Source of the DNA: Tritonibacter multivorans
GTDB lineage: Bacteria > Pseudomonadota > Alphaproteobacteria > Rhodobacterales > Rhodobacteraceae
Assembly: GCF_001458415.1 (NCBI RefSeq)
Contig: NZ_CYSD01000037.1
Span: forward strand, 2,501 to 66,500
Direction of reading: 5' to 3'
Length of the DNA stretch: 64,000 bases
Shown: piece after piece, positions 1-64,000 of the stretch
Layout of the letters: each line of letters begins with the position of its first letter
How positions within the stretch are numbered: the first letter of the stretch is position 1
Program-made: the position numbers and the translations under genes
Notes under the pieces: generated by a model
What the model saw: the letters and a program-made list of their open reading frames with translations, nothing else
Database searches by the model: none
Told to the model about the DNA's origin: nothing

Positions 1-7
1 CAAGTTG
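1..7 (-). rRNA. rrs: 5' end of 16S rRNA (rest of gene is left of the window)
   Basis: Read on the minus strand the window ends in CAACTTG. This is the 5' terminus expected for Rhodobacteraceae 16S rRNA, whose next bases would be AGAGTTTGATCC. Upstream sequence supports this: a boxA antiterminator, a leader of the Rhodobacteraceae type and a strong promoter all point the same way. Only seven bases are visible, so the call rests on context and on remembered family sequence. Confidence 0.65.
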
Positions 8-311
8 AAATGCTCTTACAAGCATATCCTTGACGTTCGAACCTCTGCACATTTTTGAATGTCCTACCGCTTTCGCCACTTGAGGACGGGCCTCGCATAG
101 CACGGCTTCGAACCCGGCTAGGAACTCGAAACGAACATTCATATTTCTCTGTCTGTTTGTGCTTGGTTTCAAAAGAAACCGAAGCCGAACAAGACAGTGA
201 AGCTGACACTCTATCATCGAAACCCTAAGGCCTCTAAGAGCGCGATATGTACAGACGTTGATCCATCGAAATGAACCAAACCGCCCACATATCTCTTCAG
301 TCATCCAACAA

Positions 312-323
312 TGTCAAAGAGCA
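312..323 (-). promoter_or_regulatory. boxA antitermination element of the rRNA leader
   Basis: On the minus strand the sequence is TGCTCTTTGACA, which matches the bacterial boxA consensus TGCTCTTTAACA at 11 of 12 positions. boxA is the NusB/S10 binding site that makes rRNA transcription resistant to Rho termination. It sits about 300 bases before the 16S 5' end and downstream of the predicted promoter, the expected place. Confidence 0.8.
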
Positions 324-409
324 ACACCTTCAACGCCGACCTCCAGAGGTCAAAAACAGGACCGTAACGCCAATCTCTCAGCGCACCGCCTGCCATACAT
401 CAAAGATGC

Positions 410-487
410 CCCAGTCTCTCCTGAGCGTCTGCAGTCTTTCCTGCCGTCACGATCGTCTTTCCGACCCGTCATCACCGTCTCTCCGAT
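410..487 (-). repeat. array of four hairpins with identical GARAGA loops in the rRNA leader
   Basis: In the transcript direction four short stems follow each other: ATCG-GAGAGA-CGGT, GGTCG-GAAAGA-CGATC, GCAG-GAAAGA-CTGC and CTCAG-GAGAGA-CTGGG. The loops are spaced 22, 21 and 20 bases apart. Stem sequences differ but pairing is kept (with G-U pairs), while the loop hexamer GARAGA is fixed. I know of no named element matching this; it may be a protein- or RNA-binding platform acting on nascent pre-rRNA. Function is unknown. Confidence 0.6.
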
Positions 488-557
488 GTGTCCGCCTTGC
501 GGCCAGTGCAGCGTCGCCGCCGCGCCCCGTAGCGCCTCAGCGCCGCCGGTGAAGGGG

Positions 558-586
558 GTTCTAAGGTTATACCCCAATAGCCGCAA
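558..586 (-). promoter_or_regulatory. rRNA operon promoter
   Basis: On the minus strand TTGCGG (586-581) and TAGAAC (563-558) are separated by 17 bases. The sequence after the -10 is CCCCCTTCACCGG, nearly the same as that after the tRNA-Val promoter in this window. Upstream, 600-690 is strikingly A/T-rich with runs of A and T, as expected of an UP element or Fis-type activation region. The start should be near 551. Assignment is by eye. Confidence 0.6.
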
Positions 587-727
587 GCGGTTTCTGCACA
601 AAAACGCAAACTTTCTTCCAAAAACCTATAAAGACAAACAAAAACAACAGCTTACATCGATGATTTTTTGATCTTTTTGATTTCAGACGCTCAAAATCCA
701 GTCCGAACAGCCAATTCAGGCGCGCGA

Positions 728-1363
728 TCACGGGTTTTGCAGGGAATCTCTGCGTGCATTGGCCCGGTCAGAGCGGATCAGGCAGGCTTTCCAATCCACG
801 CGCGCAAGAACGAGGCCCAAGATCACAGCGAAATAAAGAAGCGGCTCTAGCTGAAAGCCTTTGGCCAGCATCACATAGTGCAGCCCCGCCAGAAGACCGA
901 CCCCATAGGTCAGGCGGTGGAGAACGCGCCAGCGTGCTCCAAGCCTGCGGATCGACCAATTGTTGGAGGTCACAGCCAGCGGCAGCATCAGGGCAAAGCC
1001 CAGCATGCCAATTGTAATATAGGGACGCTTCAGAACGTCAGCCACGATCTGCGTGACAATTTGCACATCCAGCACCAGCCACACCAGAAGGTGGCACAGC
1101 ACCAGCCCAAAGGCCGTCAGCCCCAGCGCCCGGCGAAACCGCATCAGGTTCAGCCCGAAAAACCGCCGCAATGGTGTGACCGCAAGGCCCGCTATCAGCA
1201 GCTGCAGCGCGCGTTCGCCATAGGTATGTTCCAGCACCTTGACCGGATCCACGCCCAAATGCCCCTGAAGCCCTTGCCAGAACATCCACAGGACCCATGC
1301 CGCGACCAGGATATAGAGAGACCACGGCGGGATGCGGCGCAGGGCGCGGTTCACGGGTTCCAT
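728..1363 (-). CDS. msrQ: MsrQ, heme-binding membrane subunit of the MsrPQ methionine sulfoxide reductase
   Basis: MsrQ is a polytopic b-type-heme protein (YedZ family) that passes electrons from the quinone pool to periplasmic MsrP, which repairs oxidized methionines. The 211-residue product has about six hydrophobic segments and histidines in helices, as in LVLCHLLVWL and LHRLTYGVGLLAGLHYVM, suited to heme ligation. I start at MEPVNRALRR because its ATG lies one base after the msrP stop; a further 21 codons upstream would overlap msrP. It is the second gene of a two-gene operon, and it ends just upstream of the rRNA promoter region on the same strand. Confidence 0.93.
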   Translation of the reverse strand: MEPVNRALRRIPPWSLYILVAAWVLWMFWQGLQGHLGVDPVKVLEHTYGERALQLLIAGLAVTPLRRFFGLNLMRFRRALGLTAFGLVLCHLLVWLVLDVQIVTQIVADVLKRPYITIGMLGFALMLPLAVTSNNWSIRRLGARWRVLHRLTYGVGLLAGLHYVMLAKGFQLEPLLYFAVILGLVLARVDWKACLIRSDRANARRDSLQNP

Positions 1364-1364
1364 C

Positions 1365-2267
1365 TTAGAAGTGTTTCGCCAGATCCATCCCCTCGTAGAG
1401 GGATGCCACCTCGGCCTCATAGCCATTGAACATCAGGGTCGGCTGGCGTTTGGCAAAGAGCCCGCCACCAATCTTGCGTTCAGAGGCCTGGCTCCAGCGG
1501 GGATGGTTCACGTTAGGGTTCACATTGGAATAGAACCCGTATTCCCTCGCATTGGCCATATTCCAGCTGGTGGGCGGCTCCTGATCGGTCAGCGTGATCT
1601 TCACCACCGATTTGATCGACTTGAACCCGTATTTCCACGGCACCACCAGTCGCAGGGGCGCGCCGTTCTGATTGGGCAGCGGTTTGCCAAAGATCCCGGT
1701 GGCCATAATCGTCAGCGGGTTCATCGCCTCGTCCAGACGCAGCCCTTCGCGGTAGGGCCAGTCAATCACAGGATAACGCACGCCGGGCATCTCATCGGGG
1801 CGCAGCAGCGTTTCAAAAGCCACGTATTTCGCACCGTCCTGCACGCCTGCAAGGGCCAGCAGATCCGCCAGTTCGAACCCCTGCCACGGGATCACCATCG
1901 ACCAGGCCTCGACACAGCGGAAGCGGTAGATGCGCTCCTCAAGCGTCATCGCCTCGAGGATCTGTTCAAACCCATAGGAACCGGGATTGTCGACCAGCCC
2001 GTCGATCTCCACCGACCAGGGCGAGGTGGTCATTGCCCCGGCATAGTAAGACGGATCTTCCTTGCCGGTGCCGAATTCGTAGAAATTGCAGTAGCTGGTG
2101 ACCTCTTCCCAGGTGTTGGTCGCAAGCCCCTCTTCGGCCACAGCGCCCCCGGCGATGGAGCCCAGCCCAGCGCCTGCCATGCCAGCCAGCAGCTTGCGGC
2201 GGTTCCAGAACAGGGCTTCGGGGGTTACATCGGCAGCAGTAAGGTCATTGGTCCAGCGCTTGGCCAT
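1365..2267 (-). CDS. msrP: MsrP, periplasmic molybdoenzyme of methionine sulfoxide reductase
   Basis: This catalytic subunit reduces protein-bound methionine sulfoxide in the periplasm using a molybdopterin cofactor. The 300-residue product begins with a Tat signal (NRRKLLAGMAGAGL, about residues 22-35) and has the sulfite-oxidase-type core. Cys118 in YRFRCVEAW is the expected Mo ligand. Length and the coupled msrQ one base downstream match the family exactly. MsrQ is the electron donor. About 100 bases separate it from the HxlR gene upstream on the same strand, so it probably has its own promoter. Confidence 0.95.
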   Translation of the reverse strand: MAKRWTNDLTAADVTPEALFWNRRKLLAGMAGAGLGSIAGGAVAEEGLATNTWEEVTSYCNFYEFGTGKEDPSYYAGAMTTSPWSVEIDGLVDNPGSYGFEQILEAMTLEERIYRFRCVEAWSMVIPWQGFELADLLALAGVQDGAKYVAFETLLRPDEMPGVRYPVIDWPYREGLRLDEAMNPLTIMATGIFGKPLPNQNGAPLRLVVPWKYGFKSIKSVVKITLTDQEPPTSWNMANAREYGFYSNVNPNVNHPRWSQASERKIGGGLFAKRQPTLMFNGYEAEVASLYEGMDLAKHF

Positions 2268-2371
2268 TGGGGAAAACTCCTATTGGTCTTGCACTGAACC
2301 TAGTTCGCGCGCGTTAACAGGAAAACCAAAGCTTTATAACAATGCCGTGCCGGACCTGTAACATGGCGCGC

Positions 2372-2872
2372 TCAGTTCGCGGGGGTGCGGGTCAACTTCA
2401 CCTGCGTCAGGTCGGCGCGTTCGCCGGTTTCCGCATCCACCAGCATCAGCTTCAACCGCCGCCGTGTGGTGGCATCCACCGGGTGAATTGGGTCGAAATC
2501 TTCGGGAAAGTATTTGTTCCCCCACCCAAGAAGCGCCAGGAACGACAACCCCAGCCCTTCGCCCGCCGTGGACAGGTAATAGGCCTTGCGGGTGCGGCTG
2601 CCTGCCTCGCGGTAATCGCGGGTCTCAACCAGACCGGCCTCGATCAGCGCAGACAGCCGTGTGGACAGCACGGATTTCGGGATCTTCAGCGCCTCGCGCA
2701 TTTCTTCAAAGCGGTGCGCGCCGTAAAACAGCTGCCGCAGGATCAGCAGCATCCAGCGGTCGCCCAGAAGCCGCGCCGCCCGCGCCAGACCGCAATCGGC
2801 CACAGGGAAATCGCTGTCGGCAATAACGGTTTCAGGAACAGAGGGCGACGCATGTGATTCTGAGTTTGACAT
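2372..2872 (-). CDS. HxlR-family transcriptional regulator
   Basis: This is a winged-helix DNA-binding protein of 166 residues. The core (CGLARAARLLGDRWMLLILR, then HRFEEMREAL and SVLSTRLSALIEAGLV) is the HxlR signature: a helix carrying GDRW, then a recognition helix and a beta wing ending in Y.LT-like YYLSTAG. HxlR proteins often sense electrophiles or redox state and control a neighbouring gene. I use the ATG at 2872 (MSNSESHAS); upstream extension would cover the divergent intergenic region. The divergent gene at 2943 is the obvious candidate target. Confidence 0.88.
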   Translation of the reverse strand: MSNSESHASPSVPETVIADSDFPVADCGLARAARLLGDRWMLLILRQLFYGAHRFEEMREALKIPKSVLSTRLSALIEAGLVETRDYREAGSRTRKAYYLSTAGEGLGLSFLALLGWGNKYFPEDFDPIHPVDATTRRRLKLMLVDAETGERADLTQVKLTRTPAN

Positions 2873-2903
2873 GTGAACCCAGATAGCGCACCGTGAGCTA
2901 AGT

Positions 2904-2915
2904 TCAAAATTCAAA
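2904..2915. promoter_or_regulatory. TTCAAA direct repeat between the HxlR gene and its divergent neighbour
   Basis: The 70-base gap between the two divergent starts contains TTCAAA twice back to back (2904-2909 and 2910-2915). It is A/T-rich against a GC-rich background. It could hold promoter elements or the HxlR operator; sequence alone does not tell. Confidence 0.25.
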
Positions 2916-2942
2916 CCTAGAATCATCAAACAGGGGACCATC

Positions 2943-3344
2943 ATGGCTGATGTCTCAATGAACCCGCTTGCCCTGATCTTGGGGCTGAAGATCCTTGTCA
3001 CGCTGGGGCTGACCCATCTGTTTCTGTTCGCGCCGCAAAAGCGGCTGAACGGTCTGATGGCGCAATATGGCGACAGCCCGCTGACCTATCGGCTCTATGG
3101 GCTGACGCTTTTGGTCTTGATCGGCATGTATATGTCAGGGCTGGTCGCGGCCCTTGGGGGCGCGGTCAGCCACGAGGTTCTGGCCCTTGGCATCCTGTCC
3201 AATGGGGGCGCTGCCGTATTGATGCAAACCTGGAGCGGCCACCCCACCCTGCGCCGGGCGTCCTGGGTGTTCGCCGCCATTGCACTGGCGCTGCTGGCCG
3301 CCCTGCTGTTCCCCAATCAGGCATTACTGCCGCTGCTGCCATAA
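2943..3344 (+). CDS. small four-helix membrane protein, MAPEG-like in size
   Basis: The 133-residue product has four hydrophobic segments, at about residues 8-27, 49-73, 77-92 and 104-130, with a charged loop (PQKRLNGLMAQYGDSPL) after the first. The ATG follows a good ribosome site (CAGGGGACC). Family is not certain: size and topology recall MAPEG or DoxX-like proteins, but no diagnostic motif is clear. It is divergent from the HxlR regulator 70 bases away, which suggests regulation by that protein. Its 3' end overlaps the convergent gene at 3317 by 28 bases. Confidence 0.8.
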   Translation: MADVSMNPLALILGLKILVTLGLTHLFLFAPQKRLNGLMAQYGDSPLTYRLYGLTLLVLIGMYMSGLVAALGGAVSHEVLALGILSNGGAAVLMQTWSGHPTLRRASWVFAAIALALLAALLFPNQALLPLLP

Positions 3345-4810
3345 GAGGGCTGGCGCACATTCATCGGCACCGAGACCCCGTCTTCGCCCATAATCCGCAC
3401 ATGGCGGCGACGCATCAGGCGGGGCTCGGTCACGCCAACCGAATGGGCAATGGTCTCCACCTCGTGGATCACACCATTGGCATAGGCCGCCACGCGGTGG
3501 CATTTCTCGGTCACCACCAGCCCCTGCTGGAATCGCGGGTCATGGGTGGTGATACCAGTGGGGCAGGTGTTCTTGTTGCATTTGAGCGCCTGAATACAGC
3601 CAAGCGAGAACATGAACCCGCGCGCCGAGGTGACAAAATCCGCCCCCGCCGCCAGCGCCCAGGCCACATCGCCGGGATTGACCAGCTTGCCGCTGGCAAT
3701 CAGGCGGATCCGCTCCTTCAGCCCGTATTCATCGCGCAGGTCACAGACCAGTGGCAGCGCCTCGCGCACCGACATGCCCACCAGATCCATCAGCGGCATC
3801 GGCGACGCACCCGTACCGCCCTCGCCGCCATCCACGGTGACAAAATCCGGCACATCCTCGGGGCGCGCGGCAAAGTTCATGAACATCTCGCGCATGGCGG
3901 TCTCTGACCCTGCGACCGTCTTGATGCCCACCGGCTTGCCGGTCACCTCGCGGATATGGGCCACCATATCCAACAGCTGGTCATAATCGGCAATCTCCGG
4001 ATGGCGGTTGGGCGAGATACTGGCCTCCCCTTCCTTGATCCCCCGGATCGCGGCGATCTCGGCATTCACCTTGGCCGCCGGAAGAATGCCGCCTTTACCG
4101 GGCTTTGCGCCCTGCGCGAGCTTCAGCTCAAACATCCGCACCTGCGGGTGGGCGCTGACGTCGCGCAGTTTGTCATCGCTCAAGCGCCCGTCTTCATCGC
4201 GCACCCCGTATTTCGCGGTGCCAATCTGGAAAACAATGTCGCAGCCGCCGTCCAGATGAAACGGGCTGAGCCCCCCTTCGCCGGTGTTCAGCCACACGCC
4301 CGCATCGCGCGCACCGCGACTAAGGGCCGTGACCGCAGGCCGCGACAGCGCCCCATAGCTCATGCCCGAGATATTAAAGAACGACGGCGCCATATAAGGC
4401 ACCCGCGCGGTTGGCCCGATCTGCATCGGCGCAGTTTTGGCAGCCTGATTATCAAGCGGCGGAAAGGGCGAATTGACAAAGATCGGCGTGCCCGGCACGG
4501 ACAGATTGCGGGTCGATCCAAAAGCAATCGTATTGCTTTCGCCCTCAGCGGCGCGTTCGATCCAATGCCGCTGTGCACGGTTGAACGGCAGCTCTTCCCG
4601 GTCCATGGCAAAGAAATACTGGCGAAAGAATTCGCCCAGCGCGCTGAACAGATGGCGGAACCGCCCAATCACCGGGTAATTCCGGCGGATCGCATCATGG
4701 GTCTGGGTCAGGTCCGCGACAAACATGATCACCGCAGCCAGCACCAGCAGCCCAATCGCAATGACAAAAACCACGGCCAGCCCCGACAACGCCTGCATTG
4801 CAAATCCCAT
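3317..4810 (-). CDS. FMN-binding glutamate-synthase-like protein with N-terminal membrane anchor
   Basis: The 497-residue protein has one or two membrane segments at residues 5-35, then a complete GltB-type synthase barrel. It carries the FMN/substrate region (ISPNRHPEIADYDQLLDMV, then KTVAGSETAM and VDGGEGGTGASP) and the cysteine triplet C405, C411 and C416 (GCIQALKCNKNTCPTG) that binds a 3Fe-4S cluster in glutamate synthase. It lacks the glutaminase and GltD parts, so the reaction is unknown; free-standing members are annotated only as FMN-binding glutamate synthase family. The start has a GGGAG site. It stands alone and overlaps the convergent gene by 28 bases. Confidence 0.9.
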   Translation of the reverse strand: MGFAMQALSGLAVVFVIAIGLLVLAAVIMFVADLTQTHDAIRRNYPVIGRFRHLFSALGEFFRQYFFAMDREELPFNRAQRHWIERAAEGESNTIAFGSTRNLSVPGTPIFVNSPFPPLDNQAAKTAPMQIGPTARVPYMAPSFFNISGMSYGALSRPAVTALSRGARDAGVWLNTGEGGLSPFHLDGGCDIVFQIGTAKYGVRDEDGRLSDDKLRDVSAHPQVRMFELKLAQGAKPGKGGILPAAKVNAEIAAIRGIKEGEASISPNRHPEIADYDQLLDMVAHIREVTGKPVGIKTVAGSETAMREMFMNFAARPEDVPDFVTVDGGEGGTGASPMPLMDLVGMSVREALPLVCDLRDEYGLKERIRLIASGKLVNPGDVAWALAAGADFVTSARGFMFSLGCIQALKCNKNTCPTGITTHDPRFQQGLVVTEKCHRVAAYANGVIHEVETIAHSVGVTEPRLMRRRHVRIMGEDGVSVPMNVRQPSYGSSGSNA

Positions 4811-5056
4811 CTTCCCGCTCCCTCTCCAGTGGCTGGCTCCTATCTAAGGCCTCGGTGCCGGAAACCTGCGGGGAACTCTGCGCGCAAAACATCACAAAAT
4901 CGTGTGTGGAAATCTGATCGCGCCCGAGCTTAGGGCGAAAGGCCGCGATTTCCAGACAAATGATTGGGCGCAGAAGGTGAACCAGCCGGTTCTTTGGCGC
5001 GTAAGTCCCCTGAAGTTCCGGCACAACGCCGGGACCAGAACGGGAGGACCAAACCC

Positions 5057-5539
5057 ATGAAACGCCGCTTTTTTCTGAGCCTGAGCGCCGCTGCCCTGAC
5101 CCTCAGCGCCTGTGCCACTATGACCAAAGAACCCGATATTGTCGATATTGCCGCAGGCAACAGTGACTTTTCGACCCTTGTGGCTGCCGTAAGCGCCGCA
5201 GGTCTGGTCGACACGCTCAAAAGCGATGGGCCTTTCACCGTCTTTGCCCCCACCAACGCCGCCTTCGCCGCCCTGCCCGCAGGCACGGTCGACACGCTGT
5301 TGATGCCCGAAACCAAGGATCAACTGGTGAAGGTTCTGACCTATCACGTGGTGCCCGGTGCCGTGACCTCGGACCAGCTGGCAGGCCAGCGCCTATCGGT
5401 GGCCACCGTTCAGGGCCAGAATGTGCACGTCAACGGCACCCATGGTGTGAAGGTCAACGATGCCACAGTGACCAGCGCCGACATCATCGCCTCTAACGGG
5501 GTGATCCATGTGATCGACAAAGTGCTGCTGCCCAAGTAA
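5057..5539 (+). CDS. fasciclin-domain lipoprotein
   Basis: The 160-residue product begins with a lipoprotein signal (MKRRFFLSLSAAALTLSAC, lipobox LSAC, Cys19 or so) and then carries one fasciclin domain. The H1 and H2 motifs are visible as TVFAPTNAAFAAL and YHVVPG, and the end as SNGVIHVIDKVLLP. Fasciclin domains mediate adhesion or surface interaction; the bacterial role is not defined. The start is fixed by GGGAGGA eight bases upstream. It is a single gene between divergent and convergent neighbours. Confidence 0.92.
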   Translation: MKRRFFLSLSAAALTLSACATMTKEPDIVDIAAGNSDFSTLVAAVSAAGLVDTLKSDGPFTVFAPTNAAFAALPAGTVDTLLMPETKDQLVKVLTYHVVPGAVTSDQLAGQRLSVATVQGQNVHVNGTHGVKVNDATVTSADIIASNGVIHVIDKVLLPK

Positions 5540-5552
5540 CGCCCCCCCCGCG

Positions 5553-5590
5553 AAATAGAAAAAGCCCCCCGCCGATCCACGGCGAGGGGC
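5553..5590 (-). terminator. intrinsic terminator of clpB
   Basis: The stem GCCCC..GCCG / CGGC..GGGGC surrounds loop ATCCA (5564-5590). On the minus strand it is followed by TTTTTCTATTTC, so it ends clpB transcription. On the plus strand there is no T tract, though the stem also lies 24 bases after the fasciclin gene. Confidence 0.8.
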
Positions 5591-5643
5591 CACTCTATAT
5601 ATATGTGCGTGCGGCACGGTCCGTGCAGCGGGCAAGCGCGCGC

Positions 5644-8262
5644 TTAGTGCACAACCGCATCCTCCGGCCGCGGCCGATCCGAGGCGCCAACCCGGTCCCC
5701 GATCAACAGACCCTCAGCTCCGGCCCCGACGGACACACTGTCGCCTTCGCGAATGTCACCCGCCAAAAGCGCCTCGGCCAGCGGGTTCTGCAGCGCGCGC
5801 TGGATCACCCGCTTCAGGGGGCGGGCACCAAACACCGGGTCATAGCCTTCGTCGGCGAGCCAGGTCTTGGCGGCCTCATCCAGCTCCAGCGTGATCTTGC
5901 GACCCGCCAGACGCTTGAGCAGCCGCGCCAGCTGGATATCAACGATCCCGTCCATGTCCTCGCGCGCCAGACGATCAAAGATCACGGTCTCATCCAGACG
6001 GTTCAGGAACTCAGGCCGGAAATGCGCCCGCACCGCGTCCATCACATCGCGCTTGGCATCGCCGCTATCGGCGCCTTCCGGCAGCTGGCTCAGCGCCTGC
6101 GCGCCAAGGTTCGACGTCAGGATGATCAGCGTCTGCTTGAAATCCACCGTGCGCCCCTGCCCATCGGTCAGCTGACCATCATCGAGCACCTGCAACAACA
6201 CGTTGAACACATCCGGGTGGGCCTTTTCGACCTCGTCAAACAGCACCACCTGATAGGGGCGGCGACGGACAGCCTCGGTCAGAACCCCGCCTTCGTCATA
6301 GCCCACATAGCCCGGAGGCGCGCCAATCAGACGGGCCACCGCGTGTTTCTCCATGAACTCCGACATATCGACGCGCACCATGGCGCTGTCGTCGTCAAAC
6401 AGGAACTCGGCCACGGCTTTGGTCAGCTCGGTCTTGCCGACGCCGGTCGGCCCGAGGAACAGGAACGACCCCAGCGGGCGGTTTTCATCGTTGAGGCCAG
6501 CGCGCGCCCGGCGCACCGCATTGGCCACCGCCGTCACAGCCGCGTTCTGCCCGATCACACGGGAATGCAGCTCGTCTTCCATCCGCAGCAGTTTCTCGCG
6601 CTCGCCCTCCAGCATTTTCGACGTTGGGATACCGGTCCAGCGCTCCACCACCTCGGCGATCTGCTCGGGGCGGACCGCCTCATCAACCATGCGCCCCTCG
6701 GCCTCCTTGCCATCGGCTTCGGCCAACTGCTTTTCCAACTCTGGGATAATGCCATAAGACAGCTCGCCCGCGCGGGCAAAATTGCCCTCGCGCGTTGCAA
6801 TCTCCAGATCCGAACGCGCGCGCTCCAGCTGTTCCTTGACCTCGGTGGCCGAAGCCATCTTGTCCCGTTCCGCCTGCCACTGCGCGGTCATCTGGGCAGA
6901 TTGCTGCTGTAGATCGGCGAGTTCTTTCTGCAGCACCTCCAACCGGTCCCGCGACGCGCTGTCGTCTTCCAGCTTCAGTGCTTCTTCCTCGATCTGCATC
7001 TGCAGGATCTGACGGTCCAGCGCATCAAGCTCTTCGGGCTTGCTGTCCACTTCCATGCGCAGACGGCTCGCGGCCTCGTCCACAAGGTCGATGGCTTTGT
7101 CCGGCAGGAAGCGGTCGGTGATGTAGCGGTTCGACAGGGTTGCCGCCGACACCAGCGCCGCATCGGCAATGCGCACCCCGTGGTGCAGCTCGTATTTCTC
7201 TTTGATGCCCCGCAGGATGGAAATCGTGTCCTCCACCGTGGGTTCCTGCACCTGTACGGGCTGGAACCGGCGGGCAAGGGCCGCGTCTTTCTCCACATAC
7301 TTGCGGTATTCATCGAGCGTGGTGGCCCCGATGCAGTGCAGCTCCCCGCGCGCCAGTGCCGGTTTGATCAGGTTGGCCGCATCCATGGCGCCATCGGATT
7401 TGCCCGCACCCACCAGCGTGTGCATCTCGTCAATGAACAGCACAATCTCGCCCGCGGCCTCGGTGACCTCGGTCAGGATGGATTTCAGACGTTCTTCAAA
7501 TTCGCCGCGATATTTCGCACCGGCGATCAAGGCCCCCATGTCCAGCGCCAGCAGGCGTTTGTCGCGCAAGCTTTCTGGCACATCGCCATTGATAATGCGC
7601 AGGGCCATGCCTTCGGCAATCGCGGTTTTACCCACGCCCGGCTCCCCGATCAGCACCGGATTGTTCTTGGTGCGGCGGGACAAAACCTGCATGGAGCGGC
7701 GGATTTCCTCGTCGCGGCCAATGATCGGGTCGATCTTGCCTGCGCGGGCACGTTCGGTCAGGTCGATGGTGTATTTCTTCAGCGCCTCATAGGCGTCTTC
7801 GGCCGACGCACTGTCCGCCGTGCGCCCCTTGCGCAGATCATTGATCGCCTCATTCAGCTTTTGCGCCGTGACTTTGCCCGCCTCCAGCGCGTCCTTTGCC
7901 TTGGATTTCACCAGCGCCAGCGCCATCAGCACGCGTTCCACCGGGACAAAACTGTCGCCCGCTTTTTCCGCGATCTTTTGGGCCTCGTCCAGGACCTTCA
8001 TGGTCTGGCCGTCCATATAGATCTGGCTGCCATCGCCCGACACCTGCGGCAGCTTGTTCACAGCCGCCTCCAGCACCTCGCGCACGCGCGCCGCATCGCC
8101 GCCTGCGCGGGCGATCAGATTGGCAGACATGCCCTGATCGTCATCCATCAATGCTTTTAGAATATGTTCCGGCACCAGACGCTGATGCCCTTCACGCAGC
8201 GCAATGGTCTGCGCCGCCTGCACGAATCCCCGTGCCCGCTCTGTGAACTTGTTCAAGTCCAT
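5644..8262 (-). CDS. clpB: ClpB disaggregase
   Basis: ClpB is a hexameric AAA+ chaperone that pulls polypeptides out of aggregates together with DnaK. The 872-residue protein has all parts in order: N-domain (1-145), first AAA domain with GEPGVGKTA, a long coiled-coil middle domain (about 405-525), and a second AAA domain with GPTGVGKTE and the C-terminal sensor region ([12 protein letters not shown]). Length is typical. It starts at [13 protein letters not shown] after a GAAGGAGAG ribosome site. An RpoH-like promoter lies about 80-110 bases upstream, consistent with heat-shock control. It is monocistronic, with a terminator 54 bases after the stop. Confidence 0.97.
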
Positions 8263-8344
8263 CTTGTCTCTCCTTCTACAAGCGCCCGACGTGGTTGGCG
8301 GCGCCCGCTTTGCGGCACGCCCCGGTGTCAGGCCTCAGGCTAAG

Positions 8345-8372
8345 ATTTGGGCATAAAACCCGCCTCTTCAAG
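8345..8372 (-). promoter_or_regulatory. RpoH (sigma-32) type heat-shock promoter of clpB
   Basis: On the minus strand CTTGAAG (8372-8366), 14 bases, then CCCAAAT (8351-8345). This resembles the sigma-32 consensus CTTGAA with a spacer of 13-17 and CCCCATNT, and the upstream bases ACCCCT also fit. It would start transcription near 8338, giving a 75-base leader to clpB. Confidence 0.6.
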
Positions 8373-8403
8373 AGGGGTATAGCAACAAGAGTTTCCGATT
8401 GCG

Positions 8404-8417
8404 TTGACAGATGTCAA
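8404..8417. promoter_or_regulatory. palindrome TTGACAGATGTCAA between clpB and pyrF
   Basis: A perfect 6-2-6 inverted repeat containing a consensus -35 hexamer on both strands. No good -10 is found 16-18 bases downstream on either strand. It lies upstream of the clpB promoter and about 65 bases before the pyrF start, and may be a regulator site. Confidence 0.3.
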
Positions 8418-8482
8418 ATGCGCCCTTCCCCGATGTCCCCAATCCCTTTAGGAAGGCGAAAATCCCAGATGGAGAGTTCCCG

Positions 8483-9193
8483 ATGCCCGTGACCGCTGAT
8501 GACCGCCTGATCGTCGCCATGGATGTTCCCAATGCTATTCAGGGCCTGAAACTGGCCGAGCAGCTGGGCGATGCCGTATCTTTCTACAAAATTGGCCTTG
8601 GCATGCTGACCGGCGGCGGGCTGGCCCTGGCCAATGAGCTGAAAACCGAATTGGGCAAAAAGATCTTCCTTGATATGAAGCTTTTCGACATTGGCGCGAC
8701 GGTCGAAAACGCGGTGCGTGGGCTGGCGCAGTTCGATCTGGATTTCCTCACCGTGCACGGTGACCCCTATGTGGTAAAGGCCGCGCAGGAAGGTGCCGCA
8801 AACAGCGAAATGAAAATCCTGGCGGTGACCATTCTGACCTCGCTGGACCGCGACGACCTGGACGGCGCGCTGATCAAACCCGGTGAGATCACCGATCTGG
8901 TGCAGGAACGCGCAGGCCGCGCGCTGGAGGCCGGCGCCGATGGCGTCATCGCCAGCCCACAGGAAGCCGCGCTGATCCGTGCGCTGCCCGAAGCGACCGG
9001 CAAGCTGATCGTCACCCCCGGCGTCCGCCCCGCCGGTGCCGCGCTTGGCGATCAGAAACGTGTCACCACGCCCGCACAGGCCCTGGCAAATGGCGTAGAC
9101 CACATGGTCGTAGGCCGCCCGATCTGGCAGGCCGCCGACCCGCGCAAAGCAGCACTGGATATTCTGGCGGAAATGCAGGCCGCAACCGCCTGA
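8483..9193 (+). CDS. pyrF: orotidine 5'-phosphate decarboxylase
   Basis: PyrF converts OMP to UMP, the last step of de novo pyrimidine synthesis. The 236-residue protein has the catalytic Asp64-x-Lys66-x-x-Asp69 array (FLDMKLFDIG), the phosphate-loop VTPGVRP and the C-terminal VVGRPI. I choose ATG 8483 because GGAGAG stands six bases before it and the protein then has family length; an in-frame ATG at 8411 adds 24 residues that look like leader. It is divergent from clpB, and no pyrimidine gene is adjacent. Confidence 0.95.
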   Translation: MPVTADDRLIVAMDVPNAIQGLKLAEQLGDAVSFYKIGLGMLTGGGLALANELKTELGKKIFLDMKLFDIGATVENAVRGLAQFDLDFLTVHGDPYVVKAAQEGAANSEMKILAVTILTSLDRDDLDGALIKPGEITDLVQERAGRALEAGADGVIASPQEAALIRALPEATGKLIVTPGVRPAGAALGDQKRVTTPAQALANGVDHMVVGRPIWQAADPRKAALDILAEMQAATA

Positions 9194-9355
9194 TCCCCGC
9201 AACAAACCGCGCCCCTTCCCCAGATGGAGGGGGCATATAGCCTTCGCTCCCAATATTTAGGCACCCCAACCGGCAAAAATCCGCCGACACTGACCCTGCG
9301 TAAACTTCTGAATTTTCCCAGCCCTACCACTCGGCAAGGCCCCGGAAGCACAGGA

Positions 9356-9403
9356 AAAACCTCAGGCTTCGATGTTCGATTTCGGAAATTTTTCTGAGGT
9401 TTT
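9356..9403. terminator. 10-bp inverted repeat downstream of pyrF, possible bidirectional terminator
   Basis: AAAACCTCAG (9356-9365) and CTGAGGTTTT (9394-9403) are perfect complements around a 28-base loop. The T run on the plus strand lies inside the 3' arm. It is 160 bases beyond the pyrF stop. The long loop makes it weak as a classical terminator. Confidence 0.35.
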
Positions 9404-9479
9404 ACGCGCGAAATCCGGCCAATCTCGCGCCTTGGGGCGCAGTTTTGCAAAACTTTGCTTTGCCAAACTCCCGCCGATC

Positions 9480-9652
9480 CCCGACTCTGGGACCCAGAGA
9501 GATCCCCAAGACCCTCTTTTTTGGCCCTGTTGCGGCCACAGGACATTTGGCCAGCTGGAACCAGCGGCCTCCTCGGTACACTCCCCAAGACGGGTGCCTT
9601 TACCAGCACCTCGTCACCTTCCCCCGCCATCAGTGCGGGGGCCTTTCTTTTT
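9480..9652 (+). ncRNA. candidate structured small RNA ending in an intrinsic terminator
   Basis: In the 468-base gap between pyrF and the Nudix gene there is no credible gene, but hairpins follow closely. They are CTCTGGGACCCAGAG (about 9484-9498), GGCCAGCTGG/CCAGCGGCC (about 9549-9569), GACGGGTGC/GCACC-T-CGTC (about 9589-9615), and a GC-rich terminator with T tract (9621-9652). The 5' end and promoter are not identified. It does not show the conserved SRP, 6S, RNase P or tmRNA signatures I looked for. It could be a small RNA or the untranslated tail of pyrF. Confidence 0.45.
9621..9652 (+). terminator. intrinsic terminator on the plus strand
   Basis: CCCCCGC (9621-9627), loop CATCAGT, GCGGGGG (9635-9641), then CCTTTCTTTTT. 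It is a strong terminator for plus-strand transcription although no plus-strand gene ends within 400 bases, which is the main argument for a small RNA here. Confidence 0.8.
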
Positions 9653-9661
9653 GGGGACAGC

Positions 9662-10072
9662 CTATCGCTGATCGAGGTAATCCTTAAGGCGGGACTGAAA
9701 ATTGGGCACGCCCTTGGGGTGCTCACAATAGGCCGCAGGGGACATCAACTGCCAGCACTGGCCCTCATCGCCCAGCTCAATGTCCTGTGCCCGACTTGCG
9801 GGCAGATGGGCGGCAAAGAACCACGCGGCCTGCGACGTGGTCTGATGGCAGCGGGCATAGCTCAGGTCGTCTTCTGACAGATGCAGGCCGATCTCTTCGC
9901 CGGTTTCACGCAGCACGCAGGCCGCGGGGCTCTCTCCGTCTTCGCGGCCGCCGCCGGGAAAATCCCAATGGGCGGGAAAGGGAATGTCGGGTTTGTCGTC
10001 GCGCAGGATCACCACCAGTTCGACGCCAATGAACAGCGCCAGCTTGGCGCCAATGAAATCCTGATCGCTCAT
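9662..10072 (-). CDS. Nudix hydrolase
   Basis: The 136-residue protein carries a complete Nudix box at residues 41-63 (G-x5-E-x7-RETGEEIGL), which binds Mg2+ and cleaves a nucleoside diphosphate linked to another group. The fold continues with PNFQSRLKDYL at the end. Substrate cannot be told from sequence; the pre-box WDFPGGGRE is like MutT-type and NUDIX sanitizers. The start is ATG 10072 (MSDQDFIGAKL). It is divergent from dinB, 106 bases away, so a role in nucleotide-pool or DNA repair is possible but not shown. Confidence 0.9.
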   Translation of the reverse strand: MSDQDFIGAKLALFIGVELVVILRDDKPDIPFPAHWDFPGGGREDGESPAACVLRETGEEIGLHLSEDDLSYARCHQTTSQAAWFFAAHLPASRAQDIELGDEGQCWQLMSPAAYCEHPKGVPNFQSRLKDYLDQR

Positions 10073-10178
10073 GGCTTGTTCCCTGCCCCTCAGCCCGTGT
10101 AACTGGACACATATAAATGCACACAGCCGCGACCCTAGCGTCGGGGCCTGTGTCGTCCACCCTTTTTGCGATGCCGCC

Positions 10179-11441
10179 ATGCCCGCCCTTTGCCGCGAAT
10201 GTCTGACCCCCCTGCCGGATGGCACCCGCCGCTGCACGCAGTGCCGCAGCCCCCGCGTGGTGTCCAACCCAGAGCTGTTCGATCTGACCATTGCGCATAT
10301 GGACTGCGACGCCTTCTACGCCAGCGTGGAAAAACGCGACAACCCAGAGCTGGCCGACAAACCCGTCATTATTGGCGGCGGCACGCGGGGCGTGGTCTCT
10401 ACCGCTTGTTATGTGGCCCGCATTCGCGGGGTGAAATCGGCCATGCCGATGTTTCAGGCGCTAAAGCTCTGCCCGGATGCGGTGGTCATCAAACCCCGCA
10501 TGGAAGTCTATGCCGAGGTCAGCCGCGCCATTCGCGCGATGATGCTGGACCTGACCCCGGATGTGGAACCCCTGTCGCTGGACGAGGCGTTCATGGATCT
10601 CTCCGGCACCCAGCGCCTGCACGGCGCGCCACCTGCGGTGATGCTGGCGGGGCTGGTGAAACGGATGAAGGACGAACTGGGCGTCACCGGATCGATTGGC
10701 CTCAGCCACAATAAGTTCCTCGCCAAGGTGGCATCCGACATGGACAAGCCGCGCGGGTTCTTTGTGATCGACAAGGCAGGCACCGATGCGTTCCTGCGCG
10801 ACCGCCCGGTGCGGCTGATCTGGGGCATTGGCCCGGCCGCCCAAGCCAGTCTGGACGCGGCGGGGATTCGCACCTTTGCCGATCTGCTGCGCTGGGAACG
10901 CGACGGACTGAATCAGCGGTTTGGGTCAATGGGCGAACGGCTTTGGCACCTGGCGCGCGGTCAGGACCGGCGCAAAGTGACCGCCCGCGCACCGGTGAAG
11001 TCGATCTCGAACGAGACCACGTTTTTTGAAGACACCGCCAGCCTCGAGGTGCTCGAGGGGCACCTGTGGCGACTGGCCGAAAAAGTATCAGACCGGGCCA
11101 AGGCGCGCGGGCTTGCAGGCCGCGTGGTGACCCTGAAGCTGAAACGCGCCAACCATCAGGCCCTGACCCGGCGCCTGTCCTTGCGCGAACCAACACAGAT
11201 CGCTGACAAAATCTACCGCACCGCGCATGGGCTTTTGCAGCAAAGCGTCGACAAAGGCCCTTTCCGGCTCTTGGGCTGTGGCATCAGCGAACTGGTGGAC
11301 GAAGGCGAAGGCGAACGCACCCATGATCTGCTGGATCCGGGCGCCAGCCAGCGGGCCAATGCAGAACGCGCCACGGATGCGATCCGGGCGCGCTTTGGCG
11401 ATAAGGCCATTATCAAGGGGCGCGCGCTGCGCAAACGCTAA
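10179..11441 (+). CDS. dinB: DNA polymerase IV (Y-family) with N-terminal four-cysteine ribbon
   Basis: DinB copies past damaged template bases. The 420-residue protein has the catalytic residues Asp42 (AHMDCDAFYASVE) and Asp135-Glu136 (SLDEAF), the thumb helix-hairpin-helix (LIWGIGPAAQASLDAAGI) and the little-finger domain. It is longer than E. coli DinB by an N-terminal segment with C5-x2-C8 and C19-x2-C22, a likely zinc ribbon found in alphaproteobacterial members. The ATG at 10179 begins MPALCRECL and retains all four cysteines. No LexA box was searched for by matrix. It lies seven bases from the convergent amidohydrolase. Confidence 0.94.
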   Translation: MPALCRECLTPLPDGTRRCTQCRSPRVVSNPELFDLTIAHMDCDAFYASVEKRDNPELADKPVIIGGGTRGVVSTACYVARIRGVKSAMPMFQALKLCPDAVVIKPRMEVYAEVSRAIRAMMLDLTPDVEPLSLDEAFMDLSGTQRLHGAPPAVMLAGLVKRMKDELGVTGSIGLSHNKFLAKVASDMDKPRGFFVIDKAGTDAFLRDRPVRLIWGIGPAAQASLDAAGIRTFADLLRWERDGLNQRFGSMGERLWHLARGQDRRKVTARAPVKSISNETTFFEDTASLEVLEGHLWRLAEKVSDRAKARGLAGRVVTLKLKRANHQALTRRLSLREPTQIADKIYRTAHGLLQQSVDKGPFRLLGCGISELVDEGEGERTHDLLDPGASQRANAERATDAIRARFGDKAIIKGRALRKR

Positions 11442-11447
11442 ACCGCG

Positions 11448-12317
11448 CTACTCTGCCGCCAGCCGGTCGGCCTCTGGTGCGCTGCCCCCAATGCGCGCCA
11501 CTTCGGCCAGAACCTGCGCCAGACGTGCGCGCATTTCCTCAAAACCCGAATGTGGCTGGATCGTTTCTTCGTCCATATAAAGCGACCGGTCGATTTCCAC
11601 CTGCACCGCATGCTGGCGGCGCGACGGGCGGCCATAGGTCTGGGTGATATAGGCCCCGGCAAAAGGCGTATTGCGCGCCACCTCGAACCCCGCCGCGGCA
11701 AAGGCGGCTTCGATCTGTTCCACAATGCGCGCATCTGCGGCCACCCCAAAACGGTCGCCCAGAACAATCTCGGCCCGCTTGCTGCCACCGCTGCCCAGCG
11801 TATCCAGCGCCTCGCGGGGCATCGAATGGCAATCCAGCAGAACCGCCTCGCCCATGTGTGTGCGTGCGGTGTTCAACAGCCGCTGCAATTCCCGGTGATA
11901 GGGGTGCCAGACCAGATCCAGCCGCGCCGCCGCCTCGGCCTGGCTGATCTTGCCACTGTAAATGGGCCGCCCCTGCGCCACCACGCGGGGAATCACCCCA
12001 AGCCCCGAGGCCACGCGCGGGTTTTGCCCGCGCCGCGCCACACCATCAATGACTGCGGGGTCCAATTCTTGCACCGATCGGTTCAGATCCACATAGGCAC
12101 GCGGCATATTCGCCGTTAAAAATGCCATCCCCAATGCGGGGGCTGCATCAAACAGCTGGTCCACATAGGCGTCTTCGCTGCTGCGAATCTCATGGGCATC
12201 CAGAATCGCCCGATCCAAAAACGCGCTTGGATAGTCCGATCCGCTGTGTGGCGAGGCCACAATAACCGGAGAAACCCAATTACGGGGCCAATTTACACTA
12301 TAACCAACTGCCGACAT
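11448..12317 (-). CDS. N-formylglutamate amidohydrolase family protein
   Basis: The enzyme hydrolyses N-formyl-L-glutamate to formate and glutamate (last step of one histidine-degradation route) or acts on similar N-acyl amino acids. The 289-residue product has the family metal-binding segments VASPHSGSDYP (residues 20-30), SEDAYVDQLF, LLDCHSMP and QVEIDRSLY. No hut genes are nearby, so HutG identity is uncertain and I give no symbol. It is monocistronic, with its start 157 bases from the tRNA gene, and is transcribed away from it. Confidence 0.88.
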   Translation of the reverse strand: MSAVGYSVNWPRNWVSPVIVASPHSGSDYPSAFLDRAILDAHEIRSSEDAYVDQLFDAAPALGMAFLTANMPRAYVDLNRSVQELDPAVIDGVARRGQNPRVASGLGVIPRVVAQGRPIYSGKISQAEAAARLDLVWHPYHRELQRLLNTARTHMGEAVLLDCHSMPREALDTLGSGGSKRAEIVLGDRFGVAADARIVEQIEAAFAAAGFEVARNTPFAGAYITQTYGRPSRRQHAVQVEIDRSLYMDEETIQPHSGFEEMRARLAQVLAEVARIGGSAPEADRLAAE

Positions 12318-12381
12318 GCACTGCTCCGCTTCCTCGCCTCAACATAAATCATAGAGTTTATATTTTTGTCGTCAAAAGCTC

Positions 12382-12410
12382 TTGCGCCCCCCCGCGACTC
12401 CTTTTATAGA
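12382..12410 (+). promoter_or_regulatory. promoter of tRNA-Val
   Basis: TTGCGC (12382-12387), spacer 17, TATAGA (12405-12410). The following CCCCTTCACCG is shared with the rRNA promoter at the left end of the window. The start should be near 12417, giving a 58-base leader to the tRNA. Confidence 0.75.
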
Positions 12411-12474
12411 CCCCTTCACCGACACGGAGCGGGGCGCCACACGGCGCTAACAAACGCTTCACACTCGGCATCAT

Positions 12475-12549
12475 GGGCGGTTAGCTCAGCGGTAGAGCAC
12501 TTCGTTGACATCGAAGGGGTCACAAGTTCGATCCTTGTACCGCCCACCA
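12475..12549 (+). tRNA. tRNA-Val (anticodon GAC)
   Basis: The 75-base sequence folds as a cloverleaf: acceptor GGGCGGT/ACCGCCC, D stem GCTC/GAGC, anticodon stem CTTCG/CGAAG around TTGACAT (anticodon GAC, reading GTC and GTT valine codons), variable loop GGGTC, T stem ACAAG/CTTGT with TTCGATC. The CCA end is encoded. It is followed 81 bases later by rpmJ. Confidence 0.97.
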
Positions 12550-12630
12550 TGATTTCGCTGTCTTGAACATCTGTTCAGGATGCCCCGCAAACCCAGGCGC
12601 TGGTTCGCGCCGCAGAAAAGGAGATTGACC

Positions 12631-12756
12631 ATGAAAGTCAAGAACTCGCTCCGCTCGCTGAAGAACCGGCACCGTGATTGCCGGGTTGTGCGTCGCAAAG
12701 GTCGCGTTTACGTGATCAACAAGACCCAGCGCCGGTTCAAAGCACGCCAGGGTTAA
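12631..12756 (+). CDS. rpmJ: 50S ribosomal protein L36, cysteine-poor type
   Basis: L36 is a small protein of the large ribosomal subunit near the peptidyl-transferase region. The 41-residue product ([20 protein letters not shown]..., ending FKARQG) has only one cysteine and so lacks the zinc knuckle of the classic L36; this C-minus form is usual in Rhodobacteraceae. AAAGGAG precedes the ATG by seven bases. It stands alone rather than in a ribosomal operon and may be cotranscribed with the tRNA. Confidence 0.96.
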
Positions 12757-12800
12757 TTCCCCGGGGCTAAGACCTAAGAGACCTTCAGGGGTTTCCAGAA

Positions 12801-12827
12801 AACCGCATCATCAGATGCGGTTTTTTG
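12801..12827 (+). terminator. intrinsic terminator of rpmJ
   Basis: AACCGCATC (12801-12809), loop ATCA, GATGCGGTT, then TTTTTG. It lies 44 bases after the rpmJ stop. Confidence 0.9.
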
Positions 12828-12873
12828 TCGTTTTAGGGCCAAGCCCAATTGAATTTCGGCCAAGATCCATTAA

Positions 12874-12888
12874 TTGACTGTTTGACTA
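12874..12888 (+). promoter_or_regulatory. TTGACT direct repeat upstream of the iron-binding protein gene
   Basis: TTGACTG and TTGACTA are repeated eight bases apart in the leader of the gene at 12941. One copy may be a -35 box; the -10 is poor. Iron-responsive genes of this family often carry an operator here, but I cannot assign it to RirA, IscR or Irr. Confidence 0.3.
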
Positions 12889-12940
12889 GGGAATTACCCC
12901 CTGCCGAATCTGACATGCCGAATCTAAACGGGATCACATC

Positions 12941-13954
12941 ATGACGCGCACTTCTGTTCTGGCCACTCTGCTGGCCTCTGCCCTTGCCACCACCGCCGCT
13001 GCCGAAGGCGTGGTGAACATCTACTCCGCGCGTCATTATGACACCGACGAGAATCTCTATGGCGATTTCGAGAAAGCCACTGGAATCACCATCAACCGAA
13101 TCGAAGGCAAATCCGACGAGCTGATCGCCCGTATGACGGCCGAGGGCGCGAACTCTCCGGCGGATATCCTGATCACCACCGACACCTCGCGCCTGACCCG
13201 TGCAAAACTGGCGGGCGTTCTGCAGCCCGTGGACAGCGACATCCTCGAAGCGCGCATCCCCGCCGCCCTGCAGGATCAGGACAACACCTGGTTCGGCTTC
13301 TCCCAGCGCGCGCGCATTATTTTCTATGCCAAAGACCGCGTGACCGATGTGCCGCAGACCTATCTGGATCTGGCAGACCCGAAATACAAAGGCCAGATCT
13401 GCATCCGGTCTTCCACCAACACCTATAACCAGACGCTGATGGCCTCTATCGTGACCCACCACGGTGAAGAGGCGGCCCGCGACTGGGCCGACGGCATCGT
13501 GGCAAATATGGCCCGCCCGCCCAAAGGCGGTGACACGGACCAGCTGCGCGGTCTGGTGTCCGGCGAATGCGACATTGCCGTGTCCAACACCTATTACTTC
13601 GCCCGCGCGATCCGCAAAAACGTTAAAGGCGTCAGCGACAGCCTCGACCAGATCGGTTGGGTCTTCCCCTCTCAGGACACCGTGGGCGCACATATGAACC
13701 TCTCCGGCGGTGGTCTCGCTGCACACGCGCCGAACCGCGACAATGCGGTGAAGTTTCTGGAGTACCTCGCCTCTGAGTCTGCGCAGAAATATTTCTCCTA
13801 CGGCAACGACGAATACCCGACCGTCCCCAGCGTTGAACTGGCCGACAGCGTCAAACAACTGGGCGCGTTTAAAGCTGACGATGTGAACCTCTCCGAGGTC
13901 GCCAAAGCCCTGCCCACCGCGCAAAAAGTGTTTAACGAAGCGCGCTGGAAATAG
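12941..13954 (+). CDS. Fe(3+) ABC transporter periplasmic binding protein
   Basis: This FbpA/FutA-type protein binds ferric iron in the periplasm and delivers it to an inner-membrane permease. The 337-residue product has a signal peptide (residues 1-21, cleavage after TTAAA), the start of the mature domain VVNIYSARHYDTDENLY and the paired tyrosines of SNTYYFAR that ligate Fe(III) in this family. Length is typical. A strong terminator follows, so it is a single-gene unit. The matching permease is at 15680-17371 on the other strand; no ATPase gene is in the window. Confidence 0.92.
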   Translation: MTRTSVLATLLASALATTAAAEGVVNIYSARHYDTDENLYGDFEKATGITINRIEGKSDELIARMTAEGANSPADILITTDTSRLTRAKLAGVLQPVDSDILEARIPAALQDQDNTWFGFSQRARIIFYAKDRVTDVPQTYLDLADPKYKGQICIRSSTNTYNQTLMASIVTHHGEEAARDWADGIVANMARPPKGGDTDQLRGLVSGECDIAVSNTYYFARAIRKNVKGVSDSLDQIGWVFPSQDTVGAHMNLSGGGLAAHAPNRDNAVKFLEYLASESAQKYFSYGNDEYPTVPSVELADSVKQLGAFKADDVNLSEVAKALPTAQKVFNEARWK

Positions 13955-13977
13955 TCCCACGCACGCCAAGCTTTAAA

Positions 13978-14013
13978 AACAGGCGCGGCCCGCTCCGCGC
14001 TTGTTTCTTTTTG
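13978..14013 (+). terminator. intrinsic terminator of the iron-binding protein gene
   Basis: AACAGGCGCGG (13978-13988), loop CCCGCT, CCGCGCTTGTT (13995-14005) with one G-U pair, then TCTTTTTG. It is a strong 11-bp stem. Confidence 0.92.
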
Positions 14014-14084
14014 TGCAATCGCCCTCCCCGCCCTTGGAGCGCGCCCCCGCCGCGCCTAGCATGGCTGCGAACAGGGGAGGCGCA

Positions 14085-14618
14085 ATGCGTTTTGAAATTT
14101 CACGACTAAATCCGCAGGACACAAACGACAGTCTCTTGTGGGATGGTCTGGCCACTGTTCTGTGGGCCTGTGTTCACGGTGGGGCCAGTGTCGGCTTTGT
14201 GTTGCCCTTCTCCGAAGCAGAGGCCCGCGCGTTTTGGACCAATAAGGTTCTGCCGCAGGTCGTCGCGGGCGGCACATCCATGTGGGTTGCACATAGCGAA
14301 GGGCGGATTGTCGGCACGGTTCAGCTGCAACACGATCTGCCCCCCAACCAACCCCACCGCGCCGATGTGGCCAAGCTGCTGGTCCACCCCGATGCCCGCC
14401 GCAACGGCATGGCCCGCGCCCTGATGGACGCGCTCGAGGCCGAGGCCCGCGCCCGGAACAAACGCCTGCTCGTGCTCGACACGCGCAGCGGTGATCCCTC
14501 GCAAACGCTTTATGAACGCATGGGCTTTGCCGTGGCCGGGGCGATTCCCGGTTACTGCCTCAATCCCTTTGACAAGACGCCCGAAGCCACAACCTATCTG
14601 TTCAAAACACTGGCGTAA
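14085..14618 (+). CDS. GNAT-family N-acetyltransferase
   Basis: The 177-residue protein transfers an acetyl group from acetyl-CoA to an unknown amine. Motif A is visible as VAKLLVHPDARRNGMARALMDALE (here cut short), with the acetyl-CoA loop RRNGMA, and motif B as LYERMGFAVAG. ATG 14085 is chosen for AGGGGAGG upstream. It may be cotranscribed with the GTPase downstream, but a hairpin and 161 bases separate them. Confidence 0.88.
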   Translation: MRFEISRLNPQDTNDSLLWDGLATVLWACVHGGASVGFVLPFSEAEARAFWTNKVLPQVVAGGTSMWVAHSEGRIVGTVQLQHDLPPNQPHRADVAKLLVHPDARRNGMARALMDALEAEARARNKRLLVLDTRSGDPSQTLYERMGFAVAGAIPGYCLNPFDKTPEATTYLFKTLA

Positions 14619-14704
14619 GATAACGGAAACTTTGCGCAAGCCGCAAAACAAGCCTTGGTTTTCCTAGACGCCCCTTCATGACGGCAATATAACACCTGCA
14701 AAAT

Positions 14705-14724
14705 GGGTCTGGAAAACCAGACCC
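14705..14724 (+). other. perfect 8-bp hairpin between GNAT and GTPase genes
   Basis: GGGTCTGG, loop AAAA, CCAGACCC. There is no T tract, so it is not a classic terminator; it may stabilise or separate the two messages. Confidence 0.5.
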
Positions 14725-14779
14725 GTGGACCACTTGGGGGTGGATCAATGACTTTCATTTCTGCGAAAGGGGCGCGCTG

Positions 14780-15640
14780 ATGCGGGTCCCTGTTACGATT
14801 TTCAGTGGCTATCTGGGCGCTGGGAAAACCACGCTGATCAATCGTCTGCTGCGCGAAGATCACGGTCTGCGGCTGGCCATTCTGGTCAATGATTTTGGCG
14901 CTATCAATATTGATGAGACGCTGATCAAAACCAAAGACGAAGGCGTGGTGGCGCTGCAAAACGGCTGCGTCTGCTGTGACCTCTCGCAGGAACTGGGGAT
15001 GAGCCTGAACGGCATTATGACCCGTGCAGACACCCCCGACCACATTCTGATCGAAGCCAGCGGCGTCGCGGACCCGGTGTCCATCGCCAATGCCGCCAGC
15101 AATGACGCACGGCTGACCCACGGCGGCGTGGTCACCGTGGTCGACGGGCCGCAGCTGGCTGAACAGATCGCCGATGACACCATTGGCGCTCAGGTCAAAG
15201 GCCAGGTGGCCGCCGCGGATCTGGTTCTGGTGAACAAGGTCGATGCGCTGGATGACGCGCTGGAACAGCTCCTCTCTGAGCTTGGCGCGCGGACACCTGC
15301 CATCGTCCACAACGCCCCACTGGCGCAGATCCTGTTGGACATGGTGCCCCTGCCACGCCAAAAAACCCCTACACCACATCCGGCCTATGTGACCTGGCGC
15401 CATCAAAGCGATCGGGTGTTTGACCGCATGGCGCTTGGGGAAAAGCTCGCGTCGCGCCCCAAGGGGATGTACCGCCTGAAAGGGTTTGTGCTGACCAACC
15501 GGGGCGCCTACGAGGTCCACGCTGTAGGCCGCAATGTCGAAGCCAAACGGGTTGAGGCCACGGAAAACCTGCTGGTCGCGCTTGGCCCCAAAGGCCGCGT
15601 CACCACCGAAGAGATCGAGAGCTGGTGGACCGCCGAGTAA
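14780..15640 (+). CDS. COG0523 (CobW/G3E) GTPase, putative metal chaperone
   Basis: G3E GTPases of this group insert metals into target proteins or help in metal shortage. The 286-residue protein has the P-loop GYLGAGKTT (residues 10-18), the metal-binding CVCC (Cys63, Cys65, Cys66), a switch region IEASGVADP and NKVD for guanine recognition. It lacks a His-rich tail. Partner metal is unknown; its place between two iron-transport genes suggests, but does not show, iron or zinc. A GAAAGGGG site precedes the ATG. It converges on the permease gene. Confidence 0.9.
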   Translation: MRVPVTIFSGYLGAGKTTLINRLLREDHGLRLAILVNDFGAINIDETLIKTKDEGVVALQNGCVCCDLSQELGMSLNGIMTRADTPDHILIEASGVADPVSIANAASNDARLTHGGVVTVVDGPQLAEQIADDTIGAQVKGQVAAADLVLVNKVDALDDALEQLLSELGARTPAIVHNAPLAQILLDMVPLPRQKTPTPHPAYVTWRHQSDRVFDRMALGEKLASRPKGMYRLKGFVLTNRGAYEVHAVGRNVEAKRVEATENLLVALGPKGRVTTEEIESWWTAE

Positions 15641-15669
15641 CCCTCGGCCGCAGACCTCGGACGTATCAG

Positions 15670-15697
15670 CCGCCGCGTTTTAGCGGCGGTTTGCTTG
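15670..15697 (+). terminator. intrinsic terminator of the GTPase gene
   Basis: CCGCCGC (15670-15676), loop GTTTTA, GCGGCGG (15683-15689), then TTTGCTTG. It overlaps the last codons of the convergent permease gene and may act in both directions. Confidence 0.65.
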
Positions 15698-17371
15698 TCG
15701 GCCCACCTGACGGCAGATCAGGATCACCGGCAGCAGCCCCACCGCCATAATCACCAGCGACGGCACCGCCGCGCCCTCCAGCCGTTCGTCCGCCGCCAGC
15801 CGATGCGCCTGCACCGCCAGCGTGTCAAAGTTGAAAGGCCGCAGGATCAGCGTCGCGGGCAGCTCTTTCATCACGTCGACAAAGACAATCAACAGGCCGG
15901 TCAGCAGGCTGGGCGTCAGGATCGGCAGGTGAATGCGGCGCAACATGCCAAAGGGGCTTTGCCCCAGCGACCGCGCGGCGGCATCCATATTGGCATGGAC
16001 CGTCGACTGGCCGCCTTCGTAGGCCCCCAGCGCCGCCGCCATAAACCGCACCACATAGGCCATCACCAACAGCCAGATCGACCCGGTGATCAACAGCCCC
16101 GTGCGGATGCCAAACTGTTCGCGCATAAAGGCATCAAGCGCATTGTCAAATGTCGCAAAGGGCACGATCAGCCCCACCGCAATCACGCCCCCCGGCACCG
16201 CATAGCCCAGCCGCGACAGGTAATTTGCCATGCCCGAAATCCGGCCCGGCCGCAGACGTTGATAAAACCCAAGGCAGACCGCCGCGCCCAAAGTGATCAG
16301 GGCTGCAAGCCCCGCCAAGGTCACTGAATTTTGCAGAAAGGCGATATAGCGTCGGCTCAGCAGATCCTGCTCGCTTTCCAACCCCATCAGCGCCAAGGCT
16401 GCCAGCGGCACAAGGAACCCCAGCAAAACCGGCACCGCACAGAGCGCCACAGCCCCCCCTGCGGCAATCCCCTTCAGTTCTGCCGGGGCCATGCCGTCAT
16501 GGCGTTTGCCCGCATGGTGATACCGCGCCCGTCCCCGGCTGACCCGTTCGGCGACCGCCAGCAACAAGGCAAAGCTCAGCAGACACAGCGCCAGCTGCGC
16601 CGCACCCGCCCGGTCGCCCATGGAAAACCAGCTGGTGTAGATGCCCGTGGCAAAGGTCTGCACGCCGAAATAGGACACCGTGCCGTAATCCGCGATGGTC
16701 TCCATCACCGCCAGCAACACGCCCGAGGCCACCGCCGGGCGCGCCATCGGCAGGCTCACCCGCCAGAACGCGCGCCAGCTGTTGTCGCCCAGCGCCCGCG
16801 CCGCCAGAAAGGCCGAGGCGCTTTGTTGCAGAAACGCCGCCCGCGCCAGCAGATAGACATAGGGGTAGAGCACCAAAATCAGCATGATCGCGGCGCCGCC
16901 AAGCGATCGGATCTCGGGGAACCAGTAATCGCGCGGCCCCCAGCCCGTCACATTGCGCAGGGTGGTCTGCACAATGCCCGGATGATCCAAAAGGAAGGTA
17001 TAGGCATAGGCCAGCACATAGGCCGGAAAGGCCAAGGGCAGCACCAGCGCCACCTCGAACAGCCGCCGCCCCGGAAAGTCGCACATCGTCACCAGCCAGG
17101 CCGCACCAACCCCGATCAGCAGAGTGCCAAAGGCCACCAGCAGCACAAGGTAAAGCGTGGTCAGCGAATACTCCGGCAGCACGGTCGCGGCCAGATGGCT
17201 GATCGTATCGGTGCCACCTGTCAGCGCCGCGATGGCCACAGCGACCATCGGCAACAAACAGGCCAGCGCCACGCCCCAAGCGACGCCTGCAAACACACGG
17301 CTCCCCTGCCGCTGAGCCCGTTTCGACGTGCGGTTGGGTTTCAAAGCGGTGGATGGGCTGGTCTCGGTCAT
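15680..17371 (-). CDS. iron(III) ABC transporter permease, fused two-domain type
   Basis: This FbpB/SfuB-like permease of 563 residues has two binding-protein-dependent transport domains in tandem, each about six helices. The EAA-like loops that contact the ATPase are AARALGDNSWRAFWRVSLPMA and AARSLGQSPFGMLRRIHLPI (first shown in part). It should work with the binding protein at 12941-13954. No ATP-binding subunit is found in the window, so the ATPase must be encoded elsewhere. No clear ribosome site precedes the ATG, and the promoter candidate leaves almost no leader. Confidence 0.9.
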   Translation of the reverse strand: MTETSPSTALKPNRTSKRAQRQGSRVFAGVAWGVALACLLPMVAVAIAALTGGTDTISHLAATVLPEYSLTTLYLVLLVAFGTLLIGVGAAWLVTMCDFPGRRLFEVALVLPLAFPAYVLAYAYTFLLDHPGIVQTTLRNVTGWGPRDYWFPEIRSLGGAAIMLILVLYPYVYLLARAAFLQQSASAFLAARALGDNSWRAFWRVSLPMARPAVASGVLLAVMETIADYGTVSYFGVQTFATGIYTSWFSMGDRAGAAQLALCLLSFALLLAVAERVSRGRARYHHAGKRHDGMAPAELKGIAAGGAVALCAVPVLLGFLVPLAALALMGLESEQDLLSRRYIAFLQNSVTLAGLAALITLGAAVCLGFYQRLRPGRISGMANYLSRLGYAVPGGVIAVGLIVPFATFDNALDAFMREQFGIRTGLLITGSIWLLVMAYVVRFMAAALGAYEGGQSTVHANMDAAARSLGQSPFGMLRRIHLPILTPSLLTGLLIVFVDVMKELPATLILRPFNFDTLAVQAHRLAADERLEGAAVPSLVIMAVGLLPVILICRQVGRQANRR

Positions 17372-17380
17372 GTCTCAGGG

Positions 17381-17409
17381 GTGATAAAGCGCAGTTGACC
17401 CTGTCTCAA
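17381..17409 (-). promoter_or_regulatory. possible promoter of the iron permease
   Basis: On the minus strand TTGAGA (17409-17404), spacer 17, TATCAC (17386-17381). Start would be near 17374, three bases before the ATG, implying a nearly leaderless message, in keeping with the lack of a ribosome site. Confidence 0.35.
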
Positions 17410-17492
17410 CGATTTTAGTCGGGATTGCCAGCGGAAAGACGACACCCGCCGGTGAAAGCCTTTCGCGCACTGCCCTACGGGGCACGAAAATA

Positions 17493-17515
17493 CCCGCCCA
17501 GACTGGCTGGACGGG
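17493..17515 (-). terminator. probable terminator of the Liv/CoA-ligase operon
   Basis: CCCGCCCAG (17493-17501) and CTGGACGGG (17507-17515) pair with one mismatch. On the minus strand TATTTTCG follows. It lies 22 bases after the stop of the last gene of the operon. Confidence 0.5.
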
Positions 17516-17537
17516 CGTATAATCGGACCTTACAGGC

Positions 17538-18755
17538 TCAGTCGTAACTGCGCTGGTCTTCGATCACCAAACCGTCCTTCGGCAGGCTGCCCGGTGCCAC
17601 CACAGACACCGCGCCCTTCAGCTTCAGTACGTCCATCACCGACCGGGCATAGCTGATCTCATCCCCGCCCGTTGCTTCGATCTGGACGCGCATCACGTCC
17701 ATTTCCCCCTCGCGACTGGCAATGACGCGGGCTTTGACGATCTCGTCGTGGCGGTCGACCAGCTGCGCCACCTGTTCGGGGCGGACAAACATGCCCTTGA
17801 TCTTGGTGGTCTGGTCCGCACGGCCCATCCAACCCTTGATGCGGGTGTTGGTCCGGCCACAGGGGGATGTGCCCTCCATCACCGCGCTGAGGTCACCGGT
17901 GGCAAACCGAATGAGCGGGTAATCCGGGTTCAGTGTCGTCACCACAACCTCGCCCACCTCACCGGGTGCCACGGGCGTGCCGGTGCCGGGGGTGACAATT
18001 TCGACGATGACATGTTCATCGACAATCATCCCCTCCATCGCAGCACTTTCATAGGCGATATTGCCCAGATCCGCCGTCGCATAACACTGCAGGCAGGAAA
18101 TGCCGCGATCAGCGTATTCCTGACGCAAGCTCGGGAACAGCGCGCCACCGCCCACAGCGGCCTTTTTGAACCCCAGCTGCACGCCCATCGCGTCGGCTTT
18201 GTCCAAAATCACCTTCAGATAATCCGGCGTCCCGGCATAAGCTGTGGCGCCAACATCGCGCGCCGCTGTCACCTGCAGCTCGGTCTGGCCGGTGCCCGCA
18301 GGCAGCACCGCTGCCCCCACAGCGCGCGCGCCGTTTTCAAAGATCATCCCCGCAGGCGTCAGGTGATAGCCAAAGCAGTTCTGCACCACATCGCCTGCGC
18401 CAACCCCGGCCGCATGCAGAAACCGCCCCATGCGCCACCAGTCCTGATCCACCCCACCGGGTTCATAGATCGGCCCCGGCGACTGAAAGATATGCGCAAA
18501 ACCCGAGGCGGGTTTCACGGTGAACCCGCCAAAGGGCGGATGCAGCTTCTGCGCCGTGGTCAGGTCAGACTTGCGCAAGACCGGCAGCGCCGCCAGTGCG
18601 GCAACCGAGGTCACCGCTGCCGGGTCCACCCCCCGCAGATGCGCGGCAAAGCCGGGAGCGGTCAGGGCACGGGCGATCTGTTCGGGCAGGGTACGCCCCA
18701 GATCGGCAGCGCGTTCATCACTCGAGCGGGTTTCCAGTTTGTCGAAATAGGTCAT
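17538..18755 (-). CDS. phenylacetate-CoA-ligase-like AMP-forming enzyme
   Basis: This 405-residue adenylate-forming enzyme has PaaK-family features: FQSPGPIYEPGG replaces the usual SSGTTG nucleotide loop, followed by CYATADLGNIAYES, the YPLIRFATGD motif and KGMFVRPEQV near the C-terminal hinge. It should activate a carboxylic acid to its CoA thioester, but the substrate is unknown and the altered first motif argues against assuming phenylacetate. It is the last gene of the transporter operon, 15 bases after livF. A GGGGAGGG site precedes the ATG. Confidence 0.85.
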   Translation of the reverse strand: MTYFDKLETRSSDERAADLGRTLPEQIARALTAPGFAAHLRGVDPAAVTSVAALAALPVLRKSDLTTAQKLHPPFGGFTVKPASGFAHIFQSPGPIYEPGGVDQDWWRMGRFLHAAGVGAGDVVQNCFGYHLTPAGMIFENGARAVGAAVLPAGTGQTELQVTAARDVGATAYAGTPDYLKVILDKADAMGVQLGFKKAAVGGGALFPSLRQEYADRGISCLQCYATADLGNIAYESAAMEGMIVDEHVIVEIVTPGTGTPVAPGEVGEVVVTTLNPDYPLIRFATGDLSAVMEGTSPCGRTNTRIKGWMGRADQTTKIKGMFVRPEQVAQLVDRHDEIVKARVIASREGEMDVMRVQIEATGGDEISYARSVMDVLKLKGAVSVVAPGSLPKDGLVIEDQRSYD

Positions 18756-18770
18756 GTTCTCGCCCTCCCC

Positions 18771-19610
18771 TCAGCTCAACCACCGTTTGCGGCGGCGGTA
18801 GGACCGCACATCGCGAAAGCTCTTGCGCCCTTCCTCGGACATGCCGAGGTAAAATTCCTTCACATCCGGGTTCTCGCGCAGCTCGGCTGCGGGGCCGTCC
18901 ATCACCACGCGACCCGATTCCAGAATGTAGCCGTAATGCGCATAGCGCAGCGCCACATTGGTGTTCTGTTCCGCCAAGAGGAAGGTCACGCCCTCCTGTT
19001 CATTGATCGACTTCACGATCTCAAAAATCTGTTCCACAAGCTGCGGGGCCAGCCCCATCGACGGCTCGTCCAGCAGGATCGTTTCGGGGCGGCTCATCAG
19101 GGCGCGGCCCATGGCGACCATCTGCTGTTCCCCGCCCGAGGTATAGCCTGCCTGTGACTTGCGCCGTTCTTTGAGGCGCGGGAAATAGTTATAGACCATC
19201 TCAAGATCAGCCTGAATATTCGCGCCACTGTCGCTGCGCGTATAAGCGCCGGTCAGCAGGTTTTCTTCGACCGTCAGATGTTCAAAACAATGGCGGCCTT
19301 CCATCACCTGAATGACGCCTTTCTTCACCAGATCTGCGGGGTCCTGCGCATGCACATCCGACCCACGATAACGGATCGACCCTTTGGTGACCTCGCCGCG
19401 TTCGGACAGCAGCAGATTGGAAATCGCCTTCAGCGTTGTGGTCTTGCCCGCGCCATTGCCGCCCAAAAGGGCCGTAATCCCACCCTTTGGCACGTTTAGG
19501 CTGACGCCTTTCAACACAAGGATCACATGGTTGTAGATCACTTCGATATTGTTGACCTCAAGCAGGGTATCCGCCTGCACGTCCCCGTCAGAATTGGCCG
19601 CATCCAGCAT
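18771..19610 (-). CDS. livF: Liv-type ABC transporter ATP-binding protein (LivF-like)
   Basis: This is one of two ATPases that energise the transporter. The 279-residue protein has Walker A GGNGAGKTT, a variant signature YTSGGEQQMVAMGRAL, Walker B ILLDEPSMG and the H-loop replaced by the LLAEQN typical of LivF. The C-terminus is extended and basic (RSYRRRKRWLS). It lies between the binding protein and the CoA ligase. Family position is clear; the amino-acid name is inherited and the real substrate is probably a carboxylic acid. Confidence 0.92.
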   Translation of the reverse strand: MLDAANSDGDVQADTLLEVNNIEVIYNHVILVLKGVSLNVPKGGITALLGGNGAGKTTTLKAISNLLLSERGEVTKGSIRYRGSDVHAQDPADLVKKGVIQVMEGRHCFEHLTVEENLLTGAYTRSDSGANIQADLEMVYNYFPRLKERRKSQAGYTSGGEQQMVAMGRALMSRPETILLDEPSMGLAPQLVEQIFEIVKSINEQEGVTFLLAEQNTNVALRYAHYGYILESGRVVMDGPAAELRENPDVKEFYLGMSEEGRKSFRDVRSYRRRKRWLS

Positions 19611-19676
19611 CTGGTTTGTCCTTCATATCCAAAGGGTGCGGCGACTGCCCGCCGCACCAAATCGCCTCAGCGCAGC

Positions 19677-20960
19677 TTAGTTGCAGCGTTCCGCGATATT
19701 GTTTTCCGCCGCATAGGCGCCCGAGTCCTCGGCCACCAGCGTACCGATCACCTCGCCATCGGTGGCGCCAAAGTCGGAAATCAGCGACCAGGTCTGGCTG
19801 GAGGCATCCCACTGCGTCATGCCCACAAGGCCGGGGCCGCCGTGGTTTTCACAGGACACATCAAAGGACGGGCCAAAGTTCGGCATGCCCAGCGCGGCCA
19901 TCTTTTCCTCGTTGATGACCAGCGCTTCCATCCCGTCGCGCATCATCGCACCGGTGATGTCAGCAGTGCCGTGGATGTCCTGCGCGGTCTTTGCGGCCTC
20001 AACCGCCAGCATCGCTGCGTACATGCCGCGATTGTACAGAACCTTGCCGACATTATCGCCCGCACCCGCGGCCTTGCCTGCGTCCACGACATATTTCTGC
20101 ATGTCGTCAAACACCGGGAAATCGCTGCCCACATTGTGGAAGGTCACGGATTTATAGCCATTGGCCTTGTCGCCTGCGGCCATCACGTCATGTTCCGCAC
20201 CGGACCACCAGACCCCGATGAAGTTCTCCATCGGAAAACGGATGTTTGCGGCTTCTTGGATGGCCACCTGGTTCATCACACCCCAGCCCCACATGACAAC
20301 ATTGTCAGGGCGGTCACGGCGGATCTGCAGCCACTGGGATTTCTGCTCCTGACCGGGGTGATCCACGGGCAGCAGTTTCAGCTCAAACCCGTGTTTCGCA
20401 GACAGCTCTTCCAGCGTGCGGATCGGCTCTTTGCCATAGGCAGAGTTGTGATACAGCAGCGCGATTTTCTTGCCCTTGATATCGCCGCCATTGATCTCCA
20501 GCAGGTGGTTGATCACGCCGGATGCGCCGTTCCAATAGTTCGCCGGATAGTTGAACACATGGCTGAACACCTTGCCGTTTGCAGCCGAGGTCCGACCATA
20601 GCCCATCGTGTGCAGCGGGATGTCATCAGCGGTCACTTTGGGGATCAGCTGATAGGTGATGCCGGTGGACAGCGGTTGATAGATCAGCGCGCCTTCGCCT
20701 TTGGTGGCCTCATAGCATTCCACACCTTTCTCGGTGTTATAGCCGGTCTCGCATTCGACCACGCGCGCCTTCACGCCGCCAATGCCGCCGTCGCGTTCAT
20801 TCACCAGGGTGAAATAGTCGTTGTAGCCATCCGAGAACGGGATACCGCCCGCCGCATAGGGGCCTGTGCGATAGCTCAGATCCGGGAATACCAGATCGGC
20901 CATAGCCGGGCCGGCGGCCAAAAGCGCGCCAAGCGCCACTGTTGTAAGCTTCGTCTTCAT
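19677..20960 (-). CDS. Liv-type ABC transporter periplasmic binding protein
   Basis: The 427-residue product has a signal peptide (MKTKLTTVALGALLAAGPAMA) and a type-I periplasmic binding fold (Peripla_BP_6), with two lobes visible by KIALLYHNSAYGKEP and NVVMWGWGVMNQ. It selects the substrate. It is longer than LivJ and of the class found with acyl-CoA synthetases; a small organic acid is likely. AGGGAGGAA precedes ATG 20960. A strong hairpin in the gap upstream may raise the amount of this mRNA relative to livM. Confidence 0.9.
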   Translation of the reverse strand: MKTKLTTVALGALLAAGPAMADLVFPDLSYRTGPYAAGGIPFSDGYNDYFTLVNERDGGIGGVKARVVECETGYNTEKGVECYEATKGEGALIYQPLSTGITYQLIPKVTADDIPLHTMGYGRTSAANGKVFSHVFNYPANYWNGASGVINHLLEINGGDIKGKKIALLYHNSAYGKEPIRTLEELSAKHGFELKLLPVDHPGQEQKSQWLQIRRDRPDNVVMWGWGVMNQVAIQEAANIRFPMENFIGVWWSGAEHDVMAAGDKANGYKSVTFHNVGSDFPVFDDMQKYVVDAGKAAGAGDNVGKVLYNRGMYAAMLAVEAAKTAQDIHGTADITGAMMRDGMEALVINEEKMAALGMPNFGPSFDVSCENHGGPGLVGMTQWDASSQTWSLISDFGATDGEVIGTLVAEDSGAYAAENNIAERCN

Positions 20961-21040
20961 CACTTTTCTTCCTCCCTTAAAATACTCCGACGGCTCTTGC
21001 CTGTGTCGCTTCCGCCTATTGTCTTGTCTGCCTTTCCTAT

Positions 21041-21072
21041 GGCTGGGGGTGCTCCTCACTTCACCCCCAGCC
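21041..21072 (-). other. intercistronic hairpin between livM and the binding-protein gene
   Basis: GGCTGGGGGTG (21041-21051) and CACCCCCAGCC (21062-21072) form an 11-bp perfect stem with a 10-base loop. No T tract follows in the direction of transcription. It may shield the 5' side of the binding-protein message or attenuate. Confidence 0.55.
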
Positions 21073-21086
21073 CGCTGGCCGATCCC

Positions 21087-22163
21087 CTAGTGGGGGAAAG
21101 GCCAGAGTCTCAGTTTTTCTTTTGCCACCCGCCACAGTTGGGCCAGCCCATGGGGCTCCAGGATCAGGAAGGTGACAATCAACGCGCCGACGATGACCAG
21201 CTGGAAATGCGCCACAATATCGGTGGGCCAGCCCAGCACATCGACGCCCACGACCTTCAGCACCACCGGCAGCAGCACCAGAAACGCCGCGCCCGCAAAG
21301 CTGCCAAAGATCGACCCAAGCCCGCCAATGATGATCATGAACAGCACAAGGAATGATTTGTTGATTCCGAACGCCTCGCCCACTTCCACCGCACCCAGAT
21401 AGACCGAGAAGAACAGCGCCCCCGAGACCCCGATAAAGAACCCCGACACCCCAAAGGCCGACAGTTTCGCCTTCAGCGGGTTCACCCCGATGATTTCAGC
21501 GGCAATATCCATATCGCGGATCGCCATCCATTTGCGCCCCTGCGTGCCGCGCGTCAGATTGCGGGCAATCACGGCACAGCCGGTCAGGAAAATCAGGCAG
21601 AACAGATAGGTCGCCCAGGCCTGCGCATTGGGGCCGGTGATCAGAATGCCAAAGGTATCCCGCTCGGGCGCATTGATCTGGCCCGAGGCCGAATAGTTGT
21701 AAAACCAAGGCACCCGATTGAACAGCCAGACCAGAAAGAACTGCGCCGCCAGCGTCGCCACCGCAAGGTAGAACCCCTTGATCCGCAAGCTTGGCAGGCC
21801 AAACAGAATGCAGACCAGCCCGGTGATGCCCCCCGCCAGAACCACATGGATGAACATGGACACCTCGGGAAAAGCGGTCATCAGCTTGTAGCAGGCATAG
21901 GCCCCCACCGCCATGAACCCGCCGGTGCCAAGGCTCACCTGCCCGCAGTAGCCCACCAGAATGTTCAGCCCGATCGCTGCAATCGAATAGATCAGGAACG
22001 GCAGCAGAATGGCATTGGCCCAATAGTCATTGATGACAAAAGGGATGATGCCAAAGGCCACCGCCAGCACCGCATAATACCGATACCGGTCAAACCGGAT
22101 CGGAAAGGTCTGGCTGTCCGCCTCATAGGAGAGTTTGAAATCCCCGGCCTCACGGTAGAACAT
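21087..22163 (-). CDS. livM: Liv-type ABC transporter permease (LivM-like)
   Basis: The 358-residue membrane protein has about ten hydrophobic segments and the LivM core GYCGQVSLGTGGFMAVGAYA and LPSLRIKGFYLAVATLAAQFF (given in part). With LivH it forms the channel. Its start is one base after the stop of the 96-residue membrane protein, so translation is probably coupled. The N-terminal about 30 residues are cytoplasmic and charged, longer than in LivM of E. coli. Confidence 0.92.
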   Translation of the reverse strand: MFYREAGDFKLSYEADSQTFPIRFDRYRYYAVLAVAFGIIPFVINDYWANAILLPFLIYSIAAIGLNILVGYCGQVSLGTGGFMAVGAYACYKLMTAFPEVSMFIHVVLAGGITGLVCILFGLPSLRIKGFYLAVATLAAQFFLVWLFNRVPWFYNYSASGQINAPERDTFGILITGPNAQAWATYLFCLIFLTGCAVIARNLTRGTQGRKWMAIRDMDIAAEIIGVNPLKAKLSAFGVSGFFIGVSGALFFSVYLGAVEVGEAFGINKSFLVLFMIIIGGLGSIFGSFAGAAFLVLLPVVLKVVGVDVLGWPTDIVAHFQLVIVGALIVTFLILEPHGLAQLWRVAKEKLRLWPFPH

Positions 22164-22164
22164 C

Positions 22165-22455
22165 CTATGCCCCCTTCACTGTCTTGGAATTGCGTAACTC
22201 TGCGCCCCACTGCGCCTGCGCTGCATCGCGGGCCTCTTTCGTGGTGCGGTTGGATGATTTGGCATAGCCCGAGCGTTCGGAAATCCGCACCAATTTCAGA
22301 TAGGCAAGGATCCCGGCAAACAGACCCGCCGCCGCCAGAAGGGCGGCAATGGTCACCTGCGCCGGGCTATAGCTCTCTCCGGTCAGCGCCAGATAGCCAA
22401 AGGCCCAAAACCCGGACCAGGCAATGACATTCAGGATTGCGATCAGCTTTGGCAT
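22165..22455 (-). CDS. two-helix membrane protein of unknown function cotranscribed with livM
   Basis: The 96-residue product has two hydrophobic segments (about residues 4-25 and 33-53) and a charged C-terminal tail rich in Arg, Lys and Ala. GGGGGGA precedes the ATG, and the stop is one base from the livM start, so the pair is almost certainly translated together. No domain is recognised. The tight coupling suggests an accessory subunit of the transporter. I am sure it is a gene but not of its role. Confidence 0.8.
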   Translation of the reverse strand: MPKLIAILNVIAWSGFWAFGYLALTGESYSPAQVTIAALLAAAGLFAGILAYLKLVRISERSGYAKSSNRTTKEARDAAQAQWGAELRNSKTVKGA

Positions 22456-22575
22456 ACGCGGTCCCCCCAGTGCATGGTTATCGGCGCGTTTACCCTTTGT
22501 TTAGAAATCCGGCTTTTGCCACATTTCGCCCCAATCCCTTTGTCACCCTTGCGTTGGGAAAAGTGAGTGGGAAAC

Positions 22576-23109
22576 ATGACAGCAATGTTGCAAGAGATGC
22601 GCAGGCTCGAAGCTGCGCGCAGCCGGGGAGAGATCACCCCCGCACAATACAATGACATCCGGCGCCGGTTGTTGAACGCCGTGGAAGAGGCCCAAGTGGC
22701 CGATTCACAAATCGGCGGGCAGCGTCGCGCCCCCCGCGGCGTTGCGCCCAACGTCGCAGGCGCGCCGGGCGCACGACAGCGCGGGGCCGCAACCGCCCGC
22801 CCCGGCGCGACCGCCAGCGGGGCGCGTGCGGCAACTGCCGCAGGACCACGCATGAACATCTGGGGGCTCGTTGTGGTTCTGGTGGGGCTCGCCACTTTGG
22901 CGACGCTGCTCTTGGGCTTTGTGCTCGGGGATTTCACCATCGCCTTGACCCTGGCCGTCACCGTCTGTGCCGCGCTGATGGTGGCCGGTGCCAAAACCAT
23001 CTTTGCACAGGACGCCGCCAAAGCTGCAGCACTTGAACTGCGCGCCCGGGCCATCCGCGAGGCGCAGGCCAAGGCCGCAAAGGGTGCAGAAGGCGCAGAA
23101 CCCGCATAA
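22576..23109 (+). CDS. SHOCT-like two-helix membrane protein, opposite strand inside the transporter cluster
   Basis: The 177-residue protein starts with a helix-turn-helix-like segment resembling a SHOCT domain (LEAARSRGEITPAQYNDIRR, residues about 10-30), then a long Ala/Arg/Gly-rich linker, two hydrophobic segments (about 95-117 and 120-143), and an Ala-rich helical tail. ATG 22576 follows GTGGGAAAC; an in-frame GTG nine bases earlier is the alternative. It interrupts the minus-strand cluster: convergent with livH (18 bases) and divergent from the 96-residue gene. Role unknown. Confidence 0.75.
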   Translation: MTAMLQEMRRLEAARSRGEITPAQYNDIRRRLLNAVEEAQVADSQIGGQRRAPRGVAPNVAGAPGARQRGAATARPGATASGARAATAAGPRMNIWGLVVVLVGLATLATLLLGFVLGDFTIALTLAVTVCAALMVAGAKTIFAQDAAKAAALELRARAIREAQAKAAKGAEGAEPA

Positions 23110-23127
23110 TACCTTTGGGGAGAGAGG

Positions 23128-24114
23128 TCAGACCCGTTCAATGATCTTCTCCCCAAACAGCCCCTGCGGGCGGAACACCAGAAACAACAGCGCCAGCACG
23201 TAGGCAAACCAGTTCTCGGTCGCGCCGCCGACCAAGGGGCCAATCAGGAACTCAAAGAGTTTCTCGCCCACGCCAATGATCAGCCCGCCGACAATCGCGC
23301 CGGGGATCGAGGTAAAGCCCCCCAGCATCAGAACCGGCAGCGCCTTCAGCGCAATCAGCGACAGCGAAAACTGCACGCCCGATTTTGTGCCCCACATGAT
23401 GCCCGCAACCAGCGCAACAAAGCCCGCAACCGACCAGACCAGCACCCAGATAAAGTTCAGCGAAATGCCAACCGACAGCGCCGCCTGATGGTCATCGGCC
23501 ACCGCCCGCATGGCGCGGCCCTGTTTGGTGTATTGCGAAAACAGCACCAGCCCGGCGACCAGAAGGGCTGCAATCACGGTTGCGACAATGTCCAGATTGT
23601 CGATGAAAAACCCGTAGCCAAAGATCCCGAATGTCGTCTCATCGATCCAGATGTTGATGCCCTGCGGCAGACCCACATCCAGCGTCTTGATCTCGGACCC
23701 CCACATCAGGTCGGCGACACCCTCAAGGAAATAGGCCAGACCAATGGTCGCCATAAACAGGATGATCGGCTCTTGGCCCACCAGATGGCGCATCACAATC
23801 ACCTGCACAGCCCAGGCAAAGCCCACCATGACCACCACGGTCATCAGGATCGCAAACAGCGCCGGAACGTTCCAGCCAAAGTGATGCACATGGGTGCCAA
23901 ACATCGCATTGATCAGATGCGCAAAGGGCACCTGCCCTTGCATGATCCCGACCAAGGTCATCGCCGCAAACAGCGCCATGACGCCTTGCGCATAATTGAA
24001 TATTCCCGACGCCTTGTAGATGAGGACAAAGCCCAACGCGACCAGCGCATACAAGACGCCCGCCATCAACCCATTGAGCGTCACCTCCATGGCAAAGATC
24101 AGCTGATCAGACAT
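23128..24114 (-). CDS. livH: Liv-type ABC transporter permease (LivH-like)
   Basis: The 328-residue membrane protein has eight or more hydrophobic segments and LivH motifs such as NGLMAGVLYALVALGFVLIY at the start, GRAMRAVADDHQAALSVGI (the loop facing the ATPase) and LGGFTSIPGAIVGGLIIG near the end. It pairs with LivM. AAAGAGGAGAAG precedes the ATG. It is third in the upstream half of the cluster, 26 bases after livG. Confidence 0.93.
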   Translation of the reverse strand: MSDQLIFAMEVTLNGLMAGVLYALVALGFVLIYKASGIFNYAQGVMALFAAMTLVGIMQGQVPFAHLINAMFGTHVHHFGWNVPALFAILMTVVVMVGFAWAVQVIVMRHLVGQEPIILFMATIGLAYFLEGVADLMWGSEIKTLDVGLPQGINIWIDETTFGIFGYGFFIDNLDIVATVIAALLVAGLVLFSQYTKQGRAMRAVADDHQAALSVGISLNFIWVLVWSVAGFVALVAGIMWGTKSGVQFSLSLIALKALPVLMLGGFTSIPGAIVGGLIIGVGEKLFEFLIGPLVGGATENWFAYVLALLFLVFRPQGLFGEKIIERV

Positions 24115-24140
24115 CGCTCTTCTCCTCTTTGATCCGCTGT

Positions 24141-24959
24141 TCAGTCATGGCTCACCCCCAGATAGGCATCGATCACCGCCTGATTGTTGCGCACCTCATC
24201 CGGCGTGCCATCGCCAATCTTGCGGCCATAATCCATCACGACCACCCGGTCGCTCAGGTCCATCACCACGCCCATGTCATGTTCGATCAGGGCAATGGTG
24301 GTGCCAAATTCATCATTCACATCAAGGATAAAGCGGCTCATGTCCTCTTTCTCCTCGACGTTCATCCCCGCCATGGGCTCATCCAACAGCAGCAGTTTGG
24401 GTTCGGCCGCCAGGGCCCGCGCCAGCTCGACGCGTTTCTTCAACCCATAAGGCAGGCGCGCCACCGGGGTTTTGCGGATCGCCTGAATTTCCAGGAAATC
24501 GATGATCCGCTCCACCACCTCGCGGTTGGCGGTCTCTTCGGCCTCGGCCCGCCCCTTCCACAAGGCTTGCTGGAAGATATTGGTCTTCATATGGTTCAGG
24601 CGGCCGGTCATCACATTGTCCAGAACACTCATGCCCTCAAACAGGGCGATGTTCTGGAACGTCCGCGCAATGCCTTGGCGTGCCACTTCATAGGGGCGCA
24701 GAGGTTTGCGTTTGGCCCCATGAAACCAGACCTCGCCCTCCTGCGGCACATAAAACCCGGAAATCACATTCAGCATCGACGATTTACCGGCGCCATTGGG
24801 CCCAATGATCGCGCGGATTTCACCCTCGCGAATGTCAAAAGAAATATCCTTGATCGCCACCACACCACCAAAGCGCAGGGTGATGTTCTTCATCTCCATG
24901 ACCACGCCGCCAATGGTGCGGCCGTCTTCGGTCACATAACCTTCTGCTGCATCAAACAT
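24141..24959 (-). CDS. livG: Liv-type ABC transporter ATP-binding protein (LivG-like)
   Basis: The 272-residue ATPase has Walker A GPNGAGKSS, the insertion after it typical of LivG (RTFQNIALFEGMSVLDNVM), a degenerate signature LPYGLKKRVELARAL, Walker B LLLDEPMAGM and H-loop IEHDMGVVMDLSD. The N-terminus carries about 20 extra residues before the beta strand. GGAGGAAAA precedes the start. It lies 75 bases after the synthetase gene. Confidence 0.93.
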   Translation of the reverse strand: MFDAAEGYVTEDGRTIGGVVMEMKNITLRFGGVVAIKDISFDIREGEIRAIIGPNGAGKSSMLNVISGFYVPQEGEVWFHGAKRKPLRPYEVARQGIARTFQNIALFEGMSVLDNVMTGRLNHMKTNIFQQALWKGRAEAEETANREVVERIIDFLEIQAIRKTPVARLPYGLKKRVELARALAAEPKLLLLDEPMAGMNVEEKEDMSRFILDVNDEFGTTIALIEHDMGVVMDLSDRVVVMDYGRKIGDGTPDEVRNNQAVIDAYLGVSHD

Positions 24960-25034
24960 TGTTTTCCTCCGGGCGGACCCTCATGGGACGGTGGGCGGGG
25001 CGAGGCCCGCAGGGCGAGCGCCGAACCAGCCGTC

Positions 25035-26999
25035 TCATTCCGCTGCCATCTTCTGAACCGAGACCACCTCGGCATCCACACACGCCAAGGTCGCGCTGAT
25101 CGCCCCCTTGCGCCCGTCCTCATAAGTCACCTCTGTGGTGGTAGAGACCTCGGCCAACCCGCCATAAAGCGCGTCAATAATGTCGGCGAATTTCTCCTCC
25201 ACGATGCGGCGGCGCACCTTGCGGGTCCGGGTCATTTCACCGTCATCAGCGTCCAGTTCTTTGTGCAAAACCACAAAGCGGTGGATCTGGCAGCCCGACA
25301 GCATCTCGTCCTGCGCGACAGAGGCATTCACCGCCGCCACATGGCCCGCAATCGTCTCGAGCACGGCAGGATGCCCCGCCAGCTCCTGATAAGAGGCATA
25401 GGCGATATTGTTGCGTTCGGCCCAGTTGCCCACGGCCACAAGGTCGATATTGATAAAGGCCACACAGGTCTCGCGCTCATTGCCAAACAGCACGGCCTCC
25501 AGAATGTCAGGGTAGAACTTCAGCTTGTTCTCGACGTATTTCGGCGCAAACATCGCGCCATTTGCCAGTTTGCCCACATCCTTGGCCCGGTCGATGATCC
25601 GCAAATGGCCCGAGGATTCCTCGATGAACCCCGCATCGCCCGTCGCAACCCAGCCCTCGGCATCCTTTGTGCCTGCGGTGCTGTCGGGATTGTTGAAATA
25701 CTCTACAAACACACCGGGAGAGCGATAGAAAATCTCGCCCGTGTCCTCGATCTTCAGCTCCACCGCGGGCGAAGGCACGCCCACGGTGTCTGCCCGCACC
25801 TGACCGTCAGGCTGCTGGGTGATAAACACCGTCGCCTCGGTCTGACCGTACAATTGCTTCAGGTTGATCCCGAGCGAGCGGTAAAAGGCAAAGATCTCCG
25901 GCCCGATCGCCTCCCCCGCGGTATAGCCCACACGAATGCGGCCATAGCCCAGCGTGTCTTTCAGCGGACCATAGACCAGCAGATTGCCAAGGCTGTATTT
26001 CACCCGGTCCAGCAGCCCCACGGGGTTGCCGTCCAGAATGTCACCGCCGACCTTCTTGGCGTGCTCCAGAAAATGATGGAACATCCGCCGCTTCAGCGCG
26101 CCCGCATCTTCCATGCGGATCATCACATTGGTCAGCTGGCCTTCGAACACGCGCGGCGGCGCAAAGAAATAGCTCGGCCCGATTTCACGCAGATCGGTCA
26201 TCATCGTATCCGCGCTTTCGGGGCAGTTCACGCAGAAGCCGCACCAATACGCCTGACCAACGGAAAAGATGAAATCCCCCACCCAGGCCAGCGGCAGATA
26301 AGATAGGATCTCTTCGCTCTGGGTCAGCGCATCAAAATCACCCGAATTCTTCGAGGTCTCGATCACATTGCGGTTGGACAGCACCACGCCCTTGGGCTTG
26401 CCGGTGGTGCCGGATGTGTACAGCATCACGCAGATGCTGTCGTAACTCAGCGCCCCTGTGCGCGCGGCCAGTTCACCCGACAGCTCATCGCGGGCCGCCC
26501 GGCCCTGATCCTGCACATGGGCAAACTCATGCAGCGTCCGATGGTCGTATTTGCGCAGGCCCCGCGGGTCCACATAGATCACATGCTGAAGGTTCTTCAG
26601 CCGATCCTGCACCTCGATCACCTTGTCGACCTGTTCCTGATCGCCCGCAATCACATAAGACGCACCGCAGTTTTCCAGCACATAGGCCATCTCTTCCGAC
26701 ACCGCATCCTGATAGAGCGGAACGGGCACAGCGCCAACGCTTTGTGCCGCAACCATTGACCAGTACAGCGACGGGCGGTTGCGCCCGATAATGGCAATGA
26801 AATCGCCGGGCTGAACGCCCAAGTTTATCAGACCCAGCGCCAGCGCCTCGATCTCTTCTGCGGTCTCGGCCCAGGTCCAGCTCTGCCAGATGCCAAACTC
26901 TTTCTCCCGGTAGGCCGGGCGGTTGGCAAATTGCGACGCATTGCGCGCAAGCAGTGCAGGGACCGAAGCAAACGCAGGGTTTGCGACAGGTTCCGTCAC
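25035..26999 (-). CDS. AMP-dependent long-chain-type acyl-CoA synthetase
   Basis: The 654-residue adenylate-forming enzyme has the P-loop YTSGTTGKPKGV, the A5 segment LYGQTEATVFI, the motif WVATGDAGF and the C-terminal lysine region RTRKVRRRIVEEKF. It should convert a fatty or aromatic acid to its CoA ester. The start is GTG at 26999, backed by GGGAGGAG six bases upstream. It is first in the operon and divergent from the kinase gene. Its place with a Liv-type transporter points to activation of the imported acid. Confidence 0.92.
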   Translation of the reverse strand: MTEPVANPAFASVPALLARNASQFANRPAYREKEFGIWQSWTWAETAEEIEALALGLINLGVQPGDFIAIIGRNRPSLYWSMVAAQSVGAVPVPLYQDAVSEEMAYVLENCGASYVIAGDQEQVDKVIEVQDRLKNLQHVIYVDPRGLRKYDHRTLHEFAHVQDQGRAARDELSGELAARTGALSYDSICVMLYTSGTTGKPKGVVLSNRNVIETSKNSGDFDALTQSEEILSYLPLAWVGDFIFSVGQAYWCGFCVNCPESADTMMTDLREIGPSYFFAPPRVFEGQLTNVMIRMEDAGALKRRMFHHFLEHAKKVGGDILDGNPVGLLDRVKYSLGNLLVYGPLKDTLGYGRIRVGYTAGEAIGPEIFAFYRSLGINLKQLYGQTEATVFITQQPDGQVRADTVGVPSPAVELKIEDTGEIFYRSPGVFVEYFNNPDSTAGTKDAEGWVATGDAGFIEESSGHLRIIDRAKDVGKLANGAMFAPKYVENKLKFYPDILEAVLFGNERETCVAFINIDLVAVGNWAERNNIAYASYQELAGHPAVLETIAGHVAAVNASVAQDEMLSGCQIHRFVVLHKELDADDGEMTRTRKVRRRIVEEKFADIIDALYGGLAEVSTTTEVTYEDGRKGAISATLACVDAEVVSVQKMAAE

Positions 27000-27116
27000 G
27001 GTAATCTCCTCCCAAGGATCTCCTCCAGACCGCGTCTGCCCCGCGATGCGCCCCTCCCCGGTCGCGTCGCAAGTCTCCTCCAGCGCCGTGAAGTCAATCT
27101 GCGGGATTAACCTGCG

Positions 27117-27144
27117 CTTAAATACTCACCGCATGTTGTCTCAA
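27117..27144 (-). promoter_or_regulatory. candidate promoter of the synthetase/transporter operon
   Basis: On the minus strand TTGAGA (27144-27139), 16 bases, TTTAAG (27122-27117). It lies in the 259-base gap between the synthetase and the sensor kinase, the likely regulatory region for both. Confidence 0.35.
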
Positions 27145-27258
27145 ATCTTACGAATTGTAACAGCGCTCCGATCCTGCGGCGAAACGCGCCAAGCCGGCCG
27201 GCGCGTCAGGCTTTGACCTTTGCTTTCAGCGTGCTAGCCATGAGGTCAGGGAGAGAGA

Positions 27259-29172
27259 ATGACGCAGACCAACAGTCAGCGCAGCAAGATGGTAGAGGCC
27301 GGGCTGAACCTGATCGCCCAGGCCCTGTCGATCTATGACCAGGACCTGCGCCTTGCCGCCTGCAACCGCCGCTTTCAGGAAATGTTCGATCTGCCCCGCG
27401 AATTGGTCAGCCCCGGCGCCAGTTTTGCCGACACCATCCGCCTGATTGCCGCCCGTGGTGATTATGGCGATCTGCCCGATCTGGATGACTTTGTCGCCCA
27501 GCGCGTCGCCCAAGCGCAGGCCTTCCAGCCGCATTATCTGGAACGCCGCCGCCCCAATGGGCAGATCATTTCAATCGAAGGGGCGCCGCTGCCGCAGGGC
27601 GGCTGGGTTGCGGTCTATACCGACATCACCCAGACCAAACGCGCCGAGGCGCTGTTGCGCGCCCGTTCTGCCGAATTGTCCGATCAGCTGTTGTCCCACG
27701 CCGAAGAGCTCTCGGGCACCAACCGCAAGCTCGCCGCCAGCATTTCCGCGCTCGAAGAGGCCAAGCGCCAACTGACCGAAACCGAAGCCCGCACCCGCCT
27801 CACCACCGAAATGATGCCCGCCCATATCGCCCATGTGGACGCCGAGGGCTGCTATACCTTTACCAATGGTCGGCTGGCCGATGTGTTTCCCAAACGCCCC
27901 GCCACCATCCTTGGCCGTCACATGCGCGAGGTTCTGGGCGACCACGCCTTCGCCCGCATCGAACCCAACCTCGCCGCCGCCTATACCGGCCAGAGCCCGG
28001 TGTTTGAATTCACCGAAGATCAGGACCGCCGCCGCCTGCGCGTGGCCTTTACGCCGGACGGTCAGGGCGGGGTTTACGTGCTGTCGATGGATGTGACCGA
28101 AGAAACCCAGGCCCGCGTCGCCCTGCAACAAAGCCGCCGCCGCGCGCTGGCCGCCCAGATGACCAGCGGGCTGGCGCATGATTTTTCCAACCTCCTGACC
28201 ATTATCCTCGGCATGCAGGGCAAACTGGCCCGCATGGACCTGCCCGAGGACGCGCAGGAACTGGTCACCGCAACCCTGTCTGCGGCGGATCGCGGCGGAC
28301 GGCTTTTGAAACGTCTGTCACAGGTCACCAGCCAGCGTGGCCTGCGCCCCGAGGCCTGCGATGTGCATGCCCTGCTGTCGGAACTCAAAATCCTCGCCTC
28401 CCCGGCGCTGCCGCGTGGGGTGGGCCTGTCGGTTCTGGACAACACCCCCGATCAGGCGCTGCTCTTGGACCCCGGTCGCCTGCAGGACGCGCTCTTGAAT
28501 CTGATCCTGAATGCCCGCGACGCCTGCGGCGCTTCTGGCCAGATCACCGTTGCCGCGCATCTGGTCGGGCAGACATGGCTGGAAATTTCGGTCGGGGACA
28601 CCGGCCCGGGGTTTTCGCAAGAGGCGCTGGAACAGGCGCTGAACCCGTTTTTCACCACCAAAGGGCAGGAAGGCTCGGGCCTTGGGCTGGCGATGGTCTA
28701 TGACATGGTGAAATCCGCAGGCGGCGACATTCGCGTTGGCAACACAGTCTCTGGCGCCAATGTCACCCTGCGCCTGCCCTACCGCGTCGCGCCCGAGGTT
28801 TCGGGGCGGATGGTTCTTCTGGTCGAAGACACGCCAGAGCTGCGCGAAACCATCCGCGAATTGCTAATGGCCCTTGGCTGCGCGGTGGTCGAAGCCGCCA
28901 GTTTGGAAGAGGCCACCGCCCTTCTGGCCGACCTGCCCGACATTGCGCTGGTGCTGTCCGATATCCGCCTGCGCGGATCGGGCACCGGGGTTGATCTGGC
29001 CCGCCAAATCCCCGACGACGGCCCGCCCGTGGTGCTGATGACCTCGCTGCCGCCGGAAGACCCGCTGCGCCAGAACGCCGCCCGCGCCTATCCCGTTCTG
29101 CCCAAACCCTTTGACAGCAAACAGCTCTCTGCGCTGCTGATGCCGCAAGCCCGCCCCGGAGCCAAAACATGA
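27259..29172 (+). CDS. hybrid sensor histidine kinase with PAS domains and receiver
   Basis: The 637-residue protein appears soluble. In order: PAS_7-type sensor (about 10-130), a coiled linker, a second PAS (about 175-285), a histidine-phosphotransfer helix with His307 (SGLAHDFSNLL), an ATPase domain (NLILNARDAC, DTGPGF, GSGLGLAMVYD), and a C-terminal receiver with Asp568 (VLSDIRLRG). GGGAGAGAG precedes the ATG. It overlaps the response-regulator gene by four bases. Without membrane helices it should sense an internal signal; being divergent from the acid transporter operon it may report its substrate or a CoA ester. Confidence 0.92.
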   Translation: MTQTNSQRSKMVEAGLNLIAQALSIYDQDLRLAACNRRFQEMFDLPRELVSPGASFADTIRLIAARGDYGDLPDLDDFVAQRVAQAQAFQPHYLERRRPNGQIISIEGAPLPQGGWVAVYTDITQTKRAEALLRARSAELSDQLLSHAEELSGTNRKLAASISALEEAKRQLTETEARTRLTTEMMPAHIAHVDAEGCYTFTNGRLADVFPKRPATILGRHMREVLGDHAFARIEPNLAAAYTGQSPVFEFTEDQDRRRLRVAFTPDGQGGVYVLSMDVTEETQARVALQQSRRRALAAQMTSGLAHDFSNLLTIILGMQGKLARMDLPEDAQELVTATLSAADRGGRLLKRLSQVTSQRGLRPEACDVHALLSELKILASPALPRGVGLSVLDNTPDQALLLDPGRLQDALLNLILNARDACGASGQITVAAHLVGQTWLEISVGDTGPGFSQEALEQALNPFFTTKGQEGSGLGLAMVYDMVKSAGGDIRVGNTVSGANVTLRLPYRVAPEVSGRMVLLVEDTPELRETIRELLMALGCAVVEAASLEEATALLADLPDIALVLSDIRLRGSGTGVDLARQIPDDGPPVVLMTSLPPEDPLRQNAARAYPVLPKPFDSKQLSALLMPQARPGAKT

Positions 29173-29885
29173 CCCAATCCGACACCGCCCCGCTGGTTGC
29201 CATCCTCGATGACGAACCCGAGATCCGCCAGATCCTGTCGGACACGCTCGAAGCCGCAGGGCTGCGCACGCAATGCTTTGGCCGCGCCCGCGATTTTGAG
29301 GCCGCCCTGGCCCGTATCACGCCAGAACTCTGCCTGATTGACCTGTCCCTGCCCGACAGCGATGGGCTTGCGCTGGTACATCGGCTGGCGTTGGAAAAAG
29401 GCGCCAGCGTTATTATCATTTCCGGGCGCAGCCAGGTGCAGGATCGGATCACGGGGCTGGAACTGGGCGCTGAAGACTACATCACCAAACCCTTCGCCCC
29501 GACCGAAGTGCTGGCCCGCGTCCGCGCCCGCCTGCGTGACACATCCCGCGCCCCCGCCCCCCAAGGCGACACGGCGCAGTTTTCCGGCTGGCAGGCCCAT
29601 TTCGACCGCTATGTTCTGGTCGATGAGGCGGGCACAGAGGTCCCCTTTTCCCACGCCGAAGGCGCGGTGCTGCGGCTGTTTCTGGACAATCCCAAACGGC
29701 TGATTTCCCGCGCGCAAATGCAGGACAATCTGGGCGGCAGCGCCGGCGACAGCTTTGACCGCGCCATTGACGTGCGCATTTCCCGCCTGCGCGCCAAACT
29801 GGGCGAAGACCCAAAAAACCCCCGCCTGATCAAAACCATCTATGGCGCAGGCTATATCTTTGTGAGCGATGTGGACTGGGGCTGA
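29169..29885 (+). CDS. OmpR-type response regulator
   Basis: The 238-residue protein has a receiver (residues 8-122) with the acidic pair Asp14-Asp15, phospho-site Asp58 (CLIDLSLPDSDG), Thr/Ser and Lys of ITKPF, then a winged-helix DNA-binding domain ending in RLIKTIYGAGYIF. It overlaps the kinase gene by ATGA, so translation is coupled. It is the probable transcriptional output of the kinase, with the divergent synthetase/transporter promoter as the nearest target. Confidence 0.94.
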   Translation: MTQSDTAPLVAILDDEPEIRQILSDTLEAAGLRTQCFGRARDFEAALARITPELCLIDLSLPDSDGLALVHRLALEKGASVIIISGRSQVQDRITGLELGAEDYITKPFAPTEVLARVRARLRDTSRAPAPQGDTAQFSGWQAHFDRYVLVDEAGTEVPFSHAEGAVLRLFLDNPKRLISRAQMQDNLGGSAGDSFDRAIDVRISRLRAKLGEDPKNPRLIKTIYGAGYIFVSDVDWG

Positions 29886-29894
29886 CCCCGGTCT

Positions 29895-30338
29895 TTACAG
29901 CGGTGGCACCCGCATGCGCACCGGGCTCGACTTCACAATCGAGGTATGAGTTGTCGCTAGACGGGCAAACGTCTCAAGAATAGGGTCTAGTTCTGCAATA
30001 TCACGCAGCAGCATCCGAGCGACAAAGCCGTCTTCGCCAGTGACCTTGTCGCATTGCACAATCCGCTCATTCGCCTCGATCTGCTGTTCCAGCATGTGAC
30101 GTTTTCCCGGCAGCGGGCGAAAACGCACAATCGCCTCCAGACCGTAGCCCAGCGCAGCCGCCGACAACTCAACCCCAAAACCCTGGATCACACCAAGATC
30201 CTGCAGCCGCCGCACCCGTTCGCGAATGGTGGGCGCAGAGACCCCGGCTTCTGCCGCCAGATCCTTCCAGCTCACTCGGCCATCCCGCACCAGTGCCTTC
30301 AGCAGCGTGCGGTCCAGCGCATCCAATGGATCTTTCAT
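29895..30338 (-). CDS. Lrp/AsnC-family transcriptional regulator
   Basis: The 147-residue protein has an N-terminal helix-turn-helix (LLKALVRDGRVSWKDLAAEA, then SAPTIRERVRRLQDLGVIQG) and a C-terminal RAM ligand domain of which GEDGFVARMLLRDIAELD is the turn. Such regulators bind amino acids and often control a divergent LysE exporter. It is divergent from lysE by 130 bases that hold an inverted repeat. It converges with the response regulator by nine bases. Confidence 0.93.
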   Translation of the reverse strand: MKDPLDALDRTLLKALVRDGRVSWKDLAAEAGVSAPTIRERVRRLQDLGVIQGFGVELSAAALGYGLEAIVRFRPLPGKRHMLEQQIEANERIVQCDKVTGEDGFVARMLLRDIAELDPILETFARLATTHTSIVKSSPVRMRVPPL

Positions 30339-30355
30339 TCAAAGCCTCTTGCACA

Positions 30356-30382
30356 AAAATGCCAATGTATCGCTGGCATTTT
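30356..30382. promoter_or_regulatory. 9-9-9 inverted repeat, probable operator of the Lrp-type regulator
   Basis: AAAATGCCA (30356-30364), nine bases, TGGCATTTT (30374-30382), perfect. It starts 17 bases before the regulator's ATG and lies between it and lysE, a position for autoregulation. A second palindrome, GCCCATGGGC, is at 30415-30424. Confidence 0.5.
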
Positions 30383-30468
30383 CCCAATTTTTCCTTCGAA
30401 AGCAAAAGTACTTTGCCCATGGGCCTCCTTTAGTTTTCCACCATTGGATCACACGGAAAGGAAAGAAC

Positions 30469-31103
30469 ATGGGATGGTCGCTTTGGGCGTCTTTTGCATT
30501 GGTATCGGGGGTGAACATCATCACGCCCGGCCCGGCCCGGCCAACCTCAATACACTGCGTCGCGCGTTGCAATTGGGATGGGTCCGGGTGCTGCCGACAA
30601 TCTTTGGCAATGCGCTGGGGTTGGCGGTCGGCGGGCTTGCCTGCGCGTTTGGAGCCGGGGCCTTGGTGCTGGCTTCGGATCTGGCGTGGGCCCTGCTGCA
30701 AGGGCTGGGTGTGGTCTATCTCTTGTGGCTCGGCGGGAAACTATTGATCACACATGAAACGCTTCTTGTCGACGGCGCGAACGACCCAGCCGCACCGCGC
30801 GCTGCGCCCCTGTTTCGCGAGGCCTTCCTGCTCGCGGTCACAAACCCCAAGGCGCTGCTGTTCTACCTTGCGCTATTGCCGCAATCCCTGGACCCAACAA
30901 TGGGCGCAGGATGGGGGCTGGCCCTGCAGGCTGTCACCCTTGTCCTGACGTATTGCGCCCTGTCGATCCTATCGCTCAGCACCTATGCCGCACTTGCCAG
31001 CGCGCTGCGCAACCGGGTTATGACACAGGCGCGCTACACCGCGTTTCGCAGGGGGTCCGGCATTGTGATCCTCGCCTTCGCCCTGAAATTGCTGGTTGGC
31101 TAG
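30469..31103 (+). pseudogene. LysE-family exporter with frameshift at a CCCGG triplet repeat
   Basis: LysE/RhtB proteins export amino acids. The normal N-terminus MGWSLWASFALVSGVNIITP reads from ATG 30469 (after GGAAAGGAAAG) to the family motif PGPA; the rest (NLNTLRRALQLGWVRV through FALKLLVG) is in another frame. The break is at three tandem CCCGG units (30526-30540). With two units the gene would read through as 209 residues, the usual length. A second ATG at 30474 opens the downstream frame from the start, giving a 23-residue altered N-terminus. So the gene is broken, phase-variable, translated from the second start, or carries a sequencing error. Confidence 0.75.
30526..30540 (+). repeat. 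(CCCGG)3 short tandem repeat inside lysE
   Basis: Three units of CCCGG encode the PGPA turn in two frames. A unit of five bases shifts the frame whenever copy number changes by one, so slippage would switch the gene. Confidence 0.8.
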
Positions 31104-31226
31104 GCCGTCAGTTCGTGCCCTGCCATGTTCTTCGAAACACCACCCAGACCACCCGAAGCGGTCGGCGCTGCTGGCGTTAAGATCAAAAATCTTGCGAGAC
31201 CGAATCACCCTGCTAAAGTGAACGAC

Positions 31227-31454
31227 ATGACGACATGTCTGCTCTATCACCACCGCACGGCGCGGCGTGCCCGGTTCTACCGGGTGGAAATCGCCATGAC
31301 GCTGTTTGACGAGGTCTCGGTCCTGCGCGAATGGGGCGTGGCCGGTCATGAGGGCACCACCTGCATCCAAACCTTCGACAATCTGCGCGAAGCCTCCGAT
31401 GCAGCTGATGCCCATCGCGACCGCATGCTGCACCACGGCTACACGCGCCACTAA
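31227..31454 (+). CDS. stand-alone WGR-domain protein
   Basis: The 75-residue product is nearly only a WGR domain: RFYRVEIAMTLFDEVSVLREWGVAG, in which the first Arg-Phe-Tyr strand and the Trp-Gly-(Arg/Val) turn are visible, then the strand and the C-terminal helix SDAADAHRDRMLH (quoted in part). WGR domains occur in PARPs and in MolR and are thought to bind nucleic acid; here Val replaces the Arg of WGR. It is a single gene. Start at ATG 31227 is preferred because it begins the fold. Confidence 0.82.
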   Translation: MTTCLLYHHRTARRARFYRVEIAMTLFDEVSVLREWGVAGHEGTTCIQTFDNLREASDAADAHRDRMLHHGYTRH

Positions 31455-31604
31455 CCTCCGGCGGACCGACCCTGCGGCCCAAACACCCGCTGCGCGGCAT
31501 GCGGGTCGATGGCCTATTGCGTCGCATTTGCCCTTTTCAGCCCTTCCCGGCGCCCCTAGAACTCTGCTGACGAACGCAGCGCAGGCCGCAGGAAAGGATC
31601 GCCC

Positions 31605-32258
31605 ATGACCCAGATCACATTGGTGCGCCACGGACAGGCAAACACAGAGGCCCGGGACGAGATCAGCTATGACCGCCTGAGCCCCCTGGGCCATCAACAG
31701 GCGGGCTGGCTGGGCGATCATCTGCGTGACAGCCGCGACTATTTCACCCGCGTCTACAGCGGCACGCTCAACCGCCATGTCGAAACCGCCACCTCCATGG
31801 GCTATGGCGATGGGCTGGTGCAGGATCCGCGCCTGAACGAAATGAGCTATTTTCCCCTCGCCGAGGCGGTGGAGGCCCAGTATGGCACCCCGATCCCGAC
31901 CAATCGCGAAGGGTTCATTGACCATCTTCCCTATGTCTTTGACCTGTGGCAGCGCGACCAGATCGACGCGCCCTACGAGACATGGAACGATTTTGAGAGC
32001 CGCATCTCGGCCGCGCTGGTGGAAATCGCCGCAGGCGAAGGCCCGGCGCTGGTGGTGACCTCGGGTGGGCTGATTGGCATTGTCATGCGCCAGGCGCTGG
32101 GGCTGGACACCAAGGCGACCGCCCGTATGGTGCTTGCGGCCATGAACACCTCGGTCCATGTGCTGCATCAGATCGGCGGTCATTACACGCCGGTTCTGTA
32201 CAATGCAGTCCCCCATCTGGCCGATCCTGACCGCCATTTTGCCCGCACCCATCTTTGA
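31605..32258 (+). CDS. histidine phosphatase family protein
   Basis: The 217-residue phosphoglycerate-mutase-like enzyme carries the catalytic RHG motif (LVRHGQAN, His9) with a second arginine region SGTLNRHVETA and a later VVTSGGLIG in which the usual second histidine (VSHG) is replaced by Ser-Gly-Gly, a notable change. It should cleave phosphate esters if active; the missing histidine may reduce activity. Its stop is 17 bases before the GST start, so the two are probably one operon. Confidence 0.85.
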   Translation: MTQITLVRHGQANTEARDEISYDRLSPLGHQQAGWLGDHLRDSRDYFTRVYSGTLNRHVETATSMGYGDGLVQDPRLNEMSYFPLAEAVEAQYGTPIPTNREGFIDHLPYVFDLWQRDQIDAPYETWNDFESRISAALVEIAAGEGPALVVTSGGLIGIVMRQALGLDTKATARMVLAAMNTSVHVLHQIGGHYTPVLYNAVPHLADPDRHFARTHL

Positions 32259-32275
32259 AAAAGAGGACCGAGACA

Positions 32276-32887
32276 ATGCAGCTTTACTACGCCCCCAAGA
32301 CCATCTCTGTCGCCGTTGCCATTGCGCTGGAAGAGGCCGGGATCGAATACGAGACCGTACTGGTGGATTTCGCCGCCAAGGAACAGACCTCGGTTGCCTA
32401 TCAGCAGATCAACCCCAAAGGCCGCGTGCCTGCGCTGGCCTTTGATGGTGGTCTGCTGACCGAAACCGGCGCGCTCTTGGAATTCATTGCCGACCAGGAC
32501 GGCAACGACCTGCGCCCAACCGACCCCATTCTGGCGGCCCGTATGCGCGAGGTGATGTTCTATCTGGCCTCCACCATGCATGTGAACCACGCCCACAAGT
32601 TGCGCGGCGCCCGCTGGGCGAAGGAACGGTCCAGCTGGAAGGACATGCAGAAAATGGTGCCCAGCACCATGGCGGCCTCCTGCGACTACATCAGCCGCGC
32701 GGGGCTCCGCGGGCCATTTGTGCTGGGAGAGACGGTCTCGATCGCGGACTGCTACCTTTATGTGGTCTGCACCTGGCTGGAGGGCGATGGTGTGACCCTT
32801 GCCGACTTCCCCAAAATCCAGGCCTTCATGCAGGCCATGGAAGCCCGGCCCAGCGTGCGCGCCGTGTACGAGAAAGCGATGCTCTGA
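32276..32887 (+). CDS. glutathione S-transferase family protein
   Basis: The 203-residue protein has an N-terminal thioredoxin-like domain (MQLYYAPKTISVAVAIALEE, with the cis-proline loop GRVPAL and TETGALLEF that binds glutathione) and an all-helical C-terminal domain (ETVSIADCYLY). It could conjugate or isomerise electrophiles. AAGAGGACC precedes ATG 32276; an earlier ATG at 32255 overlaps the phosphatase stop but has no site of its own. A structured repeat element follows the stop. Confidence 0.9.
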   Translation: MQLYYAPKTISVAVAIALEEAGIEYETVLVDFAAKEQTSVAYQQINPKGRVPALAFDGGLLTETGALLEFIADQDGNDLRPTDPILAARMREVMFYLASTMHVNHAHKLRGARWAKERSSWKDMQKMVPSTMAASCDYISRAGLRGPFVLGETVSIADCYLYVVCTWLEGDGVTLADFPKIQAFMQAMEARPSVRAVYEKAML

Positions 32888-32901
32888 GCGGTGAACGGGT
32901 T

Positions 32902-32954
32902 GGGGGCGCTGCCCCCGGCCTGCGGCCTCCCCCGGGATATTTTTAAAAAGATGA
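32902..32954 (+). repeat. gene-end structured element, copy 1
   Basis: Hairpin GGGGGC-GCT-GCCCCC (32902-32916), hairpin GGCC-TGC-GGCC (32917-32927), then CCCCCGGGATATTTTTAAAA and AGATGA. Copies 2 and 3 at 55101-55160 and 55175-55228 have the same order of parts with different stems. It lies 14 bases after the GST stop. The T run with preceding hairpins suggests a termination or RNA-processing role. Confidence 0.7.
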
Positions 32955-32960
32955 GTGAGG

Positions 32961-33139
32961 GCCGGACCGCATAGCGGCAAACGACGTGGGGCGTCGTTTG
33001 AGGCCCGAGCGGGCGGAGCCTTAGCCGGACCACGCAGTGGCAAACAGTGCGGGGCACTGTTTGAGGGGCGAACGGGCGGAGCCCAGCCGGACCACGCGGT
33101 GGCAAACAGTCTAGGGCAGAGTTTGTGGGGCCCTGCCCC
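32961..33139 (+). repeat. three tandem 62-63 bp repeats with conserved hairpins
   Basis: Units start at 32961, 33024 and 33086 with GCCGGACC. Each has a small stem (CCGC-ATA-GCGG, CCAC-GCA-GTGG, CCAC-GCG-GTGG) followed by a long one. The long stem is CAAACGACG/CGTCGTTTG in unit 1 and CAAACAGTG/CACTGTTTG in unit 2; in unit 3 it is partly broken. Base changes in one arm are matched in the other. Units 1-2 are joined by GCGAACGGGCGGAGCC-like text. No protein is likely here, although frames stay open. Confidence 0.75.
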
Positions 33140-33212
33140 GAGGGATCACACTGCAGGCCGCTGGTTCAGACGCGAGCTGCTCGGGTATCTGGGATAGAGG
33201 CTGTTGCGCGTC

Positions 33213-33545
33213 TCAGCGCCCCATCACGCTCTCGGCTTCCGCCGACACATTGAAGCCCAGAAGCTCCAGCCCGGCTTCGATGTCAAAGGCCAAATTGGGG
33301 GTCTGCAGCAGGTAGTCTTCGGCCGGGGTTGTTGCTTCCTGCAGCGCCAGATCACAGGCCTGGCTGTACTCGGATGCCTCAAAGGTGCCGCGCCCCAGCC
33401 AGACCAGAGCGACGAGTGCGGCTTTTTCCTCAATATTCAAACCCTGCAGAAACGCGCGCAGCTCGGGCTCTGCGCGCCCCAGTTCCCGCGCCATCAGCGC
33501 CACCTGTTCCGCCTTGTTCGGGGCAATGTCCATTTCCATGCTCAT
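33213..33545 (-). CDS. DUF3775 family protein
   Basis: The 110-residue acidic protein has the helical core ARELGRAEPELRAFLQGL and ALVALVWLGRGTF and later CDLALQEATTPAEDYLL, as in DUF3775. The function is unknown. GGGAGAGACGG precedes ATG 33545; ATG 33539 is a possible second start. It has no operon partner; the next gene on the strand, rmuC, is 180 bases upstream. Confidence 0.85.
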   Translation of the reverse strand: MSMEMDIAPNKAEQVALMARELGRAEPELRAFLQGLNIEEKAALVALVWLGRGTFEASEYSQACDLALQEATTPAEDYLLQTPNLAFDIEAGLELLGFNVSAEAESVMGR

Positions 33546-33727
33546 GTCCGTCTCTCCCGTGCCTAACGTGGTTTCACGGGACAAAGATGGCAGGCAACAG
33601 ATCAGCCGTCCTTGATCTGCGACAAACCCCGCCCCAGGGGGCCGGGCCACGTGCGCCAACGCCCTTGGGCCCGCGCAAGAGCCACGCTGCAACAGACGGG
33701 CGCGGGCGTGCGGGCCTGCAACCGCCC

Positions 33728-35143
33728 TTAGGCGTCAGAGCTTTCGAGCAGGGTCACTTCGCGCGGTGGCACCTCAACGGGGCCTGGGTCTTCCAGCGTC
33801 GCACTGGACACCACGCCAAGGGCTTCGAACTTCCGGGCCGAGGGCAGCACCCGCGATTCCAGCGAGCCCACTGCCTTGTTGTAGTTGTTCACCGCCGAGG
33901 TCATGGATTTCCCCACCATCGCAAGGTTCTTCGAGAAGGTGGTCAGACGATCATAGAGCTCTTTTGCGCCCTTCTGCACCTCCAGCGCGTTTTCGGCCAT
34001 TTTCTCTTGCTGCCAGCCATAGGCAATGGATTTCACCAGCGCCATCAGCGTGGTCGGCGTGGCGATCAGCACCTTATGTTCGAACGCATATTCGATTAGC
34101 CCCGCGTCAGCCTCAACGGCTGCTGAGACAAAGGTCTCACCGGGGATGAACATCACCACAAAATCCGGCGCCTCGCCCAGCGCCGATTGATAGGCTTTGG
34201 ACGACAGCTGTTTCACATGAGTGCGCACATGGCCCGCGTGGCGGGTCAGCGCCGCCTGCTGCGCCTCGGGGGTGTCCGCCTCCAGCGCGTCCAGATAGGC
34301 CTCCAGCGGGGTTTTGGCGTCGATCACAATGCTTTTGCCGCCGGGGATGCGCACCACCGCGTCGGGGCGGCGCAGCCCTGCATCGGTGTCGACGGATTTC
34401 TCCAGTTCATAGTCCACATGTTCGGCCATGCCCGCCATGTCAAAGACCTGCCGCAGCTGCATTTCGCCCCAGCGCCCCCGGGTTTTCGGCGCGCGCAGGG
34501 CCTGCACCAGCTTGCGGGTCTCGCCGCCCAGTGCGGCTTGACCTTCGGCCAGATGGGCCACTTGGGTGCGGATCGCACCGTAAGCCTCGTTGCGGGCTTT
34601 CTCGATTTCCTGAATGCGCTCGCCAAACTGGCCCAGCTTTTCATCGAGCGGTTTCACCAGACTCTCGATCGCTTCGTGACGGCGTGCCAGATCCGCATCT
34701 GCGGTTTTGCTGTGGGCCTGAAACCGTTCACTGACCAGCGTCAGGAAATTTTCCGAATTTTGCTTCAAAACACCCGTGGCCAGATTGGCAAATTTATCCT
34801 CCAGCTGGCGGTTCATATGCTGCATTTCCTCAAGCCGCGCCTGATGTTCGGCGTGCAGGGCCTGAATTTGCGCCTCGGCCTGAAAGCGGGCGGCGCGTTC
34901 GTTTTCACTGGTGCGGCGCAGGGTCGACAGCTCGTCCAAAGCAGGCTCTAACCTTGCCACTTCGGCCCGCAATGCGACCTCTTTCAGACGCAGCCCTTCA
35001 ACCTGCTTTTGCAACAGCGCGGCCGCTTTGCCGCGGCGGGTCGACGCCAGCGCCAGAAACAGACAGCCCACGGCCAGAAGGCAGCAAACAGCAATCGCAT
35101 TGGGCAGGGTCAGGGCCTGTGCCGCGATGTCCAGCGGGTCCAT
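33728..35143 (-). CDS. rmuC: RmuC-like recombination-limiting protein
   Basis: RmuC limits recombination at inverted repeats and may be a nuclease-fold protein. The 471-residue product has one membrane segment at residues 12-32, a long coiled coil (about 35-190), then the RmuC core (RGRWGEMQLRQVFDMAGM, then VVDAKTPLEAYLDALEA as written SIVIDAKTPLEAYLDAL and PDFVVMFIPGE). Ribosome site GAGGAGAG. It is downstream of mutL by 26 bases and same strand, so a mismatch-repair/recombination pair. Confidence 0.93.
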   Translation of the reverse strand: MDPLDIAAQALTLPNAIAVCCLLAVGCLFLALASTRRGKAAALLQKQVEGLRLKEVALRAEVARLEPALDELSTLRRTSENERAARFQAEAQIQALHAEHQARLEEMQHMNRQLEDKFANLATGVLKQNSENFLTLVSERFQAHSKTADADLARRHEAIESLVKPLDEKLGQFGERIQEIEKARNEAYGAIRTQVAHLAEGQAALGGETRKLVQALRAPKTRGRWGEMQLRQVFDMAGMAEHVDYELEKSVDTDAGLRRPDAVVRIPGGKSIVIDAKTPLEAYLDALEADTPEAQQAALTRHAGHVRTHVKQLSSKAYQSALGEAPDFVVMFIPGETFVSAAVEADAGLIEYAFEHKVLIATPTTLMALVKSIAYGWQQEKMAENALEVQKGAKELYDRLTTFSKNLAMVGKSMTSAVNNYNKAVGSLESRVLPSARKFEALGVVSSATLEDPGPVEVPPREVTLLESSDA

Positions 35144-35169
35144 GGGGCTCTCCTCAAATCTTTTTGTTC

Positions 35170-37125
35170 TTAGCTGCGGCCGAACAGGCGTTCGATATCC
35201 GCGAGTTTTAATTCAACATAGGTGGGGCGGCCGTGGTTGCACTGGCCGGAATGGGGCGTGGCCTCCATTTCCCTCAAGAGCGCATCCATTTCTTCGCCGC
35301 GCATCCGGCGGCCGGACCGGATCGAGCCATGGCAGGCCACGCGGGACAGGATCGCTTCGACCTTGGCCTGCAGCAGCTGGCTTTCGCCCTGATCGGCCAG
35401 TTCATCCAGAATATCGCGGATCAGCGCCTCGGCATTCACCGTGCCCAAGAGAGCCGGCGTTTCCCGCACCGCAATGGCGCTGCCGCCGAAGGGTTCGATC
35501 CCCAGACCGAATTTATACAGCTCGTCCGAGACATCCAAGAGCCGCGCTGCGTCGCCCTCGCTCAGTTCCACAATCTCGGGGATCAGCAACCCCTGCGTGG
35601 CGACGCCGTTTTCGGCCATCTGGTGTTTTAGCCGCTCATAGACCAGCCGTTCGTGGGCGGCGTGCTGGTCGACAATCACCATACCGTCTTGGGTCTGGGC
35701 AATAATGTAGTTTTCATGCACCTGCCCACGCGCTGCGCCGAGCGGCAGGGTTTCGGGGCTGACCACCGGTGTCTGTGGCGGGGCGCCGGGCGTTTCATGT
35801 GAAACGTCGGGCGTGTCGATCACCCGGCCCGAGTAGCTGCCTGCCAGTTCGGAGAACCCAGCCGCCGCCGCTGTTGCAAGCGGCGCATCCACGGGCGTGT
35901 CCTCCTGCGGGCCGGGCGCCTGCGCCGCATAAGACCGGTGCATGGCTTGGCGCGAGGGCCGGGAAGCCAGATCCATCTGATAGACACGCGGCGCGCCTGT
36001 GGCGGTGGGCTCTTCCGGGCGCATGGCCCCCAGCGTCGCGCCTGCCACAGTGGTCGAGGCCCGGTGGCCCGCCTCGCTCAATGCGTGGCGCAGGGACGAC
36101 ACGATCAGCCCGCGCACCAAGGCCGGGTCGCGAAAGCGGACCTCGGATTTCGCCGGGTGCACGTTGACGTCCACCAGCTCTGGGTCGCAGTCGATAAACA
36201 AGGCCGCCGCCGGGTGGCGGTCGCGGCTAAGGAAATCCATATAGGCCGCGCGCAGGGCGCCGGTGAGGGTTTTGTCTTTGACCGGGCGCGTGTTCACAAA
36301 CAGGAACTGCGTCACCGCCGCGCCGCGCGAATAGGTCGGCAGTGCGGCATAGCCATAGAGGCGAATGCCCTCGCGGGTGTGGTCGATCTTCAGCGCGTTT
36401 TCTGCAAATTCGCGCCCAATGACCGATGCCAGCCGCCCATGCAGCGCGTCAAACAGATCCCCCGACAGCGGGTCGGCACGGAAGGTCACACGCCCCTCGC
36501 CCCCGCCCGAGACATCGCGCAGGGTGAACCCAATCGCAGGTTCTGCCATGGCCAGACGTTTGATCGTATCGCCAATGGCTTGGCTTTCCGCGCGGTCAGA
36601 GCGCATGAATTTCAGCCGTGCGGGCGTGGCAAAGAACAGATCGCGCAGTTCGACCACCGTGCCCTGACGCAGGGCGGCGGGTTTCACCGGCTCCATCCGC
36701 CCGCCCGCCACACGGATTGACACGGCATCCTGCCCTTTGACCCGGCTGGTGATGGTCAGCCGCCCCACCGCGCCAAGCGAGGGCAGGGCCTCGCCCCGGA
36801 AGCCAAAGGTGTGGATGTTCAGAAGGTCCGAGCCGTCGATTTTCGAGGTCGCGTGCCGTGACAGGGCCAGCGGCAGGTCGTCCGCCGTCATCCCGCAGCC
36901 ATCGTCCGTCACCCGGATCAGCGTCTTGCCGCCATCGGCGATCTCAACCGTGATGCGGGTGGCGCCAGCGTCGATGGCGTTCTCCACCAGTTCTTTCACG
37001 GCCGAGGCCGGGCGCTCTACCACCTCGCCTGCGGCAATGCGGTTGATGGCGCTGTCGTCGAGCTGCCGGATGACAGGACGGGATCTGGTCGGATCAGCAT
37101 TCATTTGGGGGTCTGGGGTGGACAT
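35170..37125 (-). CDS. mutL: DNA mismatch repair protein MutL, endonuclease type
   Basis: MutL links MutS to strand removal. The 651-residue protein has the GHKL ATPase ([37 protein letters not shown]) and a C-terminal dimerisation domain with the metal-dependent endonuclease motif [12 protein letters not shown] (DQHA-x2-E-x4-E) and ACHGSIRSG. So it should nick DNA itself, unlike E. coli MutL. A Pro-rich linker lies at about residues 390-470. I take ATG 37125 (MSTPDPQMN); ATG 37104 is possible and neither has a clear ribosome site. Confidence 0.95.
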
Positions 37126-37202
37126 ACCGCTAAATCTAGCATGTTGAGGGACGATTCTGCCAGTTGGAATACGCCCCCTTGGCAGCCGCTGCAAGCGGTG
37201 CG

Positions 37203-38129
37203 TCAGACGCCCGCCGGCGCGCCCGCGCGGTGGCGGCAGGGGCCAAAGACCGCCGTCAGCGCAAGGATCACGCCCGACACCGTGGCGATCATGCCCGCCG
37301 CGCTCACCGCGTCATACATGCCGATCCACAGCGGGCCGTATCCGGCCAGAACATACCCAAGCACGGCAGAGAGCAGCGCAAAGGCTACGCTCCATGCAAC
37401 CTGCACGCCCAGCCGGTTGGTCATCATCCGCGCCGCTGCGGGCGGGCAGATGAACATGGCGATCACAATGATCGAGCCCACCGCATCAAAGGCCGCAACC
37501 GCTGCAATGGCCGCGACCACCACCAACGCCAACCCCAGCGCTGTGGTGCGCAGGCCCAGCGTGCGGGCAAAGCCTTCGTCAAAGGTAGAGATCGCCAAAG
37601 GCCGCCAGAACAGCCACAGGAACAGCACCACGCCCAGCAACGTCACCGCAATGCGCGGCAGCTCGGGCGGGAGATGGCGCAGGGCGTCCCAGTCCAACAG
37701 GCTGCCCCAGCCGGTGGCATCCAGCCAGATCAGGCTTTCCAGATTGCCATAAAGCGCATGTTCCACATCCAGATGTACCGAGGACGTATCGGTCTGCTCC
37801 AGCAGCAGAACCCCACCTGCAAACATCGCGGTAAAGACAACGCCCATCGCAGCACCGGGTTCGATCCGGCCCAGACGGCGGATCACCTCGATCAGCACCA
37901 CAGAAATCACCGCCGCGCCTGCCGCGCCAATCATCATTGGCCAGGTGGAAATCGCACCGGTGATCAGGAAGGCCACAACAATACCCGGCAAGGCCACATG
38001 GCTGATCGCATCGCCAATCAGCGCCTGACGGCGCAGCAGCAGGAAGTTCCCCGGCAGCGCACAGGCCACGGCGGCAAAAGCCCCGATCAGCAGCGGCGGC
38101 AGGGACAGCGGGACAAATTCCGATCCCAT
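37203..38129 (-). CDS. Mn/Fe-type ABC transporter permease (second permease)
   Basis: The 308-residue ABC-3 family permease has about eight helices, with [16 protein letters not shown] (the conserved segment) near the first third and [22 protein letters not shown] in the middle (quoted in part). It pairs with the permease at 38129-39331. Its ATG shares a base with the stop of that gene (TGATG), so translation is coupled. It is last in the operon. Confidence 0.92.
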
Positions 38130-39331
38130 CAGATGGCCTCCTTCGGGGCACCAATGCGCGCATCCAATGCGGCGATCTGGTCGGCGGTCAGCACGGTCTC
38201 GATCCCGCGTAGGCCATCGTATTGCGCGCTTGCGGCCTCTTGTGCCTGATCGCGGCGCAACATCGCCCAGCGGGCCTCGTCCCGCAGCGCCTTGGCGGCC
38301 TGCGCGCGGCCATCGTCCGTCGCAACCCCATCGGCCCGCATGAGGCCCGCACGGCGCAACAGGCGGCGGGTCAGCGGCTCAAAGATCTCCTGCCCCTGCG
38401 CCAGCGCAAGAAGCCCTTGGCGCATGTGGACACGGGCCTGAAACCGGCGATGGCGCAGGATCGCGGCCAACACGCCACGACCGGGCGCCAACAGCAGCGA
38501 CAGCAGGAACAAGGCGGCACTAAACAGGACAATAATCGGCCCCGTCGGCAGGTTTGGCGCGGTCGCAGACACCGCCGCCCCCAGATAGGCCGCCACACCA
38601 CCAAAGGCGCCGGACAGGATCACCACCTGCCCTGCCCGTTCGCTCCAGAACCGTGCGGTCACGGCGGGAATAATCAACAGCGCAACAATCAGGATCAGCC
38701 CGACGATCTTCAGCCCCACAACGGTCACCGCCATCACCAGCGCCATCATCGCCATATCGACGCGGGGCACGTTCACCCCTTGGGCGGCGGCATATTCCGG
38801 ATCAAAGCTGACCAGCAGCATCGGCCGCCGCATCACCGCGATCACCGCCAGAACGGCCAGCCCCCCCAGCGCGATAGTCACCGCATCCGCGAACAACATC
38901 CCCGCAGTAGAGCCTAATAAGAACCCCTCAAGCCCCGCCTGCCGCCCCACGCCCAGCGACTGGATCACGGTCATCAGGACCACGCCGAAACCAAAGAACA
39001 CGGATAAGACCGCGCCAATGGCGGCATCCTCGGCCAGCCGTGTGTGGCGCGTCAGCGCGTTCATACACCACAAGCCCACCATGGCAGAGACGGCAGAGCC
39101 CAAAAGCAGCCCAATCAGGCTGCGCCCTTCGCCGCCCAGCGCGACCATAATCAGAAAGGCCATTGCCACCCCCGGCAGGGTCGCATGGCTGACCGCATCC
39201 GCGACCAATGCGCGTTTGCGCAAGAAAAGGAAGGTGCCGGTGATCCCCGCTGCCGCCCCCAGAAGGGCTGCGCCAATGGTCACCAGCGTGGCATTATACC
39301 CCAGCTGCAACAGCAGCGCCTGCGCCAGCAT
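38129..39331 (-). CDS. Mn/Fe-type ABC transporter permease with C-terminal extension
   Basis: This 400-residue ABC-3 permease has the conserved VADAVSHATLPGVAMAFLI and about eight helices in its first 290 residues. A cytoplasmic tail of about 110 residues follows (FEPLTRRLLRRAGLMRADGV, then AKALRDEARWAMLRRDQ), which resembles the winged-helix tails fused to some MntC/TroC permeases. It could sense metal or regulate transport. Three bases separate it from the ATPase stop. Confidence 0.9.
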   Translation of the reverse strand: MLAQALLLQLGYNATLVTIGAALLGAAAGITGTFLFLRKRALVADAVSHATLPGVAMAFLIMVALGGEGRSLIGLLLGSAVSAMVGLWCMNALTRHTRLAEDAAIGAVLSVFFGFGVVLMTVIQSLGVGRQAGLEGFLLGSTAGMLFADAVTIALGGLAVLAVIAVMRRPMLLVSFDPEYAAAQGVNVPRVDMAMMALVMAVTVVGLKIVGLILIVALLIIPAVTARFWSERAGQVVILSGAFGGVAAYLGAAVSATAPNLPTGPIIVLFSAALFLLSLLLAPGRGVLAAILRHRRFQARVHMRQGLLALAQGQEIFEPLTRRLLRRAGLMRADGVATDDGRAQAAKALRDEARWAMLRRDQAQEAASAQYDGLRGIETVLTADQIAALDARIGAPKEAI

Positions 39332-39334
39332 CCC

Positions 39335-40132
39335 TCAGCCTGCCACTTGTGCGATCTGCGCGGTTGCCAGACGGCCACCATAGGCGTCATGCAGCGTGTC
39401 AGCCGTGAAGGCCTCTGCCACTGTGCCTTCGGCCACCTTGCGGGTGTTGATCAGGAAAACATTGTCGAAATATCCGGCCACGGTGGCCAGATCATGATGC
39501 ACGACGACAACGGTTTTGCCCTCGGCGCGCAGGGCTTTCAGCACATCAATGATCGCCTTCTCGGTCGCTGCATCAACGCCTGCAAAGGGTTCGTCCAGCA
39601 CGTAAAGGTCTGCGCCCTGCGCAAGGGCCCGCGCCAGAAACACCCGCTGCTGCTGACCACCGGACAGCTGGCCGATTTGCCGATGGGCGAAATCTTTCAT
39701 GCCGACACGATCAAGGCAGGCCTCGGCCTGTTTCACGTGGCGCCCGCGCAGACGGCCCAACAGGCCGACCTCGCGGTAAAGCCCCATCAGCACCACATCA
39801 ATCACGCGGGTCGGGAAATCCCAATCGACCGAGGCGCGTTGCGGCACATAGGCAATGCGCCCGCGTTGCCGCGCAATCGGTTTGCCAAAGACCTGCACCC
39901 GGCCCGACACCGCCGGCACCACGCCCAATGCGGCCTTCAGCAGGGTCGATTTACCGGCCCCATTTGGACCAATAATCGCGGTCATCTTGCCGGCCTCCAC
40001 CGTCATATCGACAGAGAAGACAGCCGGCTTTTCGCCATAGCTCACGGTCAGGCCACGGATCGCCAGCGGGCTGTCCTGCCCGCCCGGTTCAGTGATCTTT
40101 TTGCCGTCGCGGCTGACCAGAGCAATATCCAT
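39335..40132 (-). CDS. Mn/Fe-type ABC transporter ATP-binding protein
   Basis: The 265-residue ATPase has Walker A GPNGAGKST, the FrGY-like loop YVPQRASVDWDFP typical of metal transporters of the MntB/ZnuC group, signature LSGGQQQRVFLARAL, Walker B LYVLDEPFAGVD and HHDLATV. It powers the two permeases encoded after it and follows the binding protein by three bases. Confidence 0.95.
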   Translation of the reverse strand: MDIALVSRDGKKITEPGGQDSPLAIRGLTVSYGEKPAVFSVDMTVEAGKMTAIIGPNGAGKSTLLKAALGVVPAVSGRVQVFGKPIARQRGRIAYVPQRASVDWDFPTRVIDVVLMGLYREVGLLGRLRGRHVKQAEACLDRVGMKDFAHRQIGQLSGGQQQRVFLARALAQGADLYVLDEPFAGVDAATEKAIIDVLKALRAEGKTVVVVHHDLATVAGYFDNVFLINTRKVAEGTVAEAFTADTLHDAYGGRLATAQIAQVAG

Positions 40133-40135
40133 GGC

Positions 40136-41098
40136 TTAATGTCCTGCGCCCAGTTTGCCGTCCATGCCGCCTGCGGGGACATCCGCCCCAAGTGCCGCCG
40201 CAATGGTGGTAAAGTTGTGATCCAGCATCCCGATATAGGTGCCCTCGTAGGTACCATCGGCCCCCATCGCGTCAGAGTAAAGCTCGCCCCCGATTTTAAC
40301 CGCGTGGCCTTTCGCCGCTGCCCCCTCAATGAGCGCTTTCATATTGCGGTCCGCGACCGAGGTCTCCACAAACACCGCGCCGACATTGCGGTTGACCAGC
40401 GTGTCGACCAGTTCGCCAATGCGGTTCAGACCGGCTTCGGACTGGGTGGAAATGCCCTGAATGCCCATGACCTCGAACCCATAGCCCTGCCCGAAATAGC
40501 CAAAGGCATCATGGGCCGTGACCAGCACGCGGTTCTCTGCGGGCACTTGTTCCAGCAGCAGTTTGCCATAATCGGTCAGGCGATCCAGATCCTGCAGATG
40601 CGCGGCGGCATTGGCGGCGAAGGTTGCAGCCGCCTCGGGGCGGGCCTCGGTCAGGGCAACCTGCACCGAGCCCACAACCTGTTGCCACAGCTCCGGATCC
40701 ATCCAGACATGGGGGTCGTATTTATCGGCGTAGTCATCATGCGTGCGCAGCGCGTCCTTGGGCAGGGCCTCGGCCACCGCAACCACGTCGCGTTTGCGCT
40801 CAAGGTCGTGGAAGAAGTCTTCCATCTGCGCCTCGAGGTACAGCCCATGCCACAGCACCAGATCGGCGCGGGTCATGGCGACAATATCGCTGCGGGTCTG
40901 GCGATAGGCATGGGGATCGACACCGGGGCCCATCAGCGCCTTGACCGAAACCTCATCCCCACCGACCTGACGCACGGCATCCGCAATCATGCCGGTGGTT
41001 GCGACCACGCTCAGCGGCTCTGCGGCCTGAGCAACAGGGGCCAGCGCCATCAGCGCGGCGGTGGCAAAGCCCAAAAGAGTATGGCGGCGGTTCATCAT
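40136..41098 (-). CDS. Mn/Fe-type ABC transporter substrate-binding protein
   Basis: This cluster A-1 binding protein of about 320 residues has a signal peptide (to APVAQAA) and the four metal ligands of the manganese/iron class: His in GVDPHAYR (about residue 63), His in YDPHVWMDP, Glu in VFVETSVADR and Asp in LYSDAMG. The His-His-Glu-Asp set and the absence of a His-rich loop argue for Mn or Fe rather than Zn. GGACTGGGATC precedes twin ATGs at 41098 and 41095. It heads the operon, next to two palindromic operators. Confidence 0.93.
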   Translation of the reverse strand: MMNRRHTLLGFATAALMALAPVAQAAEPLSVVATTGMIADAVRQVGGDEVSVKALMGPGVDPHAYRQTRSDIVAMTRADLVLWHGLYLEAQMEDFFHDLERKRDVVAVAEALPKDALRTHDDYADKYDPHVWMDPELWQQVVGSVQVALTEARPEAAATFAANAAAHLQDLDRLTDYGKLLLEQVPAENRVLVTAHDAFGYFGQGYGFEVMGIQGISTQSEAGLNRIGELVDTLVNRNVGAVFVETSVADRNMKALIEGAAAKGHAVKIGGELYSDAMGADGTYEGTYIGMLDHNFTTIAAALGADVPAGGMDGKLGAGH

Positions 41099-41130
41099 GA
41101 TCCCAGTCCTCGACTTGTTTGAAGGGAATA

Positions 41131-41145
41131 TGAGAACGATTCTCA
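41131..41145. promoter_or_regulatory. operator-like palindrome TGAGAA-CGA-TTCTCA
   Basis: A perfect 6-3-6 inverted repeat 33 bases before the start of the metal-binding protein gene. The shape recalls Fur-family boxes, consistent with metal-dependent repression of the transporter operon. Confidence 0.6.
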
Positions 41146-41160
41146 ACTTCGTCAATCTAT

Positions 41161-41177
41161 TTGCGAATTATTCGCAA
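41161..41177. promoter_or_regulatory. operator-like palindrome TTGCGAAT-T-ATTCGCAA
   Basis: A perfect 8-1-8 inverted repeat, similar in form to the Mur/MRS site of alphaproteobacteria. It is 30 bases from the first palindrome (centre to centre 31). Together they suggest a two-site metal operator between the transporter and deoC. Confidence 0.6.
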
Positions 41178-41318
41178 GAAAAACCACAAACGGGTGCATT
41201 TTTTGTCCTTTTGGTAAAAAAATTGCCTGAATCTCGGGCACCCATGCTTGCATTGCGGCCTATGCCCGTGCGAATTTGCCGCAAAATCTGCCTCTCCATA
41301 TTCATGAGGAATCTCCAC

Positions 41319-42305
41319 ATGGACAGCTCAAACGCCACCCAGATCCATACGGGTCATGGAACGATACCGCGCAACCCCGGCACTGACTTTGATCTTGATT
41401 GGGCGCTGAGCCTGACCGCCAATACCTCGGCCATTGAACGCCGCTGCGCCACCCTGCCCGGCCGCCGTTCGGTGAAGAAAGACTATCAGGCCGCGTGGCT
41501 CTTGAAGGCGATCAGCCTGATTGACCTGACCACCCTGGCCGGGGACGACACCGAAGCCCGCGTGCGCCGCCTCTGCGCCAAGGCCCGCCAGCCGGTGAAC
41601 GCAGCGCTTCTGTCCCAGCTGGGCATGGACGGCCTGACCACCGGGGCGGTCTGTGTCTATCACGAGATGATCCCGGCGGCCGTCAAGGCGCTCAAGGGGT
41701 CGGGCATTCCCGTTGCAGCCGTCTCTACCGGCTTCCCGGCCGGCCTGTCGCCCTTCCACCTGCGCGTGGAAGAGATCCGCGAAAGCGTCAAAGCTGGCGC
41801 CGAAGAGATCGACATTGTGATTTCCCGCCGCCTCGTGCTCGAAGGGAAATGGCAGGAGCTTTATAATGAGATGCGCGCCTTCCGCGAGGCCTGCGGCGAT
41901 GCGCACGTCAAAGCGATCCTTGCCACCGGCGAACTCGGCTCCCTGCGCAACGTCGCACGCGCGTCGATGATCTGCATGATGGCGGGCGCGGATTTCATCA
42001 AGACCTCGACCGGCAAGGAAAGCGTCAATGCCACCCTGCCCGTATCCCTCGTGATGATCCGCGCGATCCGCGAATATTTTGAGCGCACCGGCTATTACGT
42101 CGGCTACAAGCCCGCCGGTGGTATTTCCAAGGCCAAGGACGCGCTGGTGTACCTGTCCCTCATCAAAGAGGAACTGGGCGACCGCTGGCTGCAGCCTGAC
42201 CTCTTCCGCTTTGGCGCGTCTTCCCTGCTGGGCGACATTGAACGCCAGCTAGAACACCATGTGACCGGGGCCTATTCCGCTGGCCACCGCCACGCGATGG
42301 CCTGA
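41319..42305 (+). CDS. deoC: deoxyribose-phosphate aldolase
   Basis: DeoC splits 2-deoxyribose 5-phosphate into glyceraldehyde 3-phosphate and acetaldehyde. The 328-residue product has the Schiff-base Lys228 (ADFIKTSTGK) and the later lysine YVGYKPAGGISKAKDA, of the long class with an N-terminal extension of about 60 residues. ATG 41319 follows GAGGA by eight bases. It is 16 bases from the aldehyde dehydrogenase gene and surely cotranscribed: the dehydrogenase can take the acetaldehyde. Confidence 0.95.
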   Translation: MDSSNATQIHTGHGTIPRNPGTDFDLDWALSLTANTSAIERRCATLPGRRSVKKDYQAAWLLKAISLIDLTTLAGDDTEARVRRLCAKARQPVNAALLSQLGMDGLTTGAVCVYHEMIPAAVKALKGSGIPVAAVSTGFPAGLSPFHLRVEEIRESVKAGAEEIDIVISRRLVLEGKWQELYNEMRAFREACGDAHVKAILATGELGSLRNVARASMICMMAGADFIKTSTGKESVNATLPVSLVMIRAIREYFERTGYYVGYKPAGGISKAKDALVYLSLIKEELGDRWLQPDLFRFGASSLLGDIERQLEHHVTGAYSAGHRHAMA

Positions 42306-42321
42306 TCCAAGGACTGAACAG

Positions 42322-44661
42322 ATGACAATCAAAGAGATTTTCGAGACCATGGACTACGGACCTGCCCCCGAAAGCGCCGCTGACGCCCTTGCCTGGCTGG
42401 TCGACATGGGCGACCGGTTTGGCCATTTCATCAATGGCGAATTCACCGCGCCGGGTGATGGATTCGACAGCAAAAACCCCGCCACCGGCGAGGTGCTTGC
42501 AACCCTGAGCCAAGCCACCCAAGGCGATGTGGACGCGGCTGTTACTGCCGCCCGCAAGGCGCAGGGCCCCTGGGCCGCGCTGGGGGGTGCGGGGCGTGCG
42601 CGCTATATCTATGCCATCGCCCGGCTGATGCAGAAACACGCCCGCCTGTTTGCGGTGCTGGAGACCATGGACAACGGCAAGCCGATCCGCGAAGCGCGCG
42701 ACATCGACATTCCGCTGGCGCAGCGTCATTTCTACTACCACGCCGGCATGGCGCAGTTGCAGGACAGCGAACTGCAAGGCCGCGAGGCGCTGGGGGTTTG
42801 CGGGCAGATCATCCCGTGGAACTTCCCGCTGTTGATGCTCGCGTGGAAAGTGGCCCCGGCGATTGCCATGGGCAACACTGTGGTGCTGAAACCGGCGGAA
42901 TATACCTCGCTCACCGCGCTGTTGTTTGCTGACATCTGCCGACAGGCGGGTCTACCCAAGGGCGTTGTGAACATTGTCACCGGCGATGGCGCCGTGGGCG
43001 AGATGATCGTGAATGCCGACGTTGACAAGATCGCCTTCACCGGTTCGACCGAGGTTGGCAAGCGCATCCGCGCAGCAACCGCAGGGTCGGGCAAGGCGCT
43101 GACGCTCGAGCTGGGGGGCAAGTCGCCCTACATCGTCTTTGACGACGCGGATCTGGATTCTGCTGTCGAAGGTCTGGTCGATGCGATCTGGTTCAACCAA
43201 GGTCAGGTCTGCTGCGCGGGCTCGCGCCTGTTGGTGCAGGAAACCATCGCCGAGAAGTTCCACGCCCGCCTGCGCGCGCGTATGGACAAGCTGCGCATTG
43301 GCAACCCGCTCGACAAATGCATTGACGTCGGCGCCGTGGTGGACCCGGTCCAGCATGCGCGTATCAGCGAACTGGTCGGTGCTTGCACGGAAGGTGACAT
43401 CCACCAAGCGGCGATTGAAATGCCCGCGAGTGGCTGCTTCTACCCGCCGACCCTGATCGAAGGGCTGACCCCATCCGACCCGCTGATGCAGGAAGAGATT
43501 TTTGGCCCGGTGCTGGTATCGACCACCTTCCGCACCCATGCCGAGGCGATCGAGCTGGCCAATAACACCCGCTACGGTCTGGCGGCGACGCTGTGGACGG
43601 AAAACGTGAACCTCGCCCTTGAGGTCGCGCCGAAGCTGGTTGCCGGTGTGGTCTGGGTCAATGCCACGAACCTGTTTGACGCGGCAGCCGGTTTTGGCGG
43701 CGTGCGCGAAAGCGGCTTTGGCCGCGAGGGCGGCTGGGCCGGGCTGATGGCCTATACCAAACCCGCTGGCAAGGTTGCGAAACTGGCCCCCATCGCGGCG
43801 TTTGAGGGCAGCAGTTCTGAGATGCCCGACGCCATCGACCGCACCGCGAAAATGTATGTCGGCGGCAAGCAGGCACGGCCGGACAGCGGCTACTCCAAGC
43901 CGGTCTATGGCCCCAAAGGCAAGCTGCTGGGCCATGTGGGCATCGGCAGCCGCAAGGACGTGCGCAACGCGGTTGAGGCCGCAGCGGGCGCAAAAGCCTG
44001 GTCCAAGACCACCGGCCATCTGCGCGCGCAGATCCTCTATTACATCGCCGAAAACCTGTCGGCGCGTGCCGATGAATTTGCCGCGCGCATTGATGCGATG
44101 ACCGGCAAAAAGGGCGGCAAGGCCGAAGTGGAAGCTTCGCTCGACCGTCTGTTCTCGGCGGCGGCTTGGGCGGACAAGTTCGACGGCAGCGCCGCAGGTG
44201 TGCCGATGCGCGCAGTTGCGCTGGCGATGCATGAACCCGTTGGCAGCATTGGCGTCCTGTGCCCCGATGAAGCGCCGCTGCTGGGGCTGATTTCGGCCAT
44301 GGCGCCGGCGATTGCCATGGGCAACCGGGTGGTGCTGGCGGCCTCTGAGGCCTTCCCGCTGGTGGCGACGGATCTGTATCAAGTGCTCGAGACCTCGGAT
44401 CTGCCTGCGGGCGTGGTCAACATCCTGACCGGACCCCACGCTGATCTGGGCGACACCATGGCAAAGCACCTGAACCTGGACGCGGTCTGGAGCTTTTCCG
44501 GCGCCGACCTGTCGGCGAAACTTGAGGCGGCAAGTGCTGGCAACCTCAAGCGCACATGGGTCAACAATGGCACCGCATTCGATTGGTCCAAGGACCAATC
44601 GCGCCGCTTCCTTGAGGCCGCGACCGAGGTGAAAACCATCTGGGTGCCTTACGGCGAATAA
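42322..44661 (+). CDS. ALDH16-type aldehyde dehydrogenase with C-terminal pseudo-domain
   Basis: The 779-residue protein has a full aldehyde dehydrogenase domain (about 30-480) with nucleophile Cys297 (GQVCCAGS), general base Glu263 (LTLELGGKSP) and the oxyanion asparagine in IPWNFPLLML. A second, shortened ALDH-like domain (about 510-779) shows APAIAMGNRVVLAASE and GVVNILTGP but no cysteine motif, as in the ALDH16 family. Thus, unlike vertebrate ALDH16A1, it is probably active. Cotranscribed with deoC, it likely oxidises acetaldehyde from deoxyribose. A strong terminator ends the unit. Confidence 0.93.
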   Translation: MTIKEIFETMDYGPAPESAADALAWLVDMGDRFGHFINGEFTAPGDGFDSKNPATGEVLATLSQATQGDVDAAVTAARKAQGPWAALGGAGRARYIYAIARLMQKHARLFAVLETMDNGKPIREARDIDIPLAQRHFYYHAGMAQLQDSELQGREALGVCGQIIPWNFPLLMLAWKVAPAIAMGNTVVLKPAEYTSLTALLFADICRQAGLPKGVVNIVTGDGAVGEMIVNADVDKIAFTGSTEVGKRIRAATAGSGKALTLELGGKSPYIVFDDADLDSAVEGLVDAIWFNQGQVCCAGSRLLVQETIAEKFHARLRARMDKLRIGNPLDKCIDVGAVVDPVQHARISELVGACTEGDIHQAAIEMPASGCFYPPTLIEGLTPSDPLMQEEIFGPVLVSTTFRTHAEAIELANNTRYGLAATLWTENVNLALEVAPKLVAGVVWVNATNLFDAAAGFGGVRESGFGREGGWAGLMAYTKPAGKVAKLAPIAAFEGSSSEMPDAIDRTAKMYVGGKQARPDSGYSKPVYGPKGKLLGHVGIGSRKDVRNAVEAAAGAKAWSKTTGHLRAQILYYIAENLSARADEFAARIDAMTGKKGGKAEVEASLDRLFSAAAWADKFDGSAAGVPMRAVALAMHEPVGSIGVLCPDEAPLLGLISAMAPAIAMGNRVVLAASEAFPLVATDLYQVLETSDLPAGVVNILTGPHADLGDTMAKHLNLDAVWSFSGADLSAKLEAASAGNLKRTWVNNGTAFDWSKDQSRRFLEAATEVKTIWVPYGE

Positions 44662-44718
44662 AAACAACAAGTTCATACGACGACTGGCCCCGCGCATGTT
44701 TCATGCGGGGGATCAACT

Positions 44719-44748
44719 GGCCTGCGGGGGACCCTCGCAGGCCTTTTT
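44719..44748 (+). terminator. intrinsic terminator of deoC-aldh
   Basis: GGCCTGCG (44719-44726), CGCAGGCC (44736-44743), then TTTTT. A second hairpin CCCCG..CATG/CATG..CGGGG lies just before, at about 44687-44710. Confidence 0.92.
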
Positions 44749-44863
44749 CGTATCTGATGTGGCTCTGACGCGTGTCGAACAGAACCCAAAAAGACTGTCC
44801 AAAAAGACTGACGGCGCCGCCAAGGGCGGAACGGGCCTGCGGGACCTCCCCCGCAGCGGCCAA

Positions 44864-44879
44864 TTCAATACGTATTGAA
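44864..44879. promoter_or_regulatory. 16-bp perfect palindrome TTCAATACGTATTGAA
   Basis: It lies in the otherwise empty 44749-44993 part of the gap between two convergent genes. It has the form of a regulator site, yet no promoter should be needed here. No gene was recognised between 44662 and 45052. Confidence 0.4.
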
Positions 44880-44993
44880 ACAAGGGCTCCTCCTGCACCT
44901 TTGGTGGAGGTGGTCTTTGGAGATCCTGTTCCTGTGGTTTGGTCTTTTGGTGTCGCGACGCCCCGAGTGTCGGCGACAGAGGTTGAAACACAG

Positions 44994-45031
44994 AAAAAGG
45001 GGCGTGCGCCGATCGCGCAACGCCCCTTTGG
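44994..45031. terminator. bidirectional terminator downstream of the M16 peptidase pair
   Basis: AAAGGGGCGTGCGC (44996 on) pairs with GCGCAACGCCCCTTT ending at 45029. On the minus strand it is followed by TTCTGTG and lies 22 bases after the stop at 45053. Confidence 0.75.
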
Positions 45032-45052
45032 GAAGTGGTCAAAACCCACAGC

Positions 45053-46426
45053 TTAGTTCGAGGTATCAAGCCCTTCGGGACGGCCAACAATGGTGAAATG
45101 CAGCCCTTCGGGATCATAGATCCGCGCCGCCACACGGTTGGCCTCCTCCAGCGTCACGGCTTCGACCTTGGCATTGCGGGTTTTCACATAGTCGAGCCCA
45201 AGGTCATCCATCTGCATTGCAACCAGGATCGAGGCGATCTGGCTGTTGCCCTTGAACCGCAGGGGATAGGCCCCGGTCAGATAGGTCTTGGCATCGGCCA
45301 GTTCGGCTTCGGTCACGCCTTCGGTGGCAATCTTGGTCCACTCCTTGCGGACAACCTCCACGGCTTCGGCCATCTTGTCATTGGCAGAGGCAAAAGAGCC
45401 CATATAGGTCGCAGCCAGATCGCGCGGCACGAGGTAGGAATAGGCCCCATAGGTCAGCCCGCGTTTTTCGCGCACCTCGGTCATCAGACGGCTTTCAAAG
45501 GAGCCACCGCCAAGGATCTGGTTCAGCACATAGGCGGCAAAGAAATCCGGATCATCGCGTTTGATGCCCACCTGCCCGAACAGGGCAACCGACTGCGGCG
45601 TGTCAAAGTCGACAATGGTGGTGCCACCGGCGATCTGCGGGTCGATGGGGCCCGGCATTGGCGCGCCGGTTTCCGGCAGCGCGCCCAGCAGATCATCGAG
45701 CAGAACACCCAGTTCCTCGGGCGTGATGTCCCCCACCGCACTGACAAAGAGCCGGTCACGGGCAAAGATCGCTTCATGCGCGTCGAACATGTCCTGACGG
45801 GTCAGGGTGGTGACCGTCTCTGCCGTGCCTTTGCCATCGGTGCCATAGGGGTGATCCCCAAAGGCCATTTCAGCAAAGGCGAGGCCTGCAATCGTGTTGG
45901 GATCCTTTTCATCCGACCGCAGCCCCACCAGAACCTGCGCCCGCACGCGGTCCAGCGCATCCTGATCAAAGCGCGGCTCCGTCAGGGTTTGACGCAAAAG
46001 CTCTGCGGCCTCGGCGCGGTTCTCGGACAGCATTTCGGCAGAGATCGACACCACATCCTTGGTGGCGTCATAGGAGAACCCGGCTGCCAGCCCTTCGAGT
46101 GCGCGGGCATAGTCCTGCGCGCGCATCTCGCCCGCGCCTTCTTCCAGAAGGCCGGTCATCAGATAGGTGGCGCCGCGTTTTTCTGGGGTATCCAGCGAGG
46201 TGCCGCCGCGAAAGCGCAGCTCCAGCGCCATAAAGGGGATCGAATGGTCTTCGACCAGCCAGGCAGAAATCCCACCCGGAGAGGTGACTTCTGTGATGTC
46301 GATTTCGGCGCGTGCCATGGTCGCCGACAGGGCGGCAATGGTCAGCGACAGCGCCATCAGAGCAGCCAGCCAGAGGTGGCGGACAGGGAAGGTCAGAACC
46401 TGCGAGGTCACAGCACGGGGCGTCAT
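45053..46426 (-). CDS. M16-family protein, likely non-catalytic partner
   Basis: The 457-residue periplasmic or membrane-anchored protein (hydrophobic residues 18-38) has the M16 fold but not the zinc motif: where HxxEH should stand it has TYLMTGLLEEG. The C-half keeps the substrate-clamping RGLTYGAYSYL. In bacterial M16 pairs such a subunit completes the chamber of the active partner encoded just upstream, with which it overlaps by ATGA. Substrate is unknown. A terminator follows. Confidence 0.92.
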   Translation of the reverse strand: MTPRAVTSQVLTFPVRHLWLAALMALSLTIAALSATMARAEIDITEVTSPGGISAWLVEDHSIPFMALELRFRGGTSLDTPEKRGATYLMTGLLEEGAGEMRAQDYARALEGLAAGFSYDATKDVVSISAEMLSENRAEAAELLRQTLTEPRFDQDALDRVRAQVLVGLRSDEKDPNTIAGLAFAEMAFGDHPYGTDGKGTAETVTTLTRQDMFDAHEAIFARDRLFVSAVGDITPEELGVLLDDLLGALPETGAPMPGPIDPQIAGGTTIVDFDTPQSVALFGQVGIKRDDPDFFAAYVLNQILGGGSFESRLMTEVREKRGLTYGAYSYLVPRDLAATYMGSFASANDKMAEAVEVVRKEWTKIATEGVTEAELADAKTYLTGAYPLRFKGNSQIASILVAMQMDDLGLDYVKTRNAKVEAVTLEEANRVAARIYDPEGLHFTIVGRPEGLDTSN

Positions 46427-47916
46427 TGGGTTGCCTCCTCTTCCTTGCGGGTCAGATAGCCGGTCACGGAAACCTCGGGGCGCAGCACGCTGCGGGCGAC
46501 GGCAATGATCTCATCCCCGGTGATGGATTGCAGCACGCGGTTCCAGTCTTGGACGTCCTCAACCGTGAGGCCCGAGGTCAGCGCGCGGCCATAGCGGTTA
46601 CCGATCCGGTCCACATCGTCGCGTTCGTAGATTTCAGAGGCACGCAGCTGCAGTTTGATCCGGGCCAGCTGGTCTTCGTCCACGCCGTCCTCGAGGAACT
46701 GCGCAAAGCTCTGATCCATGGCGGCTTCGGCTTCTTCCAGGGTCACCCCTTCGGCGGGCACCACCACGAAGTCAAAGGTATTTGGGTCCAGCGAGGTGCC
46801 GCCATAGTAGGCGCCGGTGAACACCGCGACCTGCTGGTCAAACTGCAGCGCATTGGCCAGATACGAGGTATTGCCCCCACCCAGAAGCTGCGCCAGCAGG
46901 AACAGGGCTGCGGCCTCTTCCTGTTCGCCGGGGTTGCGTTCAGGCGCAAGGTAGGAGCGCTGCACATAGGGCTGCGCCACGCGCGGATCGCTGTAGGTGA
47001 TGCGGCGGGCGGCGGTCTGCGGGGGTTCCGCGCTGCGGCTGCGCACCTCTGGCAGGTCCGGGTTCGCCGGGATCACGCCGTAATAGGTTTCAGCCAGCTT
47101 CAGCACCGCGTCGGGTTCCACATCACCGGTGACCACAAGGATCGCATTATTGGGCGCATAGTGCAGCTTGTAGAAGTTCAGCGCATCTTCGCGGGTCAGC
47201 CCCTCCATCTCATGACGCCAGCCGATAATGGGCTGCCCGTAGCGGTGGTTCAGGTACTGCATGGCGCGCATCTGTTCACGAAACAGGGCGCTGGGGTCAT
47301 TGTCGGTGCGCTGGTTGCGTTCCTCGAGGATCACCTGCCGTTCGGTGGCGACCTCTTCTTCAGAGAGGCGCAGATTGCGCATGCGGTCGCTTTCCATCCG
47401 CATCATCAGCTCCAGCCGGTCGGCGGCGACACGCTGGAAGTAGGCGGTATAGTCATAGCTGGTGAAGGCATTGTCCTGCCCGCCATTGCGCGCAACGACA
47501 GCCGACAATTCGCCCGGCGCCAGCGTATCGGTGCCCTTGAACATCAGATGTTCGAGGAAATGCGCAATGCCGCCTTTGCCCGCAACCTCATCGGCAGAGC
47601 CAACGCGATACCAGACCATATGCTGCACCACCGGCGCGCGGTGGTCTTCGACAACCACAACCTGCATGCCGTTTTCCAGCGTGAATGTGGACACGGGGTC
47701 CTGAAGTTCATCTTGGGGTTCGTCTGGGGTTGAAACCGCTTCGATTGCGGTCTCTGGGGCAATCACCGTGCCGGATTGATCCGCCCAGAGCGGGTTAGCA
47801 GATATGCCAAGCCCCAGCGCGACCGCAAGTGCAAGGCTTGCAGACAGGCTGCGCCGTGTCACGGCGGCTGCCGTCATGACAGCCGTAATTTCAGGAAGGC
47901 TGATGCCAAAGGTCAT
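46423..47916 (-). CDS. M16-family zinc peptidase, catalytic subunit
   Basis: The 497-residue protein has a signal/anchor (about 18-45) and the inverted zinc motif HFLEH (His119, Glu122, His123) with the distal Glu in EEEVATERQVILEE. Insulinase-like peptidases degrade peptides in a clam-shell chamber. ATG 47916 is chosen for AGAGGTG six bases before it; the listing from ATG 47877 lacks a site. It overlaps the catalytically dead partner by four bases, as PqqF/MPP-like pairs do. Confidence 0.92.
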   Translation of the reverse strand: MTFGISLPEITAVMTAAAVTRRSLSASLALAVALGLGISANPLWADQSGTVIAPETAIEAVSTPDEPQDELQDPVSTFTLENGMQVVVVEDHRAPVVQHMVWYRVGSADEVAGKGGIAHFLEHLMFKGTDTLAPGELSAVVARNGGQDNAFTSYDYTAYFQRVAADRLELMMRMESDRMRNLRLSEEEVATERQVILEERNQRTDNDPSALFREQMRAMQYLNHRYGQPIIGWRHEMEGLTREDALNFYKLHYAPNNAILVVTGDVEPDAVLKLAETYYGVIPANPDLPEVRSRSAEPPQTAARRITYSDPRVAQPYVQRSYLAPERNPGEQEEAAALFLLAQLLGGGNTSYLANALQFDQQVAVFTGAYYGGTSLDPNTFDFVVVPAEGVTLEEAEAAMDQSFAQFLEDGVDEDQLARIKLQLRASEIYERDDVDRIGNRYGRALTSGLTVEDVQDWNRVLQSITGDEIIAVARSVLRPEVSVTGYLTRKEEEATQ

Positions 47917-48073
47917 CCAGATCACCTCTTTGTTCGTCCCTTCACCTGCCGCATTTTTTCAGGTCCGAGCACAGACAACCGGGCTCTGCACCTAAGGCGG
48001 CTTTGGCCCTAAGGTACGACCTTCCCCCGCAGCGACAAGGGCTAGGGTGATAAATTGGCAAGAAAGTGAAGGC

Positions 48074-48583
48074 TTAATCGTCCGCGGGCGGCGCGGAGGG
48101 GACAGGAACACCGGCCCGCTGATACCGCCCGGCCAATGCGTTCGGCTCTAGCGTGTCGCGTTCGTAGACCTCGGCGTAGCGGTCAACCCGGAACAGTTTG
48201 ATATTGGCAAGGAAGGCATTGCGCTTGCGCAGCTTTGCATCGGCCTCGGCCAGTTCGGGACGAATGTCCTGGGTCACACCGTGGCGGCTGGCGGCTGCGA
48301 CCAGGGCCGCATCTCCGCTTGGCACACCGCCTGCGGGCGCAACACGACCGCCCAGCGCGGCCACGGCCTCGGCGCTGGGGTCGCGGTCGGTCAGATTGGC
48401 GCCACCCGGTGTGGGTTCGGGCAGGCTGGCGTAAGAGGCCGGGGCCTCAAGCGGGTTGCTGGGCAGCACCAGAAATTCATCCGGGCTGTTGCGGCGCGCA
48501 TCCAGTTCGCGCAGGCCCTTCTTCGCGCAGGCCGAAAGACCCGTCGCTGCGATCAAAACCATGACGCCAAATGTGAGCCGCAT
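48074..48583 (-). CDS. DUF3035 lipoprotein (BamF-like)
   Basis: The 169-residue product has a lipoprotein signal (MRLTFGVMVLIAATGLSAC, Cys19) and the core KKGLRELDARRNSPDEFLVL typical of DUF3035, described in Caulobacter as BamF, a subunit of the outer-membrane assembly complex. That identity is from family knowledge. The rest is Pro/Ala-rich and ends in charged helices. It is 52 bases after lspA on the same strand, fitting since LspA cuts its signal. Confidence 0.85.
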   Translation of the reverse strand: MRLTFGVMVLIAATGLSACAKKGLRELDARRNSPDEFLVLPSNPLEAPASYASLPEPTPGGANLTDRDPSAEAVAALGGRVAPAGGVPSGDAALVAAASRHGVTQDIRPELAEADAKLRKRNAFLANIKLFRVDRYAEVYERDTLEPNALAGRYQRAGVPVPSAPPADD

Positions 48584-48635
48584 ATCGCTGCCTCCTGCAA
48601 ATTCTTCACTGACCTAGCGCAGGGCGCGCCAAAGG

Positions 48636-49112
48636 TCACCCGTGGTTTTTCGCCCGACTGTCGAAAAAGATCAATCCCGCAGCACCTGCGAAGATGAACA
48701 CATCGGCGACATTGAACACAAAGGGGTTCTGAATGCCGCAGCAGGACATGTTGAGGAAATCCAGAACATAGCCATAAGCAACGCGGTCATAGACATTGCC
48801 CAGCGCGCCGCCGATCACCAGACCGGCTGCCACCTGCATGCCGCGATGGCGCCCGTGCGACCGGCGCACCCAAAGCGCAAGCGCGGCCGAAATCACCACC
48901 GACAGGCCGATCAGGATCCAGCGCGAGGTGTCGCTGTCTCCGCCAAAGAGGCCAAAGTTGATGCCGGTGTTTTCACCATAGCGGAAGGTCAGCAGCGGCG
49001 CGGCCACGTCAATGTAAAGACGGGTCACAAGATCCAGCCCGAAAACGACCCAGATCTTGCTGATTTGATCCAGGGCGAGGCAGAGCCCCGCCACCAGTAC
49101 CATGAGACGCAT
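48636..49112 (-). CDS. lspA: lipoprotein signal peptidase II
   Basis: LspA removes the signal peptide of prolipoproteins after diacylglyceryl transfer. The 157-residue membrane protein has four hydrophobic segments, DQISK, YGENTGINFG, and the two catalytic aspartates in GNVYDRVAYGYVLDF and FNVADVFIF. ATG 49112 (MRLMVLVAG) lies ten bases after the purH stop, so they are likely cotranscribed. Confidence 0.96.
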   Translation of the reverse strand: MRLMVLVAGLCLALDQISKIWVVFGLDLVTRLYIDVAAPLLTFRYGENTGINFGLFGGDSDTSRWILIGLSVVISAALALWVRRSHGRHRGMQVAAGLVIGGALGNVYDRVAYGYVLDFLNMSCCGIQNPFVFNVADVFIFAGAAGLIFFDSRAKNHG

Positions 49113-49122
49113 ACGCTTTGCC

Positions 49123-50712
49123 TTAGTGACGGAAGTGGCGCATGCCGGTGAAGACCATGGCGATGCCCGCGTCATTTGCGGCCTTGATCACCTCGTCATC
49201 GCGCATGGAGCCACCGGGCTGGATCACGCAGGTCGCACCTGCTGCGGCTGCTTCCAGCAGACCATCGGCAAAGGGGAAGAACGCATCAGAGGCCACAGCG
49301 GACCCTTTGGCGAGGCTTTCATCCAGTTCGAGCACATCCGCCATACGCTGCGCTTTGACACCGGCGATGGTGGCACTATCCAGACGGCTCATCTGGCCTG
49401 CGCCGACGCCCACGGTCTGGCCCGCTTTGACGTAGACAATCGCGTTGGATTTTACGTGTTTGGCGACCTTCCACGCAAACAGCAGATCCTGCATCTGTTC
49501 TTCGGTCGGGGCCTTCTCAGTGACCACTTTCAGATCGTCCATGGCGCGGTGGCCGACGTCTTTGTCCTGCACCAGCATACCGCCAGAGACCTGACGGGTG
49601 GTGAGGCCTGCATCCTGCGGATTGGGCAGCGCGTCGGTCAGCAGAAGGCGCAGGTTTTTCTTGGCGGCAAAGATTTCCTTGGCCTCATCCGAAGCACCGG
49701 GAGCGATGACGACCTCGGTGAAGATCTGGGTGATCTCGGTCGCGGTGTCTGCATCCAGCGGCTGGTTCAGGGCAACAATGCCACCGAAGGCAGAGGTGCG
49801 GTCGCAGTCAAAGGCTTTCTGATAGGCGTCCAGCAGGGTCGCGCCACGGGCCACACCACAGGGGTTGGCGTGTTTGATGATCGCCACGGCGGGGCCGTCG
49901 GCGGCGGGGAACTCGCTCACCAGTTCAAACGCCGCATCGGTGTCGTTGATATTGTTGTAGGACAGTTCCTTGCCCTGCACTTGGGTTGCGGTGGCAACGC
50001 CGGAACGGCCGGTGCCGTCGGTGTAGAACGCCGCCTCTTGGTGCGGGTTTTCACCGTAACGCAGGGTTTGCGCCAGCTGACCGGCCACCGCGCGGCGGCG
50101 CGGGGCCTCCAGACCAATGGCGCCTGCCATCCAGTTCGACACGGCCGCGTCATAAGCGGCGGTGCGGGCATAGGCGTTCTGCGCCAGCCACTGGCGGAAG
50201 GGATAAGAGGTCTGGCCGTCGTTCTGGTCCAGTTCTTCCAGCAGCACGCCGTAATCTTCGACGTCAACAACCACGTTTACAAAACCGTGGTTCTTGGCCG
50301 CCGCGCGGATCATCGCCGGGCCGCCGATGTCGATGTTTTCGATCATCTCGGCATAATCCGCACCACGCTTCAGCGCGTCTTCAAACGGGTAGAGGTTCAC
50401 CACCAAGAGGTCGATGTCGCCAATGCCGTGTTCTTTCATCGCCGCGACATGTTCGTCATTGTCGCGCAGGGCCAAGAGGCCCCCGTGCACACGCGGGTGC
50501 AGGGTTTTGACGCGGCCGTCCATCATTTCGGGGAAGCCGGTCACGTCAGAGACGTCTTTTACATCCAGACCCGCGTCGCGCAGCATTTTTGCACTGCCAC
50601 CGGTAGAGAGCAGCTCTATGCCGCGGTCAGACAGGGCCTTGCCCAGGTCGATCAGCCCGGTCTTGTCGGATACAGACAGCAGCGCGCGGCGGACGGGGTG
50701 GAGGTCGGTCAT
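49123..50712 (-). CDS. purH: bifunctional AICAR transformylase / IMP cyclohydrolase
   Basis: PurH makes the last two steps of purine synthesis, from AICAR to FAICAR to IMP. The 529-residue protein has the N-terminal cyclohydrolase (MGS fold; [36 protein letters not shown]) and the C-terminal transformylase ([36 protein letters not shown]). Length is standard. It lies in the middle of a dense minus-strand operon with a heparinase-like gene 20 bases before and lspA ten after. Confidence 0.97.
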
Positions 50713-50732
50713 CTGGTCAGGGTCCCTTTAGG

Positions 50733-52490
50733 TCAGACTTGGTCTTCATATGGCGCGGGATCATCGTCCCGGTTCAGGTCGCGGGTGGCAATGCCGGTGT
50801 CCCGCGCCTTGGAAAGTGTCCAGCGGATCTGGGTGGCATATTGGATGGCACGACCCGACAAGACGATCTGCAAGCAGGCACGGGGCTTCAGGCGGGTCTT
50901 TTCCAGAAAAACGCTCGGCTCGAGCCGCAGCTCGCAGTGGCCGTCGTGGCGGAAGACCCAGATTTCCCCGCTCCTGAGCGCCATGGATACTGCTGTGCCG
51001 CCCAAGTCAAGGGTTGCGTCCACTTCCGGGTGCAAATGAAAGCGTAAATCGAACGCGAGCCCCTGCAGACCGCCTGCATCGACAGCTTTGTCGAATCGCT
51101 GTTTGGCGGGTGCGTCCAAAGCGACCAGCAGATCCGTGCCGCTGAGGCTGCGGCCGTCGTGGTCCAGATGCAGGCTGCGGCTGTGGGTCAGACCATAGGC
51201 CGCGCCATAGCCGTCATGGGCCGCTTCAACCATGGTGCCATTGGCATCTGCGCGCTGCTCCAGCTGCACCTGACTGGGTAGATCGGTCAGCAGTTCCTGC
51301 ATGCCCGCACGCCCCGGCGCATTGCGCAGGCGGGCGCTGGATTGCCCTTCAAGCGTCAGGGTCGAATGCGAGGGCGTCGCCCGCCCGGCGCGGCGCCAGT
51401 CCTTGCCAAAGGTCACGCCCGACCCGCAGTTGACCACCAGCGGGCGCCGCCCAGAAGTCAGCTCAAACGCCAGCGTGGAGGCATGGGCATTGCCCGACGC
51501 CGCGCCCGAGGGCGGCACCGCCGCATCCATCAGAACCGTGGTGCGCCGGTGGCTGAGACGGCTGTAGCCCATCGCCAGCCCTTCCACCGCTTGGGCGGGC
51601 ACATGGCTGTTGGCCAGCGCCTGATCCAGCCAGCCTTCTGCCCCGCGTCCGCCGCCGTGAAAGCGGGCAAGGCTTCCATCGCTGTGGCGCAGGGCGCGCA
51701 GCAGGGGGGCAATCCGTTCGATCGCCGCCTGATGGGCGGGGGCGACGCTGCGCCCGGCCTCGTGCAGGGCAACGGCCGCCCAGTTCAGCAGGGTGAACAC
51801 CTCGAGCAGTTCTTCGGGGTTACGGGTTGGCAGGCCACCATCGGCACCAATCTGCGCCTCGCATTCTTCCGACAGCCCCCGCACGGCGGGGTCGGCCAGT
51901 GCCTCGCACCCCTTGAGCGACAGCCCCGCATAGATCAGCCCGGTCAGGGCCTCGAACCGGGGCAGGCCCGGCGTCGCCCCGCGCCAGCGATAGGCAAGAA
52001 ACCCGGTCTGGCGCGACAGGCTGGCAAAGAAGCGATCCGATTGTTCTTTGTCCTGGGCGGCCAGCAGAAACAGCGCGTGGTTGATCCAGCGGATCAGGCG
52101 ACGGCCGGTCAGATCCGGCGACCAGCCCGGACCGCGACCATTGCCGTAGGCGTCGATCCAGCCCCAGACCCAGGCCTGCGCCTTGCTGCGCGCGACCTTG
52201 TCGCCCACGGCCGCCAGATCATCAAGCCAGGCACAGCCCTGTCGTTCTGCCTCGAACGCCGCATCCGGGGCTGTGACCTCCCACAGGCCAGTGGTTTCGC
52301 TTTCAATGAGGTATCCGGCAAAGAGAAGATTGCCCGCCACCAGCTGTCGCCCTCGCGAGAGGCTGCCAATGGTGCGTGGTTCGGGTTGCGAAACAAAACC
52401 CGTTGCGGCCGGGCGCTTGCGGGCAACCCAGGCGTAATAGCGGTTTTTCAGGCGCGTCCCCTGGCCTGCCAAGCGATCTAATCTGGACAT
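50733..52490 (-). CDS. heparinase II/III-like protein
   Basis: The 585-residue protein has the alpha-toroid part (PRFEALTGLIYAGLSL, LLNWAAVALHE) and the heparinase II/III C-terminal domain (LVVNCGSGVTFGKDWRRAGR, ATPSHSTLTL with His-Ser-Thr). Such enzymes are polysaccharide lyases, but there is no signal peptide and no sugar gene nearby. This gene regularly sits between rsmB and purH in alphaproteobacteria to my knowledge, so its job may be unrelated to scavenging. ATG 52490 follows GCAGGGACA. Confidence 0.88.
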   Translation of the reverse strand: MSRLDRLAGQGTRLKNRYYAWVARKRPAATGFVSQPEPRTIGSLSRGRQLVAGNLLFAGYLIESETTGLWEVTAPDAAFEAERQGCAWLDDLAAVGDKVARSKAQAWVWGWIDAYGNGRGPGWSPDLTGRRLIRWINHALFLLAAQDKEQSDRFFASLSRQTGFLAYRWRGATPGLPRFEALTGLIYAGLSLKGCEALADPAVRGLSEECEAQIGADGGLPTRNPEELLEVFTLLNWAAVALHEAGRSVAPAHQAAIERIAPLLRALRHSDGSLARFHGGGRGAEGWLDQALANSHVPAQAVEGLAMGYSRLSHRRTTVLMDAAVPPSGAASGNAHASTLAFELTSGRRPLVVNCGSGVTFGKDWRRAGRATPSHSTLTLEGQSSARLRNAPGRAGMQELLTDLPSQVQLEQRADANGTMVEAAHDGYGAAYGLTHSRSLHLDHDGRSLSGTDLLVALDAPAKQRFDKAVDAGGLQGLAFDLRFHLHPEVDATLDLGGTAVSMALRSGEIWVFRHDGHCELRLEPSVFLEKTRLKPRACLQIVLSGRAIQYATQIRWTLSKARDTGIATRDLNRDDDPAPYEDQV

Positions 52491-52643
52491 TGTCCCTGCC
52501 TCACCCCCTGTCAAAGCCGTCAGAATGGCCAAGGGTGTTTTGCCGCGACCCTACCGGCCTGCGCGCCGTAAGTCACTGCCCGGATGCAGGGTTTTGTATT
52601 CTTTGCGGCCGCCTGCGGTATTCGGGTCACCCGTCGCAGGAGA

Positions 52644-52677
52644 CCGTCGCTGGCTGCCGTTGCTGGCTGCCGTCGCT
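52644..52677. repeat. 13-bp tandem repeat, 2.6 copies
   Basis: CCGTCGCTGGCTG, CCGTTGCTGGCTG and CCGTCGCT follow each other just behind the rsmB stop. Function is unknown. Confidence 0.7.
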
Positions 52678-52687
52678 TAGTCGCGCC

Positions 52688-53962
52688 TTAGTCTGCGGCT
52701 TTGCGCAGCTCGGCCATGTAGAACCCATCCATGCCGCCGCGATCCCCCCAGTAATCGGGACGCAGGCGCACCCCGCCTTCTTCGGTGATCCAACCCTGTT
52801 CGACCCACTCAAGCGTCGAAGCCTGCGTGCCGACGGACATATCCGGGAACATGTCCAGCGCGTCTTCGACCTGACATTCGCCTTCATCCGGCAACAGCGA
52901 GCAGGTGCAATAGACCAGCCGCCCGCCGGGTTTGACCAGCGACCAGGCATGGGCCAGCATCTGGGCCTGCAGCTCGATCAATTCGCCAAAGCCCGCGCCA
53001 TCCTTGGCCTGCGGCAGGTCCGGGTGACGGCGGATGGTGCCGGTCGCGGAACAGGGCGCATCCAATAGGACGGCATCAAACTGCCCTGTGATTTCAAGCG
53101 CATCGCCGGTCACAATGGTGGCCGACAGGTCGGTCCGCGCGAGGTTTTCGCGCAGGCGTTCCAGACGCCCCTCGGAGACATCAACAGCGGTGACCTCGGC
53201 CCCGGCGGCGGCCATTTGCAGGGTCTTGCCCCCCGGTGCCGCGCATAGGTCGAGAACGGTTTCACCGGCCTGTGCGTTCAGAAGTTTCGCGGGCATGGCA
53301 GCGGCGGCATCCTGTACCCACCAATCGCCTGCTTTAAAACCCGGCAGAGCCGAAACCTGCCCGGCGTCGTGCAACCGCAAGCTGCCCGAGGGCAGCGCCT
53401 CGCCGCCAAGGGCGGACAGATCCGCACCGGGCTTTGCGGTCAGATCCAGCGGCGCACCGGCCAGATGGACGGCTTCCATAGCGGCCATCGCCTCGGCACC
53501 CCAGGCATCGACCAGCGGTTTGCGCAGCCATTTCGGCAGGCGCGGCACCCGCAGGCGGGCCCATTCGGTCGGGCCGTCGCTGGCCACTTTGCGCAGGACC
53601 GCATTCACCAGCCCCTTAAGCGCGCCGTGGCGGCGGTGGCGGGCAACCAGGTTCACCACATCGTTCACCACACCATGCGCGGCCCCGCCAGCGCAGAGTT
53701 CAACCGTGCCCAGACGCAGCGCATTGCGCACATGCAGAGGCGGCGCCTTGCGCAGGTGCTGAGCGAGGATTTTATCGGCACGTTCCAGATTGCGCAGCAC
53801 CTCGAGCGTCAGACGCTGGGCGCGGGCGCGGTCTTCACCAGAGAGGCGTTCCAGCACCTGTGTCTGGCATTCTGCCATCAGGCGGCCTTCGCCAAGGACT
53901 TTGTCCAAAAGGGCAACGGTGGCGCGGCGGGCATCGGTTGCTGCAGAGGGGCGCTCGGCCAT
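52688..53962 (-). CDS. rsmB: 16S rRNA m5C methyltransferase RsmB-like
   Basis: RsmB methylates a cytosine of 16S rRNA (C967 in E. coli) with S-adenosylmethionine. The 424-residue product has an N-terminal NusB-like RNA-binding domain (about 1-140), the SAM loop VLDLCAAPGGKTLQMA, and both cysteines used in catalysis (LLDAPCSATG and YCTCSLLPDE). It heads the operon; ATG 53962 follows GGAGA. The neighbouring plus-strand gene is divergent. Confidence 0.93.
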   Translation of the reverse strand: MAERPSAATDARRATVALLDKVLGEGRLMAECQTQVLERLSGEDRARAQRLTLEVLRNLERADKILAQHLRKAPPLHVRNALRLGTVELCAGGAAHGVVNDVVNLVARHRRHGALKGLVNAVLRKVASDGPTEWARLRVPRLPKWLRKPLVDAWGAEAMAAMEAVHLAGAPLDLTAKPGADLSALGGEALPSGSLRLHDAGQVSALPGFKAGDWWVQDAAAAMPAKLLNAQAGETVLDLCAAPGGKTLQMAAAGAEVTAVDVSEGRLERLRENLARTDLSATIVTGDALEITGQFDAVLLDAPCSATGTIRRHPDLPQAKDGAGFGELIELQAQMLAHAWSLVKPGGRLVYCTCSLLPDEGECQVEDALDMFPDMSVGTQASTLEWVEQGWITEEGGVRLRPDYWGDRGGMDGFYMAELRKAAD

Positions 53963-54045
53963 GGTGGGTCTCCGGAAACTGGTCAATATTGTCCCTTAGG
54001 GGTTTGCGGCATATATCATGGGGCAAGCAAAAAGGAACCCGGGCG

Positions 54046-54225
54046 ATGAGTGACGAGACCAAAGACTTGCCAGAAGCCGCAAAACGTGCGCTGGCCGAAG
54101 CGGAAGACCGCCGCAAAGCAGCAGAGGCCAAAGCCGCCCCGCCCAAGGAACTGGGCGGTCGGGACGGGCTGGACCCGGCGCGGTACGGCGACTGGGAGAA
54201 AAAAGGCATCGCCATCGACTTTTAA
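54046..54225 (+). CDS. succinate dehydrogenase assembly factor 4 (DUF1674)
   Basis: The 59-residue protein ends in RYGDWEKKGIAIDF, the hallmark of the SdhAF4 family, and contains LGGRDGLDPARYG. In mitochondria and alphaproteobacteria it protects flavinylated SdhA before assembly. The N-terminal half is a charged helix. AAAAGGAACC precedes the ATG. No sdh gene is nearby. Confidence 0.92.
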   Translation: MSDETKDLPEAAKRALAEAEDRRKAAEAKAAPPKELGGRDGLDPARYGDWEKKGIAIDF

Positions 54226-54268
54226 GCGGTCCGCAGCTGCTTCACCTTCATTTCAAAGGGACTTTAGA

Positions 54269-55072
54269 ATGTTTCCCAGATTATTGGGCGGCCTGAGCCT
54301 TGCCGTCCTGGCGGCTCTTTCGGTCTATTTTTTGTTTTTTCGCGCCAACCCACGCGACACTTTGGTCGCCGCCATGGAGGCCGCGCTGTCCGAGACCGAA
54401 GGGTTTGCGACATCGGTCACACTGGATCAATGCGATTTGCAGATCGATCGTCGCGGCGTGGCCCCTGCCTCGCAGAGCCTGTCGATTGCACGGCTGCGGG
54501 CAAATCTGACGGACTACCACACCCATTCGGTCAATCTGCGCCCGCTGAACGATGGGCGTATGGTTCTGACCCTGCAGCGCAAATCCCTGTCTGAGGCAAG
54601 TGTTCAAAATGGGGTGCAACTGTTGCGGCATCTCCCCCCAGCCATGGACACGCCTGATCCCAATACGCTGACTTTGATGCCTGAAAACGGGCTTACAACA
54701 AAGATCCGCCCTCTGGCGCAGCCTGCCAGCAAAATGTCACGGGCGGATGTGGAAACCCTTTTGCGTCAACCCAATGGGACGCTGAGCTTTCGGCTGGGCG
54801 TTTTGATCCCGGAAAACCCCGAGGATATCAAACCGCACAAAGACGCGCCCGCATTTCATCAGTTTGCCCATGCGGTCCTCGCGGATGCGGCGCTGCGTGA
54901 ATACAGCGTTCAACTGGCCTATTTGGGATCAGACGCGGTGGCGGAGGCCCTGTTGATTGGTGGCCTGGTTGCCCCACCGGATGTTCAGTTTGTTCTGCCA
55001 TCCGAGGAAGACGCCAAGGCTTTGGCGCAGGTATTGCTGCGATATGTCAGCAAGACTTGTCGGCGGTCTTGA
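54269..55072 (+). CDS. membrane-anchored protein of unknown function
   Basis: The 267-residue product has one hydrophobic segment (about residues 5-22) followed by an extracytoplasmic domain of about 240 residues that I do not recognise. It has one Cys at position about 51 and phrases such as TSVTLDQCDLQIDRRG and LPSEEDAKALAQVLLRY. AAAGGGACT precedes ATG 54269. It is 43 bases after sdhAF4, and a structured gene-end element follows. Confidence 0.75.
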   Translation: MFPRLLGGLSLAVLAALSVYFLFFRANPRDTLVAAMEAALSETEGFATSVTLDQCDLQIDRRGVAPASQSLSIARLRANLTDYHTHSVNLRPLNDGRMVLTLQRKSLSEASVQNGVQLLRHLPPAMDTPDPNTLTLMPENGLTTKIRPLAQPASKMSRADVETLLRQPNGTLSFRLGVLIPENPEDIKPHKDAPAFHQFAHAVLADAALREYSVQLAYLGSDAVAEALLIGGLVAPPDVQFVLPSEEDAKALAQVLLRYVSKTCRRS

Positions 55073-55100
55073 ACGCGGCGGGCGACGTGCGGGCGACGTC

Positions 55101-55160
55101 AGGGGCTCTGCCCCTCGCGCCAAAGGCGCTCACCCCGGGATATTTTTAAAAAAGATGAAG
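55101..55160 (+). repeat. gene-end structured element, copy 2
   Basis: AGGGGC-TCT-GCCCCT (55101-55115), GCGCC-AAA-GGCGC (55117-55129), then CCCCGGGATATTTTT and AAAAAAGATGAAG. Same part order as copy 1, with different stem bases and preserved pairing. It starts 28 bases after the preceding gene's stop. Confidence 0.7.
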
Positions 55161-55174
55161 GACCAATGCGGCTG

Positions 55175-55228
55175 CCTTTCATCTTTTTTCAAATATCCCC
55201 GCCGGAGGCAGCCGCCCGAACGGGCGGC
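55175..55228 (-). repeat. gene-end structured element, copy 3 (inverted)
   Basis: On the minus strand behind dapB: GCCGCCC-GTTC-GGGCGGC (55228-55211), GCC-TCC-GGC, then GGGGATATTTGAAAAAAG and ATGAAAGG. It faces copy 2, so the two tails can pair as one long stem of over 20 bases. Each may end its own gene. Confidence 0.65.
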
Positions 55229-55234
55229 TTTCTT

Positions 55235-56044
55235 TCAGAGGCCGAGCACGTCGATCATGTCGTATTCGCCGGGTTTCTGGCCCTGCCCCCAAAGCGCGGC
55301 TTTGACGGCGCCGCGGGCAAAGATGGCCCGGTCTGTGGCCATGTGGCGCAGCACAATGCGTTCGCCTGCGGCTGCAAACAGCACGTCATGTTCGCCCACA
55401 ATGTCGCCGCCGCGAATGGCGGTGAAGCCGATGTCGCCGCGTTTGCGCGCGCCGGTGATGCCGTCACGACCCGAATCGCGCACGTCGGCAAGTTTGACGC
55501 CGCGGCCTTCGGCCGCCGCTTCGCCCAGCATCAATGCGGTGCCCGACGGCGCGTCGACCTTGTGGTGGTGGTGGGCCTCGATGACCTCAATGTCGAAATC
55601 CTCGTCCAGCGCGGCGGCGACTTTTTTGGTCAGCTGAACCAGCAGGTTCACGCCCAAGGACATATTGCCGGCGCGCACGATCACCGCGTGGCGGGCGGCG
55701 GGCTCCAGCTGGGCGATCTCATTCTCGGTCATGCCGGTGGTGCCGATCACATGGGTGACGCGGGCTTGGGCTGCGAGTTTGGAGAAGGCAATGGTGGCCG
55801 CAGGTGCGGTGAAGTCGATCACGGCTTGGGCCTTGGAGAAGGCCTCGAGCGCGTCATCAGTGACGGTGACACCCACAGCCGCGCCGCCCATGGCGACACC
55901 AATGTCCTGCCCCACCCAGTCGTGGCCCGCGCGTTCGACGCAGCCCACCAGTTTGGCCTTGTCGCTCTCCAGTACCGTTTTGATCAACATCTGCCCCATA
56001 CGCCCCGAAGCGCCGGTGATCACGATCCCTGTTTTATCCGACAT
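55235..56044 (-). CDS. dapB: 4-hydroxy-tetrahydrodipicolinate reductase
   Basis: DapB uses NAD(P)H in the diaminopimelate/lysine pathway. The 269-residue product has the nucleotide loop [18 protein letters not shown], the catalytic histidine stretch [15 protein letters not shown] and the C-terminal end [14 protein letters not shown] 56044 follows CAGGAGAGACAG. It is divergent from rbfA. Confidence 0.96.
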
Positions 56045-56136
56045 GACCTGTCTCTCCTGATGAAAACTTTGCGGCTTTCCTCCTAACGTGGTCGCACCCG
56101 CTTGGCAAAGCCCTGCTTTCGGCATAGATCGAAAAT

Positions 56137-56583
56137 ATGGGTAAGAACAAATTTCATGATGGGCCCGGGCCCTCTCAGCGACAGCTGCGCGTTGGCGAAC
56201 TTATTCGCCGCGCCCTTTCCGAGGTGCTTGCACGGGGTGACGTGCATGACATGGAGCTGAACCGCATGTCGATCACCGTGGGCGAGGTGCGCACCTCGCC
56301 TGATCTGAAAATCGCCACTGCCTTTGTGCTGCCGCTGGGCGGGCGTGGGCAGGAGGATGTGCTGAAACTGCTGGCGCAGAACAAATCCGAACTGCGCCGC
56401 GCGGTGGGCAAGAAACTGGGGCTGAAGTTCACCCCGGATCTGCGCTTCCGTCTGGACGAGACCTTTGACCAGATGGACGAGACCCGCCGCCTGTTTGCAC
56501 AGGACGAGGTGCGCCAGGACATCGAAGACGGTTTCGATGGCGATGCAGACGGGCCCGACGGGCCCGACGGGGATGCGGGATGA
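56137..56583 (+). CDS. rbfA: ribosome-binding factor A
   Basis: RbfA is a 30S assembly factor for 16S rRNA 5' processing. The 148-residue product has the KH-like fold ([46 protein letters not shown]) and an acidic tail of Asp/Gly/Pro. It overlaps the next gene by ATGA and leads toward truB, forming a translation/RNA unit. Confidence 0.96.
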
Positions 56584-57356
56584 TCCGCGCGGCGCGCCTG
56601 ATCGCGGGGGCCCTGATCGGGTTTTCGCTGGCCGCGCCGGCACTTGCGGTGGACTGCCGCAATGAAACCTATGGCGGCAATCGCTTTGCGGTCTGCGACG
56701 TGGATGCCGCCCAAGACGAGCTGCGCCTGTTCCTGCGCAACGACGACGGGGTGCCGTTTGGGCATTTCTCGACCATTGATACCGCGTTGGCTGAGTCCGG
56801 CGAGGCGCTGGTCTTTGCCACCAATGCGGGCATGTACCACAGCGACCGCGCACCCGTGGGCCTTTATGTGGAAGAGGGCGCGCAGGAGATGCGGCTGGTG
56901 ACCAACGCGGGTCCCGGCAATTTTGGCCTGCTGCCCAATGGTGTCTTTTGCCTGCGCGAAGGCCGCGCCGATGTGATCGAGACCCTGCGGTTTGAGGCCG
57001 AGGCGCCTGCCTGCACCAGCGCCACCCAGTCGGGGCCGATGCTGGTGATCGACGGGGACCTGCACCCGCGTTTCCTTGAGGGATCTGATTCGCGCTATAT
57101 CCGCAATGGCGTGGGCACCAGCGCCGATGGCACCCGCGCGGTTTTTGTGATTTCGCGCAATCTGGTGAATTTCTACGATTTTGCCAGTTTTTTCCGTGAC
57201 CATCTTGGCCTGAACAGCGCGCTCTATTTCGATGGGAATATCTCGCGGTTTCATGCGCCTGCGCTGGGGCGGTCGGATGCGGGCTTTGCCATGGGACCGA
57301 TTGTCGGGGTGGTGCGTAAAACCGGCTTGGGCGATGCAGAGGCTCTGGGCAACTGA
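56580..57356 (+). CDS. phosphodiester glycosidase (NAGPA-domain) family protein
   Basis: The 258-residue secreted protein (signal [20 protein letters not shown], cleavage after ALA) has the NAGPA fold with [31 protein letters not shown] and [11 protein letters not shown]. The family removes N-acetylglucosamine-type caps from phosphodiesters; the substrate here is unknown. The four-base overlap with rbfA means coupled translation. It is odd in an RNA-modification cluster. Confidence 0.9.
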
Positions 57357-57437
57357 GCGCGATCACACTCGCCGATTGACAGGCTGCGGGACGCGCGGTA
57401 ATCGGCGCGCCTTATCAGCAATTCGAGGGCATATTCC

Positions 57438-58352
57438 ATGGGACGCAAACGCAAGGGACGCGACATTTCCGGCTGGCTGGTCGTGGACAAGCCTGCGGGT
57501 CTGACCTCGACTGCGGTGGTGAACAAGGTTCGCTGGGCGTTTGATGCCAAAAAGGCAGGCCATGCGGGCACGCTCGATCCCGAAGCCACCGGCGTTCTGG
57601 CCGTGGCCCTGGGCGAGGCCACCAAAACCGTGCCCTACATCACTGATGCGCTGAAGGCGTATACCTTCACCGTGAACCTTGGGTCCGCCACCAACACCGA
57701 TGACGCCGAAGGCGAAGTGATTGCGACCAGCGCGGCACGGCCCTCTGACGATGAAATCAAGGAAGCTCTGCTCGGCTTTATTGGGGACATCCAGCAGGTG
57801 CCGCCGAAGTTTTCGGCTGTGAAGATCGACGGTCAGCGCGCCTATAAGCTGGCGCGCGATGGTGAAGACATTGAGCTGGCCGCGCGTCCCCTTTGGGTCG
57901 AAGAGCTGGTCATGGTGGACCGTCCGAACCCTGATCAGGTGGTGCTGGAGATGACCTGCGGCAAGGGCGGCTATGTCCGGTCGATCGCACGGGATCTGGG
58001 CGAAAAGCTCGGCTGCCTTGGTCACGTTGAAAAATTGCGCCGCATCTGGTCCGGTCCTTTCGACGTTGCAGAGGGCGTGTCGCTGGAGTTGCTGGACGAA
58101 CACGCCAAAACCACCGAGTTGGACCAGTACCTGCGCCCGCTGGAACAGGGTCTGGCGGATCTGCCCGAGCTGAAGTGCACCGAACAGGGCGCAGTGCGTC
58201 TGCGCAATGGCAATCCGGGGATGGTGATCGCGACGGACGTGGAATACGGCGATGAGGCCTGGGCCTCGCTCAATGGTCAGCCGGTTGCGGTGGGTATTTA
58301 CAAGGCCGGCGAATTGCACCCGAACCGGGTGTTTGTCCTGCCCGAGGCCTAA
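57438..58352 (+). CDS. truB: tRNA pseudouridine-55 synthase
   Basis: TruB makes pseudouridine 55 in the T loop of tRNA. The 304-residue protein has the catalytic Asp47 ([14 protein letters not shown]), the motif [10 protein letters not shown] and [20 protein letters not shown] and [12 protein letters not shown]. Length is typical. It follows the glycosidase by 81 bases. A GGGGGC/GCCCCC hairpin without T tract (58359-58374) follows the stop. Confidence 0.96.
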
Positions 58353-58422
58353 GGGACTGGGGGCCAGTGCCCCCCTTCCTTCGCCCCTTCCCTCGCAGCG
58401 CGATTGCTGGCACAAGCCGGAC

Positions 58423-58926
58423 ATGATCACCCGCACCCACACCAAGGGCGATGCGCCCTCTTCGGCTCTCTATTCCGACTGTGAAACCTACCGCTATGCG
58501 CTGACCCGTGTCTGGGATGAGGCGCTGCCGAAGGTGATGTTTGTGATGCTGAACCCGTCCAAGGCGACCGAGGTTCAAAACGATCCCACCATTGAACGGT
58601 GCGAGCGGCGCGCGCGGGCCTTGGGGTTTGGCGGGTTTCGCGCCACCAATATCTTTGCCTATCGCGCCACCGACCCACGTGACATGCGCGCAGCAGAGGA
58701 CCCGGAAGGGCCGGACAATGCGCAGGTGCTGCTGGATGGCATGGGCTGGGCCGACACGGTGATCTGTGCCTGGGGCACGCATGGCGCACATAAAGATCAG
58801 GGTCCGCGTATTGAAGATCTGCTGCGCGAAACCGGCAAACCCTTGTTTCACCTTGGACTTTCCAAGGCAGGCCACCCCAAACACCCGCTATATATTGCCT
58901 ATAGCCAACAGCCCGAACGCTGGTAA
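58423..58926 (+). CDS. DUF1643 family protein
   Basis: The 167-residue protein shows the DUF1643 core: RYALTRVWDEALPKVMFVML, NPSKATEVQNDPTIERC, and later GLSKAGHPKHPLYI. The function is unknown; in other genomes it occurs widely in mobile and stable regions. ATG 58423 is used since it starts the conserved part. It is 70 bases from truB. Confidence 0.88.
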   Translation: MITRTHTKGDAPSSALYSDCETYRYALTRVWDEALPKVMFVMLNPSKATEVQNDPTIERCERRARALGFGGFRATNIFAYRATDPRDMRAAEDPEGPDNAQVLLDGMGWADTVICAWGTHGAHKDQGPRIEDLLRETGKPLFHLGLSKAGHPKHPLYIAYSQQPERW

Positions 58927-59042
58927 GCCCCCTTATTGGCAAGCTTTGGTTCACCAATGTTCGCACTTTGTTTTGCTTCTTTGGGATCGGGCGGGCAGGA
59001 TAGAATTCGGAAAAATATGTCTATCCCAAATGGGGTCTTTCG

Positions 59043-60179
59043 ATGTTGTGGGTTGCAGGTTTAATCGGGGTTTTGGCGGCAGGCAGTGTTTCGCTCCTGT
59101 CCTTTGAGGACGAAGACGAACAGGACCAGGACGCCGAAGGCAGCACCGCCGAGGACGCGACCGCGGAGGAACCCGCGCGTGTGTCCCTGAGCCAGTTTCT
59201 CTTTGGCAATGACAGCGACACAGGCGATGACGAGGGCACCGCAGACAGCACTGGGGAAGACACCGGGGAGGACACCGTTTCTGGCCCGGTGATCGTCGAT
59301 CCCCTACCGCCAAGCGAAGACCCATCTGCCCCCGTGACCGAAACCCCTGCGCCCGCCGGTGGGGTCACACTGACCGGCACTGACGCGCTGGATCAGATGG
59401 ACGGCGGCGACGGGGACGACACCCTGACCGGCCTGGACGGCGACGACCAGATCAATGGCCGGGCGGGCGATGACAGTCTGAGTGGCGGTCTGGGCGATGA
59501 CCAGCTTTATGGCGGCGCGGGCGCAGATAGCCTGGGCGGCGACGTGGGCGCGGATCTGCTGCATGGCGAGGCCGGCGCGGATACGCTGGCCGGTGGCGAC
59601 GGCGAAGACACGCTTTATGGCCATTTTGGTGCAGACAGCCTTCTGGGCGGCGCGGGCGATGATGCGGCCCACGGTGGGCAGGACAGCGACACGCTGGACG
59701 GGGACGCAGGCGCAGATTCGCTGCATGGCAATGACGGTGATGATTTCCTTCGCGGCGGCAGCGGGCAGGATGCGCTGTTTGGCGGGGACGGCGATGACAC
59801 TGTCAATGGCGCTGATGATGCAGAGGCTGATTTCGTCAATGGCGGCGATGGCGACGACCTGCTGGCTGCGGGCGCCGGTGATGTGGTCACGGCAGGGGAC
59901 GGAGCCGACAATATTCTGCTCGGCGACTGGATCGCCGGGGGCACGGTGGAGCTGATCGATTTTGACGCCGCAGAAGATCAGCTGTTGGTGGTCTATGACG
60001 CGGCCCTCGGTGCGCCCGAGGTTGAGGTGGCAACGGATCCGGACAATCCCGATCAGCTGGTTGTATCGCTGGACGGGGAAACCGCCATGTATGTGCAGGG
60101 CGCAGGGGATCTCACGGTCGCGGACATTCTACTGGTTGAGGCCACGGACGAAGACTTTGCCTATCTGCCGCTGGGGTAA
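59043..60179 (+). CDS. RTX calcium-binding repeat protein
   Basis: The 378-residue acidic protein starts with a hydrophobic segment (1-20), an Asp/Glu/Thr-rich stalk (20-110), then about 17 GGxGxDxLx-like nonapeptides (about 118-285) that bind Ca2+, and a C-terminal part with IDFDAAEDQLLVVYD and VADILLVEATDEDF. It may be a surface or exported protein, though no type-I exporter is adjacent. It is preceded by a 116-base gap and followed by the regulator gene after 121 bases. Confidence 0.9.
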   Translation: MLWVAGLIGVLAAGSVSLLSFEDEDEQDQDAEGSTAEDATAEEPARVSLSQFLFGNDSDTGDDEGTADSTGEDTGEDTVSGPVIVDPLPPSEDPSAPVTETPAPAGGVTLTGTDALDQMDGGDGDDTLTGLDGDDQINGRAGDDSLSGGLGDDQLYGGAGADSLGGDVGADLLHGEAGADTLAGGDGEDTLYGHFGADSLLGGAGDDAAHGGQDSDTLDGDAGADSLHGNDGDDFLRGGSGQDALFGGDGDDTVNGADDAEADFVNGGDGDDLLAAGAGDVVTAGDGADNILLGDWIAGGTVELIDFDAAEDQLLVVYDAALGAPEVEVATDPDNPDQLVVSLDGETAMYVQGAGDLTVADILLVEATDEDFAYLPLG

Positions 60180-60300
60180 CCGCTGCGGCCTGCCCTGTTT
60201 TCGGTTGTTTCCAATCCCGCGCTGACCGTCTAGTTTTACAGCGCGATCCTATGGCGGCCCTGTGGTCGCGGGCGCGGTTTGCAGGCAGACGGATTTGAAC

Positions 60301-61515
60301 ATGGATTTCTATTGGGAGCATTTCGGCCTCGCGGCGTCGCTTGTGCTGTCGATTTTTGTGCTGCTCGGTCTGGGTTTGCGCCTGCGGGACACGCCATCGC
60401 GGCGCATGTTCCTATGGGCAATGCTGGCCTTTTTCGCGATCAACACATTGGATGCGCTCGACTCCCTGGCCTATAGCCCGGTGTTTGGCGGCTGGGATGG
60501 GCTGTATCTGTGGCAGGATCTGTTGATCCCCGGTTTTATGGTCTCGCTCTATTTCTTTGTGCGCGGGCTGACCAGTTCGAACCCGGTGCTGTACCGGCGG
60601 GACTGGCTGCATCTGTTGCCGTTTCTCGCGGGCTTTCTGTGCCTGCTGCCTGCGCTTCTACTGCCCGGCGATGTGCGGCGTGGAGAGGCCGAGCCGGAGG
60701 CGCCCGAAGGTTATATGACGCTGGTTGAGATTGGCGAAAGCGCGTTCTGGCTCAGCTGGATTGTGGTGCTTGGAGTCTATGGCACCCTATGTGTGCGGCG
60801 ACTGATGCGCCACAAACGCAATATTCGGGCGCTGTTTTCGGATCTGGATGGCAAGACACTGGTCTGGCTGGATGGTCTGGTGGCCACCATCCTGCTGATT
60901 GCAGTGTTTGTGATCCTCGACGAGGCGCGGATCCTGATGGGATATGACGAACTGCGCACAGGCGCGCTGGCGATGGTTTTTGATATTCTACTGGCGGCGT
61001 CTTTTGGGCTGTTTGCGCTGCGGGCAGAGCCCCCCCTGCCGCAGTGGTCAGACGGCGTATTGCCCCCCGAGGCTCACGCGCGCCCCCCAGAGACATCGCA
61101 AGACGCGCCTGAAACCCGCTATGCCCGGTCGGGTCTGCAGCCCGATGATCTGACGCGCCTGTCTGCACGGCTGGAGCAGCGGATGCAGGACGGGCAGCTG
61201 TGGCGGGACCATGCGTTGAACCTGCGGCGGTTGGCGTCTGAAATCGCGGTGCCTTCGATCCATCTGTCCGAGGTGCTGAACACGGAAATGGGCGTCACCT
61301 TCTATGACTATGTGAATCGCTGTCGGGTTGAGGATGCCTGCACCTTGCTGGGCACCACCGCGCTGACCGTGCTGGAGATCAGCGAAACCGTCGGCTTCAA
61401 TTCCAAATCGACCTTCAACAGCAGCTTTAAGAAGGTCACGCAGCAGACGCCGTCCGAATGGCGCCGCGCGCAGCGGGGGACGCCGGTGGCAAGCCCCAGC
61501 GACAGCAGCCTTTAG
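60301..61515 (+). CDS. AraC-family regulator with N-terminal membrane domain
   Basis: The 404-residue protein has seven hydrophobic segments in its first 245 residues and a C-terminal AraC HTH pair (about 300-395; LRRLASEIAVPSIHLSEVLN, then ISETVGFNSKSTFNSSFKK). It is a membrane-bound transcription factor, so the DNA target must reach the membrane. Its signal is unknown. It may control the upstream RTX gene, inference only. Confidence 0.9.
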   Translation: MDFYWEHFGLAASLVLSIFVLLGLGLRLRDTPSRRMFLWAMLAFFAINTLDALDSLAYSPVFGGWDGLYLWQDLLIPGFMVSLYFFVRGLTSSNPVLYRRDWLHLLPFLAGFLCLLPALLLPGDVRRGEAEPEAPEGYMTLVEIGESAFWLSWIVVLGVYGTLCVRRLMRHKRNIRALFSDLDGKTLVWLDGLVATILLIAVFVILDEARILMGYDELRTGALAMVFDILLAASFGLFALRAEPPLPQWSDGVLPPEAHARPPETSQDAPETRYARSGLQPDDLTRLSARLEQRMQDGQLWRDHALNLRRLASEIAVPSIHLSEVLNTEMGVTFYDYVNRCRVEDACTLLGTTALTVLEISETVGFNSKSTFNSSFKKVTQQTPSEWRRAQRGTPVASPSDSSL

Positions 61516-61684
61516 GACACTGATTTCATTTATTTAAAAACGGCGAACGTACGAACAAGCCGGTTCGCACGTCCCCGCCAGCCGGTTCGGTCGCAGTTTT
61601 TGCGCCTGCGTCACAGATGAGCGCCATGCCGCCAGATGCGCGGATCTCATGACCCTTCTCCAACACGCTAAAGGACCTGAACCA

Positions 61685-62041
61685 ATGAAATACTGTCTGT
61701 CTCTGCCCCTGCTGATCACTGTGGCCGCCTGCGCCGAACAGGGCGCAAAATACGAACCCGTTCTGGATGGGCAGCCGACCCCGACCTATTACGCCGACTT
61801 GCAAGCCTGCCAGTCGCTGGCGGCCAATCAGTCACAGTTTGACCGCAACACCCGTACCTCTGCCGCGATTGGGGCGGGGCTTGGCGCGGCGATCGGCGAA
61901 GCGGACGAGGATGATCCGCTGGGCGGCGCCATTGTTGGTGCACTAGCTGGGGGCGCGGCTGGTTTGTCCGAGGCCAATGACCGCCGCGAAGGCATCGTGG
62001 TGCAATGCCTGCGCGGGCGTGGCCACAAGGTTGTCGGCTAA
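61685..62041 (+). CDS. glycine-zipper lipoprotein
   Basis: The 118-residue product has a lipobox (ITVAAC, Cys16) and a glycine-zipper segment (AAIGAGLGAAIGEA, then GGAIVGALAGGAAGL). Such proteins insert in or cross the outer membrane. The tail EGIVVQCLRGRGHKVVG holds a second Cys. ATG 61685 is chosen as the start of the signal. It converges on the LacI gene with 13 bases between stops. Confidence 0.88.
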   Translation: MKYCLSLPLLITVAACAEQGAKYEPVLDGQPTPTYYADLQACQSLAANQSQFDRNTRTSAAIGAGLGAAIGEADEDDPLGGAIVGALAGGAAGLSEANDRREGIVVQCLRGRGHKVVG

Positions 62042-62054
62042 GCCTGCCTCCGGC

Positions 62055-63065
62055 CTAGGTCTGCCGCGCCACAGAAGAGCTGCGGGCCGCCAGTTCGATC
62101 GGCAGCTCTTGGTGGTCGGGGCGAATACCATTGTCCAACCACTGCGCCAGCGCCTCGGCTGCCTGTTCGCCCATCCGGCGGACAGGCAGATGCACCGTGG
62201 TCAACGGCGGATAGAGGCTGGCCGAGGAGGGCAGATCCTCCATCCCGACAACCGAAAAATCCTGCGGCACCTTCAGGCCCAGACTGTGCAGCCTGTGGAT
62301 CACCCCGCCGGCCAAAACATCGGTAAAGGCCAGAACAGCCGTTTCATCCCCGCGTTGCGCCAGCAGACGGGCGGCGGCCTCTGACCCGCCCTGAACGGAA
62401 AACGGCGCCTCGAAATAGCGAAACGTCAGGGCGCCATTGGCGGCGACCTCGGCCTGTTTCAGCGCCTCGAGGCGAATGCGCGTGCGGTCATTGTGCCCAT
62501 GCGGGCCATGCACAACGGCGATCTTGTGATGGCCCAGCTGCATCAGGTGATCCAGCGCCAGCAACACCGCCTTTTGATTGTCATAGCCAATGGTCGGCAG
62601 CCAGGCATCCTGTTGAAACAGGGACACCGACACGGTGGGCACCATATGCCGTTCCACAAAGGCGCGGAAATCGGCGCTTTGGCTGGCGCCGGTGACAATG
62701 ATCGCCTCTGCCCCAATATTGAGCATCTGCCGCGCGCGGGCCAGTTCGACCTCGGGGTCTTCGCCGGTGGTGGCGACAACCAGGGACAGACCGAACGCCC
62801 CCAATCGCGCTTCGAGCCCATCAGCAAACCGGGCGAAGGTGCTGTTTGCAAGGGTCGGCAGCAGGGCTGCGACGGTCTGGGTGCGGCCTGTATTGATCGC
62901 ACGGGCCGCCGCGGAGGGGGTAAAACGCAGATCGGACATGGCGGCTTCGACCCGATTGCGCGTGTCCGGCGACACCCGCGCAGGCGTGTTCATCACCCGG
63001 CTGACTGTGGCCACAGACACCCCGGCCCGCTGGGCCACATCGCGAAGATTTGCGCGCTTCTTCAT
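62055..63065 (-). CDS. LacI-family transcriptional regulator
   Basis: The 336-residue repressor has the N-terminal HTH (LRDVAQRAGVSVATVSRVMN), hinge AARAINTGRT and a periplasmic-binding-like sensor domain with VVHGPHGHNDRTR and GMEDLPSSASLYPPLTTVHL. The effector is unknown; related regulators of gluconate type use a similar operator. Two matching operators lie between this gene and the divergent gene at 63221, so it most likely controls that gene and itself. Confidence 0.94.
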   Translation of the reverse strand: MKKRANLRDVAQRAGVSVATVSRVMNTPARVSPDTRNRVEAAMSDLRFTPSAAARAINTGRTQTVAALLPTLANSTFARFADGLEARLGAFGLSLVVATTGEDPEVELARARQMLNIGAEAIIVTGASQSADFRAFVERHMVPTVSVSLFQQDAWLPTIGYDNQKAVLLALDHLMQLGHHKIAVVHGPHGHNDRTRIRLEALKQAEVAANGALTFRYFEAPFSVQGGSEAAARLLAQRGDETAVLAFTDVLAGGVIHRLHSLGLKVPQDFSVVGMEDLPSSASLYPPLTTVHLPVRRMGEQAAEALAQWLDNGIRPDHQELPIELAARSSSVARQT

Positions 63066-63133
63066 AATTTTTGCGTCCAGTCGTACCAGTTTTTTGCAAA
63101 GCGTGAGGCCAGTTCTACCCTCTTTCTTGACTC

Positions 63134-63149
63134 GTGTAACCAGTTACAC
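63134..63149. promoter_or_regulatory. LacI-type operator 1 (GTGTAAC-CA-GTTACAC)
   Basis: A perfect 7-2-7 palindrome. It overlaps the spacer after TTGACT (63127-63132), a good -35 for the plus-strand gene at 63221; the likely -10 is CTTCAT at about 63151. Binding would block RNA polymerase. Confidence 0.75.
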
Positions 63150-63155
63150 ACTTCA

Positions 63156-63169
63156 TGTAACCGGTTACA
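63156..63169. promoter_or_regulatory. LacI-type operator 2 (TGTAACCGGTTACA)
   Basis: A perfect 14-bp palindrome with the CG centre and half site typical of LacI/GalR proteins. Centres of the two operators are 21 bases apart, two helical turns, so two dimers can bind the same face. Confidence 0.78.
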
Positions 63170-63220
63170 CGGAATTTTCTCTGTGGCCGTCTTATGGATT
63201 GCAAAAAGGTTGGCAGGGTC

Positions 63221-64000
63221 ATGTCACTAGCGACCCCTTTGCGTGGGTTTTCAAACATCGGCTGGCAGGGTGTCGGGCGGAATTTTATCGGCTTCCCGGC
63301 CAAACCACCCTCACAGAACACAGAGCTGGGCCCGCGCGGGCTGGTGCGTCTGGATATGTGCACGGGCGATTTGGTGTCTTTTACCGGTGCGGCGGCGCAG
63401 GTCTGGTTGTTTGCATTTAATGACAAAGGCCGCGCGGCGCATGACGCGCTTGGCCTGGAAACTGCGACATCTGTCGATCTGGCTGCGGTCAATGCAGGCC
63501 CCTTGATCGGGTGGAGCCTTGCGCAGGGCGGCACCGCCCCGACCGCCGCAACCGAGATTGCCGTGTCAGATCTGCAGGTGTTCAAGGCCAGCGCCGCAGT
63601 GACGCTTTGGGTTGCGCTGCCGGTGGAAGGCGCGTGTCTGGCAGCCGGACAAAGCCAGCCGCATCTGACCGTCCACCTAAAGCAACAGGCGCCCGCACAG
63701 AGCAAGCTACCCCCGGTGCTGGGGCATGTGCATGACGAATTCACCGTCAAGCGCGGCAGCGCGCAGGCCTATGCGCTAAAGGCGGGCCAGATGCTGCAGA
63801 TCATTGATGTCGAAGGGCAGCAATGTTCGGACTTCATGGCGTTTAACGCCGCCGCGCTGGACGCGGGCCACGAGATGATGATCGACAGCACCGCGACCCG
63901 GTCGATGGTGCATCGCAGCTACCCGGGGCCCGGCCTGTTCGACAAATTCTATGACCGCGATATGCGCCCGATGCTGCAAGTGGTGCAGGACACCTGCGGG
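63221..64000 (+). CDS. DUF1989 family protein, N-terminal part (runs off the window)
   Basis: The first 260 codons are visible and open. The N-terminal about 150 residues (MSLATPLRGFSNIGWQGVGR, and so on) are not recognised. From about 175 on the DUF1989 (urea-carboxylase-associated) domain appears, with GQMLQIIDVEGQQCSDFMAF and then DRDMRPMLQVVQDTCG at the edge. In this group the domain is often followed by an aminomethyltransferase (GcvT) domain, which I cannot see. It is probably repressed by the divergent LacI protein. Confidence 0.8.
   Translation, partial: MSLATPLRGFSNIGWQGVGRNFIGFPAKPPSQNTELGPRGLVRLDMCTGDLVSFTGAAAQVWLFAFNDKGRAAHDALGLETATSVDLAAVNAGPLIGWSLAQGGTAPTAATEIAVSDLQVFKASAAVTLWVALPVEGACLAAGQSQPHLTVHLKQQAPAQSKLPPVLGHVHDEFTVKRGSAQAYALKAGQMLQIIDVEGQQCSDFMAFNAAALDAGHEMMIDSTATRSMVHRSYPGPGLFDKFYDRDMRPMLQVVQDTCG

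Follow-up and report, generated by a model that had tools for sequence, protein, structure and literature searches.

Extra-stable CUUCGG and GNRA hairpins occur in phage T4 mRNAs and in rRNA, and the CsrB/RsmZ sponge RNAs carry many hairpins with one loop motif, in variable number and on free stems; the CsrA core motif is A-N-GGA. The boxB hairpins of lambdoid nut sites and of rrn leaders are short stems with loops of more than four bases, located in a nascent leader near boxA; those known have penta- or CUAACC loops and occur in single copy. Among phage boxB loops, in the part of PMC12550061 that deals with them, are penta- and hexaloops of GNRA-like character to which N peptides bind. In E. 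coli, the boxB-containing part of the leader could be deleted with little or no effect, and ~30% activity remained when boxA was deleted, in an orthogonal translation system, in the passages of PMC10250234 on these deletions. The relevant excerpts of PMC3369931 and PMC12691694, respectively, state that ANTAR hexaloops must begin with A and have G as their fourth base and that LoaP binds a UNCG-tetraloop hairpin.

Here we describe a tandem hairpin array at the start of the window, by which we mean the whole 64,000-nt stretch of Tritonibacter multivorans DNA that was analysed. As with lambdoid boxB, a short stem and boxA are seen in the same leader, and the GARAGA loops may, to judge by their sequence, be GNRA-like as boxB loops are; unlike boxB, the array repeats its GARAGA hexaloop in tandem, each time behind a GACR linker, and its unit also occurs inside tmRNA. 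ANTAR target RNAs likewise consist of small tandem hairpins with conserved hexaloops and a linker of a few nucleotides, but we rejected this class because the array loops have G at position 1 and A at position 4 in 60 of 60 units. The LoaP dfn hairpin is also a small leader hairpin, one that loads an antitermination factor; it too was rejected, the array loops being GNNAGA hexaloops and not UNCG tetraloops. CsrB/RsmZ RNAs differ in having an A-N-GGA loop core and a separate small RNA gene, whereas the array has GARAGA loops within an rRNA leader, and a CsrA sponge was discarded given that the base two positions before GGA (column 6 of alignment A1, 60 units) is C, U or G and never A. The extra-stable T4 and rRNA hairpins resemble the array as generic mini-hairpins reused across unrelated RNAs, but they have other loops, no conserved GAC linker and no tandem arrays.

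A search of the whole window with Rfam release 15 at the gathering cut-off returned one tRNA only, leaving the array unmatched, and a search of window positions 1–700 at E values up to 5 returned two weak matches, none on the array. Literature searches, in a library that lacks most subscription journals, listed no paper on this element. Both results agree with the earlier note, made from the sequence, which knew of no named element of this kind. No site complementary to the octamer, GTCT(C/T/A)TCC, was found within one mismatch in the 16S rRNA of one operon (L008).

Four hairpins lie between an inferred rRNA promoter and boxA

The start of the window encodes an rRNA leader on the minus strand, with the array placed between an inferred promoter and the boxA of the 16S leader. 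The putative rrn promoter (558–586, minus strand) was recognized by eye as TTGCGG (586–581) and TAGAAC (563–558) separated by 17 nt; TTGCGG and TARAWA-like hexamers recur among Rhodobacteraceae family leaders, again by eye, and a scan with the sigma-70 consensus gave no promoter above threshold. From this promoter, RNA synthesis would start near window position 550. The transcript then contains, from 5′ to 3′ and all on the minus strand, the hairpin GCGC-TGAG-GCGC (532–543), a hairpin with the GNRA tetraloop GCGA (508–523) directly 5′ of the array, the four GARAGA hairpins, and the element TGCTCTTTGAC (313–323), also present in related leaders, which we take to be boxA. Of the 184 hairpins in 95 leaders, 39 have a TGAG loop, more than any other, and GNRA hairpins are enriched in this segment, as described below. 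In a further leader copy of the same genome (L040, on contig C17), boxA is followed by the 16S start, and the leader thus has boxA upstream of 16S as rrn antitermination leaders do. Beside the rrn operon, at 728–2267 on the minus strand, lie open reading frames with a ferric-reductase-like membrane domain and a molybdopterin oxidoreductase domain, which are presumably msrQ and msrP.

The array spans 410–488 plus the GAC linkers on the minus strand, and consists of four hairpins with stems of 4–5 bp and loops of GAGAGA or GAAAGA that follow one another at 20–22 nt from loop to loop. Hairpin 1 (CATCG-GAGAGA-CGGTG, 473–488) is preceded by GACA and matched by our covariance model R1 at 470–491 with 26.5 bits; hairpin 2 (GGTCG-GAAAGA-CGATC, 451–466) is preceded by GACG and matched at 448–469, also with 26.5 bits; hairpin 3 (GCAG-GAAAGA-CTGC, 431–444), with a stem of 4 bp and GACG before it, has a weak match at 429–445 with 14.5 bits; and hairpin 4 (CTCAG-GAGAGA-CTGGG, 410–425), again preceded by GACG, is matched at 407–428 with 31.4 bits. 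The GGARAGAC octamers lie at 484–477 (GAGAGA), 462–455 (GAAAGA), 441–434 (GAAAGA) and 421–414 (GAGAGA), with spacings of 22, 21 and 20 nt, and T makes up 10 of the 87 nt of the array. The minimum-free-energy (MFE) structure of the 580-nt leader contains all four GARAGA hairpins (z of −3.70); that of an isolated 116-nt piece contains hairpins 3 and 4 only, and its centroid hairpins 2, 3 and 4.

The stems covary around a near-invariant loop

Related leaders yielded 107 units of the form GACR, stem, GARAGA, stem, of which 63 were distinct. The four pairs beneath the closing G-C form in 60, 61, 62 and 57 of the 63, compared with 37.5, 51.8, 30.7 and 30.4 when the arms were shuffled, and pair positions farther out stayed within the shuffle range save by chance. 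In alignment A1, made of 60 distinct units after leaving out one with an N, one with a GACAGA loop and the units of L128, 97.7% of 300 cells (five pairs in 60 units) are paired compared with 68.7% in shuffles, and 79 cells have changed on both sides compared with 23.9; neither value was reached in any of 500 shuffles. Sliding the partner as a control lowered pairing in A1 to 20.7–47.3%. Across these 60 units, four base pairs covary, the closing pair is always G-C and every loop fits GNNAGA. Across the 63 units, the loop is GAGAGA in 37, GAAAGA in 20, GATAGA in 3, GGAAGA in 2 and GACAGA in 1, and adjacent loops lie 20–22 nt apart in 68 of 71 cases.

These results bear out, for the window and for related rrn leaders, the earlier description of four stems with a fixed loop at near-constant spacing, as well as the proposal, drawn from compensating differences between the stems, that pairing rather than text is kept. 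They add three features to it: a GACR linker precedes each stem, the closing pair is invariably G-C, and arrays differ in the number of units. A protein-coding repeat in the leader was also considered and rejected: most of the 20–22-nt spacings are not divisible by three, and the number of units varies; the open reading frames that cross the array come from a mechanical listing.

In rRNA leaders the array is lineage-specific

All five leader copies found in the window's genome carry four units. R1 gave 18 matches in this genome at E values up to 10, and the 15 with E < 0.05 all fall within the five leader copies, hairpin 3 being too weak to be listed; the remaining three (E of 0.9–9) have no GGARAGAC octamer in the stretches examined. 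This confinement of the unit to the leaders argues against the titration of a regulator, one of the roles suggested earlier.

Within the genus, a leader match was found in 9 of 18 genomes, and all seven leaders that were long enough carry 2–5 units, with two that were ended by the contig end (L009 and L010) left out. Matches were obtained for 169 of the 394 family genomes, and one leader was taken from each of 110 of these; 106 of the leaders were long enough, and 6 of them carry 2–4 units and 100 carry none. Outside the family count, one genome has a leader with a single unit and no boxA match (L017, 28.1 bits), and a leader ended by the contig end (L029) has three units. Across 100 loci, mostly array-free leaders, R1 gave two matches at E values up to 1, that in L017 and one in L143 (18.5 bits, E of 0.033). 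Leaders of relatives without the loops, which the earlier note had named as evidence that would tell against it, are the rule in the family and absent among the genus leaders long enough to judge. Because 100 of 106 family leaders lack the array and 7 of 7 genus leaders have it, the array is lineage-specific and is not needed for rRNA synthesis in the family.

A strict three-octamer pattern matched 5 of 198 family genomes, one match not being a leader; the match in G239, one of these five genomes, is a 16-nt-spaced repeat in a locus without boxA and was not used. Exact three- and two-unit patterns, run over 385 Alphaproteobacteria and 398 Pseudomonadota genomes, matched only the window's genome and one other of its family (G132), always in rrn leaders. 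In the leader loci that were not cut short and were found without requiring boxA (L027, L028 and L032–L040), boxA lies 3′ of the array. Phyla beyond Pseudomonadota were reached only by a boxA-anchored pattern, which cannot reveal arrays away from boxA and which gave 41 stretches in the genome_contigs collection, 38 of them with an array. The array-bearing stretches are titled Leisingera, Phaeobacter, Pseudophaeobacter, Epibacterium, Tritonibacter, Roseobacter sp., uncultured or other relatives, and Nocardioides marinus (four); three Bacillus stretches have no hairpin array and were set aside. The four leaders under the title Nocardioides marinus DP1N28-1 (L196, L198, L203 and L208) are of the roseobacter type, and the label of that record is probably wrong.

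Arrays have grown in tandem. Five leaders of Pseudophaeobacter EL27 contain 6 (L169), 5 (L175), 3 (L187), 5 (L192) and 9 (L200) octamers, a repeat that varies in number within the rrn operons of one strain.

Leaders without octamers are enriched, in the same segment, in hairpins with GNRA tetraloops, with 41 such hairpins compared with 7.6 in base shuffles (maximum 16 in 200 shuffles), present in 32 of 68 leaders compared with 7.25 after shuffling. The 68 were taken from 118 anchored leaders after leaving out those with no TCACCG-like landmark, a short segment or an octamer. For example, L070 reads GACACACCG-GAGA-CGG, and an array unit of L163 reads GACACACCG-GAGAGA-CGG. GARAGA begins with G and ends with A, as GNRA loops do, and this enrichment suggests that it may be a GNRA-like loop enlarged by two bases. 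Between the inferred RNA start and a point ~95 nt short of the anchor, Rhodobacteraceae rrn leaders are also poor in U, with or without an array, with a mean of 8.0% T (92 leaders, range 0–35%) compared with 29.2% downstream of boxA, measured over at most 300 nt starting at the anchor. U is absent from the consensus of both the linker (GACR) and the loop (GARAGA).

The same unit recurs in viral contigs

A three-octamer pattern matched 57 loci in IMG/VR, and a control with the reversed 8-mer matched 29; two or more 4-bp hairpins that differ in their arms were present in 18 of the 57 loci but in only 1 of the 29. Many of the viral matches looked by eye like coding repeats, spaced by multiples of 18 nt, and only the 18 pass the hairpin test. 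The search made no demand for GAC, which 21 of 30 distinct paired viral units nevertheless have at position −8 precisely, and R1, trained on leader units only, gave 48 matches at E values up to 1 in the 57 loci, the best with 27.2 bits. A second pattern that included the linker gave 83 stretches. The 121 loci scanned from both viral sets held 61 arrays, 44 of them distinct, of which 28 lie before genes of one scaffold-like family, 4 in tmRNA loci and 12 elsewhere.

Rfam placed tmRNA genes at 6 of 17 viral loci examined (L242, L243, L269, L273, L306 and L317), with the array inside the gene in all six. ARAGORN found the tag part in four of these tmRNA loci, and in each of them the array follows on its 3′ side, presumably where the later pseudoknots would be expected. 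These loci match RF00023 as entire tmRNAs and not as the GARAGA unit, and across 12 viral loci no Rfam family fell on the unit. Arrays also lie beside tRNA-like genes, as judged by Rfam and ARAGORN in L293 and by eye in L286, L316 and L257.

The scaffold-like family corresponds to phrog_13908 (E of 1.7e-76, unknown function), and a relative also matched a head scaffolding family (E of 0.00049). In L388, the scaffold gene is located between a portal and peptidase-like pair and a major head protein. The peptidase-like open reading frame of this locus (2015–2488, plus strand) extends through the hairpins to 2488, and in L290, L300, L314 and other loci an open frame also runs through the array (longest 294–358 amino acids). 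Translation across the arrays is possible, but coding is an unlikely reason for them given their mixed spacing.

We also selected viral loci by the scaffold protein, fetching relatives with an alignment of six scaffold-like proteins and retaining the best 80 of 141. Among 58 distinct upstream regions, each 120 nt or longer, 13 contain at least two octamers; all 13 were already known by contig name from the patterns, and six were the queries, so this count is free of any demand on linker or spacing but does not represent new arrays. At these loci GAC stands at −8 in 32 of 40 distinct units, in keeping with a linker that is conserved across leader units and viral arrays. Pairs 1–3 form in 37, 39 and 32 of the 40 units compared with null values of 16.4, 24.2 and 20.0, and pair 4 has no support (13 of 40 compared with 10.3), which gives a viral stem of 4 bp as against 5 in the leaders. 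Leader covariation, the viral hairpin test and pairing at the protein-picked loci together rule out chance hairpins.

In 27 of the 58 regions, the place of the array is taken by a different hairpin (TCGTCCAC...ACGGACAG and the like), and no region has both this hairpin and GARAGA units. This second hairpin, TCGYCCAC(N)nACGGRCAG and the like, stands one to three times just 5′ of the scaffold gene (L388–L466 and L285), and it is possibly an alternative element with the same job.

A reusable RNA module is the tentatively favoured reading

Our preferred explanation, to which we give a probability of roughly 0.4, is that the array is a reusable, self-folding and cis-acting RNA module that insulates or shields untranslated RNA; we place it slightly ahead of a docking site for a protein. 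Each module would comprise the GACR linker, a 4–5-bp stem of free sequence and a G-C-closed purine hexaloop that probably has a GNRA-like fold enlarged by two bases. In the rrn operons of roseobacters, the module would occupy the variable segment of the nascent leader from the RNA start to boxA, fold on leaving RNA polymerase and act in cis, with an effect that adds up with the number of copies. The effect would be to keep the untranslated stretch compact, low in unpaired pyrimidines and insulated from its neighbours, shielding it from nuclease attack, from the loading of Rho or from misfolding together with pre-16S RNA. In phages, the module would serve the same general purpose in the leaders of scaffold and capsid genes and in the tmRNA part of the later pseudoknots, the bacterial and viral copies presumably doing the same job.

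Recurrence of the block beside viral capsid genes and inside tmRNAs makes it look like a reusable RNA part, and variable copy number (3, 5, 5, 6 and 9 in one strain, 2–5 in the genus) is as expected of an additive module. The rRNA leader, tmRNA and scaffold-gene leader share no obvious specific ligand, and a structural module fits the reuse in three RNA contexts, the free copy number and the GNRA hairpins in relatives. The covariation around a fixed loop and the low U content of the leader segment also speak for it. A role confined to rRNA, such as in ribosome assembly, which had been proposed earlier, is unlikely to be the whole story since the unit is also present in viral tmRNA genes and capsid-gene leaders. 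Against a purely passive role, the loop stays GNNAGA within arrays and GAC is kept in the linker, which such a role leaves unexplained. Other points against the module are that 100 of 106 family leaders do without it, that the alternative viral hairpin, never found together with the unit, could mean two recognized signals, and that the MFE structure of the isolated leader piece lacks some of the four hairpins.

The constancy of loop and linker is what a boxB-like docking site would predict, with GACR and the GARAGA loop recognized by some widely conserved factor that binds RNA or acts in elongation (putatively NusA, NusG, S1, S4 or RNA polymerase itself); together with boxA, docking would raise the processivity or stability of untranslated transcripts, and tandem copies would add avidity. 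We regard this as the main rival, only slightly less likely than the module. The closing pair is invariant and the loop nearly so despite the free drift of the stems, the linker is kept in leaders and viral arrays alike, boxA lies 3′ of the array in L027, L028 and L032–L040, and the GNRA-like penta- and hexaloops of phage boxB offer a precedent through their binding by N peptides. However, the copies number from 0 to 9 and most relatives have none, the single unit of L017 has no boxA match, tmRNA is to our knowledge not a typical antitermination target, and deletion of the boxB part of the E. coli leader had little effect (PMC10250234, in the passage cited above). A bolder version, in which GACR-stem-GARAGA is a widespread protein-binding signal for one conserved bacterial factor, used by hosts to boost rRNA, borrowed by phages for capsid-gene leaders and tmRNA, and tuned by the number of copies, seems to us unlikely.

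The near-identical units in the Pseudophaeobacter EL27 leaders, the differing copy number between its operons and the absence of the array from most relatives would also suit a selfish or neutral tandem repeat, a hairpin unit multiplied by slippage and tolerated in a permissive leader segment; but diverged units keep their pairing through double changes and keep the loop, and unit and linker recur in viral contigs, making this improbable. Least credible of all is a sponge in which the loops are repeated targets of a small RNA or CsrA-type protein titrated at high rRNA output, for despite the resemblance of tandem single-loop hairpins to CsrB/RsmZ RNAs, the window's genome has no further significant copies, A never stands two bases before GGA in 60 units, and the units occur in unrelated viral RNAs.

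As a structural module or otherwise, the array is an RNA element that covaries strongly, has no Rfam match and belongs to rRNA operons of bacteria common in the sea. If a protein reads the unit, it would represent a new class of boxB-like signals; if none does, a purine-hexaloop mini-hairpin would have been repeatedly chosen as structural filler, which would be useful for RNA design.
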